From: a virus
Direction: 5' to 3' (one strand)
Length of the DNA: 54,721 bases
Virus record (IMG/VR): IMGVR_UViG_3300014962_000394
Location: 1 to 54,721 of that record
The notes below the pieces were generated by a model. That model did no database searches, was not told where the DNA came from, and saw only the letters and a program-made list of their open reading frames with translations. This document shows positions 1 to 54,721 of this stretch, one piece after another. A program made the position numbers and the translations under genes. The first letter of the stretch is position 1; the number at the start of each line of letters is the position of its first letter.

Positions 1-1
1 G

Positions 2-136
2 GCCAAATCTAGGTATTTTTAGAGAATTGTCTACTACTATCCCATTGGATGCAGTCACCGAATACAGGTGAGCATCGCTCCCACTTACGATTAGTTGTTT
101 CCATTCAGACAAATTAGAACTCCAGATATTTGTAGT
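2..136 (-). CDS. partial ORF, probable structural protein fragment, runs off the left edge
   Basis: An open minus-strand frame of 45 codons runs from just after an in-frame TAA at 139-137 to the window edge. It reads as a Ser/Asn-rich, beta-prone sequence (for example SSNLSEWKQLIVSGSDAHLY), much like phage fibre proteins. There is no ATG in the visible part; a TTG at 112-110 is the only obvious alternative start. It lies directly downstream of the 920-residue glycosyltransferase gene on the same strand. It could be a gene with a rare start codon or the remnant of a longer fibre gene. No function can be assigned. Confidence 0.3.
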
Positions 137-174
137 TTAACAAATATAAATATGGAATGGAAAAAAATACCCTA

Positions 175-2937
175 TTATTTTTTTAATAATTTTTTTATGT
201 GAGGTATTACCATATCAGATGTTATACTTTTACTACATTCAAATTGTCTTTCTGTTCCTTTATGCTCTGGACACCAATTCCAATCTCCCTTATCAAACAT
301 ATGTTTAGCCCAACACCCGTTGCATACATCTTTATTTATTATACGTACCACGTCTTTTTTCATTTCAAGGTCTTCATCGGTAAATCCACTTATTAATATA
401 GTTGGAACATTTAATCCCCAAGCATACCAAGAAAGTCCACTGGATACTCCTATGAATAAATCACTACCTAATAAAATCTCTCCAATTTCTTCTAATGATT
501 TATTTTGAATGTGTATTACACCATTTGGTATTTTATTTCCCATATAACCATCTTCTTCTTTTGATAACAAATAAACATCATATCCTAAAGATTTAACATA
601 ATCTACTGTTTCTTGCCATCCTGTTGGATTATTCCAATATTTTGATTGGGCTGTTGAGTGCATTGCAATAGTTACATATGGTTTGTCTGTCTTATATGCA
701 ACCATATCTTTTATTTTTGGTTTAATTTCTTCATAATCTAAACCTAATATTTCAGTTGCAACTTTTTGTAATGGAATAGTGTTTGGAAGTGTTTTATTTT
801 TATTTATATTATAGACACCGTTATCAACAAATAGACCTAGACGATATTGAGCATATACATCTTGAACAGAATTTCCAGGTAATATAAATTCTACTTTAGG
901 ATATTTTGATTCAAACAGATATTTTAATGGCGTAGAAACTATAACATGGCAATCCCATTTTTTTCTAAATTCATCAACATAAGGAATCCAAGCAATAGTA
1001 TCTCCAAGTGAAAACGATTCAAAGGAAATAAATATTCTTTTTCCTGTTGGATTGAATTTGTGTGTAGTTTCTACTCCGGTAGAATCTGTTACAGAAATTT
1101 TCCAATTTATTTGATAAACTTTATCTGTTTTTGCCCATGTATTGTTATTCAATGTTGTTGTGTAATTTATTTCATCATTACCGTCTATAAATCTTACAAT
1201 ATATTGTTCTTTTAATTTTCCTAATATTTCAACCGTAGCACCATCAATAAAACTAAAATTTATAGAATTTGGTAAAATTTGATTTTCTTTTATTTTTTTA
1301 TTTTTCATTTCATCATTAATAGTTGTTATTGAATTATTTTTTCTAAAAGTTTCTATATCCATTCCTAAAAATTGATTGAATACTTCAACTCCATTGTAAT
1401 TTACATATACCGTCTCACCTTTTTTATATTTTCCAATATCTATAAATTTATATTCATATTGGTGTAATGTTGTAAATTGTTTATTTTTACCGTATCTATA
1501 TTCTATCAAATAATCTTCATTTGGCTTATAGTCAAAGAAACCTGAAATTAAACATAAGTACAAATCATCAAATTCATCAACACCTAAATATATTTGAAAT
1601 GCAGCATCATCCCTAAATACACCGTCTCTATTCCAAACTGCTTGTGTATTAAGTTCTTCATCATTAGCAATATATGGTGTTATGTAGATATTGTCTGTAT
1701 GTTTTTTTAATTCTCTTAAAAAAGATCTTTCAAGTTGAAATCCTTTTGGCCTTCCGTTGAAATATTCCCACTTTGAATTAATCTCATTTATAGCCTTTAA
1801 CGCAATATCTGTTTTTATTGAAAAAATATAAGTTGCTATGTACTCTGCTAAATCTTGACTCGATGATGAATGTTCGTGGTATTCATAAACAACTACATCA
1901 TAATTTTTTGATTTCTCTAAAAAAGCTTGTTTGTATTGAAAAACATCTACTATATTATCATATTCCATAAAGTGTATTCTTTTTTTACCAAGCATATCAC
2001 AAAATTTAAATGCCTTTTGCATCATTGTCCATATTGCATAATCGTGTTGAAACAAATTTTGTGATGTTAATTTGTGTGTTGCGTTTTGTGCCCACAAACC
2101 ACTTGAAACACCATACATATCGTATTCACTACTATGTAAAAGTGGATTTTCTTTATCAAATAGATAATAGTCCACCATATTTTGAATTTCTGGCTTTATA
2201 GGATAATGTGATACCAAAAGAATTGGAACAGGACTAAACTGTTTTAATTTTTTTATACATTCTATTAAATCGTTTTCTTTATTTTCTGTATCTGGCCATG
2301 TATCAACAACGAATATATCATCAGGAAATTCATCTTTATGTGTTATAGGTAATATATTATCTGTTTTAAATTTATTATTATTTTTTATACCACCCTTTAC
2401 ACCAAAAAAGTACAAATCTCCATTTTGTTCGTTATATTCAAATATACCATCTGGAAAATTATTTTCAAAATTTTTAATAGCTTTAACATCATGTTCTGTT
2501 AAATTTTTGTAATAGTGTGACCAATCTTCTGATATTTCTCTAAGCAAAGGTGCTGCCCAACTACCGTCTGAATTTACAGTTCCGTGTTCTGCTCTACCTA
2601 TCGAAGCACAAGTAAATATAAATGCTCCACCTGGTTTAAGCATACGAATTATATTATTTATTGTTTTTTCATAAAACATATCATGTTCAAATACTTCGGT
2701 AGAAATTATAGTGTCAAAATATTCATCTGGAGCATCATAAAGATGTCCAACACATACTATATCAACATTATTTCCCTCACCAACATCCAATCCAATGTAG
2801 TTACAGTTATTAAAAAGAAATCTATTGTTTCCATTTATATCCAATGATCCTATATCTAAAACTTTTTTATTTGTAAAATGTTCCGAAAAGTTATTTGACA
2901 TTCTAGTACAAAAATCTTGTTGAGCTTGGTGTGCCAT
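175..2937 (-). CDS. fusion of SAM methyltransferase and TibC-like (autotransporter heptosyltransferase family) glycosyltransferase
   Basis: This is a 920-residue multidomain protein. Residues about 1-130 form a class I SAM-dependent methyltransferase: VLDIGS is motif I and MLKPGGAFIFTCAS is a typical late strand. The middle part, about 190-650, is not recognised. The C-terminal ~270 residues resemble the TibC/BAHT heptosyltransferases: an ISFESFSLGDTIAWIPYV start, a GVSSGLSWYAWGL donor-site stretch, and four C-terminal cysteines (C872, C875, C889, C901). These cysteines match the metal-finger Cys pattern known from TibC. The family transfers heptose to Ser/Thr of surface proteins. In a phage the acceptor may be a fibre protein or a host glycan (inference). 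ATG with AAGG upstream; 3 bases after the preceding methyltransferase gene. Confidence 0.75.
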   Translation of the reverse strand: MAHQAQQDFCTRMSNNFSEHFTNKKVLDIGSLDINGNNRFLFNNCNYIGLDVGEGNNVDIVCVGHLYDAPDEYFDTIISTEVFEHDMFYEKTINNIIRMLKPGGAFIFTCASIGRAEHGTVNSDGSWAAPLLREISEDWSHYYKNLTEHDVKAIKNFENNFPDGIFEYNEQNGDLYFFGVKGGIKNNNKFKTDNILPITHKDEFPDDIFVVDTWPDTENKENDLIECIKKLKQFSPVPILLVSHYPIKPEIQNMVDYYLFDKENPLLHSSEYDMYGVSSGLWAQNATHKLTSQNLFQHDYAIWTMMQKAFKFCDMLGKKRIHFMEYDNIVDVFQYKQAFLEKSKNYDVVVYEYHEHSSSSQDLAEYIATYIFSIKTDIALKAINEINSKWEYFNGRPKGFQLERSFLRELKKHTDNIYITPYIANDEELNTQAVWNRDGVFRDDAAFQIYLGVDEFDDLYLCLISGFFDYKPNEDYLIEYRYGKNKQFTTLHQYEYKFIDIGKYKKGETVYVNYNGVEVFNQFLGMDIETFRKNNSITTINDEMKNKKIKENQILPNSINFSFIDGATVEILGKLKEQYIVRFIDGNDEINYTTTLNNNTWAKTDKVYQINWKISVTDSTGVETTHKFNPTGKRIFISFESFSLGDTIAWIPYVDEFRKKWDCHVIVSTPLKYLFESKYPKVEFILPGNSVQDVYAQYRLGLFVDNGVYNINKNKTLPNTIPLQKVATEILGLDYEEIKPKIKDMVAYKTDKPYVTIAMHSTAQSKYWNNPTGWQETVDYVKSLGYDVYLLSKEEDGYMGNKIPNGVIHIQNKSLEEIGEILLGSDLFIGVSSGLSWYAWGLNVPTILISGFTDEDLEMKKDVVRIINKDVCNGCWAKHMFDKGDWNWCPEHKGTERQFECSKSITSDMVIPHIKKLLKK

Positions 2938-2940
2938 ACA

Positions 2941-3606
2941 TTACCTTTTTGTTATTATTATTATTCCGTTTAAAAAATTTATAGACTCAATATCTTTTCT
3001 GATATTAATTTCTTTATCAATAATTTGTGGTATTAAAAAATCTTCTCTACGAGCGTGGACATTCCAAAAATTTTCTTGATATTCTCCCATAAAATTTATA
3101 TCATCAATTAAATTTTTAAAATATTCAACCATAGTGTTATCTTTTTTATATCCACCACCCCATTCTTCCCAATATGAACATGCAACATCTTCTACTACAT
3201 ATATTCCACCAGTTTTAACATAATCTATCAAATGTTTAAAACTAAAAATAACGTCTTCACTAATATGGGATCCATCATCCAATATCATATCAAACGGTCC
3301 CCATTTACTAACTACTTTTTTTAAAAATTCATAGTCATTTTGTGAACCAATTTCTACCCATATATTTTTAATTTTGTCTGTGTATCTATAACATTCTTCC
3401 ATTATATCTATACCAACAACTGTTGAGTTGGGATAATATTCTTTCCAACTCAATAATGATTGACCATTCCACACACCAATTTCCAAAATTTTTATTGGTT
3501 CCAATCTATCAAATGGAAAATATTTTTCATATTTTTCACAGTAGTTATGAATTTCGGATGATTTATCTGTTCCAAAATGTTTTGCTATTTTATCTAATGA
3601 TTGCAT
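2941..3606 (-). CDS. class I SAM-dependent O-methyltransferase (macrocin/MycE-type)
   Basis: A 221-residue protein with a complete class I methyltransferase core. ILEIGVWNGQSLLSW is the SAM-binding motif I, VVGIDIM is the acidic end of strand 2, and FDMILDDGSHISEDVIFSF followed by GGIYVVEDV is typical of the macrocin/mycinamicin sugar O-methyltransferases (TylE/MycE). Those enzymes methylate hydroxyls on sugars and use a metal bound by Asp residues near the DDGSH motif. The gene lies between two glycosyltransferase-methyltransferase fusions with gaps of 1 and 3 bases, so it probably methylates the sugar they add (inference). The exact substrate cannot be read from sequence. Confidence 0.8.
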   Translation of the reverse strand: MQSLDKIAKHFGTDKSSEIHNYCEKYEKYFPFDRLEPIKILEIGVWNGQSLLSWKEYYPNSTVVGIDIMEECYRYTDKIKNIWVEIGSQNDYEFLKKVVSKWGPFDMILDDGSHISEDVIFSFKHLIDYVKTGGIYVVEDVACSYWEEWGGGYKKDNTMVEYFKNLIDDINFMGEYQENFWNVHARREDFLIPQIIDKEINIRKDIESINFLNGIIIITKR

Positions 3607-3607
3607 A

Positions 3608-6415
3608 TTATTTCCAAAAATATATTAATTGCAAAGCATTATCAGTTCCACAAAAAGTAACAAATGAATTAAACCCAATAGTATTTAATCTTTGAATAAA
3701 ATTATGTCTCAATACTTCATCAAATTTTAAATGTTCATGGTGATATTCAACCGCAATATTTCTAACATTTTTTAAGTTGTCATCGGATATTCCATTGAGT
3801 GCCATGATTTCTGAACCCTCTATATCAACTTTTAGAAAATCTATTCTTGGTATTATACCCATCTCTAATATGTAATCTAATGTATAAACGTTTACATCAT
3901 ATTGATTTAATAATCCATGAGATTCTGTCCAAAGATTAGATCCACCAAGATGTGAGCTCTCGGTTAATTTCATTTTACCCAATTTATTACCAATAGCAGC
4001 ATTAAATACTATTGCACTCTTTGGTGCGTTTAATTTTAATATACTGTAATATCTTTTATCAGGTTCAAATGTTACTATTTTTTCTGCACCCATTTGGTGT
4101 GCATATCTTGTAAAAATTCCTATATTTCCACCTAAATCAACAACATAATCTCCTTTTTGAACTTTTACCATAGAATCAGCATCAGTCCTTGCAGGAAACT
4201 CATAGTCCCTCAAATTGTATATTTCATGGTATATTGCATAGTCCCATCCATAATTTACAGCAATATCTAATGTTCCGCCTGGAACACCATCTATTAATCC
4301 TAAATTTTTTATAGAATTTTTTGATGTATAAAAATATTTTGTGTCATGGAAATTATCATTCTTTTTTGAATAAATAAAATCTATCATTATATCTGCAAAT
4401 TCAAAGTCTTTATTACCATGAAAATATAATATGTTGCTTTTGTCTTTTGGTACTTTTTGCCAACCATATATGTAACCAAAGTTTTTTTGTTTTTTTGAGT
4501 TCCAAAATGATAAAAAATGTTCCATTGCTCTTTGGTCATTTGCCATTTTTACACCATTCCAATCGGAAACATCAAAATTACTCAAAGGTAAGAATTTATC
4601 AAATCCATATTTAGACCTTAAAAAATTATCTATACCTTCATCATTCCATTGTAATAAAGGACTGTATTCATCTAACGGCGTCTCTTTGTAAACTTTTAAT
4701 ATTTCATCGAACCACCATTTACATTCTTTATTATACACATACATACAAATATGTGCCATGGTGGACAGTCTTCCAACTCCATGTTTTTCATTTAATTTTT
4801 GATTAAATAATTGAGTTTGACTAACTCCATTTTTATCCGTATAATATCCTATAAATTCTTCTTGAATATGAACATCTGGAAGTGGATAATTTTCTATTTC
4901 AGAAAAATATTTTGATATGTCATCTATATTGTAATTAACAACAACATCACCATCAATCCAAATAAAATTTTCAAAATTTTCTTTTAAGGATTCAATACAC
5001 GCATATTGTTTCCAATACCATTTATCATGCTCGGAATATTTTGGTGTTTCCAATTTACGAGCTATTACATTTGGGTGATTAAACGGTACTTCACAATCTA
5101 TACCATATACTAAAATTTTTCTATCTGAAAATTTATTTAATGATATTACTAATTTTTCTATTAAACTCATGTAATTTAAATTACCACAAGTTACAAATGC
5201 AAAATCATCAATATATGTTTTTTGTTCCATTTTTATTTCCGGTTTTATTAACAGTTCGTCAATATATGATTTTGCTGTTATTGCAGCATTTTTCCAATCA
5301 AAATTTTTTCTTATAGATTTAGAATCTTCTATTGCCTTATTTTTATATTCTTCATAATTTTCAAAAACCATTCTCATTTTTAATTTTAAATCATCATAAT
5401 CTGGTTCACAAAAATTACCAGGAGCATCTTTTATCCAAGATTCATTGTTATCAACAGCGGCTGGTATTTCACCTTTTATTTTTATAGGTATTCCCTTTCC
5501 TTCTGCAAATTGTAACTGTGCTCCCCATTCTGAATATGTAGATGGTATTCCACAGGCCATTGCTTCTATTAGTGGTAAATTCCAACCTTCGCTTCTTGCA
5601 CAAGATAAAAATACATCTGCTGTATGTAGTAACTCAATATATTTTTCTTTTGATTGGTGATGTATTATTTTAATATTTTTATGATTTATACCAAATTTAT
5701 CAAGTCTTTGCTGTGTATTCGATAATCCATCTGTTGCAAAAGGATTATCAACGCTTATCAATAATTCTACATTTTCTTTTTCAGAAAAAGTATTAGCAAA
5801 TGATTGTATTATTTCCCTTATTGATTTTCTATAATCCCATCTACCAACCAATAAAAATCTAAAAGTTTTATTTTTTGTTTTTTGTTTTTTTGGTTTGTAT
5901 ATGTTAATATCAACCCCTTCAGGAACTACTTTTACTTTATGTTCTGATATACCCTGATTAATAGTACATTGTCTTTGCCATTCAGATGGAACCCATACTT
6001 GATCAAAACGTTTTAAATTTTCAAAAAATTGTTGTGGCTGTAATGTAGTCTCCCAAACGTTATATGCAATTTTTTTACCACTATAATTTTCATAAAAATA
6101 ATGATGATTATTGTCATTTAATATTATATGAACGTCAGGTGTACCTTCATTTTTATATGAAGTGTATAGGGGAAATTCACTATTACCATCAGGTGTTCTT
6201 AATGTTTGTTCAATCAACATTGTTTTTACATCATCAGTCAAACCAAATTCTTCATTGTGTGGTTCATCATTTTGATAACCTTTCCAATTTGGTCCAACCG
6301 ACCAATTTCTAACCTGCACTGGATAAATTGAATGTAACTCTTTAAAAAAATTTAATGCGTGAGTATTGTAGCCGGTATCACCTATCAACGAGGTGTGAGC
6401 TTTTATTATAGGCAT
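3608..6415 (-). CDS. trifunctional GT4 glycosyltransferase / GT-A-like transferase / FkbM methyltransferase
   Basis: A 935-residue fusion. Residues about 1-385 are a GT-B, GT4-type glycosyltransferase: FRFLLVGRWDYRKSIREII, then DVFLSCARSEGWNLPLIEAM with the family's E-x7-E-like donor site. Residues about 395-650 look like a second transferase of GT-A type, with an IWIDGDVVVN stretch holding a DxD metal motif. Residues about 700-935 are an FkbM-family methyltransferase (VVDLGGNIGIFTRYA, VTFEPDKRYY, IDFLKVDIEGSE). Three linked activities suggest stepwise building and capping of a glycan. It starts the glycan block and is followed after 1 base by an O-methyltransferase. Acceptor unknown. Confidence 0.8.
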   Translation of the reverse strand: MPIIKAHTSLIGDTGYNTHALNFFKELHSIYPVQVRNWSVGPNWKGYQNDEPHNEEFGLTDDVKTMLIEQTLRTPDGNSEFPLYTSYKNEGTPDVHIILNDNNHHYFYENYSGKKIAYNVWETTLQPQQFFENLKRFDQVWVPSEWQRQCTINQGISEHKVKVVPEGVDINIYKPKKQKTKNKTFRFLLVGRWDYRKSIREIIQSFANTFSEKENVELLISVDNPFATDGLSNTQQRLDKFGINHKNIKIIHHQSKEKYIELLHTADVFLSCARSEGWNLPLIEAMACGIPSTYSEWGAQLQFAEGKGIPIKIKGEIPAAVDNNESWIKDAPGNFCEPDYDDLKLKMRMVFENYEEYKNKAIEDSKSIRKNFDWKNAAITAKSYIDELLIKPEIKMEQKTYIDDFAFVTCGNLNYMSLIEKLVISLNKFSDRKILVYGIDCEVPFNHPNVIARKLETPKYSEHDKWYWKQYACIESLKENFENFIWIDGDVVVNYNIDDISKYFSEIENYPLPDVHIQEEFIGYYTDKNGVSQTQLFNQKLNEKHGVGRLSTMAHICMYVYNKECKWWFDEILKVYKETPLDEYSPLLQWNDEGIDNFLRSKYGFDKFLPLSNFDVSDWNGVKMANDQRAMEHFLSFWNSKKQKNFGYIYGWQKVPKDKSNILYFHGNKDFEFADIMIDFIYSKKNDNFHDTKYFYTSKNSIKNLGLIDGVPGGTLDIAVNYGWDYAIYHEIYNLRDYEFPARTDADSMVKVQKGDYVVDLGGNIGIFTRYAHQMGAEKIVTFEPDKRYYSILKLNAPKSAIVFNAAIGNKLGKMKLTESSHLGGSNLWTESHGLLNQYDVNVYTLDYILEMGIIPRIDFLKVDIEGSEIMALNGISDDNLKNVRNIAVEYHHEHLKFDEVLRHNFIQRLNTIGFNSFVTFCGTDNALQLIYFWK

Positions 6416-6447
6416 AAAAAACGAAACCCTTATATTATTATTTTTAT

Positions 6448-6747
6448 TTACAAATATATGTATACGTTACTTCCTGATGTCATAATACTACCAACTTGTG
6501 GCAAACTAGAATTAGAACTACCGGATGGGATTACCAAACTTCCTGTAAAAGAATGAATACCACTAAATGATCCGGTTCCATGAGTTTCTAAATTAAAAGT
6601 TTCTATTGTTCCGGAAACAGCAAGAGCAGTTACAAGTGATCCTGTTCCATCTAGCAGTGTTTTATCGTCTACCGGATCAGTTTGAATTATTCGATAAAAA
6701 GATTCAGATATGCTTAGATTGGTTAAATCTCTTTGTGTACTTGACAT
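6448..6747 (-). CDS. small Ser/Thr/Gly-rich probable structural protein
   Basis: A 99-residue protein rich in Ser, Thr and Gly with repeated beta-type phrases (THGTGSFSGIHSFTGSLVIP). This composition is usual for phage fibre or decoration proteins. ATG preceded by GGAG at good spacing. It sits between the SbcCD fusion and the glycosyltransferase block on the same strand. The octamer ATATTTAT lies about 20 bases upstream of the start. Because its Ser/Thr content makes it a possible glycan acceptor for the genes immediately downstream, the pairing is worth noting, but that is inference only. Confidence 0.55.
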   Translation of the reverse strand: MSSTQRDLTNLSISESFYRIIQTDPVDDKTLLDGTGSLVTALAVSGTIETFNLETHGTGSFSGIHSFTGSLVIPSGSSNSSLPQVGSIMTSGSNVYIYL

Positions 6748-6788
6748 TTATATCTCCAATTTTACATATAAATATATGATAAAATTTT

Positions 6789-9700
6789 TTAAGCATATAT
6801 TTTTGAATAACCATTTTCTTTTTTTATTTCAATTTGATTATCAACAATATCCTTAACAACATCAATGTGTGAAATTATGATAACAAAGTCGAATTGAGTT
6901 TTTAGGTATTCTAAAAATAAAGAAAAGTTAGTTAAAACGTTTGGATCCATAACACCTAAACCTTCATCTATCGCTATGAAATTAGGTCTTGGTAGTGATG
7001 AAACTTGAACTAAAGCATTTCTTATTGCAAGTGATGATATAAATTTTTCCATCCCACTCGATAACTCCAATGGCCAAAACTTTTCATCATCATATACGAT
7101 ATAAGTGTTTATACTCTTACCATCAGTATCAAAAAGAACTTGAAAATCAACTATTTGAGAAAGAATATTATTTGTTTCTGTTTGTATTCTTGGTAGTGCA
7201 TCGGAAATCAATTCATATGGAACACCATTTCTATTAACTGCCTTTAAGTAATAATCGTAAGCATAAAACTCTTTTTCAAGTTCTTTTAATTTTTCTAAAG
7301 ACCTTTCACATTCTAATATTGTTTGTTCATTTATTTTTAAATTACCACTTGTTTCTATTATTTCTTCCTCTAATGATTTAATTTCTTCCGATGCAATTTC
7401 TTTTTCTTTTGTAATATCCGCCAATATAGATTTAATTTTTATATTATTTTCAACTATAATCTGATTACTTTCTATTTTTTCAAGTTTTATTTTTAATGTA
7501 TTGCATTTTAATTCAATTAATGATTTTTCTTCCTTCTTTTCCAGTAATTCTTTTTTTAAATTTAGAGTAAAATTTTCTGTTTCTGATAATTTTTTCTTTA
7601 ATTGAATTAACTTATCAAATGATTGATATACCGATTCATTTTCATCTAATTCTGTTTTTATGTAATTCACTTCATATTTTAGTTCATCTCTATCTTGTTG
7701 TAATCCCCACAATAATCTTTTTGCTTCTTCGGCATCTTTAACAAAAACATTATTAACACAATACTGACAATTAGGATCGTATTCGTGACTTTTTAAATTA
7801 TCTATTTTTTTAACACAATGATCCAATCTTAATTCTGCATTTGATAATTCTGATTGTTTTTTAGCAAGAAATTTTGTTTTGTTATCTAAATGATCTTTTT
7901 TATTTATCAATTCTTCTTCGTCATATTCCAAAATTATTTTTTTAAGTTCTTCTATTTTTTTATCGTATGATGATAAATCAAACTCAATATCTACTATTTC
8001 TGCATTTGTAAATAATAATTTTTTTCTACAATTTTCTATTTTTTCATTAAGATTGCCAATACTTTCAGTATCATCTATGTCTTCTATTTCTTCTATATTT
8101 ACAATTTTTCTATTCAATTCTACAATTTCATTATTGATTTCTTCATTTCTTCTTTTCAAGTATTCACGCTGACTTGTCAATTCATCCATTTTGTCAAAAC
8201 ATTCTTTGTATTTTACTTTTGAATTTGCAATCTTTGTAGAGTAATCTTGTTTACCAAATTCTTTTATCAATGCTTGAACTTCTTTTACTTCTTCAGTTGC
8301 AATTGAATTTAATTCTTCAAATAAATCCAAATCCAAAAATTGTGCCAACAGGTCTTTTCTTTCTCTTTGTGCCTTATCTACAAAATTTGTATTGTTACCT
8401 TGAACAGACATTGCCGTTAAAATAAAATCATCGTATGTTCCAATATATTTTCTTATTGTAAAATTTGTTCCGTCTCTATCTTCACCGTTTAGAGAATGTT
8501 TATCACCGTCTTTTATGTAATAAAAATTTACAATAACTTTAGCGTTTCCTTTTTTATCTCTCGTTGCAACCCTTTCAATATAATAATCTATTTCACCAAT
8601 CATAAAATGTAATTTACACTTAAAAGTGTTTTGTCTATTATTCATCACTTGTGATGCCTTAAATGTTCTCGAACACTTATCGAATAAACAAAACATTAGT
8701 GCATCTAATATTGATGATTTGCCACTAGCATTTGGTGCAAACAATCCGTAAATACCATTCATAGTATCGAAGTTTACAACGTTTCCTTCACCATATGAGA
8801 ACATATTATCAAATTCAAATCGTATTGGTTGCCATACAACATTACGAACTATATCAGTATCTTTTAATTTTTTATTTATTTTTGAATTTACATCTTCTAC
8901 TTTGTTTAATATATCATAAGTTACACTAAATTTATTTTTTATGAATGTTTTTATCAGTTTGTTTTGATAACTAATGTCTCGTATGTCACCAATTATTTTA
9001 TTAGTTATGTTATTATTATTTGTCAGTTTATTGCTTACCCTTTGAACACGAATATCAACAACATTTATTTTTGTTTTTATATCCGTGATTATATTGAATA
9101 AGTCTGAATTATTTGTGTTTGTAGATTTAATTCTTACTATATTATTTTTGGAATAGTTTGAACTATCTCTTGTAATTTTACCGTCCTCAACTTCTATTGT
9201 ATGAAAAGACCAATCATTTTTTATTTCAATAAATTTTGATTTACCATTTTTAATATCCCATTCTATAATACCGTGTTCAAGTCCTTCACCAAAATTTTGT
9301 TGTATGAGTGAACCTGCATAAGCAAATTTACAACCAATATCAAGATATTGAAACTTATGTATATCGCCAAACATACCGTAATCATATCCATCAAATTTTT
9401 CCATAGTCAAACTTTTATTCTTCATAAAAGTTCCCATGTCTGTTGATGCCATATCTATTGCACCGTGAAATAAAACTATTTTGGTATTATCGGATTCAAC
9501 ATTTTCAGCAAGAATAAAATTTTCTGGCTTTTCATAAACAGAATTTAGAACAAAGTCTACATTTTTTAGTGTATAGACTCCAGTTTCTTTTAGGTAAAAT
9601 AATGTATTGAAATCACTATTTATCATTGAAACAATCGGTGAAAGTGCATCCATTCTCGATCTATTGTTCAAATTACAATCGTGATTACCAGCTATCAAAA

Positions 9701-9974
9701 TTGTTGGTGCAATTCTTGAAAGAGTATCAAGAAATTCAGTAACCAAATCAATCAATTCAGGTGTCATATCTGTTTTAGAATGAACAATATCACCGGCAAG
9801 GTAAATTATTGTATTAGGATTTTCTTTTACTTTTTCGTTACAAAAAGTATACAGTTTATCAAATACTATTCTATATTCTTCGTGTCTTTTGTAATTACGA
9901 ATGTGAACATCAGCAATGTGTAAAATGTTATCTACTTGTGAAATTTTACTTGTCCATAGTTTTTCTTTAAGCAT
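6789..9974 (-). CDS. fused SbcD-SbcC (gp47-gp46, Mre11-Rad50) recombination nuclease
   Basis: A single 1061-residue protein joins two subunits that are separate in T4. Residues about 15-330 are the SbcD/Mre11 metallophosphoesterase: ADVHIRN, AGDIVHSK, AGNHDCN, LFHGAID and GDIHKF supply the metal ligands. The SbcC/Rad50 ATPase follows: Walker A GLFAPNASGKSS near 412, long coiled coils about 560-900, a CQYC zinc hook near 736, signature LELSSGMEKF near 970 and Walker B FIAIDEGLGVMD near 1000. No frameshift or stop separates the halves. The role is end resection in recombination-dependent replication. It overlaps the upstream primase gene by 8 bases. Confidence 0.92.
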   Translation of the reverse strand: MLKEKLWTSKISQVDNILHIADVHIRNYKRHEEYRIVFDKLYTFCNEKVKENPNTIIYLAGDIVHSKTDMTPELIDLVTEFLDTLSRIAPTILIAGNHDCNLNNRSRMDALSPIVSMINSDFNTLFYLKETGVYTLKNVDFVLNSVYEKPENFILAENVESDNTKIVLFHGAIDMASTDMGTFMKNKSLTMEKFDGYDYGMFGDIHKFQYLDIGCKFAYAGSLIQQNFGEGLEHGIIEWDIKNGKSKFIEIKNDWSFHTIEVEDGKITRDSSNYSKNNIVRIKSTNTNNSDLFNIITDIKTKINVVDIRVQRVSNKLTNNNNITNKIIGDIRDISYQNKLIKTFIKNKFSVTYDILNKVEDVNSKINKKLKDTDIVRNVVWQPIRFEFDNMFSYGEGNVVNFDTMNGIYGLFAPNASGKSSILDALMFCLFDKCSRTFKASQVMNNRQNTFKCKLHFMIGEIDYYIERVATRDKKGNAKVIVNFYYIKDGDKHSLNGEDRDGTNFTIRKYIGTYDDFILTAMSVQGNNTNFVDKAQRERKDLLAQFLDLDLFEELNSIATEEVKEVQALIKEFGKQDYSTKIANSKVKYKECFDKMDELTSQREYLKRRNEEINNEIVELNRKIVNIEEIEDIDDTESIGNLNEKIENCRKKLLFTNAEIVDIEFDLSSYDKKIEELKKIILEYDEEELINKKDHLDNKTKFLAKKQSELSNAELRLDHCVKKIDNLKSHEYDPNCQYCVNNVFVKDAEEAKRLLWGLQQDRDELKYEVNYIKTELDENESVYQSFDKLIQLKKKLSETENFTLNLKKELLEKKEEKSLIELKCNTLKIKLEKIESNQIIVENNIKIKSILADITKEKEIASEEIKSLEEEIIETSGNLKINEQTILECERSLEKLKELEKEFYAYDYYLKAVNRNGVPYELISDALPRIQTETNNILSQIVDFQVLFDTDGKSINTYIVYDDEKFWPLELSSGMEKFISSLAIRNALVQVSSLPRPNFIAIDEGLGVMDPNVLTNFSLFLEYLKTQFDFVIIISHIDVVKDIVDNQIEIKKENGYSKIYA

Positions 9975-10920
9975 ATAATATCCTTTGTTTAATTATATCA
10001 TAACTGTCTGTTGATGGTGTTACCGATTTTAAACTTGAAAAGTCTTGAAAACCCATTTCATTTATATCTTTACTTTGCATTTGAACTATTGATACATTTA
10101 TTCCTTCTGAAAGAAGTGATGACGATATTTTTATTGCATCTGAATAAGCATCATTGTCAAGTGCAACAATTACTTTTGGTGGTTTACGAAGTAAAATTCT
10201 TTCTCGAAGTTTTGGTTGAATTATTTTGCCGAAGAGTGGAACTGCATTATATCTGGCAGTAATTGCATCAAATACACCCTCAACGAGTGTAACCGGTTCA
10301 TCCCAATCAATAAAACAATCAAATCCAATAACATCTTTACTCCATTTTGGATTTTTATATTTTAGTGTATCTTCTTCAAATATAGAACGAGAAACAAAAA
10401 AGTTTAGATTGAAGTTTTCATCATACGATGGAACAATTATTCTACCAGAATAACTACCATTAGGACAATATCCAATACCGTAACGAAGTATATCTGTTCT
10501 ACCAATTCCTCTTGATTTCAAATAATTTAATGCTTGTTTCATTTGCATCTTTACTTGAATATCTTTTATTCTTGGAAATTCATATAGACGGATAAATTCT
10601 TTTGGTAAAACTAATGTTTCTATTGTTTCAGTTTTATCTTTGATGTATAGATTTTTCGTTTTTAGGATTTTATTTAGGTCATCAAGATATTGTTTGCCAG
10701 CTTTTACTTTTTTGAAAAGAGAAACTATACTTCTACCCTTAGCATTACTAACCCAACAATGCCATGGATTTTCACCGTTATTATTTACAGTTAAATCTAT
10801 TTCAAGTTTTGGTTTGTAATGACTTATGAACGGTGAAAAAAACGAATAGTTATTACCAGACGTTCTTCTGCCTTTACCCAAAACCTTTTCTATCAGAGAT
10901 AACAAATCGTAGTTTATCAT
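9967..10920 (-). CDS. DNA primase, DnaG/TOPRIM type with degenerate zinc domain
   Basis: About 317 residues. The C-terminal half is a TOPRIM domain: VTLVEGVFDAITARY gives the catalytic Glu near residue 213, and KVIVALDNDAYSDA gives the DxD near 256. The N-terminal ~80 residues follow the layout of a CHC2 zinc-binding domain, but FFSPFISHYKP and PWHCWVSN hold Ser/Val where the family normally has metal-binding Cys. Metal binding there looks lost. I chose ATG 10920; a GTG two codons earlier (10926) is also possible. It overlaps the SbcCD fusion by 8 bases, so the two are probably translationally coupled, and a host-type promoter lies just upstream. Confidence 0.82.
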   Translation of the reverse strand: MINYDLLSLIEKVLGKGRRTSGNNYSFFSPFISHYKPKLEIDLTVNNNGENPWHCWVSNAKGRSIVSLFKKVKAGKQYLDDLNKILKTKNLYIKDKTETIETLVLPKEFIRLYEFPRIKDIQVKMQMKQALNYLKSRGIGRTDILRYGIGYCPNGSYSGRIIVPSYDENFNLNFFVSRSIFEEDTLKYKNPKWSKDVIGFDCFIDWDEPVTLVEGVFDAITARYNAVPLFGKIIQPKLRERILLRKPPKVIVALDNDAYSDAIKISSSLLSEGINVSIVQMQSKDINEMGFQDFSSLKSVTPSTDSYDIIKQRILYA

Positions 10921-10951
10921 AACCACACTTTAAGGAAAATAATACTTGTAA

Positions 10952-10982
10952 CAAATATAAGAAAAATTTGTCACAATTACAA
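10952..10982 (-). promoter_or_regulatory. host-type promoter for primase-sbcCD operon
   Basis: On the minus strand TTGT (10982-10979) is followed after exactly 19 bases by TATATTTG (10959-10952), the Bacteroidetes -33/-7 arrangement. It overlaps the end of the endonuclease gene and reads towards the primase. Confidence 0.6.
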
Positions 10983-11384
10983 GCATTCTTTTAACCAATC
11001 ATTAGGAATTTCTTTCTTTGCCCAACGCCACCCTTTTTTATCACAGTATTGTGCATAAGTAGTTTTACTACCTTTGTATAATTTAGCATTTGGATTTTGG
11101 AATATAAAACGAATATCTATATCTGGATATTGTTCAAATATCAAATCAAATTTCAATCGGTCTGTTTTAACCCATCTACCTTTTGTTTCGATATACATTT
11201 TATTTCCATCAATTTTGTTTAGAACAAAATCTGGAGTATAATTGTGTTTTGTTTGGGGTTGTATGTAAGATATTTTTTCACTTTCGTAACTAAATGATTT
11301 ACCGTTTTCTTTAAGCATATCATTTACAGTATCTTCTAATCCACTACGAAAACCGTGTTTTATTGCAACTTGATTTCTACGCAT
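10977..11384 (-). CDS. T7 endonuclease I-like Holliday junction resolvase
   Basis: A 135-residue protein closely following phage T7 gp3. The catalytic pattern is complete: Glu17 in RSGLED, Asp52 in YTPDFVL, and Glu66-x-Lys68 in YIETKGRW, the PD-(D/E)xK arrangement of this family. The stretch FDLIFEQYPDIDIRFIFQN and the basic C-terminus are also typical. It resolves branched DNA during recombination and packaging. Start: ATG 11384 lies one base after the stop of the upstream structural gene (TAATATG); the frame also opens four codons earlier at a TTG, which I consider less likely. It belongs functionally with the primase and SbcCD genes downstream. Confidence 0.88.
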   Translation of the reverse strand: MRRNQVAIKHGFRSGLEDTVNDMLKENGKSFSYESEKISYIQPQTKHNYTPDFVLNKIDGNKMYIETKGRWVKTDRLKFDLIFEQYPDIDIRFIFQNPNAKLYKGSKTTYAQYCDKKGWRWAKKEIPNDWLKECL

Positions 11385-11385
11385 A

Positions 11386-13236
11386 TTACATATCAAACCT
11401 AATTATTACATTTATATCTATATCTTTTCTTTTCTTTATTGGTGTTGCCATTTTAGCAATAGCAACTAAATCATTGTTGTCATTGTATAATCCAATACTT
11501 GTAACATACGGTGAAAAGGCAGAACCTGTAACAAATGGTCTAACATTATATGATTTATTATATTTTACAAATGTTGTTGGATTTTGAGTGCTATTAAATT
11601 CTCCTCTTGGAATTTTACAAACAACTTCATGTTCATATAAAGTAGTAGTTGTTTTTAATGATGACTCAAAACCATACTCCAATCCTTCATAATCAAATCT
11701 TCCATTTTTACCTAATAATAAATTTTTATATTTTGGTCTTGGATCCGATATTGTTATTATTCCTTGATCATAAAATATATTACCTATTTGATTTGTTTGA
11801 TATGCATAACCATTTGCATAACTATTATCACTTAAACCTTCAATTTCAATTTCAGTTAATGGTTTACTATAAATCCTTATTTCATCCATCTTACCATAAT
11901 AATAATTTTTATCTGTTCCGTTTCCACCTATGTAAAAATTATTATTATTTTGTACATTATCTGCTATTGTAAATGAATCCGATGAAACCAATTCACCGTT
12001 TAACCAAATTTCATATACATCATTATTTTTTTGACAAACAACATGATTCCAAACACTAGCCGTTAATTCTGGACTTATTAATTCTAAAGTTTGTATTCCA
12101 GAAGACTGTTTAAAATTTATAGTGTTTGGGTTTTGAGAATTATGATTATTTAATTCTATATCAAATGGATATTGGGTAGATGTTAATACAGAATCTACTG
12201 AAAATGTTCCTGTATTATTTTTAGAACCATCTACCATCTTTATAGTTTTTTTATCAAATAAAGGATTGGAATTAAAATTTTGTACAGACTGTGTTGGTGG
12301 TATGTTTAACCAAAAACTAATTGCAAAATTAAATTCATTTGGAAAATTGAACAATTCTGAATTTTCTACACGAAGATATGATTCTGAAAAATTAGCACAA
12401 ACACCTGAATTATCTAATCCCTCTTTTGTTACTATTCCAGGATGATACGATATTTTTTTTGGATTTACTACGGTTACTTTATTTAAATTATCCGAATAAT
12501 CTAGTACATAATTTAATTTTTTATTTATTAAATTGTATTCTCTATATTTTTCATTAAAACCAATATAAATTAAATTATGTTTTTTACTTACAAATTTGTT
12601 AGAATCAAATGTTGTATCTAAAATGCTACCAAATCCGTCATCTATTACATCAAATTTCAATACACTTTCATTATTAAAGTTTGATAATTTAAAACTATTT
12701 TTTACAACACCTTCACCGTAAAAAGTTCTTGGTAAAAGCAATACGGACCCAGTTTCAGAAAGATAACTGTTTGAATCAAAATCTGTAATTGTTGCAGAAT
12801 GTCTACTTTCATTATAGTCTTTGTAAAAATTATGATCAACATAGTACCATATTAATTTTGGATCTATTGTTTGATATTCAAAATCATTAGAATACAATGA
12901 TGATGAAACATTTAATATATTTCCAAAATATTTATCATTTTCTGGATAATAAAATCTAAATACACCTATTTCTTTACCATCAATATTTGTAAATCTAGAT
13001 GATGGTTTTATTGTTATCTCTGTTGTACCTAATTGTTGAATCCAAGCATAAATCATTGCAGCAAACGTTGAACTTGCATTTCCCCAAACAATATCTACTT
13101 CTTCCTTTAAATCATCTGCAGGTCTTATTACATCATCAGATGAATAATACCAAGTTTTATTAGCAACAAATGGTCTAACATTATAGTCACCATTTCTCAA
13201 TTTTTTCATAAAAATATTTATGCCGGTTGTATTCAT
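11386..13236 (-). CDS. virion structural protein with LamG-like domain and shared C-terminal module
   Basis: A 616-residue protein. Residues about 290-460 form a LamG/concanavalin-type jelly roll (ASVWNHVVCQKNNDVYEIWL, then NNFYIGGNG and GKMDEIRIYSKPL), a fold often used for glycan binding. The last ~50 residues carry the motif found in the next four genes (VTSIGLYNDNNDLVAIAKM). YNVRPFV occurs both near the N-terminus and near the C-terminus, so part of the module may be duplicated. It is last in a five-gene tandem set and its stop is adjacent to the endonuclease start. Likely part of the baseplate or tail fibre apparatus; exact position unknown. Confidence 0.7.
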   Translation of the reverse strand: MNTTGINIFMKKLRNGDYNVRPFVANKTWYYSSDDVIRPADDLKEEVDIVWGNASSTFAAMIYAWIQQLGTTEITIKPSSRFTNIDGKEIGVFRFYYPENDKYFGNILNVSSSLYSNDFEYQTIDPKLIWYYVDHNFYKDYNESRHSATITDFDSNSYLSETGSVLLLPRTFYGEGVVKNSFKLSNFNNESVLKFDVIDDGFGSILDTTFDSNKFVSKKHNLIYIGFNEKYREYNLINKKLNYVLDYSDNLNKVTVVNPKKISYHPGIVTKEGLDNSGVCANFSESYLRVENSELFNFPNEFNFAISFWLNIPPTQSVQNFNSNPLFDKKTIKMVDGSKNNTGTFSVDSVLTSTQYPFDIELNNHNSQNPNTINFKQSSGIQTLELISPELTASVWNHVVCQKNNDVYEIWLNGELVSSDSFTIADNVQNNNNFYIGGNGTDKNYYYGKMDEIRIYSKPLTEIEIEGLSDNSYANGYAYQTNQIGNIFYDQGIITISDPRPKYKNLLLGKNGRFDYEGLEYGFESSLKTTTTLYEHEVVCKIPRGEFNSTQNPTTFVKYNKSYNVRPFVTGSAFSPYVTSIGLYNDNNDLVAIAKMATPIKKRKDIDINVIIRFDM

Positions 13237-15917
13237 TAATTGGTTCTAATTTTTATATTAAAAATATATTCATGTCCACTATCTTTTAATAGTGGTTTTC
13301 TTAATTTAGCAACAGCAAGAAGTTCTTTTGCATCGTTGTACAAACCAACTGTTGTTATGTATGTTTTTGATGTTGCATTAACAACATCGTAATAAAACTT
13401 TCTATCAGAGCCGCTAATATATGTATAATTATTAGTATAATTAAATTGATTTTTGTAAATTCTACAAAAGAAATTTAAATCGGAATATAGTTCTGCTGAT
13501 CTACAATACCAATATTCGTGATTTGTTCTAACATTATTTGGTGATAAAGAACCACTTATAGATAAAAATAATTTATTTATATTATCACCATCAATTGAAG
13601 CGGTTACGGTATTAAAAGAACAAGAATAATCTAAAGTTTTTCCATCCAAAATAATAAGACCCTTATTTGGAAATACCAATCCCCATATATCTAAATTATC
13701 ATCTTCTGATAATCCTTGTTGTATTGTACCTTCAACTAAAGAATAATATTCATTTATATCATAAGTTATATCATTGTAAGTTTTTGTAATTCTACTATCA
13801 TCTATTAGTGTAAAAATTTTGTTAGAATTTTGATCGGATATAAAATTACTACCAGTATTTACCAATTGATCAGAACTGGACGATAAAGGTGATAGAGATA
13901 TTTGTAATGTTGTGTTGTCTAATCTATCTTTAAAAGCATTTCTATCAAATTCTATAACATAAAAATACTCACTTGTTTTTCCATTTTTAAATGTAAGAAT
14001 ATCTGCATTACCAAAACAATCTGCCATGTATTTTTTATACATAACTTTTGCAGGATATAATTCTGTATTTTCTTTTACAAATGTTGAACCTAAACCATCT
14101 TTGTGGGCATAAGATATATCAAAAACTTTTGAAAAATTATTATCAATACTATTTTTTGTATTAATAGACATATAATATTTTTTATGATTGTCTATTACTG
14201 AACTTGTAAAAAATGAATTACATCTATCATTATTTATATTAAATAATGGTTTTGTTACATAATATTTATCTGAATATTTAATATCAGCATTTGTACTTAT
14301 TAATTGTTTATATGAGTATATGGAATTTTCATCAATGGGTGGAATATCTATTGTAATAAACGGTGAAGTTTCATAAACATTTTGAATAGATTGATTATCA
14401 AGTAATGTATCTATTGGTTCCGTATTATTTATTTGATCTATTACATTTATATTACCATTTCCATCTCTAGATACAACATAAAAAACATTATTAGTATCTA
14501 TTTCTGGATTTAAAAAATTACTTAAAACGAATTTTTCAGAATGAACTATACTGTTAAAAACATCAAGATTAAATACAACATTTTCCCTATTTGGTAATGA
14601 ATTTTTTAATTGAAAATCAACATAATCCATTAACAATTTTATTACTTTTATTGAAATATTATTATTTTTACTTGAAATTTTTGAATGCCTGTCCACTAAC
14701 AACTTGTCTAAAAAATTTGATCTATCTTGAAAAAATCGTGTTAATATTGCTTGTTGATCTTCAAGTGTATCTGTTTCCCCGCCACCATTATCAACACTGG
14801 TACCATCTATGTTTATATCTGTATTATTTATTGTAAAAAATTTATTATCACCATTAACAATTTCCAAGAAAAAATCACTTGCAACAACATCCTCTACTAA
14901 TTCAATATCTGTTACTGCCGGATCAATTTTGTAAATTTCTTCATTAAGTAATATATCTAGTATATTTTCTTCCATTAATTTAAATTGATCATTTTCGTTA
15001 ATGGTATCAAACATAAAGTTATACATTTTTCCATATTTTTCTTTTTCTTTTCTTTTTTCATTTATCCAAGGTATAGGATTAAATTTAGTAACAACATCTG
15101 TTGGTGAAATTTTTTGATTAGACATTTCTTCAAAATATTCTTCAAGATGTTGTAGCATTAAATCAGGAACTAAAAACACAAATGGTGTGTATTCTGCGTT
15201 TGTATTTTTGTAAAAATCAGAGTAAACTAAATTATTTCTATCATTTATATCAATAGAATAACTATCCCATTCATTTGATATTTTTACAGAACTAAATTCT
15301 ATTTGATCTGGATATTCCGTGTCAAATAAAAATAATACTGGTAATGTTTTTAAAAAATCAATAGATATTCTTGTTTCTTTTTCTAATTTTAATAATTGCT
15401 CATCTGTTAAGTAATGTAATTTGTAATACTTTTTAGAAAAACCAATATCATATGGAATTTTTTTACTTAAATCATTTAAAACTGTTTGAGTTTCTTGTTG
15501 TCTTGGCCAAATAATATTTTTGTTTGAAGTAAAATATATGTTTTTTTGACAAGATAAACTGCCTGATGGAAATGATATACCATTGTAAACATAATTACTA
15601 CCAGAAATATTTTGATTTATACAAACTTCTGTATTAGTAACATTTGTTACTTTTATAGATTTTCCTATATTTTTTATTACAAAAACTGATATAGAACTTG
15701 TTGGATTTGTTAGAGTAAATTGGGTTTCATCTGGAGTTTCATCAACAACATCTCTTATTCTTGATTCTAATAATCCTGTAACTGGATTTATTATGTAAAC
15801 ATTATTGTCCTGAACTCCCAACGAAACATTTTTTCGTAAGTTATCGCCGTCATTATCTGCTCTTTCTTCTATAAAAGAACCGATGTAACCACTACTTGTA
15901 ACTTCAAATTCTTTCAC
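13236..15917 (-). CDS. virion structural protein, second member of C-terminal-module family
   Basis: An 893-residue protein with a GTG start (GTG AAA GAA); no better ATG is near. The N-terminal ~500 residues are unrecognised and highly Asn/Ile/Asp-rich. From about residue 550 the sequence follows the module of its neighbours: an aromatic-rich YYMSINTKN region, SYAHKDGLGS, YVIEFDRNAFKDRLDN, a GLIILDGKTLD strand, and the end YITTVGLYNDAKELLAVAKL. It shares one base with the next gene. Probably a baseplate-attached fibre or spike component built on a common anchoring module; the N-terminal region would give it its own role (inference). Confidence 0.65.
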   Translation of the reverse strand: MKEFEVTSSGYIGSFIEERADNDGDNLRKNVSLGVQDNNVYIINPVTGLLESRIRDVVDETPDETQFTLTNPTSSISVFVIKNIGKSIKVTNVTNTEVCINQNISGSNYVYNGISFPSGSLSCQKNIYFTSNKNIIWPRQQETQTVLNDLSKKIPYDIGFSKKYYKLHYLTDEQLLKLEKETRISIDFLKTLPVLFLFDTEYPDQIEFSSVKISNEWDSYSIDINDRNNLVYSDFYKNTNAEYTPFVFLVPDLMLQHLEEYFEEMSNQKISPTDVVTKFNPIPWINEKRKEKEKYGKMYNFMFDTINENDQFKLMEENILDILLNEEIYKIDPAVTDIELVEDVVASDFFLEIVNGDNKFFTINNTDINIDGTSVDNGGGETDTLEDQQAILTRFFQDRSNFLDKLLVDRHSKISSKNNNISIKVIKLLMDYVDFQLKNSLPNRENVVFNLDVFNSIVHSEKFVLSNFLNPEIDTNNVFYVVSRDGNGNINVIDQINNTEPIDTLLDNQSIQNVYETSPFITIDIPPIDENSIYSYKQLISTNADIKYSDKYYVTKPLFNINNDRCNSFFTSSVIDNHKKYYMSINTKNSIDNNFSKVFDISYAHKDGLGSTFVKENTELYPAKVMYKKYMADCFGNADILTFKNGKTSEYFYVIEFDRNAFKDRLDNTTLQISLSPLSSSSDQLVNTGSNFISDQNSNKIFTLIDDSRITKTYNDITYDINEYYSLVEGTIQQGLSEDDNLDIWGLVFPNKGLIILDGKTLDYSCSFNTVTASIDGDNINKLFLSISGSLSPNNVRTNHEYWYCRSAELYSDLNFFCRIYKNQFNYTNNYTYISGSDRKFYYDVVNATSKTYITTVGLYNDAKELLAVAKLRKPLLKDSGHEYIFNIKIRTN

Positions 15918-15921
15918 AATT

Positions 15922-18888
15922 TTACCAATTTAATCGTATTTTTATTAAAATATCTTTATTAGGTGTCTTTAATATCGGTTTACTTAATTTAGCAACTGCA
16001 AGTAATTCTTTTGCATCATTGTATAATCCAACTGTTGTTATGTATGTTGTTGGGTTATATTTAAAATAGTTGTATTTTATTATATTGTTATTTACAATAT
16101 TTTGATCAACCATTGTTGGATTGTTTGAATAATTTGCAGAACCAGCTGTTACTTTAACAAAATAATGATTTGATTTATTATTTTTTGAAGCTCTTGCCTT
16201 TAAGTCATATCCTAAAGCGGCAGCACCACTTATTGATGTAAATAATTTATATGAATTATCTGAATTTAAATTGAATGTCAATCCACTAGAAAAATCTAAT
16301 TCATTATCTAATTTTTCAGCATCAAATATTATTATGCCCAAACTTGGATAAACTTTACCATATGTTGTTATGTTTGAATTTGTTTCTATACTTCCTGTTC
16401 CAGAATCATGTATTCCGTTACTTAAACTACCACTAACTATATCAAACGATGTAAATGAATAATCATTTGAAAATTCTGATTCTAAAATATCTTTTGAATT
16501 ATCGATAAATGACATTATATTATTTGACATTGGATTTAAAGATTTTAAATTTATTTCAAAGTTACCAGGATCAATTCTATCAGATAAAGAATCTCTATTG
16601 AAATTAATTACATAAATATCACCTCTTGTTCCAAGAGTTCCATTTGTATAAAATTTAAATTCTGTTTCATTTGAGTCTAATGTCAATAATCTAGCTTGAC
16701 TATAAATTGCACGTGTTGGTGAATCATTGGTTTCATATCCTTCATATAATGATCCGGAACCGTTTTTATTACCATAAGCAACGGAAAAATATGATATTGG
16801 TTTTTGATTCTGACAAACCGATGTATCTACTATTTCATAATAGTATTTTTTTTGAAGTTCATTTTGAGTAGAACTTGTGTGGTATGTTTCTGGTGACTGT
16901 TTTTTATTAAAAGATCCAACAGATTTTAAATTATCTCTGCCAACAATAACATCTGTTCCAACATGAAATGGATGAAAAACTTTTACAGGAGTATCAATAC
17001 AATCTGCTTTTGTTATTTTTCTATTTAATTTTATTCCAGGACCTAAACCACTATAATTTTGTGTTGATAAAACTTCAGGACCTTTAATATATCCTCTTTC
17101 ACCTGGGTGTTTATAGTCTGCATATTTTTTAAATATTTTACTTGTTTGTAATTCATAACAACCATTAAAATCAGACATATCAACATACGGTTCTTGTTCT
17201 CTTGCAATATCAATTGGTATACAGTTTTCACTAAATCCAATTTCTGTTCCTGCAAATTCTACATCTTCCCACACTTCAAATGTAGTACCTCTGTTAAAAA
17301 ATTCTGTCTCGGATTCTCTCCATTCATATTCTGTAAAATTTCCAGAAATACATTCCAGCTCAACTTCCCATCTTCTTTCCCAATTGTAACCACGAACATA
17401 TTTAGTTCTAAATCCTCTATAACAAGGATCATTTGGCAATCTTTCTGGAAGTCCAGGTCTACTTAATAATTTTACTATTTCATCACCAACAGGTCTTGTT
17501 TGAATTGTTTGTCTTTCTGATGTAATAAAACATCCTGTTCTTGGTTGAAGACAATTTAATCTACCAAAAGATTTTTTTGAAATAAATCCAATGTTTAATT
17601 GTCTAACATAATTTCCTGAAATATCTGAATTTAAATCTACTATTGAAGCGTTTATTAAATTTGGTGAACGTCTTTGTCTATTTTCACTAAAACCACCATA
17701 TATTTTTACTCCATTCTTTGAAGTCAATTGATTAGATAAAACTTTTTGTATGTATACTCTATCTGTATCGTTTCCTCTTTGACATGATGTTTGGTTGGGT
17801 TTATTTGAATCAAATGTTCCCCAATATGATTGATTTATTTCAATTTCTTCTTTTAATTCCATTATGGAATCATTAAAATTCTTCAATCCAAGTGTATTTG
17901 TTATAGAAATTCCAGGAGCAATTTGATTATTTTGTATGTCATACTGTTCTTTTACAACAGATGACCAATTTTCTAAATCCGTTGAATCATCTAAATCATA
18001 ATAATATTGATATGTAGGTCTTAATCCACCTAAAAAATCATTGCAATTTTCATACCAAAATGATCCAATTCCTTTTGAAATTATTACATCGGATAATAAT
18101 AGTTTTTGTACTTGTTTATCCTCACCGACTGGTGTATAACATTGCCAAATATCAGCAACGAGAGCAGCTCTAAATTTTGTTGTTTCATTATCAAAATAAG
18201 GAGAATTTATATCTGGATTATTTTTTGAACTATAAAATATTTCTCTAATATTTTTTAGTGTTAGTATTCTAAAAGTACCAGTTTTTCTTTTTGCTAAAAT
18301 TTTACCAACACCAGTATCTACAACGGGCAGTGCATTTCCTTTTATTGATGCAACATTTGAACCACCTTTTGTGTTACTTACAAATCTAATTGTTGCAGAT
18401 ATTGGATATAATCCTGTTGGTGAAAATTTTACGTCAAATGATTTTGTTTCATTAGGTTTTATTGTTAAAGGTATATCAGATGTTATATCCGGCCAAGATA
18501 CTGGTGATAAAATATCGTATGATATATTTTTTCCAAAACCAGTGTATCCTGTTATTACTAAATCTATGTTACCAGTGTTTTTTATTGTTAATGGTAAAAT
18601 TGTTTCAGTATTTAATATTATATTACCGAAATCTATACCAATTACTTCTATTACTGCTTTATTTTCAACCGGTGGTGGTATATCGCTCGGAACAATAGCT
18701 ATAACAGCAGCCAATTGATCTAAATATTCCAGTCGTTTTGCTTCAGCATCAACTGTTAATAAAGAATATTCTTCTTGTGTTATTTCGGTATTAATAAGTC
18801 TTCTGCGAATTAAATCTAATTCTGTTTCTATACTTGCAATTAATGCCTCTAACCTTTTAATTTCTGCTTCTTTTTCAGCTCTTGTCAT
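15922..18888 (-). CDS. virion structural protein with coiled coil, Ig-like (ASPM/Hydin-type) domain and shared C-terminal module
   Basis: A 988-residue protein. Residues 1-60 are a charged coiled coil (EIKRLEALIASIETELDLI). Residues about 75-180 look like an Ig-like ASPM/SPD-2/Hydin domain: IDFGNIILNTETILPLTIKN, then FDVKFSPTGLYPISATIRF, with the classic NTG-x-x-DL turn. The middle is Cys-containing and unrecognised. From about residue 690 it matches the 375- and 389-residue neighbours: SVAYGNKNGSGS, DSPTRAIYSQARLL, YVINFNRDSLSDRIDPGNFE and the YITTVGLYNDAKELLAVAKL end. It is the largest member of the tandem set. Likely a baseplate-peripheral protein. Confidence 0.68.
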   Translation of the reverse strand: MTRAEKEAEIKRLEALIASIETELDLIRRRLINTEITQEEYSLLTVDAEAKRLEYLDQLAAVIAIVPSDIPPPVENKAVIEVIGIDFGNIILNTETILPLTIKNTGNIDLVITGYTGFGKNISYDILSPVSWPDITSDIPLTIKPNETKSFDVKFSPTGLYPISATIRFVSNTKGGSNVASIKGNALPVVDTGVGKILAKRKTGTFRILTLKNIREIFYSSKNNPDINSPYFDNETTKFRAALVADIWQCYTPVGEDKQVQKLLLSDVIISKGIGSFWYENCNDFLGGLRPTYQYYYDLDDSTDLENWSSVVKEQYDIQNNQIAPGISITNTLGLKNFNDSIMELKEEIEINQSYWGTFDSNKPNQTSCQRGNDTDRVYIQKVLSNQLTSKNGVKIYGGFSENRQRRSPNLINASIVDLNSDISGNYVRQLNIGFISKKSFGRLNCLQPRTGCFITSERQTIQTRPVGDEIVKLLSRPGLPERLPNDPCYRGFRTKYVRGYNWERRWEVELECISGNFTEYEWRESETEFFNRGTTFEVWEDVEFAGTEIGFSENCIPIDIAREQEPYVDMSDFNGCYELQTSKIFKKYADYKHPGERGYIKGPEVLSTQNYSGLGPGIKLNRKITKADCIDTPVKVFHPFHVGTDVIVGRDNLKSVGSFNKKQSPETYHTSSTQNELQKKYYYEIVDTSVCQNQKPISYFSVAYGNKNGSGSLYEGYETNDSPTRAIYSQARLLTLDSNETEFKFYTNGTLGTRGDIYVINFNRDSLSDRIDPGNFEINLKSLNPMSNNIMSFIDNSKDILESEFSNDYSFTSFDIVSGSLSNGIHDSGTGSIETNSNITTYGKVYPSLGIIIFDAEKLDNELDFSSGLTFNLNSDNSYKLFTSISGAAALGYDLKARASKNNKSNHYFVKVTAGSANYSNNPTMVDQNIVNNNIIKYNYFKYNPTTYITTVGLYNDAKELLAVAKLSKPILKTPNKDILIKIRLNW

Positions 18889-18899
18889 CTATAATCACC

Positions 18900-20069
18900 T
18901 TAATAATCTAATTTAATTTTTATGATCACTTCCGAACTTGATGTCTTTTTAATTGGTTTACTCAATTTAGCAACAGCCAATAATTCTCTTTCACTATTAT
19001 ACAAACCAACAGTTGATATGTATGTTACATTTCTATTCACATTTGTTAAACCACGTGAATTTACTCCTTGACCAGATGACAATAATAATGGTTTTATTAA
19101 TTGTTCACTACCAGATTCATAATAGGTTATATTATTACTATAATTAAATTCACCATTACCAATTCTTGCAAAATATATTGTAGAATTTATACTCTCCAAT
19201 GTTCTGCCTTTTGGTGCATTACTAGATGTTACTGCAAGTGCACCACTAATAGATGTAAATAATCTATAAGCATTTTCTGTACCACTTGATGTTGCTGGTG
19301 AACGATTTGTATACATTGAAGCAGAAACATCTAATGCCTTACCATTTAATACTATGAGACCTGCATCTGGATAAACAATCCCAAATGGAATTGATGAATT
19401 TGGTCCTGAATAGATACCTCCCATCAAACTACCACTATAAACATAATAGTATTGTCCACCTGGACCGCTTCTTACAAAATTATTTGTTTGTTGATATAAT
19501 CGACTTAATGATTCATCCACCAATTTAGTTACAGATGTTCCATCGGTTTGAATTTGAAAAGAACTACTCATTGAATGTAAACAAATTTCCCAAGATCCTG
19601 GTGCAAGTTTTTCTTTGTATCTAGATCTATTTACATTTATTACATATACGTATTCTGATGTTTCTGTGTATACATCAATCTCATTGCCTAAACTATCTTG
19701 CCCTCTATTTTGTGAAACAAATTCAAACAAATTTGTTTCAGAATTTAGTAAAAGTTGTTTGTATTGTGAATACATTACTTTTGATTCTAGCAAATATGAA
19801 TCTCCTCCTGATCCTGATGAAGATCCGCTATTTAAATAATCGCAATAAACTATACTAAATTGTTTTTCTGATCTACTTCCTGTGTTATTATACACATCCA
19901 AATAATACAATTTTTGTAAATATGATTGTATTGAACTTGTGTATACCGATTCTAAAGATGTTTTATTACCCGACCATAGTGGCCTTGAAATATAATCTCT
20001 CCTATCGTAAGAAATTGAACCTGTTTCAAAATCTTTGTAAACATAACTTTGTGCTAGTATTTCTGCCAT
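18900..20069 (-). CDS. virion structural protein, short member of the C-terminal-module family
   Basis: A 389-residue protein made almost entirely of the shared module. It has a SIVYCDYLNSGS region (equivalent to the SVAYGNKNGSGS of its neighbours), KVMYSQYKQLLLNSETNLFE, YVYVINVNRSRYKEKLAPGS, GLIVLNGKALD and the end YISTVGLYNSERELLAVAKL. The absence of an extra N-terminal domain makes this and the next gene good models of the minimal module. It lies 3 bases before the 375-residue paralogue and 11 bases from the 988-residue one. Role: tail or baseplate component, precise place unknown. Confidence 0.68.
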   Translation of the reverse strand: MAEILAQSYVYKDFETGSISYDRRDYISRPLWSGNKTSLESVYTSSIQSYLQKLYYLDVYNNTGSRSEKQFSIVYCDYLNSGSSSGSGGDSYLLESKVMYSQYKQLLLNSETNLFEFVSQNRGQDSLGNEIDVYTETSEYVYVINVNRSRYKEKLAPGSWEICLHSMSSSFQIQTDGTSVTKLVDESLSRLYQQTNNFVRSGPGGQYYYVYSGSLMGGIYSGPNSSIPFGIVYPDAGLIVLNGKALDVSASMYTNRSPATSSGTENAYRLFTSISGALAVTSSNAPKGRTLESINSTIYFARIGNGEFNYSNNITYYESGSEQLIKPLLLSSGQGVNSRGLTNVNRNVTYISTVGLYNSERELLAVAKLSKPIKKTSSSEVIIKIKLDY

Positions 20070-20072
20070 AGA

Positions 20073-21200
20073 TTAATACTCTAATTTAACTGTTACAGAA
20101 ATTTCACTACTAAATGATTTTTGTAAAGGTTTACTTAATTTAGCAACAGCAAGTAAATCTTTATTATCATTATACAAACCAATTGTAGTAACATATGTGT
20201 ATGGATTGTAAATAAAACTATCAAAATATGGTCTATTAAATTTTCCTTTTGTTATATCTTTATTTGAAAACGTTGGATTATTTGAGTAATTCATTTCGTT
20301 TCCGTTTACTCTAATAAAAATAGATTCTTGATGTTTTACAATAACAGACCTAGCTATAAATCCTTTTGAACGATTTGATGCAGATCCACTCAATGCTGTA
20401 AATAATTTCATTATATTTTCACCATCTGCATTACTACTTGTTACCGTATTAAATGATGCGGATAAGTTTAATTTATCAGCAGATACTAGTATAACTCCTT
20501 GTTCTGGATAAACCTTTCCATAATAATGAGGTGATGATGCATTGTATATTCCATTTGCAATACTACCACTAACTAAATTACGTGCAATTGATGGTTTCTG
20601 ACTACTCTCTATTATATCAAGTGCATCCAGTGAATCATCTATTAATGAAATTACTTTATTAGAAGATGAAACTGCAACATTACTTCCAGTATAATCACTA
20701 TTTGTAAAAGCATTACCATTTAATTCTATTATATTTAATTCAAAATTTCCTGGATCTAACTTGTCACCAAATCTATGTCTATTTATATTAATTGCATAAA
20801 AATGATCAACACTTTCACTATTTTGAAGAACAAATCCTGATCCTGTTTCGTCTCCATCTAAACATAAAAGTTTATATTGAGAATAAACTGCACGTGTTGG
20901 TGTATCTCTTACTTGTCCAAGAACATCAAAAGCATCACTTACATATTTTGATCCAAGACCATTTTTATTTCCGTATGCAATAGAAAACATTTCGTTTTCT
21001 TTTGTATTAACAGATGCAGTTTGCCATACTTGAACATAGTATTCTTTTGATTTACTATTTTGTACAGAACTTGTATTAAAAGAAAGTAAAGTTCCAGAAT
21101 ATGAAGACCACAATCCTTTTGTATAAAGATATGTGTAAATATCATTACCAACTAAATTATCAGCTTCATTTCTAGATACCGGTTTAAAAATATTTGACAT
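20073..21200 (-). CDS. virion structural protein, minimal member of the C-terminal-module family
   Basis: A 375-residue protein that opens the tandem series of five. Its features are an N-terminal Tyr/Trp-rich stretch, SIAYGNKNGLGSKYV, DTPTRAVYSQYKLLCLDGDE, YAININRHRFGDKLDPGNFE, GVILVSADKLNLSASF and the end YVTTIGLYNDNKDLLAVAKL. These phrases recur in the same order in the 389-, 893- and 988-residue proteins, which indicates gene duplication. The module end resembles sequences I recall from virion proteins of other large T4-like phages, but I cannot name the family. Likely baseplate or fibre protein. Confidence 0.68.
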   Translation of the reverse strand: MSNIFKPVSRNEADNLVGNDIYTYLYTKGLWSSYSGTLLSFNTSSVQNSKSKEYYVQVWQTASVNTKENEMFSIAYGNKNGLGSKYVSDAFDVLGQVRDTPTRAVYSQYKLLCLDGDETGSGFVLQNSESVDHFYAININRHRFGDKLDPGNFELNIIELNGNAFTNSDYTGSNVAVSSSNKVISLIDDSLDALDIIESSQKPSIARNLVSGSIANGIYNASSPHYYGKVYPEQGVILVSADKLNLSASFNTVTSSNADGENIMKLFTALSGSASNRSKGFIARSVIVKHQESIFIRVNGNEMNYSNNPTFSNKDITKGKFNRPYFDSFIYNPYTYVTTIGLYNDNKDLLAVAKLSKPLQKSFSSEISVTVKLEY

Positions 21201-21242
21201 AGACTAATCCAGATTAAATTTAATAACTACATACAATTAAAA

Positions 21243-21926
21243 TTATGGAGTTGTATTATTTGTAAATGTTGTTGTTACTGCCTGTGAAATTTTTATAGGA
21301 ATAACAAATCTTGCACCCGTTTGATTACCACTAATAATCAATTTGGTAGTTGCAACTGAACCTTGTGGTAGTTCTGTTCCTGTTGCCACAATAACTACTC
21401 CTTGGGAAGAAGCAACATCTGGAACTGAAACCGATCTACCTGCTAACATAGTAGTTTCTGTTGAAAATGTTGCATACGTATTATCTAATATATGATATGA
21501 GTATGAACTATTTGGATCGGTAATTTGTCCAGTAGAACTTAATTGAATTGTTCTTGGTTTTATAGGTCTTCCTAATACCTGTGTGGTTCTATTTGTTGTT
21601 AATTCTATAACGCCTGCCTGAAGACCCTCGCTTCTTGGATCAATATAAGGTATTTGAGTTGTACCTTGTGGCATTGTTATTAATTTATATTTAAGTGATT
21701 GAGTTTCATCAGGTACTGCTTCGGTTATTGGCATATTCTCAATAACTGCACCATAATAATCTGTACCACCTGGATGTGAAGGATTCCATAAATCATAATC
21801 AATTTCATCATCTGCAAGAGCAAATTGTGTAATATTGAATTGATTTCTTCCTTTTGCTAATAACTCTCGACCTTTTTTTGTCAATATTGCATCTACCGTA
21901 ATGGTAGTATTATCTAAATAACCCAT
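21243..21926 (-). CDS. conserved virion structural protein
   Basis: A 227-residue protein beginning with DNTTITVDAILTKKGRELLA and continuing FNITQFALADDEIDYDLW. This N-terminal signature recurs in structural proteins of many large T4-like phages; the exact role is not known to me. The rest is Thr/Ser-rich beta-type sequence with no recognisable catalytic residues. AGGAG lies upstream of the ATG. It sits between the giant baseplate protein and the paralogous tail set, so a baseplate or tail position is likely. The 110-base gap upstream contains an ATATTTAT octamer on the coding strand. Confidence 0.65.
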   Translation of the reverse strand: MGYLDNTTITVDAILTKKGRELLAKGRNQFNITQFALADDEIDYDLWNPSHPGGTDYYGAVIENMPITEAVPDETQSLKYKLITMPQGTTQIPYIDPRSEGLQAGVIELTTNRTTQVLGRPIKPRTIQLSSTGQITDPNSSYSYHILDNTYATFSTETTMLAGRSVSVPDVASSQGVVIVATGTELPQGSVATTKLIISGNQTGARFVIPIKISQAVTTTFTNNTTP

Positions 21927-22036
21927 AATCAGGCACTCCTAAAAAATTATATCTGTAAACAATCTAAATAATAAATAGTCATCTTTATGAATAAATATCA
22001 TAATATGTAATTTTACTATTAAATTTTAACCACACT

Positions 22037-25000
22037 TTATTGAATTTGTGGGAAAAATATACTATTTGGAACTTTTGGTCTACTTAAATCTATAAACATT
22101 CTTTGTGTAAATCCGTAATCAGGTCCTATATTTGGTACATTATTATTTGATCCAGACCATATTAAAACCCAAGGAAAAGATCTTATATGTTCTGGAGATC
22201 CAGGATAATTTAAATATTTTTTTGTTCCAACAATTACGGACTCTTGTAGATAAGTTGGTGAAAACAAATTTTTATCACTTAAATCTGGATGGTTAGTATC
22301 TAATATTATTATTCTTGGTGCACTATCTGTCATTCCATAAACATTTTTATTTGTTGCATCTGTAAAATAGTTTCCTCTTATTGCAGTTTTCCAATACTCA
22401 CTTTTTGGAAAAACATTATTTTCAACTAAATTATATGAACTACTTGGTATCCAGTCATATATTTTATTGTAAACTAAAGATAATTTATTATTTTTTTCAT
22501 GTGTAGGTCTTTCAAAATTTTCGTATATTTGTGTAAATTCTGTATAATCTTTTATGGGTGATATTATTTGGGTTAAACTTTCTAAAACTTTTTTATATGG
22601 ATATGCATAATCATTACAACCAAAAAAATCTCTATTTTTCTTTGGTAAATTTAAAGAATTTGGATGTATGTATGATGAACCACTTATTAATTTATATCCA
22701 TTATTTTTTAAATAAGTTTTACTTTGTATTGGATATACAGTATCATAATAATTTGTTTGTTCGTAATTTGATATTTCATTTTGGTTTGAACCAAAAATAA
22801 AAATTTCTTTATCTGATGAATTAAATTTTAAATTAAAATTAGCATAACCATTTACGTTTATTATATTTGATTTTACATTTAATTTATCAGAAAATTTTAT
22901 TTTACTAGGTATTGATTGAGTTTTTAAAATTATATTATTATCTGTTAATTCTGTTTTTAATGTAGATCCGTACGATTTATATTTTACATCAAATCTTCCA
23001 TTTCCACTTTTACCATCTATAAAATCAAAAAGTTTTATTTTTACATTTTTATTTATTGCCTCTCCACCCTTTTTAATTTGAACATCATGTTCTCCTTCTT
23101 TAATATTTTCATCAGTTTCTGTTAATATATCTGTGTAAATTTCTTTTTCTGTTTCTATATCATCCAATTTAATAATATCTCCATCATCAAATCCTATAAA
23201 CAAAGTTGTATTTTTTGTTGGGTAATATGTATTATTTGTACTTGGAAAAATATTAATATCATTTGATTCTTGATAATGTTCTGTATTTCCAGACATTCCA
23301 CGAACTGGAAGTGTTTTTGATCTTTCTAAAATATTTGGTTCAATTACAAGTCCCAATATTTCATTAGTTCTAATTGGAATTGTTTGTGCAATTTGTTCAA
23401 ATACACTAAAATCAAATTGTGATATTATACTAATATATGCATTAAAATCATTTCTATTATCATACTTTTGCCAATATTCGTTTGCAAACATTTTTAAATT
23501 GGTATATTCGTCTGATTGTATTGTAGAGTAATCACCTATAAATTCACTAATGTCTATACCACCTATTGCCTCGTAAATATCTTCATTTATTATATGTTGT
23601 GGTGAAAATGCCACCATCAATCTATTTGAATCTAAAGAATTTCTTTTTAGTGAAGTTCTTTCATATGAATTATGCATACTTAATGCACCACCCAAAGATG
23701 AAGATTCTATTCTAATTTTTTGTCCGTAATCAGAATGTGCACCTACACTAGCAACTTCCATTAAATACATTTCGGTTAATGGCTCAAATGATTCACTTGT
23801 AAATCCTAACAATATTGCATCTTTTGAAGAAGTTTCAAAGTTTTTATATTTTTGATTTGGATGACTACTTGATAAACTGTTTGTCACAAATAAATCAAAT
23901 GGTTGCCAAAATTTCCATTGGGCTTGCAAATCATAAAATGAAGAAGTTGCATCATTTCCATTATATGATCTAGCTGATAATACATGATTATTAAATGAAT
24001 CTTGTAATAATGCATTTGACCAATATCTTAATTCAAAAATTGAACCAGTTATTGGTGTTTGTGTTAAATTATTTATTCCTGATCCAATATAAAGTTTACC
24101 GTTTGAACTCCAAGATTCATTAAATTTAGATTCAATTGTACCGTCAATACTAATTGATCCTGATTTTTCTATTGCAAGTTTTCCATATTTTTCAGTTTTT
24201 AAAATAAACTCATATGTTTGATTTGAACCAGTTTGATCAGTTTGATTTAAACGTTTTATTAAAATATTTAAAGGTGTGTCATCAAAAAGGTATTCATCTA
24301 CTATTGATGTAGATTTTAAATTTGAACCACTTGAAATATAAAATGTAAGTGATCCTTTTTGAGGATCAGTACCATTATTGTTTATAGTTACAAACCAATC
24401 AGCACCATTTGATGAACTTTTTTGAAGTACAGTTTGATGTTCTGTTCCAGTGTAATTGTATAACTGATCCGGTTCCATTTTCCATCTAAATGAAACTGAA
24501 TCTGGATATAACCAATTATTATTGTAATTTACTTTTTCCCAAGGAACAGTTGCCTTTTGACTGCTTGATGAAACAAAACCTTCTATATTTAAATAATACG
24601 TTGGTTTTTCATACCATTTCTTCTTAAAATCGTATGTTTTTTCACTATAAGAACCGCCGTATTCTCTTATACTCAATAATGTTTGTGGTATACCATAAGC
24701 AGCAAGTAAAGCATTTATACCACGTGAAGTTCCTTTTGTTCTATAAATGTATGGTAAATTGTTTAAAATACGTCTCCAAACTTCTTTTGTTCTTTCTTCT
24801 TCGGTTTTATTGTATTTTTTACCTAATACATTATCTTTATTTTCTTCATCTTCATTTAATCCTAAAACATACTCCCACAAATTTTTATCTTGTGTATTTG
24901 ATGCAAGTTTCCAGCCAAAATGTTCTGTTACTTCTTTTATTAAATCCTGTGATAATCCAGATTTTGGATTTTCTTTTCTTAAATTTTTCTGTAAAATGTG

Positions 25001-26410
25001 ATTAGTGTATGTGTATATTATATCAAAATGTTGTCCTATCATATTAATAAAAGAAACAAATTGACTATTTTGAGAATCTAATAATATATGGTCAGGAAAA
25101 ACTCTTACTAAAGCATTTTCATTATTTTTATCAAATTCTTCAGCAAGAGCAAGTGTTGCCTCATACCATCTAATAGTAGGACCATCTTCTACTGTATAAA
25201 ATTTGTATGTTCCAGATTTTGTTGAAATGTGGTATTGTGATGGTGATTCGTACTTTGGGTATGGTACTATAAAATTTGTTTCTGTTATTTGTACATCTTC
25301 TTCAAAGTCTTCATAATATAACCATTTTTCCCATTCATCAAACCCTTCTAATAACTTATCTATTAAATTATTAATTTTTGCTTTACTATTATTAATATCA
25401 ATAACAGAAGCCATGTAACTATTTAGATTTGAAATTTCATTTCTATATCCTTCTAATATTTGCATCTTGTAAAAAAAGTTTTCTAGTCTTTCTTTTGCCG
25501 ATGAATAAAAACAAAAATTTTGAAATGAAGAAAAATCTATGTTTAATCTTACAGATTTTTGATCACCGTTTACAAATTTTGATAAAATTTCTTGTGATGT
25601 GTTTACATTTGTTGATAACAAATCTGTCCAAGATTTATAGTCAGTTTCAGTTACCATATTATATTTGTAATTTGCATTGTAATTTGGTCCTCTTAAAACA
25701 TTTTCAGGATTAATTACAACTTCTCTTGTTTCAACAATGTCTATTTGGTCTATAAATGGTTTTAATAACTGAATTGCTAACCAACACTCATATCTTAAAT
25801 CAATATCATCTGGAAGAGGAAACATAAGTTTTGCATAAAAATATGTTTGACTTCCATCGGATGCAACATTTACTACATCTAATATTTTATTTTCACCAAA
25901 ATTTAATACTAATGGTGGCAAATATTTTTTTGGTTTTAGATATTCTAATACAAATGTTGTTAATTTTTCAATTTGAATTGCATCTGTTGGATTTGTTAAT
26001 GCAAGTGTAATTTCTTTTCTATCATTTGATATTTCAGATATAAAAAGTTTTGTTCTATCAAATTCTCCAGAAATTAAATTTCTAAAGAAATTGTATACAA
26101 CTCTATACCTTCCGTTTTGAAGATTAAAAACTTCTAAATCGTTTAATAAATTTAATTGTATCGTTTGGGGATCATCTACATTATCTACTTCCCAATTTGA
26201 TATGTTATACGATGAACCCAAATAAGATGTATCTGCATAAAAAACATGCATTTCAAATGAATCTTTTGATATATTTAATTCACTATCATTTTGTGTAATA
26301 ATTTCTGGAACTATTATTCGTTTATCACGTCTAACATAAAATCTTGATCCACGAATTGGACCGGTTGCATTTATTACTTCATCTATATTTTGATATTGAA
26401 AATTATTCAT
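22037..26410 (-). CDS. giant baseplate protein, gp7-like by position, with LamG domain
   Basis: A 1457-residue protein, the largest in the window. Around residues 540-570, WRRILNNLPYIYRTKGTSRG followed by INALLAAYGIP resembles the core of phage tail-P2-I/baseplate wedge proteins. Residues about 635-820 form a LamG-like jelly roll (GKLYIGSGINNLTQ, then SIFELRYWSNALL). The N-terminal third is a beta-rich region. Together with the gp6- and gp25-like genes upstream this position fits T4 gp7, but that equivalence is inference from order and size. It overlaps the upstream 172-residue gene by 8 bases. The LamG domain suggests a glycan-contacting surface on the baseplate. Confidence 0.7.
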   Translation of the reverse strand: MNNFQYQNIDEVINATGPIRGSRFYVRRDKRIIVPEIITQNDSELNISKDSFEMHVFYADTSYLGSSYNISNWEVDNVDDPQTIQLNLLNDLEVFNLQNGRYRVVYNFFRNLISGEFDRTKLFISEISNDRKEITLALTNPTDAIQIEKLTTFVLEYLKPKKYLPPLVLNFGENKILDVVNVASDGSQTYFYAKLMFPLPDDIDLRYECWLAIQLLKPFIDQIDIVETREVVINPENVLRGPNYNANYKYNMVTETDYKSWTDLLSTNVNTSQEILSKFVNGDQKSVRLNIDFSSFQNFCFYSSAKERLENFFYKMQILEGYRNEISNLNSYMASVIDINNSKAKINNLIDKLLEGFDEWEKWLYYEDFEEDVQITETNFIVPYPKYESPSQYHISTKSGTYKFYTVEDGPTIRWYEATLALAEEFDKNNENALVRVFPDHILLDSQNSQFVSFINMIGQHFDIIYTYTNHILQKNLRKENPKSGLSQDLIKEVTEHFGWKLASNTQDKNLWEYVLGLNEDEENKDNVLGKKYNKTEEERTKEVWRRILNNLPYIYRTKGTSRGINALLAAYGIPQTLLSIREYGGSYSEKTYDFKKKWYEKPTYYLNIEGFVSSSSQKATVPWEKVNYNNNWLYPDSVSFRWKMEPDQLYNYTGTEHQTVLQKSSSNGADWFVTINNNGTDPQKGSLTFYISSGSNLKSTSIVDEYLFDDTPLNILIKRLNQTDQTGSNQTYEFILKTEKYGKLAIEKSGSISIDGTIESKFNESWSSNGKLYIGSGINNLTQTPITGSIFELRYWSNALLQDSFNNHVLSARSYNGNDATSSFYDLQAQWKFWQPFDLFVTNSLSSSHPNQKYKNFETSSKDAILLGFTSESFEPLTEMYLMEVASVGAHSDYGQKIRIESSSLGGALSMHNSYERTSLKRNSLDSNRLMVAFSPQHIINEDIYEAIGGIDISEFIGDYSTIQSDEYTNLKMFANEYWQKYDNRNDFNAYISIISQFDFSVFEQIAQTIPIRTNEILGLVIEPNILERSKTLPVRGMSGNTEHYQESNDINIFPSTNNTYYPTKNTTLFIGFDDGDIIKLDDIETEKEIYTDILTETDENIKEGEHDVQIKKGGEAINKNVKIKLFDFIDGKSGNGRFDVKYKSYGSTLKTELTDNNIILKTQSIPSKIKFSDKLNVKSNIINVNGYANFNLKFNSSDKEIFIFGSNQNEISNYEQTNYYDTVYPIQSKTYLKNNGYKLISGSSYIHPNSLNLPKKNRDFFGCNDYAYPYKKVLESLTQIISPIKDYTEFTQIYENFERPTHEKNNKLSLVYNKIYDWIPSSSYNLVENNVFPKSEYWKTAIRGNYFTDATNKNVYGMTDSAPRIIILDTNHPDLSDKNLFSPTYLQESVIVGTKKYLNYPGSPEHIRSFPWVLIWSGSNNNVPNIGPDYGFTQRMFIDLSRPKVPNSIFFPQIQ

Positions 26411-26921
26411 TTGATAAGTTGTCTATTAAAGAATTTATAGTATTTGTTAATTCATCTATTTGTGAGTCTTTTTCTCCAATTAATAAATTTGCATTTATTA
26501 AATTTTCTGTTTGTTGGTATATTTCTTCATTTTTTAACAAAGATTCTGTTTTTAAATTTTCAACTTCTTGTTCTAATCTATTTATTAAAAATCTTTGTGC
26601 AATTGGATTTTCCGAATCATTATTTATTAAATTACCAATATCGCTTAAAAATGTATCAACAGTTGGAATTTCTGTTAAATTTAGTGTATTTTCAACATTA
26701 ACTTCGTTTATTTGACCACCATTTATTAAATCTAATACACTTAAAACATATTCTTGGGCAGTTACAGCACCTTTTAATGATCTAAAATTTACATCAACTA
26801 CATAAGTAAAATCTTGCATTAAAAATCTTTCATCCAACACTCTAACAGGAATTAAAGCATCGGTTGTTTTATTTTTATCTATTACTAAACGGCCTCTTTG
26901 ATTTCTTTTTGCTTCTTCCAT
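26403..26921 (-). CDS. coiled-coil baseplate-associated protein, unknown
   Basis: A 172-residue protein. The N-terminal ~90 residues are globular (DALIPVRVLDERFLMQDFTY). Residues about 110-172 are a predicted coiled coil (NRLEQEVENLKTESLLKNEE, then IDELTNTINSLIDNL). It overlaps the giant baseplate gene by 8 bases and the upstream 365-residue gene by one base, so the three are translated as a unit. I do not recognise a family. A trimeric or linker role in the baseplate is plausible because of the coiled coil, but unproven. Confidence 0.55.
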   Translation of the reverse strand: MEEAKRNQRGRLVIDKNKTTDALIPVRVLDERFLMQDFTYVVDVNFRSLKGAVTAQEYVLSVLDLINGGQINEVNVENTLNLTEIPTVDTFLSDIGNLINNDSENPIAQRFLINRLEQEVENLKTESLLKNEEIYQQTENLINANLLIGEKDSQIDELTNTINSLIDNLSNE

Positions 26922-28018
26922 TATCTAGTTACCTTAAAATAGTAATTGTTGTCATATATTTGAACTATGTTTCCGTTATCAGATTCTACTTTTATTAAAA
27001 TTCTATAAAATCTTTCAGGTTGAAATGAAGACATCCATAAATAAAAATAATTACCATTAGAATCACAACTTAATTTTGTTGCATTACTATCAAACGGTAT
27101 TATTATTTCGTCACTATGTGCATCTCTTATTTCGTAATATGTAGTTTCTGGTAAATAATATTTTTGTATATTATATGCCGTTGTTGTATACGTTTTTTGA
27201 GGATATTTTTCATTTGCATTTACTTTTATTTTTACATTTTCATTAGATGAATAGTATTTTTTTAATTTTACATTTAAATTCAAATTATCTAAATTTGAAG
27301 ATGTTAAACTTCCTGTTGTAAATGTTGAATCATCCCACTTTACGTGAAGTCTTGGGACATATATTGTATTACTGTCTGTACTAAAAAATTGTATTTTTGA
27401 AAAAGATTGCGGGAGAGATTCCAATGAATCTGAAAATTTAATTACCATACCATCATTATTGATGGAACCTGTGATCCATTCATTTATCATTGGAGTAATA
27501 TCCATGTATAAATCGGATGATTGATAATTGAATGATTGTGAACAAATTAAATTTTCATAAGTCCACCAAGTAGATCCACCTATGTTTGTACCATATGATC
27601 CAGTTACATTTGGATTTAAACTTTGTGTTGGTTCCCATTCGGTTCCTATTTGTTTCGATGTTCTATATTTCCAAGATACACCGTCTGTTATATTTGGTCT
27701 AGTGTTGTACTGTCCTGTTCCGTTTATCCAAGAAGAACTAATTGGATATGCGTATATTGTATATTCTTGTGGAACTTCTTGAACATCTACCGTTCTTAAT
27801 GATAAAAAATAATTTGAAGATGACGGTATTTTTTGAGAATTTATTTTATCTTTTAATTCTTCTAAATCTAATTTTAATAGTATTCTACTATTATACAAAG
27901 AAGCTGAGGGATCTATCAATTCATGTGTTAGTTCTATTATAGAATCTATACCAGAATTTAATGATTCTGTTTTTTCATAAATTGTTGTATCTTTTAGGGA
28001 AAAAATAGTATAAATCAT
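26921..28018 (-). CDS. DNRLRE-like domain virion protein
   Basis: A 365-residue protein. The first ~230 residues match the layout of DNRLRE-type beta-sandwich domains: an N-terminal strand DTTIYEKTESLNSG, a central aromatic region SSSWINGTGQYNTRP with several Trp, and DITPMINEWITGSINNDGMV, the D-[IV]-T-x-x-[IV]-x-x-W signature. The C-terminal ~130 residues are beta-rich, unrecognised. Such domains are found in secreted and adhesive proteins. It shares one base with both neighbours (gp6-like gene upstream, coiled-coil gene downstream) and so lies firmly in the baseplate operon. Its role may be structural or carbohydrate-contacting (inference). Confidence 0.6.
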   Translation of the reverse strand: MIYTIFSLKDTTIYEKTESLNSGIDSIIELTHELIDPSASLYNSRILLKLDLEELKDKINSQKIPSSSNYFLSLRTVDVQEVPQEYTIYAYPISSSWINGTGQYNTRPNITDGVSWKYRTSKQIGTEWEPTQSLNPNVTGSYGTNIGGSTWWTYENLICSQSFNYQSSDLYMDITPMINEWITGSINNDGMVIKFSDSLESLPQSFSKIQFFSTDSNTIYVPRLHVKWDDSTFTTGSLTSSNLDNLNLNVKLKKYYSSNENVKIKVNANEKYPQKTYTTTAYNIQKYYLPETTYYEIRDAHSDEIIIPFDSNATKLSCDSNGNYFYLWMSSFQPERFYRILIKVESDNGNIVQIYDNNYYFKVTR

Positions 28019-29913
28019 TATAGTGACCTTGCTTTACCTAATATATCATTATCAGGATATTTAATTTCAAAAATAGAAGGATCTAATGATGGAAATAAAA
28101 TTCCATCTTTCATAGCCGAATTTATATCATAAATATTTTTTGAATATCCAAGAGATTCATCGTGTAAATTTGTAATTCTAATATCAACAACGGTTTGAAC
28201 TCCCTCTATTCTATCTAATTCTGTGTAAAGATTACTTATTACTATTGGTTGATTTATTTGCCATTTTTTTGTATCAAAATAATCTTTTAATTTTTGTATA
28301 CATCTCATTATTACTTGATTACCATTTTGGTTTGGAATTGTAATTATTTCAAATTCTACACCAATATTAATAATATAAGCATTTTTAATAGTAATAGCAT
28401 CAGTCAATATTCTATATTGATCTAAATATGTTTTTAGATTTTCTTTAGTTGCATCGCTTACAGTTGTTAATTTATTATTACCATCATATCCCAATACATA
28501 AAAACTTATCCCTAATTGATTTTGCATAAAATTATCAACATTTGAATAATTGTATTGTAATTCCGTATCTTTTATTACATATGCCTTTGCAATAGAACCG
28601 TATTTGGGTGGTAAACTATAAGCTCTTATGATATAATCTTCTTTTGTTACGGCTCTATTTTGAGAAGCAAATTGTGCAAGTGCATTTTGTCTTACTTCTT
28701 CTATATTATCTGATACTTTTCCACCTGAAGCTGGTTCTGGATTTGTTACAGCAAGACTGTTTAATACTTGATTATACAAAACACTATCTAATCCGGTTTC
28801 ATCTACCAATACATTTTTACTAACTATTTTGGTCAATACATCGGATTCAACGTTATCTGCACTTCCACCTCCAGTTGTATATCTTATTCTTAAAGTAGTA
28901 TTACTTGGTGCAATACCATAGCTTTTTGTATACAAGAAATTTGCTGGGTTTAAATCTTTTGTTAATGGATTTTCAATGTTGTTTAATCCTGAACCCACTA
29001 AATCGGGATTTGGTATTAAAATTTCGTCATTAAAATTACTAACACCGGATCCAAACTGTATTTCAAAAACTCCTTCTTCTATTTGTCTTGAAGTAAATCT
29101 TCTAGGTATTCTTCTTAATTTTAACAAGTATGGTGTTAAACCTCTATCTTTTGCTAAAAATTTATCATTTCTTGGAATATTTGGTACTGATTCAAAAATC
29201 GTATCTTGTACCAAATATGGAACATGATACCATATATTTCCATCCGTATCAACCGCATTTATTATTTCTATCAAATTTGGTTCTTGTATTGTTATTTTAT
29301 TATATGGTATAGGTTCTGTAAAAGATACATTTCTATTTTGTATAACTCCTGAAACAGCATTTACAGATTTTTTTAATAACCAAAATTCAACTTCTCCTGT
29401 TAAATCGTTTATTTCATATGGTGTAACTTCTGTTGGATCCATACTACTACTAAATTTAAAATCAACATAATCTATTGTTCTAAATCTAGATGCTAATGTT
29501 CCGGTATTTGGTGATACAATCATTCCTTCATCTAAAGCAAGTGCATATCTCCAATCTGGCATCATTATACCATATCCATTGTCAATTGATGGAACTAATT
29601 GAAATACATCTAATTTTACAACTGATGCAATTCTATTTTTGGGCATATAACCCATTGATTGAGCTATATTTAATATGTTTTGTCTTTCTGTTGCATGAGT
29701 TATCAGAGACTCTTGTAGAGTTACATCGGTATAATATGATAAAACATCTCCAACATATGATGCCATTTCTAAAAACATCATTCCTGGAGACGCTTCATTA
29801 AAATCTTGATAAGTATTTGGAAAATACGTTTTAGCAAAATCAATTAAATTTCCTTTTAAAGAATTAAAATCTCTTGCAAGATAACGAATATCTTTTTTTA
29901 ATAAATCTGCCAT
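28018..29913 (-). CDS. baseplate wedge protein, T4 gp6-like (baseplate J family)
   Basis: A 631-residue protein that starts with IRYLARDFNSLKGNLIDFA and ASPGMMFLEMASYVGDVLSY, the N-terminal signature of gp6-type wedge proteins. The central DNIEEVRQNALAQFASQNRA and VTKEDYIIRAYSLPPKYGSI are the baseplate-J core. The C-terminal DRIEGVQTVVDIRITN is the usual ending strand set. gp6 dimers form the continuous ring of the contractile baseplate. Length is close to T4 gp6. It is 3 bases downstream of the gp25-like gene, the standard wedge order. Confidence 0.9.
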   Translation of the reverse strand: MADLLKKDIRYLARDFNSLKGNLIDFAKTYFPNTYQDFNEASPGMMFLEMASYVGDVLSYYTDVTLQESLITHATERQNILNIAQSMGYMPKNRIASVVKLDVFQLVPSIDNGYGIMMPDWRYALALDEGMIVSPNTGTLASRFRTIDYVDFKFSSSMDPTEVTPYEINDLTGEVEFWLLKKSVNAVSGVIQNRNVSFTEPIPYNKITIQEPNLIEIINAVDTDGNIWYHVPYLVQDTIFESVPNIPRNDKFLAKDRGLTPYLLKLRRIPRRFTSRQIEEGVFEIQFGSGVSNFNDEILIPNPDLVGSGLNNIENPLTKDLNPANFLYTKSYGIAPSNTTLRIRYTTGGGSADNVESDVLTKIVSKNVLVDETGLDSVLYNQVLNSLAVTNPEPASGGKVSDNIEEVRQNALAQFASQNRAVTKEDYIIRAYSLPPKYGSIAKAYVIKDTELQYNYSNVDNFMQNQLGISFYVLGYDGNNKLTTVSDATKENLKTYLDQYRILTDAITIKNAYIINIGVEFEIITIPNQNGNQVIMRCIQKLKDYFDTKKWQINQPIVISNLYTELDRIEGVQTVVDIRITNLHDESLGYSKNIYDINSAMKDGILFPSLDPSIFEIKYPDNDILGKARSL

Positions 29914-29916
29914 TAA

Positions 29917-30414
29917 TTATACCTCTATTTCGAGTGCTAAATTTCCAGTTTCAGATATAAGTAGTCTAACTGGAAGATATATGTTTGTTCCTGATATGAA
30001 AAGATTTAATGTTATTACAACAGCGTGATTAGGTTCAACAATTCTTGTGTCTTGTACTGGATTTGTATTTACATTTACATCTTGTATTGAAACATAAGGC
30101 ATCCAAAAAGTCAATGCTGAACGTATTTCACCAATTAATTTTTCTTGAAATTCAAATTCATCAGTAATTTGTTCAAACAGATAATATTGTAAATCTGTTC
30201 CAAATTCTGGTTGCATTATTCTTTCACCTTTTCTTGTAAGCAAAAGATTTTTTAAATTTGAAATAACTTGTTCTCTATCAGTATAGCTTTGATTAAATAT
30301 ACCACTTTCTTTATTAAAAGGTAATGTAACACCAATTGGTTTTAAATTTTTTAATTCCTCTTGTGTTAATTGTGTAGTTGATTCACGATATATTTTTCGT
30401 CTGTGTTTAATCAA
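29917..30414 (-). CDS. baseplate wedge protein, gp25/GPW-like
   Basis: A 165-residue protein with the gp25/W family core. GVTLPFNKESGIFNQSYTDR opens it, then VISNLKNLLLTRKGERIMQP and EFGTDLQYYLFEQITDEFEF, where the RxGER...PxFG motif is diagnostic. The C-terminal half is the expected pair of strands (YVSIQDVNVNTN, AVVITLNLFISG). gp25 initiates sheath polymerisation and binds the gp6-gp7 core bundle. It is 3 bases from each neighbour. A short N-terminal basic extension (MIKHRRKIYRES) is the only unusual point. Confidence 0.9.
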   Translation of the reverse strand: MIKHRRKIYRESTTQLTQEELKNLKPIGVTLPFNKESGIFNQSYTDREQVISNLKNLLLTRKGERIMQPEFGTDLQYYLFEQITDEFEFQEKLIGEIRSALTFWMPYVSIQDVNVNTNPVQDTRIVEPNHAVVITLNLFISGTNIYLPVRLLISETGNLALEIEV

Positions 30415-30417
30415 CTA

Positions 30418-30837
30418 TCATCTCCCTTTTTTTTCATCTATTTTTTTCATTAATGATGAATAGTCTCTTGTCAAAGCAGACATAACTTCATCTGGAATAT
30501 ATTCGGAACTCATACCATTTGGTATCGCTGCATGATTTATCGGTTCTACCATGTCAGATGTAAACCTAAATTCTGATTCTAAATCTGAACTTTCTTGTAA
30601 AGTTCTTTTTGTTTCATTTAAAATGTCTTGAATACTGTTAAAATGTGTTGGTTGTTTTTTTGTTTTTACAACTGGTTTTTTCTTTTCTGATTCTTTTATC
30701 ATACGAATACCTTGTAAAAGAGCTTCTGTTTGTTCTTTTTTTACATTATTTTTTTTACTTAATGCATAATCAATTTCTTCACGAATAATCTCTCTTATTT
30801 TTGAGAAAAAAACTTTTGAATCCATGTCAATCACCAT
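30418..30837 (-). CDS. small charged phage protein, unknown
   Basis: A 139-residue protein, highly charged with a Lys-rich middle (KKKPVVKTKKQPTHFNSIQD) and an acidic C-terminal half. No known domain is recognised. It opens the wedge gene group, 3 bases before the gp25-like gene, and ATATTTAT lies about 23 bases upstream of its ATG. An alternative start is the in-frame ATG four codons later. Possibly a chaperone or minor baseplate component; context is the only support. Confidence 0.55.
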   Translation of the reverse strand: MVIDMDSKVFFSKIREIIREEIDYALSKKNNVKKEQTEALLQGIRMIKESEKKKPVVKTKKQPTHFNSIQDILNETKRTLQESSDLESEFRFTSDMVEPINHAAIPNGMSSEYIPDEVMSALTRDYSSLMKKIDEKKGR

Positions 30838-30860
30838 ATAATATTGTTATTGATAAAACT

Positions 30861-30868
30861 ATAAATAT
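30861..30868 (-). promoter_or_regulatory. candidate phage promoter octamer ATATTTAT
   Basis: On the minus strand the octamer ATATTTAT stands 23 bases before the ATG of the small gene that opens the wedge operon, in the only sizeable gap in this part of the late region. The same octamer, in coding orientation, occurs at 146-153, 6768-6775, 21991-21998, 38885-38892, 42196-42203 and 42837-42844 (minus) and at 46999-47006 and 50573-50580 (plus). It could be recognised by the gp55-like factor. An AT-rich chance match is the alternative. Confidence 0.35.
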
Positions 30869-30883
30869 CTAAATATGATAAAA

Positions 30884-32443
30884 TTACCAAGTAAGTATGC
30901 TTGGTAGTTTTCTACCCATATCTATATTTTTTACTAAAAATTTATTATCTTTCATTAAAAAGGTAGATCCACCACCATCAAGAAATAGTGCATCTTTTAT
31001 TCCAGTTATTTTCATCATACTATCTCTTGCTTGTATAATATCTTTTGATGTACAAACATAAATTATAGCTTGCCCATCATTTGTCACACCCACTGCTGTT
31101 CTTTCTGCTTTATCTCCTTGTCTTCCTTCTAAAGAAAGATTTTGTGGAACTCCATTTAAAATTGCCATTGGGGTAGAGCCAATAATATATTTTGCATTTT
31201 TTGGAGCGGACTCTGAACTACCAAATTTTTTTATATGTATTCCAGATGAATCAATCCATATTAAATTTTTATGATACATTGTGTAATCAGCGAATGTATC
31301 ATCTTTGTAGGGTGGATCCCATTTACCACTTGGACTGTAAAAAGATAAATTTATGGCATTGTTTATTTTAAATTTTTCTTTTGCTTCATTTACCAAATCT
31401 TTTACAGACCATCTACCATTACCTTTTGAATAAAATCTAATAGAAAATGGATTTATTCTGTAAATAAAATCATTTCCAGATGTACTTTGATTAGATTGTG
31501 AACTTATTTCACTTGATAACGTTTCCCAATACAAATGACTAGATGAATCATTAAATTTTTCATAAAAACCAACAGCAGATGCAGTTCTTTTTTGTCCACC
31601 TTCGCCTGAAAATAATTGTCTTGATGTACAAATACTACATCCTTCAAAAATTTGAGCAAATAAAAAACAACATTCTTTAGGATCCGTAGGATATGGTTCA
31701 CTACTTTTAATAAATTTTTTACATTTTGGTGTATTTAATAAGTAATTTATTTGTGACTCAACCGTTCTTCCTATCACATCAAACATACCTTCAACAGTTT
31801 TTGCACCAACATAACTACCACCATTAAATTGAACTAAACCAACTGATGGCAGTCCATTACTATCAATAGTGTTTGCATTTGGATTAAAATTTGATTCAGA
31901 TTCCATGTTTCCCATAATTCCTGCAACTTGAGCTTTACTTAAACCTGATGCTTTCAATCTCTGAGCAATTTCTCTTTTTATAGACTCTTTATCCGAATTT
32001 CCAGTTTTATATTCACCCATAACATCTGGTGTATAGTATCTGTTTGCTAATGGTGTACCTTTTACTAAATTTTTTACGGGTTCTAATTTTACAGTAATAT
32101 ATTTGTCAGGATCACTTTTGTATTTTGGTTTGTAAACTTCAAGTGAATTTTTTGAATCAACAGCATATTTTTCTTCTTTTTGTGTTTTTTTGTAATTGTC
32201 TTTTATTGTTGATATATTTTTATCGGATTCTTGTTTTTCAAAAATAGAAGCATCTTCCCAAGGAAAAGCGGGTCTTCTTAATAATGAATCTCCAATTTTT
32301 ATTTTTTTATTTCCAAAATATAATTCGTCAGTTCTATCATCTACTATTTGTTTTTTTATTACTTCGTTTGATGATTTTTCTGATATATTTTTCATATCAT
32401 TGTTATTTGGATTTACCGATTCTTTTTTTATGTTATTATCCAT
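30884..32443 (-). CDS. tail-associated lysozyme fused to phosphodiester glycosidase (NAGPA) domain
   Basis: A 519-residue protein starting at MDNNIKKES; the frame is open further upstream, but that part lies inside the neighbouring gene. Residues about 155-320 are a phage tail lysozyme: LKASGLSKAQVAGIMGNMES contains the catalytic Glu, followed by SVGLVQFNGG. Residues about 370-519 are a NAGPA-type phosphodiester glycosidase: ILNGVPQNL and LFLDGGGSTFLMKDN, the family's glycine-rich motif. The first cleaves peptidoglycan; the second removes sugars linked through a phosphodiester. The N-terminus (acidic linker then RRPAFPWEDA) resembles that of the next protein, so both may dock at the same tail site. 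Confidence 0.85.
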   Translation of the reverse strand: MDNNIKKESVNPNNNDMKNISEKSSNEVIKKQIVDDRTDELYFGNKKIKIGDSLLRRPAFPWEDASIFEKQESDKNISTIKDNYKKTQKEEKYAVDSKNSLEVYKPKYKSDPDKYITVKLEPVKNLVKGTPLANRYYTPDVMGEYKTGNSDKESIKREIAQRLKASGLSKAQVAGIMGNMESESNFNPNANTIDSNGLPSVGLVQFNGGSYVGAKTVEGMFDVIGRTVESQINYLLNTPKCKKFIKSSEPYPTDPKECCFLFAQIFEGCSICTSRQLFSGEGGQKRTASAVGFYEKFNDSSSHLYWETLSSEISSQSNQSTSGNDFIYRINPFSIRFYSKGNGRWSVKDLVNEAKEKFKINNAINLSFYSPSGKWDPPYKDDTFADYTMYHKNLIWIDSSGIHIKKFGSSESAPKNAKYIIGSTPMAILNGVPQNLSLEGRQGDKAERTAVGVTNDGQAIIYVCTSKDIIQARDSMMKITGIKDALFLDGGGSTFLMKDNKFLVKNIDMGRKLPSILTW

Positions 32444-32453
32444 TTGATATATC

Positions 32454-34340
32454 TCATTGTATAATATTACCATTAACATCATATAAATATGGAGTTCCTG
32501 GTGGAGCGGTTGTTGATGATACATTTGGAACCCATGTAAAATGCCATCTTTCTCCTATCGCCTCACCCCAATACCAACCCCATTTCCATCCATTAAGCAT
32601 AACCCATTGATGTCCTAACGTTATTGTACTATTGTATGGAGAAACTCCTGTTCCACTAATATCAGCTGCTCTACCATTACCGTGATTGGATTCTCCTGGA
32701 GTTGCTGCTAATTCTCCGCCTCTATAATTGTCATCATACCATGATGCCCATTGTGTTCTACCTCTATTTAAACCACGGGCTCTTAATTCATAATCTTCAC
32801 GGCCTATTCCAGAATTTCCACGTGTTCCAATTGGTCTATAACCAGAATTTAATGTTATTGTTATATTTTCCGCCTTTGCAGCTTGTTGCATTAATAAAAA
32901 TGATTCCGCAGCACTTTTTTCTAAAAAATCATTTCCATCAACTCTAACAAGTAATGAAAAATTTAATTGTCCATTTGATTGTCCATTTGGTCTACTTGAT
33001 GTTGGTCTTAATACTTTGCCAGATTCAACTATACCAACATACGTAACATTTCCATATCTTTGAGACCTTGATGTTACTAATTTATTGTTTGCACCAACTA
33101 GACCCAATCCATTAACTAATGTTGTAAATTTTCTGCCAGTTGAAGGACCTCCTGGTGTTGGTGGTGATATTTGAGTTGGTGTTTTTTCCAAATACTCTGT
33201 TATCTGTCCTTTATACTTTGCTCGTAATTTTTCTAATTCAGCGGGTGTTAATGCGGTAACGCTTATTCCCGCACCTGAACTATATGTTTCCTTACTGGTT
33301 ACTGTTATTGTTACATTAAATTTTATATTTTGTGCAATCCATGACGAAGACATTTGTGCACCTTCATGGTGTCCTGTTGCAGTAAATACATTATTTGGTG
33401 GTAATTTTGCTGCTATTTGTTTTTTATACACAGTATCTGCTAATTCAGAAGTTTTATCTATACCTCCGGCTTGAATATAATATACTTTTCCACTTGCTAT
33501 TGCTAAATGTTCATCACAAGATGCTTGACTACCAATAGCAGGACCAACTATATGTACCAAATTCCAGTTTCCTATTGGATGTCTTGATAGTACACCAGAA
33601 TACATTGAACCTGCTCCACCCGAAAAACCAACAAGTATTTTTTTAGTAAAAGTAATTCCTATTTCTTTTGCTACTTGGACACATTCATTCCATCCATTAC
33701 CAGAATTATTATGTCTTTTACAAACATATACATGAAAATTTGTCAAATTACCAAATCCATTTTTCTTCCACATATACCCTTCTCTGTTGGTTTCATCACC
33801 GGAATACCATAGCACACCATTTTGTTTTGGTTCTATTGGAATACCACCAACAACAAATACTAGAGGAGCGTTTAAATATGTTTTTGAGGGTCTTAATGTA
33901 CCATGTGTTCTTTTTATTATTGGGTTTCCTGAATATGGTTTTCCATCTGCTTTATATGTTTCTGGTATACCAGTGTATGTTACAGATACACCGCCACCTC
34001 CTCCTCCTCCAATACCAATAGATTGACCCCTTCGGTATATTATTGTTCTTTTATTTAATATTGGTGAAGCTTTTGATAATGTTGCTTTTTGTAAACTAAC
34101 TTTTGTAAAGTTTTTGTTTACGTCTTTACTTGCAATTATTCTATCAGCTACATCTTGTTCCCAAGGAAAAAAATTTCTATAACTTCTAGTTGTAATATTT
34201 TCTTTGTTAGATATTATTATATTTTCAACACCTTCATCTATTATTACTGGAGATGGGTTTGTATTTTTATTTTTTCCAGATAAATTTTGAATATCATCCG
34301 AATTTGCATTTACATTTTCTTTTTTAATTTTATCAATCAT
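32454..34340 (-). CDS. tail-associated alpha/beta-hydrolase and M15 (VanY-like) peptidase fusion
   Basis: A 628-residue protein. The N-terminus (IDKIKKENVNANSDD and later RNFFPWEQDVADR) parallels the lysozyme protein encoded next. Residues about 110-350 look like an alpha/beta hydrolase, with nucleophile elbow GFSGGAGS near 240, VYYIQAGG, and a His in ATGHHEGAQ. Residues about 470-620 are an M15/VanY D,D-carboxypeptidase: SGYRPIG, ESNHGNGRAADIS with the His/Asp zinc ligands, and ERWHFTW with the final His. A hydrolase and a peptide-trimming peptidase on one chain suggest attack on modified peptidoglycan during infection. Ten bases separate it from the next gene. Confidence 0.8.
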   Translation of the reverse strand: MIDKIKKENVNANSDDIQNLSGKNKNTNPSPVIIDEGVENIIISNKENITTRSYRNFFPWEQDVADRIIASKDVNKNFTKVSLQKATLSKASPILNKRTIIYRRGQSIGIGGGGGGGVSVTYTGIPETYKADGKPYSGNPIIKRTHGTLRPSKTYLNAPLVFVVGGIPIEPKQNGVLWYSGDETNREGYMWKKNGFGNLTNFHVYVCKRHNNSGNGWNECVQVAKEIGITFTKKILVGFSGGAGSMYSGVLSRHPIGNWNLVHIVGPAIGSQASCDEHLAIASGKVYYIQAGGIDKTSELADTVYKKQIAAKLPPNNVFTATGHHEGAQMSSSWIAQNIKFNVTITVTSKETYSSGAGISVTALTPAELEKLRAKYKGQITEYLEKTPTQISPPTPGGPSTGRKFTTLVNGLGLVGANNKLVTSRSQRYGNVTYVGIVESGKVLRPTSSRPNGQSNGQLNFSLLVRVDGNDFLEKSAAESFLLMQQAAKAENITITLNSGYRPIGTRGNSGIGREDYELRARGLNRGRTQWASWYDDNYRGGELAATPGESNHGNGRAADISGTGVSPYNSTITLGHQWVMLNGWKWGWYWGEAIGERWHFTWVPNVSSTTAPPGTPYLYDVNGNIIQ

Positions 34341-34351
34341 AATTTAATATA

Positions 34352-35572
34352 TTATTTTGATGTGTTTTTATTTAAAAATACAAGTTGAGATTTTAATGTA
34401 TCTATTCTATCGGATAATCCTTGCATTTGTGCTTTTAATGATCTAAATGCTCCACTATTTATTGGAATACCGGATGGACCAACACTTGTTGTTACTGTTA
34501 AATTTGCTATTTGATTTAACATATCTCCAACTAAAACACATAAATCATTTAACCAAACTGCAGTTGTATCTCCTAATAATGCAGGTTCGTTTGCATTTAA
34601 TCCTAAATTTATTCTTTCCGATTCCATTTCTATTAATTTTTTTGAATCTAGAGAAAATATTTTTTCCGTTGAAAACCCAATACCTTCCTTACTATATCCT
34701 ATTATTTCTTGTTTTTTGGCATTCAATATTATTCTATCTGATGATACAACTACTTGATGTCCTGCATTATTATTTAAAACGTGTAAATCAACACCCTTAT
34801 CTGTTATTGATTTTGTATAATCAGATGCTGGTGTAAACGATATTTGTTGTCCTGATGTTAGCCATATGCATGAATCATCAGTATCTATATTTTCCAATAT
34901 AAATTCATTATATCTTTTTTTTGGTGGATTTGTTCCGTTTGATATTATCATTATTGGATTTCCGGTTGAACCAAAACCACTTTTCCAACTTGGACTTTTT
35001 GGATAAGATCGTCTTTCATCAACGGTTGAACCGAATCGGATAGACTGTCCCCATCTTCCCTCTAATATTAAATCACCAGAATACGGTTGTATTGGATAAA
35101 CGTCAAGACGTTCTGGAAATGTAGGATCTATTTTATTGGATAGTTGTTTTCTATTTTGCGTTTTATTTGGTATTCCATCGCGGGTTTGATCTCTATTAAC
35201 ATTATTATTCGATGGTGTGTTTATTATACCAAATTCTGTTGCACCGGGAAGGCCGTTATGATGGACTGAACTTTGTATTGATACCGGATTTGTGTAGTAA
35301 TATTCTTGTGATGTCATTGCTGCATTATTGTAAGCACTGGGTGCTTTTAATAATAAAACAATTTCACCAGATATTGGTATATTTTTTATATTAGCATCTA
35401 AAGCTCTTGCAGAAACAACATTTTGTGGTGATTGTGAACCACCAGCACCTATTAATTTACAAGTTATAGAATACAATCTCTCTTTACTAATACCAACATA
35501 ATCAAAATCAATAACCTCTGCAGGTACTATTTCATATTCACTACCATTTATTATCGTCTTTTGTGGATTCAT
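34352..35572 (-). CDS. baseplate hub spike protein, gp5-like without lysozyme domain
   Basis: A 406-residue protein. The N-terminal part has the OB-fold feel of hub spikes (ISGEIVLLLKAPSA). EGRWGQSIRFGSTVDER near 170 is the conserved gp5/VgrG-type strand pair. The Asn/Ser-rich C-terminal half (HVLNNNAGHQVVVSSDRIIL, then EPALLGDTTAVWLND) has the repeated short strands of a spike beta-helix. T4 gp5 carries a lysozyme domain; here none is seen, and the enzymes are on the two proteins encoded downstream. Its first 32 bases overlap the upstream gene. Confidence 0.7.
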   Translation of the reverse strand: MNPQKTIINGSEYEIVPAEVIDFDYVGISKERLYSITCKLIGAGGSQSPQNVVSARALDANIKNIPISGEIVLLLKAPSAYNNAAMTSQEYYYTNPVSIQSSVHHNGLPGATEFGIINTPSNNNVNRDQTRDGIPNKTQNRKQLSNKIDPTFPERLDVYPIQPYSGDLILEGRWGQSIRFGSTVDERRSYPKSPSWKSGFGSTGNPIMIISNGTNPPKKRYNEFILENIDTDDSCIWLTSGQQISFTPASDYTKSITDKGVDLHVLNNNAGHQVVVSSDRIILNAKKQEIIGYSKEGIGFSTEKIFSLDSKKLIEMESERINLGLNANEPALLGDTTAVWLNDLCVLVGDMLNQIANLTVTTSVGPSGIPINSGAFRSLKAQMQGLSDRIDTLKSQLVFLNKNTSK

Positions 35573-35924
35573 TGTTTTTATTCTCCTCTACTTCTTTTTG
35601 TATTTCTTCAATACCCTTTAGAAGCGCTTCTTTTTCTTCATCTGTTAAAAATGATGCAGATTCTTCACCTTTAGCACCAAGAGAACGTTGAATCACAGCT
35701 GCTAATTTCACAAGATGTTCGTCATTTTTTATGGAAACTTCCATAAAATCTTTAATTACAGGTATTAATACTGCAGCATCGGATATGTTATTTATCAATG
35801 GTTTTAAATCAGCGATAAGCAAATTAATTTGTCTATCCTTTTTTTTCTGATTATCGTAAATATCTTTTAAAAGATCAGAAAATTTTTTACTACCAAATAT
35901 GTCATCGTTAAAATTCATACTCAT
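35541..35924 (-). CDS. small helical phage protein, unknown
   Basis: A 127-residue, mostly helical, acidic protein (DEEKEALLKGIEEIQKEVEE at the C-terminus). I recognise no family. It lies between the late sigma gene (6-base gap) and the spike gene, whose start it overlaps by 32 bases in another frame. Both frames look real: the spike start at 35572 is an ATG with no better alternative nearby, and this ORF ends only at 35541. The long overlap may couple its translation to that of the spike. A chaperone or hub-assembly role is possible from position only. Confidence 0.55.
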   Translation of the reverse strand: MSMNFNDDIFGSKKFSDLLKDIYDNQKKKDRQINLLIADLKPLINNISDAAVLIPVIKDFMEVSIKNDEHLVKLAAVIQRSLGAKGEESASFLTDEEKEALLKGIEEIQKEVEENKNNESTKDDNKW

Positions 35925-35930
35925 AAATAG

Positions 35931-36665
35931 TTAGTTCTTAATAATATTTTGTATATCAAACCAAGTTAATTTTTCAATGTCTATATTACTTCTATACATT
36001 TTGAATAATTCCATGTATATTTTTTTTATCTTATTTAATACATTAGTTATATTTTGTGAATTTACACCTGTTCTTTCTCTTATTAGAATATAAATTGCCT
36101 TTTTATTGTAATTTTCTATATTGTCTCTTGATTTAAATAAATAAAGTATTGTATCAGCAACTTGAATATCTCTCTGTTTTGTAAAAATTGTTGATAAATA
36201 TTTTTCAAATACTTTTGAAAAAATATCCATAAAATCACTTTTTTCTTCTACAAAAGAATTTCTTATTACTTCATTTATTACAATTCTTTCGGAATCTATT
36301 GCATCTATTTCTTTACTTCTTTTAAAATGATGATAATTTTTATTATTTTCTGCAATTAAATAGTTTTTAGCAACAATAGAAAAATAAGAAAATGCTTTAC
36401 CGTTTTCAGCTTTATACTTATTTATTTTTTCGTGAAGAAATGTTATCACTTCATGTTTAACATCTTCATGTGATACATCAAAATTGTAAAATTTAAATCT
36501 ATGTATCATAATTTCAGCTAATTTGTAAAATGCAGGGTGTATTTTTTTTGTATAAATTATATTTTTTTGTATTTCATCTTCAAGTTCATTATACAAAATT
36601 ATTGCATTTTCTGTTTCTTTTGTAAAGTAGATATTTGGTTTTTTTGGACTTCTTTTTTGTTTCAT
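35931..36665 (-). CDS. late transcription sigma factor, T4 gp55-like
   Basis: A 244-residue protein. The central stretch HEDVKHEVITFLHEKINKYK and then GKAFSYFSIVAKNYLIAENN matches the region-2-like core of gp55-type late sigma factors, in which Asp/Glu-rich helix and FxYF[ST]xIA are the hallmark. The C-terminal part (YILIRERTGVNSQNITNVLN) resembles a helix-turn-helix. Such proteins direct host RNA polymerase to late promoters, usually together with a sliding clamp. It lies within the late gene region and overlaps the upstream membrane protein gene by 4 bases (ATGA). Its size is somewhat larger than T4 gp55. Confidence 0.7.
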   Translation of the reverse strand: MKQKRSPKKPNIYFTKETENAIILYNELEDEIQKNIIYTKKIHPAFYKLAEIMIHRFKFYNFDVSHEDVKHEVITFLHEKINKYKAENGKAFSYFSIVAKNYLIAENNKNYHHFKRSKEIDAIDSERIVINEVIRNSFVEEKSDFMDIFSKVFEKYLSTIFTKQRDIQVADTILYLFKSRDNIENYNKKAIYILIRERTGVNSQNITNVLNKIKKIYMELFKMYRSNIDIEKLTWFDIQNIIKN

Positions 36666-37039
36666 AAATAATAGTCCTTTTGTTGATTTTCAAATTTTGC
36701 ATCAAATTTTTGTTTTTCTAAAACAGAACTTCTTTGGTCATCCAAAGGTGTTTCGCCAAAATAAATTACAATATCGTTTACAATTTCTTTCATTTCTTTA
36801 AAAAAATATCCAGTTTCATCATCTGCTTCAAAAGCACCAATCCTATCTAATTGTCTTAAATAGGATCTTTGTGACATTATTCTATTTTTCAATTCCGTTA
36901 AAAACTTTTCATTTTCCAATAGTGTATCAACACTTTCTTCTGACATTGTTTCTAACTCTTCATACTTTTTTGTCAAGTTTATATTAACAAAAATTGAGAC
37001 TGATAATAAAATAGATAAAATAATTATTGTTATTACCAT
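36662..37039 (-). CDS. small membrane-anchored protein, unknown
   Basis: A 125-residue protein with one N-terminal membrane helix (residues about 2-20, ITIIILSILLSVSIFVNI), followed by a charged helical region likely in the cytoplasm. No family recognised. It overlaps the gp55-like gene by 4 bases and follows the ClpP-like gene by one base, so the three genes form a translationally linked set. A role in regulating or localising one of its neighbours is possible but not shown. Confidence 0.55.
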   Translation of the reverse strand: MVITIIILSILLSVSIFVNINLTKKYEELETMSEESVDTLLENEKFLTELKNRIMSQRSYLRQLDRIGAFEADDETGYFFKEMKEIVNDIVIYFGETPLDDQRSSVLEKQKFDAKFENQQKDYYL

Positions 37040-37040
37040 A

Positions 37041-37700
37041 TTAACCTCTTGTGTGTTTTGGAAGAATTACTGTATCTATTACTCCAAGATTTAATGCATG
37101 AGTTGGTGTGATATAAAAATCTTTAATAGTTACATCTTTCCAAAATTCTTTATCTTTATTTGAATTTGATTTTAGTATTTCCAAAAGTATTTCTTCTAAT
37201 TTTTCCATATGTTGAACGTTTGCTTTCATATCAGAAGATTTACCGTAAATGTCTGAACTTATTTCATGGAACATTATTGTACTATATTGTGAAGCAGCAC
37301 GGACACCTGTTCCTGCACAAAGTATAAGAGCAGCGGCAGACATTGCTCTTCCTCTACAAATTGTATTGACTTTAACATCAAGACTCTGCATATAATCAAT
37401 AATACCGAGTGCCTCGTATACAGAACCTCCATCTGAATTAATAATTAAATTGATAGGATCGTTTTTATGTTCATCCTTTCTCATGTGCATTATTGCACGA
37501 ATACGAGTAATTATATCATATAAACTCCCATCCATTATTTCACCAAACAATAAAATAGAAGAAGCATTTACATCAATACCATAATCCATTTGTGTTGTTG
37601 CTTCTTTCCATCTAACCGGTATATCATTTTCAGCATCTTTTGTTTTTGCAACATAAGTTTCTTCTTTCATAACATCATCGCCATCATAAAAATCGTTCAT
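37041..37700 (-). CDS. ClpP-like serine protease
   Basis: A 219-residue protein of the ClpP/crotonase fold. LIINSDGGSVYEALGIIDYM matches the ClpP NSPGG-type oxyanion strand. The catalytic Ser lies in CRGRAMSAAALIL (near residue 119), His in IMFHEISSD (near 144), and Asp in TIKDFYITPTHALNLGVID. The triad is complete, so it should be an active peptidase. In phages ClpP-like enzymes can act in prohead maturation or in host takeover; the neighbourhood (late sigma, virion genes) permits the former, but no scaffold or capsid gene is in view. AGGAG precedes the start. Confidence 0.85.
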   Translation of the reverse strand: MNDFYDGDDVMKEETYVAKTKDAENDIPVRWKEATTQMDYGIDVNASSILLFGEIMDGSLYDIITRIRAIMHMRKDEHKNDPINLIINSDGGSVYEALGIIDYMQSLDVKVNTICRGRAMSAAALILCAGTGVRAASQYSTIMFHEISSDIYGKSSDMKANVQHMEKLEEILLEILKSNSNKDKEFWKDVTIKDFYITPTHALNLGVIDTVILPKHTRG

Positions 37701-37715
37701 AACAGAACTCCTATA

Positions 37716-38852
37716 TTAATTTATTCTTCCTCGTCTATATCCGCTTATCCAAGGACTTTCATCATAAAATGTTTGTTCTTCATTTGGTTTATTTTCATCT
37801 AATATACGATTTTCTTTCGTATTTGGCAAGAACTTTTTTCTTTTTTTTATTTTTTTTGGTTTATTATATGTTGTAACAGCATCTGTTATCTGTGATTCAA
37901 CATTTTCATAAATTTTATTTAAATTATTTTCTTCAATATTCTGTTCTAAATTTTCTATTTCTATTGGTTTTTCATCTTCTAAATTTTCTATTTCTATTGG
38001 TTTTTCATTTTCTAAATTTTCTTCTTTATTATTTATTTCAATTTCTTTTTCTTCTAATTCTTTATGACGAAGGTGATTGGCTGCAATAACTAAACTAACT
38101 GCAAGTGGATCAAATACAGATACAAGAACTAATATAAACCAGTTTACTATAATATCCATTGGTGCACCGGTTAATCTACTCAAATATAATAGAGGTCCTA
38201 TTTCAGATGTAAATGTTGAATTTTCCAAACCCAATTTTTCTTGTTCCAATTTTGCAATACTATCAGATAAACCAATAGATTTTTGATTTAGTTCCGATAT
38301 TTCTTTATTTAGTGTTTGTGTTGAATTATCAACTGATTGTATATTTCTCTGTAATCCTTTTGTTCCTTTCTTGGAAGATAATTGCGTATTTAGAGAATTT
38401 TCTTGGGTAAGTCTTAATTGGTCATACGATGATATTCTTTGTGATTTTTGTTTAACAAGAGTATCAATTTGAGATTTTTGTTCAAGGTAAATATCTTTTT
38501 TCTTATCAATCAATACAATTTTATTTTGAGTTTCATATATTGATTTTGCAGTTTCTTGATAAGAATTGGTGAGATACCCATAGACACCAACAGATGTTAG
38601 TATCATAAGGATAACTGCGGAAGTCATAAGGTATATTTTAAATGCAGTTTTAAGAGTCTTGAAATGGTCATGTAGGAAAGTTATTACTACTAATTTTGAA
38701 AATTCAAGCATTGCTGCCATTCCCACTATTGACCAAGAACCACCAGAAAATAATTTAGATATACCGTAAACAGAATAGTAACCCGAAAAAACAGCTAATC
38801 CGATAGCACAAAACCAGATTAAATTTTTAAGAGAAATCAATTTGTTTAACAT
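37716..38852 (-). CDS. polytopic membrane protein with coiled coil and acidic 11-residue repeats
   Basis: A 378-residue protein with membrane helices at about 12-30, 42-58, 72-92 and 230-255. A long coiled coil at about 95-215 (IAKLEQEKLGLENST) lies between the third and fourth. The C-terminal tail is cytoplasmic and acidic, with two perfect-like repeats of KPIEIENLE[DQ]. The overall shape recalls a conserved but unexplained coiled-coil membrane protein of large T4-like phages. It is 15 bases before the ClpP-like gene. Functions such as superinfection exclusion or membrane organisation are possible, none demonstrated. Confidence 0.6.
   Translation of the reverse strand: MLNKLISLKNLIWFCAIGLAVFSGYYSVYGISKLFSGGSWSIVGMAAMLEFSKLVVITFLHDHFKTLKTAFKIYLMTSAVILMILTSVGVYGYLTNSYQETAKSIYETQNKIVLIDKKKDIYLEQKSQIDTLVKQKSQRISSYDQLRLTQENSLNTQLSSKKGTKGLQRNIQSVDNSTQTLNKEISELNQKSIGLSDSIAKLEQEKLGLENSTFTSEIGPLLYLSRLTGAPMDIIVNWFILVLVSVFDPLAVSLVIAANHLRHKELEEKEIEINNKEENLENEKPIEIENLEDEKPIEIENLEQNIEENNLNKIYENVESQITDAVTTYNKPKKIKKRKKFLPNTKENRILDENKPNEEQTFYDESPWISGYRRGRIN
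37946..38020 (-). repeat. 33-base tandem repeat inside the coiled-coil membrane protein gene
   Basis: Units beginning at 37946 and 37979, with a partial third at 38012, repeat every 33 bases and encode KPIEIENLE-type 11-residue repeats. Near identity at DNA level suggests recent slippage expansion. Confidence 0.7.
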
Positions 38853-38857
38853 TTTAG

Positions 38858-38904
38858 TCTCACAATATTCATAAATACATAATAATAAATATGAATATTT
38901 GAGA
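38858..38904 (-). promoter_or_regulatory. long AT-rich hairpin before the coiled-coil membrane gene
   Basis: TCTCACAATATTCAT (38858-38872) and ATGAATATTTGAGA (38891-38904) pair over 14 bases with one bulged C. The hairpin fills the gap between uvsE and the next gene. No T-run follows on the minus strand, so it is not a clear terminator. It lies just 5 bases from the start codon of the membrane protein and may control translation. An ATATTTAT octamer overlaps one arm (38885-38892). Confidence 0.45.
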
Positions 38905-38911
38905 TAATTTA

Positions 38912-39817
38912 CTAAATTCCGTATTCAGTTAGATATTGTTTAAGAGCTAATTCTTTAGCTTTACATTCTAACATAATATCAACATCATGTCCGTATGTGT
39001 TAATTTTTTCTAATATGTAATCGGCGTGTGCTTGTGGTTTTTCTTTAGGATTGTTTGTTTCTTTCAAACGTGATGAAGAATAATGAACAACGGGTGTAAT
39101 AGCGTCTGGCCATGTTGAAATGGCAAGTTCAAGTGCTTGTTGTTCGGATAAGTCACCTGTGCAAAATTGGTGGTGATGATAGTCGAATACAATAGGAATA
39201 CCCACACATTCGTGAATACGCATAAGGTCTTTAACCGAATACATACTGGCTTTGTCATCATTTTCAATAGTAAGTCTTGAACGAACACTATCTGATAATA
39301 GATGAAAGTTACGGCACCAACGGTCAAGTGAGGCAGTTTTGTCACCATAAACACCGTTACAATGTATATTGATTTTGTTGTAAGGCGTGTGTGACAACCC
39401 CATCATATCGAATACCTTACCATGTAATTCCAAATCAACTATGGTATTCTTTACAACATTTTCATTTGGTGAACATAGAACATTGAACGGACCAGGATGG
39501 CATGATAAACGAACACCATGATAGTTTGCATAATCACCAATTCTTTTTAGAACAGTTTTGATTTCTGCAATATCTGGTAATGTTTCCAAGTCATATTCAG
39601 AACCCCAAGGAAATACATTTGATGATGTTCGGAAGAAATAGATACCATTTTCAACATTCCATTTAAGTATGGTTTCCATGTCACGAACATTTAGGAGAGC
39701 GAGTTCGGAACAATAATTGATACCTTTTTGAAGAAAGGTTTTCTTAATCATTGAACGATTGGTGGTAATCTTATCTTTGGATAAGGTCATATTGATACAG
39801 GCATAGCCGAGTTTCAT
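38912..39817 (-). CDS. uvsE: UV damage endonuclease UvsE/UvdE
   Basis: A 301-residue TIM-barrel endonuclease. Matching phrases run through the length: MKLGYACINMTLS at the start, LKWNVENGIYFFRTSSNVFP, RLSCHPGPFNVL, KINIHCNGVYGDK, LTIENDDKASMY, VFDYHHHQFC, and VVHYSSSR near the end. The His, Glu and Asp residues in these motifs are the metal ligands of the family. It nicks DNA 5' of UV photoproducts, starting an alternative excision repair path. Its own host-type promoter lies upstream and an intrinsic terminator separates it from the gene before it, so it may be expressed separately from the late genes. Confidence 0.93.
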   Translation of the reverse strand: MKLGYACINMTLSKDKITTNRSMIKKTFLQKGINYCSELALLNVRDMETILKWNVENGIYFFRTSSNVFPWGSEYDLETLPDIAEIKTVLKRIGDYANYHGVRLSCHPGPFNVLCSPNENVVKNTIVDLELHGKVFDMMGLSHTPYNKINIHCNGVYGDKTASLDRWCRNFHLLSDSVRSRLTIENDDKASMYSVKDLMRIHECVGIPIVFDYHHHQFCTGDLSEQQALELAISTWPDAITPVVHYSSSRLKETNNPKEKPQAHADYILEKINTYGHDVDIMLECKAKELALKQYLTEYGI

Positions 39818-39861
39818 AGTAGTTGGCGTTAATAATTAATACTTAATGATTTATTTTAATA

Positions 39862-39891
39862 CAATATACAAAATTTTTGGTTAAGATCAAA
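39862..39891 (-). promoter_or_regulatory. host-type promoter for uvsE
   Basis: TTTG (39891-39888) within TTTGATCTT, then 19 bases, then TATATTG (39868-39862) on the minus strand. The TTTGATCTT word is the same as in four of the plus-strand promoters. Confidence 0.6.
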
Positions 39892-39935
39892 ATAAAAAAT
39901 CCACCGGTTGGCATTTCTGCATAAACACGGTGGAT
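39890..39935 (-). terminator. intrinsic terminator after the Lys-rich membrane protein gene
   Basis: On the minus strand ATCCACCG (39935-39928) and CGGTGGAT (39906-39899) form a perfect 8-base stem around a 21-base loop, followed directly by TTTTTATTTT. It starts 22 bases after the stop codon at 39957. Confidence 0.75.
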
Positions 39936-39956
39936 ATACCCATTCCGAACAATGGA

Positions 39957-40226
39957 TCACTTTTGTTTTGGTTTTCTTGTTTTTTTGGTAGTTTGTTCTA
40001 CTTTTTTTGTTGGTTTTTTTACTTTTGGTTTAGGTTTTTTTATCACTACATCTTCTTGTGTTTTTTCAACTTTATTTGTATAGTTTTTTAACTCATTGAT
40101 TATTATTTGTTTGTCATCAATAGTTTGTTTTAACTCTTTTACAGATTTTCTATAAAAATAAATAATAGATGTGATTACCAAAAAACCACAGACAAAAGAA
40201 CCAAAAATAATGTTCGTATCTGTCAT
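39957..40226 (-). CDS. small membrane protein with Lys-rich tail, unknown
   Basis: An 89-residue protein. One membrane helix lies near the N-terminus (IIFGSFVCGFLVITSIIYFY), then a short coiled coil, then a strongly basic Pro/Lys tail (KKPKPKVKKPTKKVEQTTKK). The basic tail may bind DNA or membrane phospholipid from the cytoplasmic face; I know no family. It is the last gene before the intrinsic terminator and is 8 bases after the methyltransferase-fold gene. Confidence 0.55.
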   Translation of the reverse strand: MTDTNIIFGSFVCGFLVITSIIYFYRKSVKELKQTIDDKQIIINELKNYTNKVEKTQEDVVIKKPKPKVKKPTKKVEQTTKKTRKPKQK

Positions 40227-40234
40227 AACAACTC

Positions 40235-40744
40235 CTAATGTGTTATTGAAAAAATATATTTTGTATTGCTAACCTTTCTTATGTTTACAATATCATATGA
40301 ATTTATTATATTATTTATTACATACAAAATGCTAAAATTGTAATCTTTTCTATATTTTTCTACATCCATTGTAAAAATTGTTTTGTAAGCAAATTGAAAA
40401 CATTTTTCAATGACTGTTGATATAAATATGTATTGTTTTTCTTCATAAATTGGTTTATCAAAAATTCCTGTAATTAATGCATATTCAAATACATGATATT
40501 CATTGTCTATAAAATCTTGCATTGTTCTTTTTTGGAAAGCATATTTGTCATATTCCGAATACTTTTCAATATATTCATCAATTTTATCCGATGGATCAAT
40601 ACCTAAATAAAAAACATCCGATGTACTATTTAATTTTTCTAATAAGTTTAATTCATTATCACATGAACCAAAATGTATTATTCTATCATCATTTTGTAAA
40701 CCAAACGATTTTAATTCTTTTATCAGATAATCAGAATATTCCAT
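40235..40744 (-). CDS. methyltransferase-fold protein, unknown
   Basis: A 169-residue protein with a Rossmann-like opening: RIIHFGSCDNELNLLEKL in the place of the SAM motif I and VFYLGIDPSDKID as an acidic strand-2 end. The usual glycine-rich loop is weakened (HFGSCDN instead of DxGxGxG), so it may be a divergent or inactive methyltransferase. FEYALITGIFDKPIY follows where the catalytic loop normally lies. It is 3 bases after thyX. No substrate can be proposed. Confidence 0.45.
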   Translation of the reverse strand: MEYSDYLIKELKSFGLQNDDRIIHFGSCDNELNLLEKLNSTSDVFYLGIDPSDKIDEYIEKYSEYDKYAFQKRTMQDFIDNEYHVFEYALITGIFDKPIYEEKQYIFISTVIEKCFQFAYKTIFTMDVEKYRKDYNFSILYVINNIINSYDIVNIRKVSNTKYIFSITH

Positions 40745-40747
40745 GTC

Positions 40748-41413
40748 TTACCTCCAATTTAATGCCTCTGAAATATTTGGAAATTGATTAACGAAAATTG
40801 ATTTAACATCTTCTGCTATTTCTCTATGTTCCTTTTGAGTATCTGCTGAACATCGTAATTCAATATAGTGAATCCAACTACGAACAGATCCCTTCATATA
40901 CATAGTTGTTTCCGTTGATAGTGGTAGAACATCACGAGCAGTTTCTCTTGAAATTCCTTGTTCTATTAATTTTTGATATAACATTTTTGAATTTGCAATA
41001 TGTTGTTCTACGTCTCTTTGAAGTGTATAATTTTCGATAATATCTTCACTGCTCTGTCTGTTTGTTTTTCCTTGTTTTCTTAATTGAATTGGCTGTATTT
41101 CTGTAGCAGTTGAATATCTTTGTGAAAATTCTTGAAAAGAAAATGACTTGTGACGAAGTATTTGAGCGGCTATACTTCTACGAGTAACTATCTCAAATGT
41201 CACATCAACAAATTCAAATGGAGACCAGTGTTTATGTTTAATCAAATAGTTTATCAATTTAGGAGCAGTTTCCATATTCATTTGATTGGATGGATTACTT
41301 ACTCTTGCAATATAAACTATCAATTCTTCCGGTGAGATTATCTTAAAGTTACCATTAAAATTCCCTTCCATGAGTGAGGTTGGTTCTGTAAACGAAACTA
41401 ATTTTACGGACAT
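40748..41413 (-). CDS. thyX: flavin-dependent thymidylate synthase ThyX
   Basis: A 221-residue ThyX. The signature RHKSFSFQEFSQRYS (about residues 87-101) matches the family motif RHRxxSxNExSxRYS, with two changes (Arg to Lys, Asn to Gln). Other family parts are present: HWSPFEFVDVTFEI, ARDVLPLSTETTMYMKGS and WIHYIELRCSADTQKEHREI. It makes dTMP from dUMP using FAD, NADPH and methylene-tetrahydrofolate, useful to an AT-rich phage. It is 3 bases from each neighbour on the minus strand. Confidence 0.92.
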   Translation of the reverse strand: MSVKLVSFTEPTSLMEGNFNGNFKIISPEELIVYIARVSNPSNQMNMETAPKLINYLIKHKHWSPFEFVDVTFEIVTRRSIAAQILRHKSFSFQEFSQRYSTATEIQPIQLRKQGKTNRQSSEDIIENYTLQRDVEQHIANSKMLYQKLIEQGISRETARDVLPLSTETTMYMKGSVRSWIHYIELRCSADTQKEHREIAEDVKSIFVNQFPNISEALNWR

Positions 41414-41416
41414 AAC

Positions 41417-41878
41417 TTATTTTTTACCTTTATTTATTTTTATCAGTTTTATATTGATACCATTTTTATCTTCGGTTATGACAACAGTGTGTTCACCTGA
41501 ATATAGAATCAATGTCAGCCACCTTAAAAATTTGTTTATATCGGTTGCTATTGGATCATTTAAATCAAATGAATCTAATTCTTCACCAATACTATCATCT
41601 TTTTTTAAATCATCATTTTTGTTTTTATTTTTTTTAGGTAACATTGGATCGTCTTCTTCTTCATCTTCATACTCAGAATCATTTTCATCTGATTTGTTTT
41701 CTCTTCCCTTTTTTATATTTTTTATTATTTCTTCTAAAATGTAATAATCCATAAATTGATTAAAACGATCTAAAAAATTTTTAAGTTGGTCTTTGCTCAA
41801 CTTTTCATCTTTTACACCAGTTAATTCTACTTCAAAGTAGTTTAACATAGATTTTAATTTTTTTTCATGTTTTGTCAT
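41417..41878 (-). CDS. acidic phage protein, unknown
   Basis: A 153-residue protein: a helical N-terminal part (residues 1-60), a very acidic low-complexity middle (SDENDSEYEDEEEDDPML), and a C-terminal part with a hydrophobic helix-strand pattern (ATDINKFLRWLTLILYSGEH). No family recognised. It overlaps the upstream small membrane protein by 14 bases and is 3 bases before thyX. Could be a nucleic-acid mimic or a linker protein; no evidence decides. Confidence 0.5.
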   Translation of the reverse strand: MTKHEKKLKSMLNYFEVELTGVKDEKLSKDQLKNFLDRFNQFMDYYILEEIIKNIKKGRENKSDENDSEYEDEEEDDPMLPKKNKNKNDDLKKDDSIGEELDSFDLNDPIATDINKFLRWLTLILYSGEHTVVITEDKNGINIKLIKINKGKK

Positions 41879-42110
41879 TTTTATTTTGTTTTAATTTTTC
41901 TATAACTTCGATGTATTCAAAACTACCGTTTTTTATTTGATCAAATGAGTAGTTTTTAATTTCTTTACATATTTTATCATTTTTACAAAAAGCATTTGCA
42001 ACTTCTATCATATTATCTTTCATGTGTAAATTAGATGACTTTGTGTAATCTATTCTAGTTGCAATCCACATTGCAACAAATCCTACTATAAACGCTGATA
42101 ATATTTCCAA
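41865..42110 (-). CDS. small membrane protein, unknown
   Basis: An 81-residue protein with a single N-terminal hydrophobic helix (ILSAFIVGFVAMWIATRI) followed by a charged soluble part with two Cys (FCKNDKICKEI). AGGAG lies upstream of the ATG. Overlaps the next gene by 14 bases. I see no known domain. Its position following the transglycosylase gene might suggest a holin- or spanin-like lysis role, but one helix and no lipobox give little support. Confidence 0.5.
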   Translation of the reverse strand: MEILSAFIVGFVAMWIATRIDYTKSSNLHMKDNMIEVANAFCKNDKICKEIKNYSFDQIKNGSFEYIEVIEKLKQNKNDKT

Positions 42111-42143
42111 TTTTATCTCCTGAATTTTAAAATAAGTATTTTA

Positions 42144-42187
42144 ATACGAGAGAAAAATGGCCGGTATGTAAAAAAAATCTCTCGTAT
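42144..42187 (-). promoter_or_regulatory. perfect 10-base inverted repeat after the transglycosylase gene
   Basis: ATACGAGAGA (42144-42153) and TCTCTCGTAT (42178-42187) pair perfectly around a 24-base loop that itself holds a run of eight T on the minus strand. It begins 16 bases after the stop codon. The T-run is in the loop rather than after the stem, so it is not a standard terminator; it could protect the 3' end or bind a regulator. Confidence 0.45.
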
Positions 42188-42202
42188 ATGATATAATAAA
42201 TA

Positions 42203-42706
42203 TTATACCTTGTAACCCCGTTCTTTTAGGTCTTTATAGACCATCTTTGAAACTTTATTCCAATAGTGCCGAGTAGCACCTTTTTTATGTCCATTAGGAC
42301 CTCCATTCCACTTTCGTGCAATTGTCTCCATCTCACTCATTGTGATGGTTTCCCAGTTAATGTTGGGATTGTAGAAATTCTGAAAAATCCAAAACATCTG
42401 TTCAGACTTTTCAGGATTTAGCCTATCTTGTAAAGTAAAAGTTTTATTTATACCTTTCATTTTACAGATTCGGTTCACTTCCTTCACCATTACTGGTAAA
42501 ATTTGTACTATACCAAGTGAACCATCCTTTGATCGTGCGGTTGTATTGCCTTTTGACTCAACCCAAACGATAGATGAATATAACACTTTCTTCATTGTTG
42601 CCGATTTACTCTCAGCACTTTTATTAACAGTAGTAGTCATCGCTACAATTGGAAAACAAAAGCCAATTAAGAACATTGCTATAACCCGTTTACATTTGTT
42701 AGTCAT
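42203..42706 (-). CDS. exported lytic transglycosylase (SLT/goose-lysozyme-like), probable endolysin
   Basis: A 167-residue protein. Residues about 5-25 form a signal or signal-anchor sequence (RVIAMFLIGFCFPIVA). The catalytic part starts SSIVWVESKGNTTARSKDGS, with the Glu of the SLT family, then LGIVQILPVM. It ends with ARKWNGGPNGHKKGATRHYW, the family's NGG...Y motif. It cuts glycan strands of peptidoglycan. I chose ATG 42706 because AGGA lies 8 bases upstream; the frame extends five codons further to ATG 42721, which would remove that ribosome site. A host-type promoter and a long structured leader lie upstream. Likely a signal-exported lysis enzyme. Confidence 0.75.
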   Translation of the reverse strand: MTNKCKRVIAMFLIGFCFPIVAMTTTVNKSAESKSATMKKVLYSSIVWVESKGNTTARSKDGSLGIVQILPVMVKEVNRICKMKGINKTFTLQDRLNPEKSEQMFWIFQNFYNPNINWETITMSEMETIARKWNGGPNGHKKGATRHYWNKVSKMVYKDLKERGYKV

Positions 42707-42742
42707 ATCTCTTGTCCTCATTTATGGATAATATATTTAACG

Positions 42743-42772
42743 AACCATTCTGTTGGTATCAACGAAATGGTT
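42743..42772 (-). promoter_or_regulatory. nested hairpin in the leader of the transglycosylase mRNA
   Basis: AACCATT (42743-42749) pairs with AATGGTT (42766-42772), and inside it GTTG (42752-42755) pairs with CAAC (42760-42763). It lies between the promoter at 42821-42855 and the start codon at 42706, so it would be in the 5' leader. Confidence 0.4.
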
Positions 42773-42820
42773 AAAACATATACCGACCATGTTTTCAAAG
42801 AACTTACTTTGAGTATCTAT

Positions 42821-42855
42821 CAAAGATACAAAAAATATAAATATTAAGCAAGCAA
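42821..42855 (-). promoter_or_regulatory. TTGCTTGC-type promoter for the transglycosylase
   Basis: On the minus strand TTGCTTGC (42855-42848) is followed after 19 bases by TATCTTTG (42828-42821). The same TTGCTTGC/19/TA-box pattern occurs on the plus strand near 43700 and 49670. Confidence 0.6.
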
Positions 42856-42867
42856 TTTTTATTTATT

Positions 42868-42920
42868 AGATCTATAGATCTAGATCTATATTAGATCTAT
42901 ATTAGATCTAGATCTGATCA
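42868..42920. repeat. array of six AGATCT palindromes plus TGATCA
   Basis: AGATCT occurs at 42868, 42876, 42882, 42893, 42904 and 42910, and TGATCA at 42915. Seven GATC cores thus lie in 53 bases, spaced by A/T-only linkers. The array lies between two minus-strand promoters in a 290-base gene-free gap. It could be an operator array, a replication element or a methylation target. Confidence 0.8.
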
Positions 42921-42952
42921 CTTTCTTTGTGTTCACACTTTCTCCGTGTTCA
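42919..42952. repeat. two direct 17-base repeats
   Basis: CACTTTCTTTGTGTTCA (42919-42935) and CACTTTCTCCGTGTTCA (42936-42952) are tandem and differ at two bases. They adjoin the AGATCT array and cover the expected start site of the promoter at 42957-42987, so they are well placed as operator sites. Confidence 0.7.
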
Positions 42953-42956
42953 CTGG

Positions 42957-42987
42957 CAAGATAATAAATTTTACCTATATGATCAAA
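42957..42987 (-). promoter_or_regulatory. second minus-strand host-type promoter upstream of the AGATCT array
   Basis: TTTGATC (TTTG at 42987-42984) and TATCTTG (42963-42957) in the same layout as the uvsE promoter, spacing 20. It reads into the repeat array and on to the transglycosylase. Confidence 0.45.
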
Positions 42988-42997
42988 GCAATATCTA

Positions 42998-43651
42998 CTA
43001 CCAAGCAAGCACATTTGGATATTTCCTCATTTTTTTAATTGGCGATTGTACATAATCATATTTGTTTCCACGATATAGAAATGTAGAACCACCGCCATCC
43101 ATGTTTATGGCATCCTTACAACCCAATTCCAATAATCTCTTGGGTAAATCAACAACTCTTATACCTGTGTTAATATAAATAAATACACTATCTTGATGAT
43201 GACTGCCAAACACCGTTCTCGGCCTTCTGGCTGTTGTAAAACTATTATTTGGTATCTTTTGTGGTAAACTGTCCTTAACGAGTAATGGCGTTCCCGCAAA
43301 GATGTATTTTGACCATATAGCAGGTACACCAAGCCGGTCGCTGAAGTGTAAATGTGGCCTTAAATTAGGAACACCAAAATCGTGTGGATCATCAATAGAC
43401 ACAAATGGCCAACTATGTGGATTGTTTGGTTTGATATAATCATGGTTTTTGAACGGTGGAACTACCGATTTTGTAGTAAAAAATGATAAATTAACCATAT
43501 TCCTAATTTTATACTTTACAGAATACCATGATGGGTGACGTAGAGTATCAGAAGAAAATACATGAACATCTTTGACCGCCAACTTAATCACCCATTCCTT
43601 CCCCAAAATCATCGGTGATACTAAAAATAATAATAAAATAAACCTTAACAT
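42998..43651 (-). CDS. secreted phosphodiester glycosidase (NAGPA-type)
   Basis: A 217-residue protein with a signal peptide (LRFILLLFLVSPMILG, residues about 2-17). The catalytic domain has a Gly-rich INMDGGGSTFLYRGN motif and ends KYPNVLAW, as in the C-terminal domain of the tail lysozyme protein (LFLDGGGSTFLMKDN, KLPSILTW). The two are paralogues. This version lacks the lysozyme part and would be exported to the periplasm. GAGGG precedes the chosen ATG; a TTG one codon earlier is an alternative. The next minus-strand gene is the exported transglycosylase, so the pair may form a lysis cassette. Substrate is unknown; the family cleaves sugar-phosphodiester bonds. Confidence 0.78.
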   Translation of the reverse strand: MLRFILLLFLVSPMILGKEWVIKLAVKDVHVFSSDTLRHPSWYSVKYKIRNMVNLSFFTTKSVVPPFKNHDYIKPNNPHSWPFVSIDDPHDFGVPNLRPHLHFSDRLGVPAIWSKYIFAGTPLLVKDSLPQKIPNNSFTTARRPRTVFGSHHQDSVFIYINTGIRVVDLPKRLLELGCKDAINMDGGGSTFLYRGNKYDYVQSPIKKMRKYPNVLAW

Positions 43652-43702
43652 CAATTTCCCTCAATGAAAATAATAACTATGATAAAAAATTTTAAAAAAT
43701 GC

Positions 43703-43733
43703 TTGCTTTGTATTAAACTATTTCTTATATTCG
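43703..43733 (+). promoter_or_regulatory. TTGCTTGC-type promoter for the DUF4494-like gene
   Basis: TTGC (43703-43706), 19 bases, TATATTCG (43726-43733). It is divergent from the exported glycosidase gene. Confidence 0.5.
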
Positions 43734-43777
43734 TATCAAATATAATCATTTTAACTCACATTTCCAAAGGAATTGTT

Positions 43778-43984
43778 ATGGCGTTCTACCTAGCAAAAGT
43801 TCAATTTGAAATCACAAATGAACAAGGTAAAGTAAAAAAGCACAACCGCACTTATGTAGTTGATGCAGTTTCGGTAACTGATGCAGAAGTTATGGTGAAT
43901 AAATATCTAAAAGATAGCACCGAACCTTTTGAAGTTAAAACTATTGCAGAATCAAAAATTGTGGATTGCATTTATGAACAATAA
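43778..43984 (+). CDS. DUF4494-like small protein
   Basis: A 68-residue protein starting MAFYLAKVQFEITN; AAAGGA lies upstream. An in-frame ATG at 43664 exists, but that would place the promoter inside the gene and lacks a ribosome site. The pattern of Tyr at the start, then KKHNRTYVVDAVSVTDAEV, then EVKTIAESKIVDCIYE matches DUF4494, a family known from Bacteroidetes and their phages and of unknown function. It supports a Bacteroidetes host. It overlaps the following gene by 11 bases. Confidence 0.6.
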   Translation: MAFYLAKVQFEITNEQGKVKKHNRTYVVDAVSVTDAEVMVNKYLKDSTEPFEVKTIAESKIVDCIYEQ

Positions 43985-44417
43985 CAAATTTAATTTACTA
44001 CTAAATGAATTTAAAGAAAATTTCATATTTGTTTCAAATGCAGAAACTCTTGAAGATCTAAAAGAAAAATATATCTCCCTTGAAATAACAAGAGAGAATA
44101 TTCACGAATGGATATTGAGTAATTGTCCAGATGATGAACAAAAAGCTGAACATTTTAATAAGTTTGGTAAATTTGAAAATTCACTTTGGACAGAGGATTC
44201 AAACGGAGAAGTTCTCGTTGGTGTCCCCATTTTTGATTTAGATATTAGTTTTGATGAAATTGATCAAATGTTTGATGATTATGGATCTTATTTTCAAAGA
44301 TATGGTTGTCTCTCACCTGATCAAATTGTATCATGGGATAAAGAAAATGTCCTATTCGATGATGAATTTGGAAATGTGGAAATAGTAAAAAGACCTGATG
44401 TTTTGTTGAATATCTAA
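43974..44417 (+). CDS. acidic protein, unknown
   Basis: A 147-residue acidic protein starting MNNNKFNLLLNEF; the upstream in-frame ATG at 43929 lies deep in the preceding gene. It is rich in Asp, Glu and Phe (DEIDQMFDDYGSYFQRYG) and appears globular. No family recognised. It overlaps the DUF4494-like gene by 11 bases and is closed by a terminator, so the two form a small operon. The strong negative charge could indicate a DNA-mimic inhibitor, but this is speculation. Confidence 0.5.
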   Translation: MNNNKFNLLLNEFKENFIFVSNAETLEDLKEKYISLEITRENIHEWILSNCPDDEQKAEHFNKFGKFENSLWTEDSNGEVLVGVPIFDLDISFDEIDQMFDDYGSYFQRYGCLSPDQIVSWDKENVLFDDEFGNVEIVKRPDVLLNI

Positions 44418-44444
44418 CAAAAATTTGTTAAGTCTTTTATTTTC

Positions 44445-44488
44445 AAGGATTTACGTCATTTCAGGCGTAAGTCCTTTATTTTTATAGA
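44445..44488 (+). terminator. intrinsic terminator
   Basis: AAGGATTTACG (44445-44455) and CGTAAGTCCTT (44466-44476) form an 11-base stem with one G-T pair and a 10-base loop, then TTATTTTTATAG. It closes the two-gene operon before it. Confidence 0.75.
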
Positions 44489-44506
44489 CTTAGCGTAACT
44501 CCTTAC

Positions 44507-44520
44507 AAATCAACAACTTA
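44507..44520 (+). repeat. 14-base word shared with the C-rich region at 54 kb
   Basis: AAATCAACAACTTA is identical at 44507-44520 and 54071-54084. In both places it follows AAGGATTTACGT (44445-44456; 54020-54031) and precedes TTTGATCTT promoters. Confidence 0.65.
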
Positions 44521-44540
44521 AAATTTTTTTTTATTATTGC

Positions 44541-44571
44541 TTTGATCTTTGAAGAAAATGCCTTATATTTG
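44541..44571 (+). promoter_or_regulatory. host-type promoter, first of a pair
   Basis: TTTGATCTT (TTTG 44541-44544), then 19 bases, then TATATTTG (44564-44571). Nearly identical to the promoters at 44635, 45923, 54238 and 54432. Confidence 0.75.
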
Positions 44572-44580
44572 TAGTATAAA

Positions 44581-44631
44581 ATGATGACAACCAAAACAAA
44601 TATGAACAATTTTCAAAATAATTTCAAATAG
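44581..44631 (+). CDS. possible 16-residue leader peptide between twin promoters
   Basis: A tiny frame MMTTKTNMNNFQNNFK begins 10 bases after the -7 box of the first promoter and ends just before the second. Its ATG would lie within a few bases of the expected transcription start, and no ribosome site is possible. It could be a leaderless leader peptide or simply untranslated spacer. Confidence 0.2.
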   Translation: MMTTKTNMNNFQNNFK

Positions 44632-44634
44632 TGC

Positions 44635-44665
44635 TTTGATCTTAAGAAAAAATGTCCTATATTTG
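44635..44665 (+). promoter_or_regulatory. host-type promoter, second of a pair
   Basis: TTTG (44635-44638) in TTTGATCTT, 19 bases, TATATTTG (44658-44665). Drives the conserved 110-residue gene; the leader then has ACAACAACCAC and AAGGA. Confidence 0.75.
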
Positions 44666-44705
44666 TAGAGTAAGAAAAACAACAACCACATTCAAGGATC
44701 TCAAA

Positions 44706-45038
44706 ATGAGAAAAGTAACATCCCTCGCCGTATCAAAATGGTTAATGCGTAAAAAATTCCGCAGAGACAATACACACACAGACGGCACAACATTATATCT
44801 ACATGGTCATGCTATTGCAAAGATTGATGATAGTGACGGAATGATATATGTTCGTTCTGCAGGTTGGGAGACTAAGACTACAAAAGAAAGATTGAACGGT
44901 ATTCCAGGTGTCCGTATTCATCAGAAAAATTGGATGTGGTTCTTAAATAACCAACCTTGGCCTCATAGCCAAAATTGGACACCAATCGGTAGATATTCTT
45001 CTGAAAATGGTGGTATGGTAATTACAAACCATATTTAA
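44706..45038 (+). CDS. conserved phage protein, unknown
   Basis: A 110-residue protein starting MRKVTSLAVSKWLM. AAGGA lies upstream; the frame's earlier ATG at 44652 would lie in the promoter. The phrases WLMRKKFRRDNTHTDG, LYLHGHAIAKIDD, RSAGWETKTTKERLNGIPGV and QKNWMWFLNNQPW recall a widespread small protein seen in many unrelated phages whose role I do not know. Strong promoter and early position suggest early expression. Confidence 0.65.
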   Translation: MRKVTSLAVSKWLMRKKFRRDNTHTDGTTLYLHGHAIAKIDDSDGMIYVRSAGWETKTTKERLNGIPGVRIHQKNWMWFLNNQPWPHSQNWTPIGRYSSENGGMVITNHI

Positions 45039-45093
45039 TCTACCAACAAAAACGGTAATAACAAAAAATTTATTAAGATAAGGAAATAAAAAT

Positions 45094-45651
45094 ATGAAAC
45101 GCAAAGGAACTGCAAAAAAACAAACAAGAAATCTTGAAAATATCAAGATGCGAACCGTAACTTGTGAGGGTGGCAACCCAACAAGTAAATGGTATTCCGG
45201 CCGTGACTGCAACGAAAAACTGCGTGTCATGGAAGGCGTAGTCTCTGCCACTTGTTGGAAATGTGTTGCTGGAAAGATTCCTGGTCCTACTCTGAATGAG
45301 AAAACAGTTTCCACTGGTTTTCCTCGCGGCTGGAAATTCTTTAAGGAATTTGTCCATGAGAATGGCAAGGTATATCATAAGGGCGTAGAGAAGCCGGAAT
45401 TGTTTGGTAGTTTACCTGCAACGGAAATCAAACCAACGGAACCAAACAAGAAAAAGAAATTGACGCTCGATGATAAAATTTCTGCTGAAGTTACGAAGAA
45501 ATTGAAAAAGAAAAAGTCTCCTGCAAAGGCGGCTCCGAAAACTACGAAGAAAACTGCTAAACCGAAGACTGCTAAGGTAACGAAGAAAACTACAAAGAAA
45601 ACAACAACAAAATCTATTAAACCAACAAAAACAACCAGGAGAAAGAAATGA
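45094..45651 (+). CDS. four-cysteine protein with histone H1-like Lys-rich tail
   Basis: A 185-residue protein. The N-terminal ~60 residues hold four Cys (C24, C39, C54, C57; VTCEGGN, RDCNEK, ATCWKCVAG) that could form a zinc ribbon. The middle has a short globular part (GWKFFKEFVHENGKVYHKG). The last ~65 residues are Lys/Thr/Ala/Pro repeats (KKKKSPAKAAPKTTKKTAKP) like the tail of histone H1 or bacterial Hc1. It probably binds DNA or RNA non-specifically (inference). AAGGA precedes the start; its stop overlaps the next gene's ATG (ATGA). Confidence 0.6.
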   Translation: MKRKGTAKKQTRNLENIKMRTVTCEGGNPTSKWYSGRDCNEKLRVMEGVVSATCWKCVAGKIPGPTLNEKTVSTGFPRGWKFFKEFVHENGKVYHKGVEKPELFGSLPATEIKPTEPNKKKKLTLDDKISAEVTKKLKKKKSPAKAAPKTTKKTAKPKTAKVTKKTTKKTTTKSIKPTKTTRRKK

Positions 45652-45938
45652 TTGATACCCCACAAGGAAAATGGTATACGGTTCCAGAAGTTGCAAAAAT
45701 TCTCGGATGTTCGTTTCAGTATGTTCGCCGTCTGACAAATGGAAGAACCCGAAAATACCAAAGTTACAAAATACATGAGAAACCAGTAGTTGATCAAACT
45801 CTTGTCCTCAAAGTCCAGAAAGAGAATCAGAAGAAAGTAAAATATCTGGTTCACGAAGATGCTGTTAAGTTGTTGGTAAATAAGAAATTATCAAAAATTT
45901 ACAAAAAACTTGAAAATAATGCTTTGATCTCTCAATAA
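45648..45938 (+). CDS. helix-turn-helix (MerR/excisionase-like) DNA-binding protein
   Basis: A 96-residue protein. Residues about 8-32, WYTVPEVAKILGCSFQYVRR, form a typical MerR/excisionase-type helix-turn-helix. The remainder is basic and helical (AVKLLVNKKLSKIYKKLENN). Likely a transcription regulator or DNA architectural protein. It overlaps the Lys-rich-tail protein gene by 4 bases, so the two are co-expressed. The promoter for the MoxR gene overlaps its last codons. Confidence 0.65.
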   Translation: MIDTPQGKWYTVPEVAKILGCSFQYVRRLTNGRTRKYQSYKIHEKPVVDQTLVLKVQKENQKKVKYLVHEDAVKLLVNKKLSKIYKKLENNALISQ

Positions 45939-45953
45939 AATGCCTTATATTTG
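45923..45953 (+). promoter_or_regulatory. host-type promoter for the MoxR ATPase gene
   Basis: TTTG (45923-45926) in TTTGATCTC, 19 bases, TATATTTG (45946-45953). It overlaps the 3' end of the helix-turn-helix gene. Confidence 0.75.
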
Positions 45954-45999
45954 TATATCTTAAAAAACAACCTTATTCATTTCTTACAGGAATTGTTCT

Positions 46000-46947
46000 A
46001 TGTCTAGAACCAAAACAACCAAAACCAAATCACAAAATTTGTCTGTTGCAGATATTGTTGCTACAGCCCCAACATTCCGTCCGGAATCTCTTATTCTATC
46101 GGACATAAAATGGAAATATCTTGTCCGTAGTGTTCTCCGTGGTCAAAATCTTATGATAACTGGTCCTGCCGGCTCCGGTAAAACTCTTGCCGTCCGAACC
46201 GTTGCAGATGCTATGGATAGACCGTTCTATTATTTCAATTTGGGTTCAACACAGGATCCAAGAACGGCTCTCATTGGAACCACTCATTTTGACAAAGAAA
46301 GTGGAACATATTTCAATCAATCAACCTTTATCAAGGCAATTCAAATTCCTGATGCAGTTATCCTGCTTGATGAATTGTCCCGTGCTCATCCAGAGGCATG
46401 GAATATCTTGATGACCGTTCTTGATGACGGACAAAGATATGTTCGTGTTGATGAAAGTCCTGATGCTGAAGTTATCAAGGTTGCACCTGGTGTTTCTTTC
46501 CTTGCTACCGCTAATATCGGTGTGGAATATACCTCAACCCGTGTAATTGACCGTGCTATTCAAGACCGTTTCCTCATTCTTGAAATGGACTTGTTGGACA
46601 AATCACAACAAGGCAAGCTAATCAATTATGTTTGTCCAAATCTTGATGAACAAACAGTTGATATTTTGACTTCAATCTATACACAAGTTTACAATGAGGT
46701 TCTTTCCGGTCACGGTAAAGTTTCAACCACTATATCAACCAGAACCATTCTTCGTGCCGCTGCTCTCATTTGTGACGGATTTACTATCGGTGAGGCACTT
46801 GAAGTGTGTGTATTCCCATATTTCACCGAAGAAGGTGGTGCTGATAGTGAGAGAACCTATGTTCGCCAGATTGTTCAAAAGTTTATTCCTATTGAAAGTC
46901 TAAACAATGACAATATGTTTGATGAAGGCGATACTGCTAAGAAATGA
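46000..46947 (+). CDS. MoxR-family AAA+ ATPase (CobS/CbbQ-like)
   Basis: A 315-residue AAA+ protein of the MoxR branch. Walker A is GPAGSGKTLAVRTVADAM (about residues 56-73), Walker B is AVILLDELSRAHPEAWNILM, sensor 1 is VSFLATANIG, and the arginine-finger stretch is RAIQDRFLILEMD. A pore-loop-like FNLGSTQDPRTALIG follows the first helix. MoxR ATPases act with VWA-domain partners as chaperones or metal-insertion machines; the next gene encodes exactly such a partner. Strong host-type promoter; AGGA before the ATG. Codon use looks richer in C and G than in the virion genes. Confidence 0.88.
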   Translation: MSRTKTTKTKSQNLSVADIVATAPTFRPESLILSDIKWKYLVRSVLRGQNLMITGPAGSGKTLAVRTVADAMDRPFYYFNLGSTQDPRTALIGTTHFDKESGTYFNQSTFIKAIQIPDAVILLDELSRAHPEAWNILMTVLDDGQRYVRVDESPDAEVIKVAPGVSFLATANIGVEYTSTRVIDRAIQDRFLILEMDLLDKSQQGKLINYVCPNLDEQTVDILTSIYTQVYNEVLSGHGKVSTTISTRTILRAAALICDGFTIGEALEVCVFPYFTEEGGADSERTYVRQIVQKFIPIESLNNDNMFDEGDTAKK

Positions 46948-46970
46948 AGATATGTTATTCACAAATAGTA

Positions 46971-46992
46971 GTGTGGGGGTTCGCCCCCGCAC
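46971..46992 (+). terminator. GC-rich hairpin with TTCG tetraloop between the MoxR and VWA genes
   Basis: GTGTGGGGG (46971-46979) pairs with CCCCCGCAC (46984-46992) around TTCG, giving nine pairs closed by an unusually stable tetraloop. A weak T-rich stretch follows. It could be a partial terminator that sets the ratio of the two proteins, or an mRNA stabiliser. Confidence 0.6.
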
Positions 46993-46998
46993 TGCTTT

Positions 46999-47006
46999 AT
47001 ATTTAT
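46999..47006 (+). promoter_or_regulatory. candidate phage promoter octamer ATATTTAT before the VWA gene
   Basis: ATATTTAT lies 35 bases upstream of the VWA gene and just after the TTCG hairpin, in coding orientation. It lacks a -33 box of the host type. Confidence 0.35.
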
Positions 47007-47041
47007 AGAAACAACCAATAACAACCATAAAGGGATATGTA

Positions 47042-49189
47042 ATGAGTAAATTCAAAAAATCAGTAAAGAGTATTCTTGCAGAAGCAAGTGCCAGAACAAA
47101 TCAATTTTGGAACAAATATGCTTCCGATTATACAGACGAGTATTCAGCCGGAACCAATTACTGGCTCAAAGGTAGTTTGTTTGACAAGAAGGAATCCATG
47201 TTCAAAGATGAATATGGTTTCAAAGAAGAAAAACATGACTATTTTGCACTTGCACAATACCAACGAGCCGTTGCAAACTTTGTTCATATTATGACCGGTG
47301 ATCCTAAAATTCGTGTCCAATACAACAACAATGGTCAAAATATGACCGATGGACAAACGGTTCACCTTTCTGCATCCGTAAATGAAAAAGACTTTGATTC
47401 AAATGTTGGTCTTGCCCTCCATGAGAGTAGTCACATTCTCTATACAGACATGAAAAAGTTTCGTGACGCAGTTGCTGACTTGGTATATTATTCACATCAA
47501 CACTTGACCGATGAAAATGGTAATCACATTTTTGACAGTCAAGAACAAGTAGATAAATTGTTTGAAGGGTATCGCGATAAACAAGAATTTTTCAAATCTG
47601 TTGTCAATATCATCGAAGACTTGTATATTGATGCCATGACATATACTGCTGCTCCCGGCTATCGTATTTATTACAAAGCTCTTTACAACAAGTTTTTTGG
47701 TGACGAAAAAGTTACTCGCGGTTTTTATGATGAAGAATTTATGAAACCTACCGCTCACAATTATCTTTTTCACCTATGTAATTTCCGCAGTCCATACCGC
47801 AATCTAAATGCTCTCCCTGCATTGCAATTAGTTTGGGACACACTTGACTTGCAGAACATTCGTAGATTGAAAACAGATGAAGACCGTATCAAACTTTCTG
47901 AAAGAATTGCAGGTATCATTCTCAAACAATTGAGTGAATTACCCAAAGACGATGATACTGACAAAGAACCTATTGACCAAGACGGCGATGAAGGAGGCGT
48001 AGGCGATGGTGAAGGTTATGACCATGAACCAATAGGTGGCAATCCTGGTCCTCAAATACCTGATGGCGTTAGTGACAAACCACTAACAGACAAACAGAGA
48101 GAACAAATTGAAAAGTTGTTCAAGAAACAATTAGACCTTATCAACGGTGAAACCAAAAAAACAAAATTGACAAAGGCAGAGGCACAAAAAGTTGATGCTA
48201 TAACATCGGTAGATTTCGATGAAGAAATTGTTGCAAGAAATTTTGTTGATGACTATGGTAGATTTAATCCACGCGGTGTCAAAACTTTTATTGTCCGTAA
48301 TATCAATAAAACATTCATGGGTAGTGAAGTATCCGCACCATTCGGTGTGAGATCATACGGTTGGAAAAGACGCGATATATCCAGATATATTGCTCTCGGT
48401 AAATTACTTGCTAAGAAGTTACAAATTCGTAATGAAGAAAGAGTAACTACATCTACCCGTCTCAAATCTGGCAGAATTGATGCAAGATTGTTACATGAAA
48501 TTGGTAGTAGTAATTATGACATATTCAAACAAATTACTATTCACGAATATCAACCGTCATATATTCACCTGTCCATTGACCAATCAGGTTCAATGAATGG
48601 TGACAAGTTTGAAGAATCAGTAAAACTTGCGGTTATGTTTGCAGTTGCTGCTAAACAAATCAAAAATCTTCATGTTGTTGTTAGTGCTCGTTCTGTATAT
48701 TCAGACAATTATTCGTATGGTAGAGGTAAATCAACAATGCATGATACGCCATATCTTATTTACCTATACGATTCCAACAAACATAACCTTGCTCATATCC
48801 GTGATGTGTTTGAAACTATACAGACAACAAACACAACACCAGAAGGACTTTGTTTTGAGGCAATCATGGGTGAAATTATGAAACAATCTGCTAATACGGA
48901 TGCTTACTTTATCAACCTATGTGACGGCCAACCATTCATGGTAAATGATAAAACACAATTTGCTTATCGCGGACAAGCAGCTCAACAACACTCCAGAAAA
49001 CAAGTTGAGCGTATGCGTGCTCGTGGTATCAATGTCCTCACATATTTCATCGGTAGTAGATACGAATTTCAAGATGTTGTGAATACATACAAGACAAATT
49101 GTGTTCATCTAAACCGTGCCGATGAAATTCCAAAAGTTGTTAAGGCCATGAATGCCGAACTACTATCTGCGGCTAAAAAGAATGGTTAA
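47042..49189 (+). CDS. VWA-domain protein with putative metallopeptidase N-terminus (CobT/DUF2201-like)
   Basis: A 715-residue partner of the MoxR ATPase. The N-terminal part has a zincin-like motif LALHESSHILYTDM (near residue 127) and a downstream NIIEDLYIDAM, the third-ligand region seen in DUF2201-type domains. A middle acidic linker (DDDTDKEPIDQDGDEGG) is followed by the C-terminal VWA domain with MIDAS DQSGSMNG near 513 and later NLCDGQPF. In the known CobS-CobT pair such a protein chelates cobalt, but no other cobalamin gene is present here. It is probably a substrate-remodelling or proteolytic complex with the ATPase. AAAGGG precedes the ATG. Confidence 0.85.
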   Translation: MSKFKKSVKSILAEASARTNQFWNKYASDYTDEYSAGTNYWLKGSLFDKKESMFKDEYGFKEEKHDYFALAQYQRAVANFVHIMTGDPKIRVQYNNNGQNMTDGQTVHLSASVNEKDFDSNVGLALHESSHILYTDMKKFRDAVADLVYYSHQHLTDENGNHIFDSQEQVDKLFEGYRDKQEFFKSVVNIIEDLYIDAMTYTAAPGYRIYYKALYNKFFGDEKVTRGFYDEEFMKPTAHNYLFHLCNFRSPYRNLNALPALQLVWDTLDLQNIRRLKTDEDRIKLSERIAGIILKQLSELPKDDDTDKEPIDQDGDEGGVGDGEGYDHEPIGGNPGPQIPDGVSDKPLTDKQREQIEKLFKKQLDLINGETKKTKLTKAEAQKVDAITSVDFDEEIVARNFVDDYGRFNPRGVKTFIVRNINKTFMGSEVSAPFGVRSYGWKRRDISRYIALGKLLAKKLQIRNEERVTTSTRLKSGRIDARLLHEIGSSNYDIFKQITIHEYQPSYIHLSIDQSGSMNGDKFEESVKLAVMFAVAAKQIKNLHVVVSARSVYSDNYSYGRGKSTMHDTPYLIYLYDSNKHNLAHIRDVFETIQTTNTTPEGLCFEAIMGEIMKQSANTDAYFINLCDGQPFMVNDKTQFAYRGQAAQQHSRKQVERMRARGINVLTYFIGSRYEFQDVVNTYKTNCVHLNRADEIPKVVKAMNAELLSAAKKNG

Positions 49190-49658
49190 AACAAAATATC
49201 TCAAACGATTTGCAATGGCTCCGCCGGTTAAACCAATACCGGCGGAAACCATGTATCTTTCCAAGAACAAAGTGGATGATGAAACAATTGATACCATAGT
49301 TGATTATACAATGGAATGGTGTATAGAAAAATTTGGTATCAATGAACATAGAGGTAATCCGTATGTTTGTTGGGAATGGAATAGTCTTGATGGTGAAGAG
49401 GATAAAGATTGTCTTGCATTCTTCGATGACGATGACAATACAATTATCATTAGAGTTCGTGGTCATAGAACTGTAAAAAACTTTGTCAAAACTCTTATAC
49501 ACGAATACATCCATTACCTACAACCTGCAAAGGGCGGTTGGTATGAAAGATGGGAAGAACAATATGGGTATGAGAAGAACCCGTATGAAATTGAAGCATA
49601 CTATTTGAGTGACTTGTATGCACAAACCGCAACCAATTTTGTTATGGAAAAAATATAA
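49182..49658 (+). CDS. HExxH metallopeptidase-like protein
   Basis: A 158-residue protein taken from ATG 49182, overlapping the VWA stop by 8 bases; the frame's earlier ATG at 49152 lies deeper in that gene, and ATG 49215 is a further option. TLIHEYIHYLQPAKGGWYER is a clear HExxH zinc motif, and YEIEAYYLSDLYAQ supplies a likely downstream Glu ligand. An acidic DNTIIIRVRGHRTVKNFV strand lies before it. Its coupling to the MoxR/VWA genes makes it the third component of one operon. Family not recognised beyond the zincin motif. Confidence 0.7.
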   Translation: MVKTKYLKRFAMAPPVKPIPAETMYLSKNKVDDETIDTIVDYTMEWCIEKFGINEHRGNPYVCWEWNSLDGEEDKDCLAFFDDDDNTIIIRVRGHRTVKNFVKTLIHEYIHYLQPAKGGWYERWEEQYGYEKNPYEIEAYYLSDLYAQTATNFVMEKI

Positions 49659-49668
49659 AAAAGATTGC

Positions 49669-49699
49669 TTGCTTTTTACACAAAAAAATGTTATATTTG
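49669..49699 (+). promoter_or_regulatory. TTGCTTGC-type promoter for the small membrane protein pair
   Basis: TTGC (49669-49672, second half of TTGCTTGC), 19 bases, TATATTTG (49692-49699). It starts the series of small genes around the tRNA. Confidence 0.6.
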
Positions 49700-49718
49700 T
49701 TAATAAACTTTTTAAGAT

Positions 49719-50051
49719 ATGAAACTACTATTTGAAATACTCAAAAACGGAATGAAATACACATTTTTGTTCATTCTATTTGTAATTTTGTCGGTTATAT
49801 TCTCAATTTTATTCATGTTTGGGTTTGCATACTACATAAAACTTTGGGAAATAATACCAAATGACTTACACTTTTTGTTGCTTATACTTCTTCCAATCAT
49901 TATTATTGTCGGTATAATAACAACAATAATAAAAAAAATATTTGGTAGTGATAATTCCGAAGAAAAACCTAAACAAAGACAACCAGTAGATATATTAGAA
50001 CTTGCTAAAACTATAAGAAAGGAAATAGACGATGAAAAACTCAATAAGTAA
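49719..50051 (+). CDS. membrane protein with two helices, unknown
   Basis: A 110-residue protein with hydrophobic helices at about 14-38 (TFLFILFVILSVIFSILFMF) and 50-70 (FLLLILLPIIIIVGIIT), then a charged cytoplasmic tail. No family recognised. It overlaps the next membrane protein gene by 20 bases. Two helices and a charged tail are compatible with a holin, but the gene is far from the lytic enzymes and expressed from a host-type promoter. Confidence 0.5.
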   Translation: MKLLFEILKNGMKYTFLFILFVILSVIFSILFMFGFAYYIKLWEIIPNDLHFLLLILLPIIIIVGIITTIIKKIFGSDNSEEKPKQRQPVDILELAKTIRKEIDDEKLNK

Positions 50052-50235
50052 TATCTCAATTGAAACAATAAAAGAAATTTCCATAGTAATTCTTTTATTA
50101 ACTCTATCAGTGAGTTTCAGTATATTGGTGTGGGATTTACACAACCAATCAATATTAGACAGAGAATATGGAAAGTTACTCATACAAGAAAAAGAAATAC
50201 AATTGAAAACTATCGAAGACCATTGTGGTCACTAG
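50032..50235 (+). CDS. small membrane protein, unknown
   Basis: A 67-residue protein with one membrane helix (ISIVILLLTLSVSFSILVWD) and a charged C-terminal helix (LLIQEKEIQLKTIEDHCGH). AAGGA lies before its ATG inside the upstream gene. Overlap of 20 bases with the preceding membrane protein suggests a joint function, perhaps a spanin- or holin-antiholin-like pair, unproven. Confidence 0.5.
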   Translation: MKNSISNISIETIKEISIVILLLTLSVSFSILVWDLHNQSILDREYGKLLIQEKEIQLKTIEDHCGH

Positions 50236-50245
50236 AATAAAAAAT

Positions 50246-50319
50246 GGGCCTTTAGCTCAATTGGTTAGAGCAAACGACTCATAATCGTTAGGTTGCCGGT
50301 TCAAGTCCGGCAGGGCCCA
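50246..50319 (+). tRNA. tRNA with CAU anticodon (Met or Ile2)
   Basis: A complete cloverleaf: acceptor GGGCCTT / AGGGCCC with one T-G pair, D arm GCTC...GAGC, anticodon arm AACGA-CTCATAA-TCGTT, T arm GCCGG-TTCAAGT-CCGGC, then A73. CCA is not encoded. Anticodon CAT can be elongator Met or, after lysidine modification, Ile2 reading AUA. No C1-A72 mismatch, so it is not an initiator. The anticodon stem and acceptor resemble the Ile2 type, which would suit AUA-rich phage genes, but this is not certain. Confidence 0.93.
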
Positions 50320-50336
50320 CACACATTAGGAACAGT

Positions 50337-50486
50337 ATGGAACCACTTACTATTGAAAAATTAGAATCTTCTATAAAAATTGCTAAGGAATGGCTTGAAG
50401 AAAATCCACATGATACTTGGGTTCAAAAAGGACTTGAAGTAATGGAACAAGAATTGAATAGATTGAAAGGAGAAAGATTTAAATAA
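50337..50486 (+). CDS. 49-residue helical protein, unknown
   Basis: A short frame with AGGA 5 bases upstream of its ATG. It encodes MEPLTIEKLESSIKIAKEWL followed by a second amphipathic helix (GLEVMEQELNRLKGERFK). It begins 18 bases after the tRNA and is closed by a strong terminator, so it is probably real. No function known. Confidence 0.55.
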   Translation: MEPLTIEKLESSIKIAKEWLEENPHDTWVQKGLEVMEQELNRLKGERFK

Positions 50487-50521
50487 TTACTCATACATAC
50501 CCCGCCCGCTTGGGGATGTTA

Positions 50522-50568
50522 GGGGCACCGTTTTCGTGGTTGTTTTCGGTGCCCCACTTTTTATTTTT
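50522..50568 (+). terminator. intrinsic terminator
   Basis: GGGGCACCG (50522-50530) and CGGTGCCCC (50547-50555) form a perfect 9-base stem with a T-rich loop, followed by ACTTTTTATTTTTG. It ends the tRNA-containing transcript. Confidence 0.85.
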
Positions 50569-50572
50569 GAGT

Positions 50573-50580
50573 ATATTTAT
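50573..50580 (+). promoter_or_regulatory. candidate phage promoter octamer ATATTTAT
   Basis: In coding orientation, directly after the terminator and 32 bases before the ATG at 50613, the same spacing as before the gene starting at 38852. Confidence 0.35.
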
Positions 50581-50612
50581 TGATATGGGTAAAACAATCA
50601 ATTGGATATAGT

Positions 50613-51038
50613 ATGAAAGATTTAATAACAGAAGGTAGAGAATTACAAGAAAAATTTTTATCATCTATGAATGAAGATGATAGTGATTTGGTTTCAAAAT
50701 CCAATGATTACCGAGTAGTACAAGACACAGATAACCATGTTCTTGCAATTCCAAGAAACTATAATGCTGTTAGAGAATTATTGGATGATACGAAGTGGGC
50801 ACAAACTTTCACAACTACAGCATTTAGTCGGTATCAAAAACAAAAATACACAATATATTTTATTGTTTTGAAAAAAGCATCACCCAAATACAACAACAAC
50901 AACTATAAAAAAATGGCAGTCCTAATAAGTCCATCTGGAGAATTTACTTGTTATGATTCAACCGGTTCACTAATTGATATAACAAATATCATAACCATAA
51001 CCGGAATACAAAGAAATGTATTTAAACAATTAAGATGA
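50613..51038 (+). CDS. phage protein of unknown function
   Basis: A 141-residue protein starting MKDLITEGRELQEKF. The frame extends upstream to a TTG at 50580, but the ATG is more likely. The stretch DTKWAQTFTTTAFSRYQKQK, followed by YTIYFIVLKKASPKY and AVLISPSGEFTCYDSTGSLI, recalls a domain found in large-phage proteins with a TKWC..F..Y core followed by a strand reading -Y-I-; the family name escapes me. No catalytic residues can be assigned. Confidence 0.5.
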   Translation: MKDLITEGRELQEKFLSSMNEDDSDLVSKSNDYRVVQDTDNHVLAIPRNYNAVRELLDDTKWAQTFTTTAFSRYQKQKYTIYFIVLKKASPKYNNNNYKKMAVLISPSGEFTCYDSTGSLIDITNIITITGIQRNVFKQLR

Positions 51039-51044
51039 TATAAT

Positions 51045-51236
51045 ATGAAGGTTACGATAAAAGAATTGTCAGAAAAAATTGAAATGATGGACAAAAGAAT
51101 TGATATTATGATGTCAATGGTCAATCATCTTAATTCTATAATAACAGACAACGCAATCCAAAAAATAGAAATAGATTTTGAAGAAGCGGTAAATAGAAAA
51201 ATACAATCCATGGATCAAGAACAATCTGAACAATAA
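51045..51236 (+). CDS. small coiled-coil protein, unknown
   Basis: A 63-residue protein that is almost all amphipathic helix (IKELSEKIEMMDKRIDIMMS), probably a coiled coil. It follows the preceding gene by 6 bases and is itself followed after 2 bases by another tiny gene. Confidence 0.5.
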   Translation: MKVTIKELSEKIEMMDKRIDIMMSMVNHLNSIITDNAIQKIEIDFEEAVNRKIQSMDQEQSEQ

Positions 51237-51238
51237 AA

Positions 51239-51412
51239 ATGATAGTAAAAAAGAAACTTACCTTATTTGAAGAATCCTACAATGAAGGTTATACACAAGC
51301 AATGGAAGATATGTTGAATAAACTATACGATAAATTTCCAAAAAGTAAATCAAAATATTCACAAATAATAGATGAAATACTTTCATCATTTGAGGAGGAT
51401 AAGAATGAATAA
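51239..51412 (+). CDS. 57-residue protein, unknown
   Basis: Starts at ATG 51239, 2 bases after the previous stop, and encodes MIVKKKLTLFEESYNEGYTQ followed by an acidic amphipathic helix (SQIIDEILSSFEEDKNE). The last codons contain GAGGAGG, the ribosome site of the next gene, whose ATG it overlaps by 8 bases. The tight packing supports it as real. No family recognised. Confidence 0.6.
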   Translation: MIVKKKLTLFEESYNEGYTQAMEDMLNKLYDKFPKSKSKYSQIIDEILSSFEEDKNE

Positions 51413-51641
51413 TAATATATCATTCCCCCATCTATATGAATTGATAACGGCAGATGGCGAAACGTTTTGGATAAATGTATCTAATATAGATAAGATAGAA
51501 TACTCCAGACAAAGTGCAAATTGGTGTAATGTATATTTAAAAGACAACACAACGCCATTTCTAATTAAGAATACACCAGATGAATTTTATGAACTGATAA
51601 TAGAAGATTATTTAAGATTGAAAGAAAGGTATCGTCTATGA
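51405..51641 (+). CDS. small conserved-looking protein, unknown
   Basis: A 78-residue protein from ATG 51405, with a strong GAGGAGG site upstream that decides the start over an earlier ATG at 51372. The pattern LYELITADGETFWINVSNID then KIEYS resembles short FlbD/SH3-like strand folds, but I would not assign it. It overlaps rmlA by 4 bases (ATGA). Confidence 0.55.
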   Translation: MNNNISFPHLYELITADGETFWINVSNIDKIEYSRQSANWCNVYLKDNTTPFLIKNTPDEFYELIIEDYLRLKERYRL

Positions 51642-52531
51642 AAAAAACAAAAGGGATAATACTTGCAGGTGGACTTGGTACAAGATTATATCCTGCAACG
51701 TCTGTGGCGAACAAACAATTGTTACCCATACATGATAAACCAATGATATATTATCCACTCGCCACATTGATGCTTGCAGGTATCAGGGACATTATGATAA
51801 TATCAACTCCAGTAGATATTCATAATTTTGAAAGAGTATTGGGAAGTGGTAGAGATATTGGTCTGAATATAACCTATGAGATACAATATGAACCAAAAGG
51901 AATATCTGATTCATTCATCATAGGTCAAAAATTTATAGGTGAAGACCAAGTTTGTCTGATACTCGGTGATAATCTTTTCTATGGTAAATTAGATTTCCTA
52001 CGAAAGGCAATCAACGAAAATAGGGGTGGAACTGTATTTGGTTATGAAGTCAAAGACCCACACCGCTACGGTATCGTAGAGTTTGATAGTGATAACCGTG
52101 TCGTTTCTATTGAAGAAAAACCAAAAGAACCCAAATCAAACTACGCCATACCCGGCCTATACATTTTTGATTCCCATGTCGTTGGTATAGCCAAATCAAT
52201 AGAACCGTCAGCGAGGGGTGAATTAGAAATCACGGATGTACAAAGGGCATACCTTGATAAAGGATGTTTAGATGTAGTAAAGATGGGTAGAGGTATCACA
52301 TGGCTTGACACCGGAACACCAGAGAGTTTAATTGAAGCAAGCCAGTTCATCAGTATAATAGAAAACAGACAAAATCTTAAAGTTGCTTGTCTTGAAGAAA
52401 TTTCTCTTGATATGGGATATATTACAACAACAGAATATAAAAAATTATTGTCATATATGCCCAAATCACCATATAAAGATTATTGTCAGAAAATTTTATT
52501 AGACAGAACTAATATATCAAGAAATGATTAA
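51638..52531 (+). CDS. rmlA: glucose-1-phosphate thymidylyltransferase
   Basis: A 297-residue RmlA. GIILAGGLGTRLYPATSVAN is the nucleotide-binding signature, KQLLPIHDKPMIYYPLATLM follows, then ILGDNLFYG, GYEVKDPHRYGIVEF, EEKPKEPKSNYAIPGLYIFD and RGITWLDTGTPESLIEASQF, all family landmarks. It makes dTDP-glucose from glucose-1-phosphate and dTTP, the first step to dTDP-rhamnose and other deoxysugars. No RmlB/C/D is in view; the product may feed host enzymes or the glycosyltransferases at the left end of the window. Length matches the family. Confidence 0.93.
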   Translation: MKKTKGIILAGGLGTRLYPATSVANKQLLPIHDKPMIYYPLATLMLAGIRDIMIISTPVDIHNFERVLGSGRDIGLNITYEIQYEPKGISDSFIIGQKFIGEDQVCLILGDNLFYGKLDFLRKAINENRGGTVFGYEVKDPHRYGIVEFDSDNRVVSIEEKPKEPKSNYAIPGLYIFDSHVVGIAKSIEPSARGELEITDVQRAYLDKGCLDVVKMGRGITWLDTGTPESLIEASQFISIIENRQNLKVACLEEISLDMGYITTTEYKKLLSYMPKSPYKDYCQKILLDRTNISRND

Positions 52532-52569
52532 TAATAACATATTTAGATAATAGAAGGTATTTTGTCACT

Positions 52570-52695
52570 ATGAAATACAGAAATTATTTGTTTCAGAAGT
52601 TTGCAGGTCGTGTCATTCGTTGGATGATGAATCATCCACTCATAACACTCATACTGATTATCATAACAGTTGTATTAATGTCCTCTGGCAAATAG
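52570..52695 (+). CDS. 41-residue membrane protein, unknown
   Basis: The frame encodes a basic N-terminus (MKYRNYLFQKFAGRVIRWMM) and one membrane helix (PLITLILIIITVVLM). A weak AAGG lies upstream. Single-pass, positive-inside orientation expected. No function known. Confidence 0.45.
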   Translation: MKYRNYLFQKFAGRVIRWMMNHPLITLILIIITVVLMSSGK

Positions 52696-52766
52696 TCTAC
52701 TAATAGTAACAAATATAATAATTGAAAATTCGTTACAGATGACTAAACCAATAATGGAGTATCGTT

Positions 52767-52979
52767 ATGAAAAGAAAAGATACTATTTTAAATGAATTGA
52801 ATAATGTAAAACCAATTATTACAAGTTATGATATATGGATGGGATTCATTATCTTAATAGGTATGGTTGTTATTATTTTTGCTACTATGCATTATGCAGA
52901 AACAAAATCCAATTGGATTCAAAAGGACACCAATGTTCGAGAAGAAACTATACAACATTTCAATCCTAACATTCCGTAA
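52767..52979 (+). CDS. small membrane protein, unknown
   Basis: A 70-residue protein with one central membrane helix (IWMGFIILIGMVVIIFATMH). GGAG lies upstream (ATGGAGTATCGTTATG); a very similar leader precedes the Cys-rich gene at 53718. It is closed by an intrinsic terminator. Confidence 0.55.
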   Translation: MKRKDTILNELNNVKPIITSYDIWMGFIILIGMVVIIFATMHYAETKSNWIQKDTNVREETIQHFNPNIP

Positions 52980-52991
52980 ATAATTTTTCTT

Positions 52992-53012
52992 CCAATACCC
53001 GTAAAGTATTGG
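52992..53012 (+). other. short perfect hairpin after the 70-residue gene
   Basis: CCAATAC (52992-52998) and GTATTGG (53006-53012) pair perfectly around a 7-base loop. It lies between the stop codon and the larger terminator hairpin. Confidence 0.5.
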
Positions 53013-53020
53013 GGAGAGTT

Positions 53021-53077
53021 GGGGAGGCCATAGGTATCAACTGTTCATTCTCCGTGTAGGCCTCCCCTATTTTTTTA
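53021..53077 (+). terminator. intrinsic terminator
   Basis: GGGGAGGCC (53021-53029) and GGCCTCCCC (53059-53067) form a perfect 9-base stem, then TATTTTTTT. It lies between the convergent genes ending at 52979 and 53091. Confidence 0.85.
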
Positions 53078-53090
53078 AAACTATGTAAAA

Positions 53091-53639
53091 TTAAAATAGT
53101 GTCATTGTCTGAATGGATGGAAACAGAATCCAAACTGCATACCAGATGATTACTGAATATATGGTTATGTGCAGGACGGGTAAACCGCCGGTTTCTCGGC
53201 CATTGATTTTGTCCCATATTCCCATGGGTGTCCACCATAACCAGAACATATTACCATAACCTAACATATCTTTTAATTTGCCCATTAGAACATAAAAAAG
53301 AACATCACACACGCCCATCCACCATAGGTAAATAAAACCTATCGTTGTCCATAGATTCCAATGTGTGAGTAGACCAAGAACTAAAAAAATCGTCCATTGA
53401 AATACTGTTTGAATGATGCGGTATCGGACTAAATTATCTCTATCCTTTGAATTTTCTACGGAAGCATATCCGAACACATCAAAGGCAGTAAAAATAATTA
53501 AACCGAATGCCAGTATAAATGGGTTTGGGATGTCTATGAACGCACTACCAATTAAACCTAATAGTGAGAAGACTATGGCTGGAAACGCCCAATCCCTTCT
53601 AATAAGGTTAATAAATAAATTACCGTCTCCGTCTCTCAT
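53091..53639 (-). CDS. multi-pass membrane protein, unknown
   Basis: A 182-residue protein with about five membrane helices (FPAIVFSLLGLIGSAFI, FILAFGLIIFTAFDVFGYA, FQWTIFLVLGLLTHWNLWT, IGFIYLWWMGVCDVLFYVL, ITIYSVIIWYAVWILFPSI) and many Trp. AGGAG precedes the start. It is the only minus-strand gene in this part and stands alone between a terminator and the Cys-rich gene. Looks like a transporter-like or acquired cellular membrane protein, but I do not recognise a family. Confidence 0.6.
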   Translation of the reverse strand: MRDGDGNLFINLIRRDWAFPAIVFSLLGLIGSAFIDIPNPFILAFGLIIFTAFDVFGYASVENSKDRDNLVRYRIIQTVFQWTIFLVLGLLTHWNLWTTIGFIYLWWMGVCDVLFYVLMGKLKDMLGYGNMFWLWWTPMGIWDKINGRETGGLPVLHITIYSVIIWYAVWILFPSIQTMTLF

Positions 53640-53717
53640 ATCTTTCTCCTATTAGTAAAAAATGATTACATAGATAATTATAGGTATAATAATTTTACCA
53701 ACCGACTGGAGTATGTT

Positions 53718-53909
53718 ATGTTTATGAGAAAAGATATTACCGAACTGAACCCCAATGAAAACCTACATCAAATGGCAAATGACTTGATATTCACAAGTGC
53801 TGGGGAATTGATGCAAGTTATTGTAGAGAAGAAAGAGAAGAAAGGATGTGATAATGGTTGTGAATGCCAGGATTGTGATGATGACCATGGCGACAATGTA
53901 ACATGGTAA
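53718..53909 (+). CDS. small protein with Cys/Asp-rich tail, unknown
   Basis: A 63-residue protein from ATG 53718 with GGAG upstream. The C-terminus has four Cys among acidic residues (KKGCDNGCECQDCDDDHGDN), suitable for metal binding. A second in-frame ATG lies two codons later. No family recognised. Confidence 0.5.
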   Translation: MFMRKDITELNPNENLHQMANDLIFTSAGELMQVIVEKKEKKGCDNGCECQDCDDDHGDNVTW

Positions 53910-54237
53910 TTTAATTATTATACCCATCTGGGTATCCCAGGAAACGATTTTCCTATAGCAAAAAATTGGCTCCGGTCTGGAAACGGACTAGCCCCGGCAG
54001 GCCTAACCCCCTACCCCATAAGGATTTACGTTAAATACCCCCACTCCCCCTACCCTCTCTATCTCTATAAAAATCAACAACTTATGTCACCCCCCTCCCC
54101 CTACCCCTCATTTTCCTAACTCATTGCGCAACATAGGGTTAGCCACCCCCTCCCCTAACTTATTGCAGTGTAAGGACTTAACCCCCCTCCCCCCTTATTT
54201 AGACTAAATCTAAATTACACTTTTTTTAAAATAGTGC
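53910..54237. other. gene-free, C-rich structured region
   Basis: No convincing gene. The first 100 bases hold several small perfect hairpins: TACCC/GGGTA (53921-53934), CTGGG/CCCAG (53928-53940) and AGGAAA/TTTCCT (53939-53954). From about 54007 to 54094 and again 54146-54194 the plus strand has many runs of four to six C (for example 54090-54101 and 54182-54194), very unlike the AT-rich surroundings; the minus strand could form G-quadruplexes. It ends with ATTTAGA/TCTAAAT (54197-54215) and a T-run, then a promoter. Candidates are a non-coding RNA, a packaging or replication site. Confidence 0.6.
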
Positions 54238-54268
54238 TTTGATCTTTCATGCCAATCACTTATATTTG
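54238..54268 (+). promoter_or_regulatory. host-type promoter for the 40-residue exported peptide gene
   Basis: TTTG (54238-54241) in TTTGATCTT, 19 bases, TATATTTG (54261-54268). Confidence 0.75.
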
Positions 54269-54305
54269 TATAAGAAAGTTGATAATAACCCTATACGGAA
54301 TGACT

Positions 54306-54428
54306 ATGAAATACCTTAAAAACCTCGTAACTACCTTATTTCTCATAGTGTTATGCTATGGTATTACCGTTCCTACGGTATCTAATGGTAAAAAAAATGT
54401 AGTTACCACCGTAAAAAAAGATAAATAA
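54306..54428 (+). CDS. 40-residue protein with N-terminal signal or membrane helix
   Basis: ATG 54306 has GGAA 7 bases upstream; an ATG two codons earlier (54300) would overlap that site. It encodes a hydrophobic helix (LVTTLFLIVLCYGITVPTV) and a Lys-rich end. Likely inserted in or exported across the membrane. No function known. Confidence 0.5.
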   Translation: MKYLKNLVTTLFLIVLCYGITVPTVSNGKKNVVTTVKKDK

Positions 54429-54431
54429 TGC

Positions 54432-54462
54432 TTTGATCTTACGAAAAAATGCCTTATATTTG
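54432..54462 (+). promoter_or_regulatory. host-type promoter for the right-edge gene
   Basis: TTTG (54432-54435) in TTTGATCTT, 19 bases, TATATTTG (54455-54462). Its leader contains ACAACAACCAC (54476-54486), as after the promoter at 44635. Confidence 0.75.
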
Positions 54463-54504
54463 TATTAAGATAATAACAACAACCACTATTAAGGAAACAA
54501 CCTT

Positions 54505-54721
54505 ATGAAAAAGAACAACAGAATCCATGAGTACCAGGTTACAGTAACCGGTTTCCAACCTAATGGCGTGCCAGTATCTATGGATATGCTCGTCCATGCC
54601 AATACAGAGACAGCTGCTATGTTCAAAGCCGAGGATATTCTTATGAATACCTATGGTATTGATAATGCTATTACAGAGTCTATCGAATTGAATCGTTATG
54701 AGAATAACACTGGTGCAGGTT
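54505..54721 (+). CDS. partial small protein, unknown, runs off the right edge
   Basis: ATG 54505 with AAGGA upstream; 72 codons are visible and the frame is open at the edge. The sequence starts MKKNNRIHEYQVTVTGFQPN and continues as an alternating strand-helix pattern (NTETAAMFKAEDILM) reminiscent of the DUF4494-like gene near 43.8 kb, though this is only a resemblance of layout. Richer in G and C than the virion genes. Strong host-type promoter. Confidence 0.55.
   Translation, partial: MKKNNRIHEYQVTVTGFQPNGVPVSMDMLVHANTETAAMFKAEDILMNTYGIDNAITESIELNRYENNTGAG

Follow-up and report, generated by a model that had tools for sequence, protein, structure and literature searches.

A co-inherited MoxR and HExxH-vWA gene pair of phages as a possible ATP-dependent remodelling protease

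The virus sequence analysed here (IMG/VR record IMGVR_UViG_3300014962_000394; all 54,721 nucleotides, hereafter the window) carries three consecutive plus-strand genes, for a MoxR-type ATPase, a vWA protein with an HExxH motif and a small HExxH protein (Table 1), which raises the question of whether they encode one machine and what such a machine would act on. A sequence-only reading had proposed that the ATPase delivers a substrate to two zinc peptidases, perhaps against a host defence or for virion maturation. The part of this proposal that holds is the pair of MoxR and HExxH-vWA genes, which is conserved and co-inherited, whereas the third protein is not a fixed part of it.

Table 1. Features of the three-gene locus in the window, with the residues that mark each protein domain
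Feature	Position	Strand	Details
Promoter-like element TTGATC-N16-TATATTTG	45924..45953	+	46 bp before MoxR start codon
MoxR-type AAA+ ATPase	46000..46947	+	315 aa; Pfam AAA_5 E 4e-16
Terminator-like hairpin	46967..46996	+	13-bp stem, TTCG loop, GC-rich; between MoxR and vWA genes
HExxH-vWA protein	47042..49189	+	715 aa; HESSH 127-131, DQSGSM MIDAS 513-518
Zincin-like domain, N-terminal part of HExxH-vWA protein			H127, E128, H131, N189, E192, D193
vWA/MIDAS domain, C-terminal part of HExxH-vWA protein			D513, S515, S517, T599, D628
Small HExxH protein, minigluzincin-like	49182..49658	+	158 aa; H107, E108, H111, E136

The open reading frames and motifs claimed for the three genes were confirmed, as was the overlap of the last two, which share 8 bases (49182-49189). 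The MoxR gene, whose Pfam AAA_5 match lies above the cut-off, has the Walker A motif GPAGSGKT and the Walker B motif LLDEL, and in sequence comparison midasin, NorQ, CbbQ and CobS are among the closest solved relatives of its protein. The length of the third protein is counted from the ATG at 49182, which places its HEYIH at residues 107-111; a longer mechanical open reading frame begins at 49152. Pairwise comparisons with relatives gave dN/dS values of 0.09-0.25 for the MoxR gene, 0.14-0.31 for the HExxH-vWA gene and 0.02-0.30 for the third gene, and this purifying selection (0.02-0.31 overall) indicates that all three are maintained. Elsewhere in the window, a plus-strand gene at 51638-52531 encodes a nucleotidyltransferase (NTP_transferase, E 2.6e-64) that resembles glucose-1-phosphate thymidylyltransferase, and large proteins with glycosyltransferase and methyltransferase domains are encoded on the minus strand at 175-6415.

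No family in Pfam, NCBIfam or PHROGs matched the HExxH-vWA protein above the cut-off. Its own profile found 436 related viral stretches, the best 80 of which were retained, and among 74 distinct homologues, reaching to gut Bacteroides-type phages at 18-20% identity, the six residues of the zincin-like domain are invariant, as are the MIDAS residues D513, S515, S517 and D628, with T599 kept in 72 of the 74. Loss of the HExxH residues in homologues, which had been named beforehand as a sign against the zinc peptidase proposal, was seen in none of these 74, and the invariance of the motifs goes beyond chance both here and in the 25 homologues of the third protein. E192 is the presumed third zinc ligand. 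When the predicted model (mean pLDDT 76.7) was compared with the PDB by Foldseek, the best match was the NorD vWA domain of the NorQ-NorD complex (E 2.2e-8); only the vWA half was matched, and the N-terminal half found no counterpart among solved zincins, so that its zincin fold is read from the motif and the motif spacing. Some phage relatives, such as that of Thermus P74-26, lack HExxH whereas the Gordonia Sticker17 relative has it, and judged by these sequences the motif is the mark of one branch within a wider viral MoxR-vWA group.

The two genes travel together. MoxR was found in 38 of 48 vWA-bearing virus records, including all 17 of those of at least 100 kb, and the ten records in which it was not found are all of 71 kb or less, most of them fragments. 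Both genes lie on the same strand, in either order, in all 53 distinct loci that hold both inside the fetched stretch, and their spacing is below 600 bp in 41 of these. The pairwise distance matrices of MoxR and vWA correlate with r = 0.91 (0 of 1000 permutations as high), a value that partly reflects the common ancestry of whole genomes. These observations support a conserved, co-inherited pair.

Pairs of this kind occur widely among large phages and have been described before. A 2021 report in Viruses (PMC7824862) describes, for jumbo phages of group 2.2, a MoxR ATPase accompanied by a vWA protein that has a metallopeptidase fused to its N-terminus, and the two-gene architecture of ASV44729.1/ASV44728.2 is by that description like the pair in the window, which differs in having a clade-specific third gene beside it and relatives with a replication-type neighbourhood. 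Tailed viruses commonly carry cobST, and in cyanophages the cobT gene usually goes under the annotation "peptidase" (PMC8651126). The "peptidase" of the cyanophages S-PM2 and P-RSM6 carries HEVGH followed by N-x2-ED-x-RI (N-x2-EDARI), has a C-terminal DWSGS MIDAS and adjoins CobS/MoxR, the two genes being S-PM2p119/p120 in S-PM2. Its N-terminal half matches the HExxH-vWA family with a probability of 94-96% (E of about 1e-7 to 1e-8 in one comparison), although the protein is too divergent for tblastn and the vWA halves match weakly (E 7e-4). From the jumbo-phage report and this N-terminal match we take the pair in the window to belong to the described kind. Within the window, 44652-45038 (plus strand) matches the Kyanoviridae Gp96 family (PF23790, E 2.2e-11), which ties this phage to the group of T4-like cyanophages.

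The third protein has, by its predicted model (mean pLDDT 83.6) and alignment, a compact HExxH fold with a downstream Glu, similar to that of minigluzincins. Its HEYxHxxQ...PxE signature is invariant in 25 aligned homologues, and from this invariance we infer that E136 is the downstream Glu ligand. The best PDB match of the model is selecase (probability 1.00, E 7.6e-3); the minigluzincins selecase and jannalysin of Methanocaldococcus share the small single-domain HExxH fold but come from other hosts, give no sequence-family match and reach a modest E-value. Whether MoxR serves both zinc peptidases, as a three-part machine would require, can be judged from the linkage of this gene. In the window its reading frame overlaps that of the vWA gene, it adjoins the pair in L005-L010, L014-L017 and L160, and purifying selection acts on all three genes, all of which would fit such a machine. 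Outside this closest clade, however, the gene is distant or absent, and conservation of the trio in related phages, which the sequence-only reading had named as a check, gives way in most of them to a third gene that is missing or unlinked. The complete genome of Microcystis phage Mel-JY01 has it on the minus strand at 127893-128477, roughly 20 kb away from the vWA gene (147282), which shares the plus strand with MoxR (132581). It is likewise unlinked to the pair in L018, a strong match (E < 1e-10) occurs in just 6 of the 17 records of at least 100 kb, where additional weak matches span short pieces of longer frames, and the wider family occurs in loci L095-L155 with no vWA gene within the fetched flanks. 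We therefore reject the trio machine, which failed on the linkage in Mel-JY01, L018 and most other relatives and which we consider quite improbable. The best explanation of these sequence comparisons appears to be that the third gene, small and metallopeptidase-like, is separate from the pair and acquired its linkage in one clade.

The locus has putative expression signals of its own. The element upstream of MoxR fits the Bacteroidota type TTG-N19-TAnnTTTG by consensus match and is a predicted promoter; it occurs five times in exact form, at 44542, 44636, 45924, 54239 and 54433, each time on the plus strand. At up to two mismatches the window holds 11 matches against 2.9 expected, a number that none of 100 shuffles reached. 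L009, L014 and L015 have the element at the same position before MoxR, and the family also precedes small plus-strand genes. The form of the element suggests a Bacteroidota host. Beside these elements we note L160, a Flavobacteriaceae-labelled MAG contig that carries the trio; it is the best of four loci from a scan of genome contigs, which are either host genes or phage contigs. The hairpin between the MoxR and vWA genes is retained in L005, L006, L007 and L009 with arms that differ in sequence, and could separate or uncouple the transcription of the two genes.

If the pair were a chaperone-protease of virion assembly or maturation, the MoxR-vWA part would assemble structural proteins and the peptidase domain would trim them. 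Such a role was proposed for the same architecture in jumbo phages on the model of the ATV tail chaperones p618/p892 (PMC7824862), a weak structural similarity to ATV ORF892 was seen (E 2.2e-3), and the window has baseplate and tape-measure genes on its minus strand. The pair lies on the opposite strand from this tail cluster, however, and behind its own promoter-like element. Strand by itself cannot settle the timing, because the minus-strand cluster carries replication genes as well as the tail genes. T4-like cyanophages place the related pair between gp46 and gp45 (in S-PM2 the order is gp46, peptidase, CobS, gp45), BS162P1 has a DNA polymerase close to it, and several other relatives have recombination, ligase or thymidylate synthase genes beside it. 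Twenty neighbouring proteins from relatives were searched, and the nine with a known-function family (the other 11 had none) were mostly of nucleic-acid metabolism: UvsX, an ssDNA-binding protein, an exonuclease, two thymidylate synthases, two DNA ligases and an HNH endonuclease, with one esterase besides. This is a small sample, and gene neighbourhood bears on function indirectly. The replication and recombination neighbours in several distant relatives, together with the separate promoter-like element, favour a replication-phase role over the virion maturation that had been suggested at the outset; we regard the latter as unlikely, and the more probable setting of the pair is the replication phase. 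A takeover or counter-defence protease directed at a host protein would also suit a pair behind its own promoter-like element, of a family shared with small plus-strand genes. Nevertheless, no link to a defence system was found, the PADLOC matches being generic ATPase similarity only, and conservation as broad as this would be more in keeping with a core function than with a weapon against particular hosts, so that we think this highly improbable.

That the pair represents the cobaltochelatase subunits CobS and CobT, boosting host cobalamin synthesis together with the host CobN, deserves attention since such a boost has been proposed for viral cobST (PMC8651126). CobS-CobT resembles the window pair in consisting of a MoxR-type ATPase and a MIDAS vWA protein with related vWA halves: comparison of the CobT vWA profile with the vWA half gave a probability of 94% (E 1.5e-7), and the solved CobT matches this half by sequence (E 0.0026). 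It differs in that the HExxH motif, invariant in the 74 phage homologues, is missing from three cellular CobT proteins that have the MIDAS, and in that the MoxR gene scores 24.6 bits with the CobS equivalog model against a cut-off of 558.55. The earlier statement that no further cobalamin gene lies in the window is borne out as regards CobN (PF02514); none was found in the window or in eight relatives, and a CobN may still be encoded by the host. We rejected the CobST reading on these three grounds, namely true CobT without HExxH, a CobS score below the cut-off and no CobN in the window or the eight relatives. The first and last of these make a cobalamin role of the pair unlikely, and we attach very little probability indeed to it. 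The N-terminal halves of CobT and the HExxH-vWA protein gave a colinear but non-significant profile alignment (E 0.059, against 0.12-0.88 in five column shuffles), and we have considered that the CobT N-terminus may be a dead version of the HExxH-vWA N-terminal domain. The invariant zinc-protease site and the lack of CobN in the searched records argue for a protein-remodelling protease, at least in this branch.

At about even confidence, we propose that the MoxR and HExxH-vWA proteins together make up a two-gene ATP-dependent remodelling protease of the NorQ-NorD type, probably of the replication phase, with the third gene separate. In NorQ-NorD a MoxR hexamer is plugged by the vWA domain, and the MIDAS contacts the substrate (PMC9976466). 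Because the vWA half best matches the NorD vWA, we infer a similar coupling, in which MoxR would assemble an ATPase ring and the vWA domain of the second gene would engage the ring pore. ATP hydrolysis would then shift the vWA/MIDAS adaptor, which would take hold of a substrate protein at an acidic site and remodel it, and the zincin domain of the same chain, presumably with a bound zinc, would cut or open this substrate. The machine would probably act during the replication phase, not on the virion. NorQ-NorD of Paracoccus and CbbQ-CbbO share with the window pair a MoxR ATPase and a vWA adaptor, and their substrates are known (NO reductase and Rubisco). The literature examined describes no peptidase function for the N-terminal domains of their vWA partners, and the zincin would take the place of the NorD N-terminal targeting domain.

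A further-reaching possibility, which we hold tentatively and well short of even confidence, is that the pair constitutes a phage-specific two-chain ATP-dependent zinc protease acting on replication-phase proteins and widely mistaken for cobalamin genes, and that in one clade another zinc peptidase, dedicated to it, was added. Ecological surveys count the cobS/cobT genes of phages among the auxiliary genes for vitamin B12, and a protease reading of the pair would bear on the annotation of many viral genomes.
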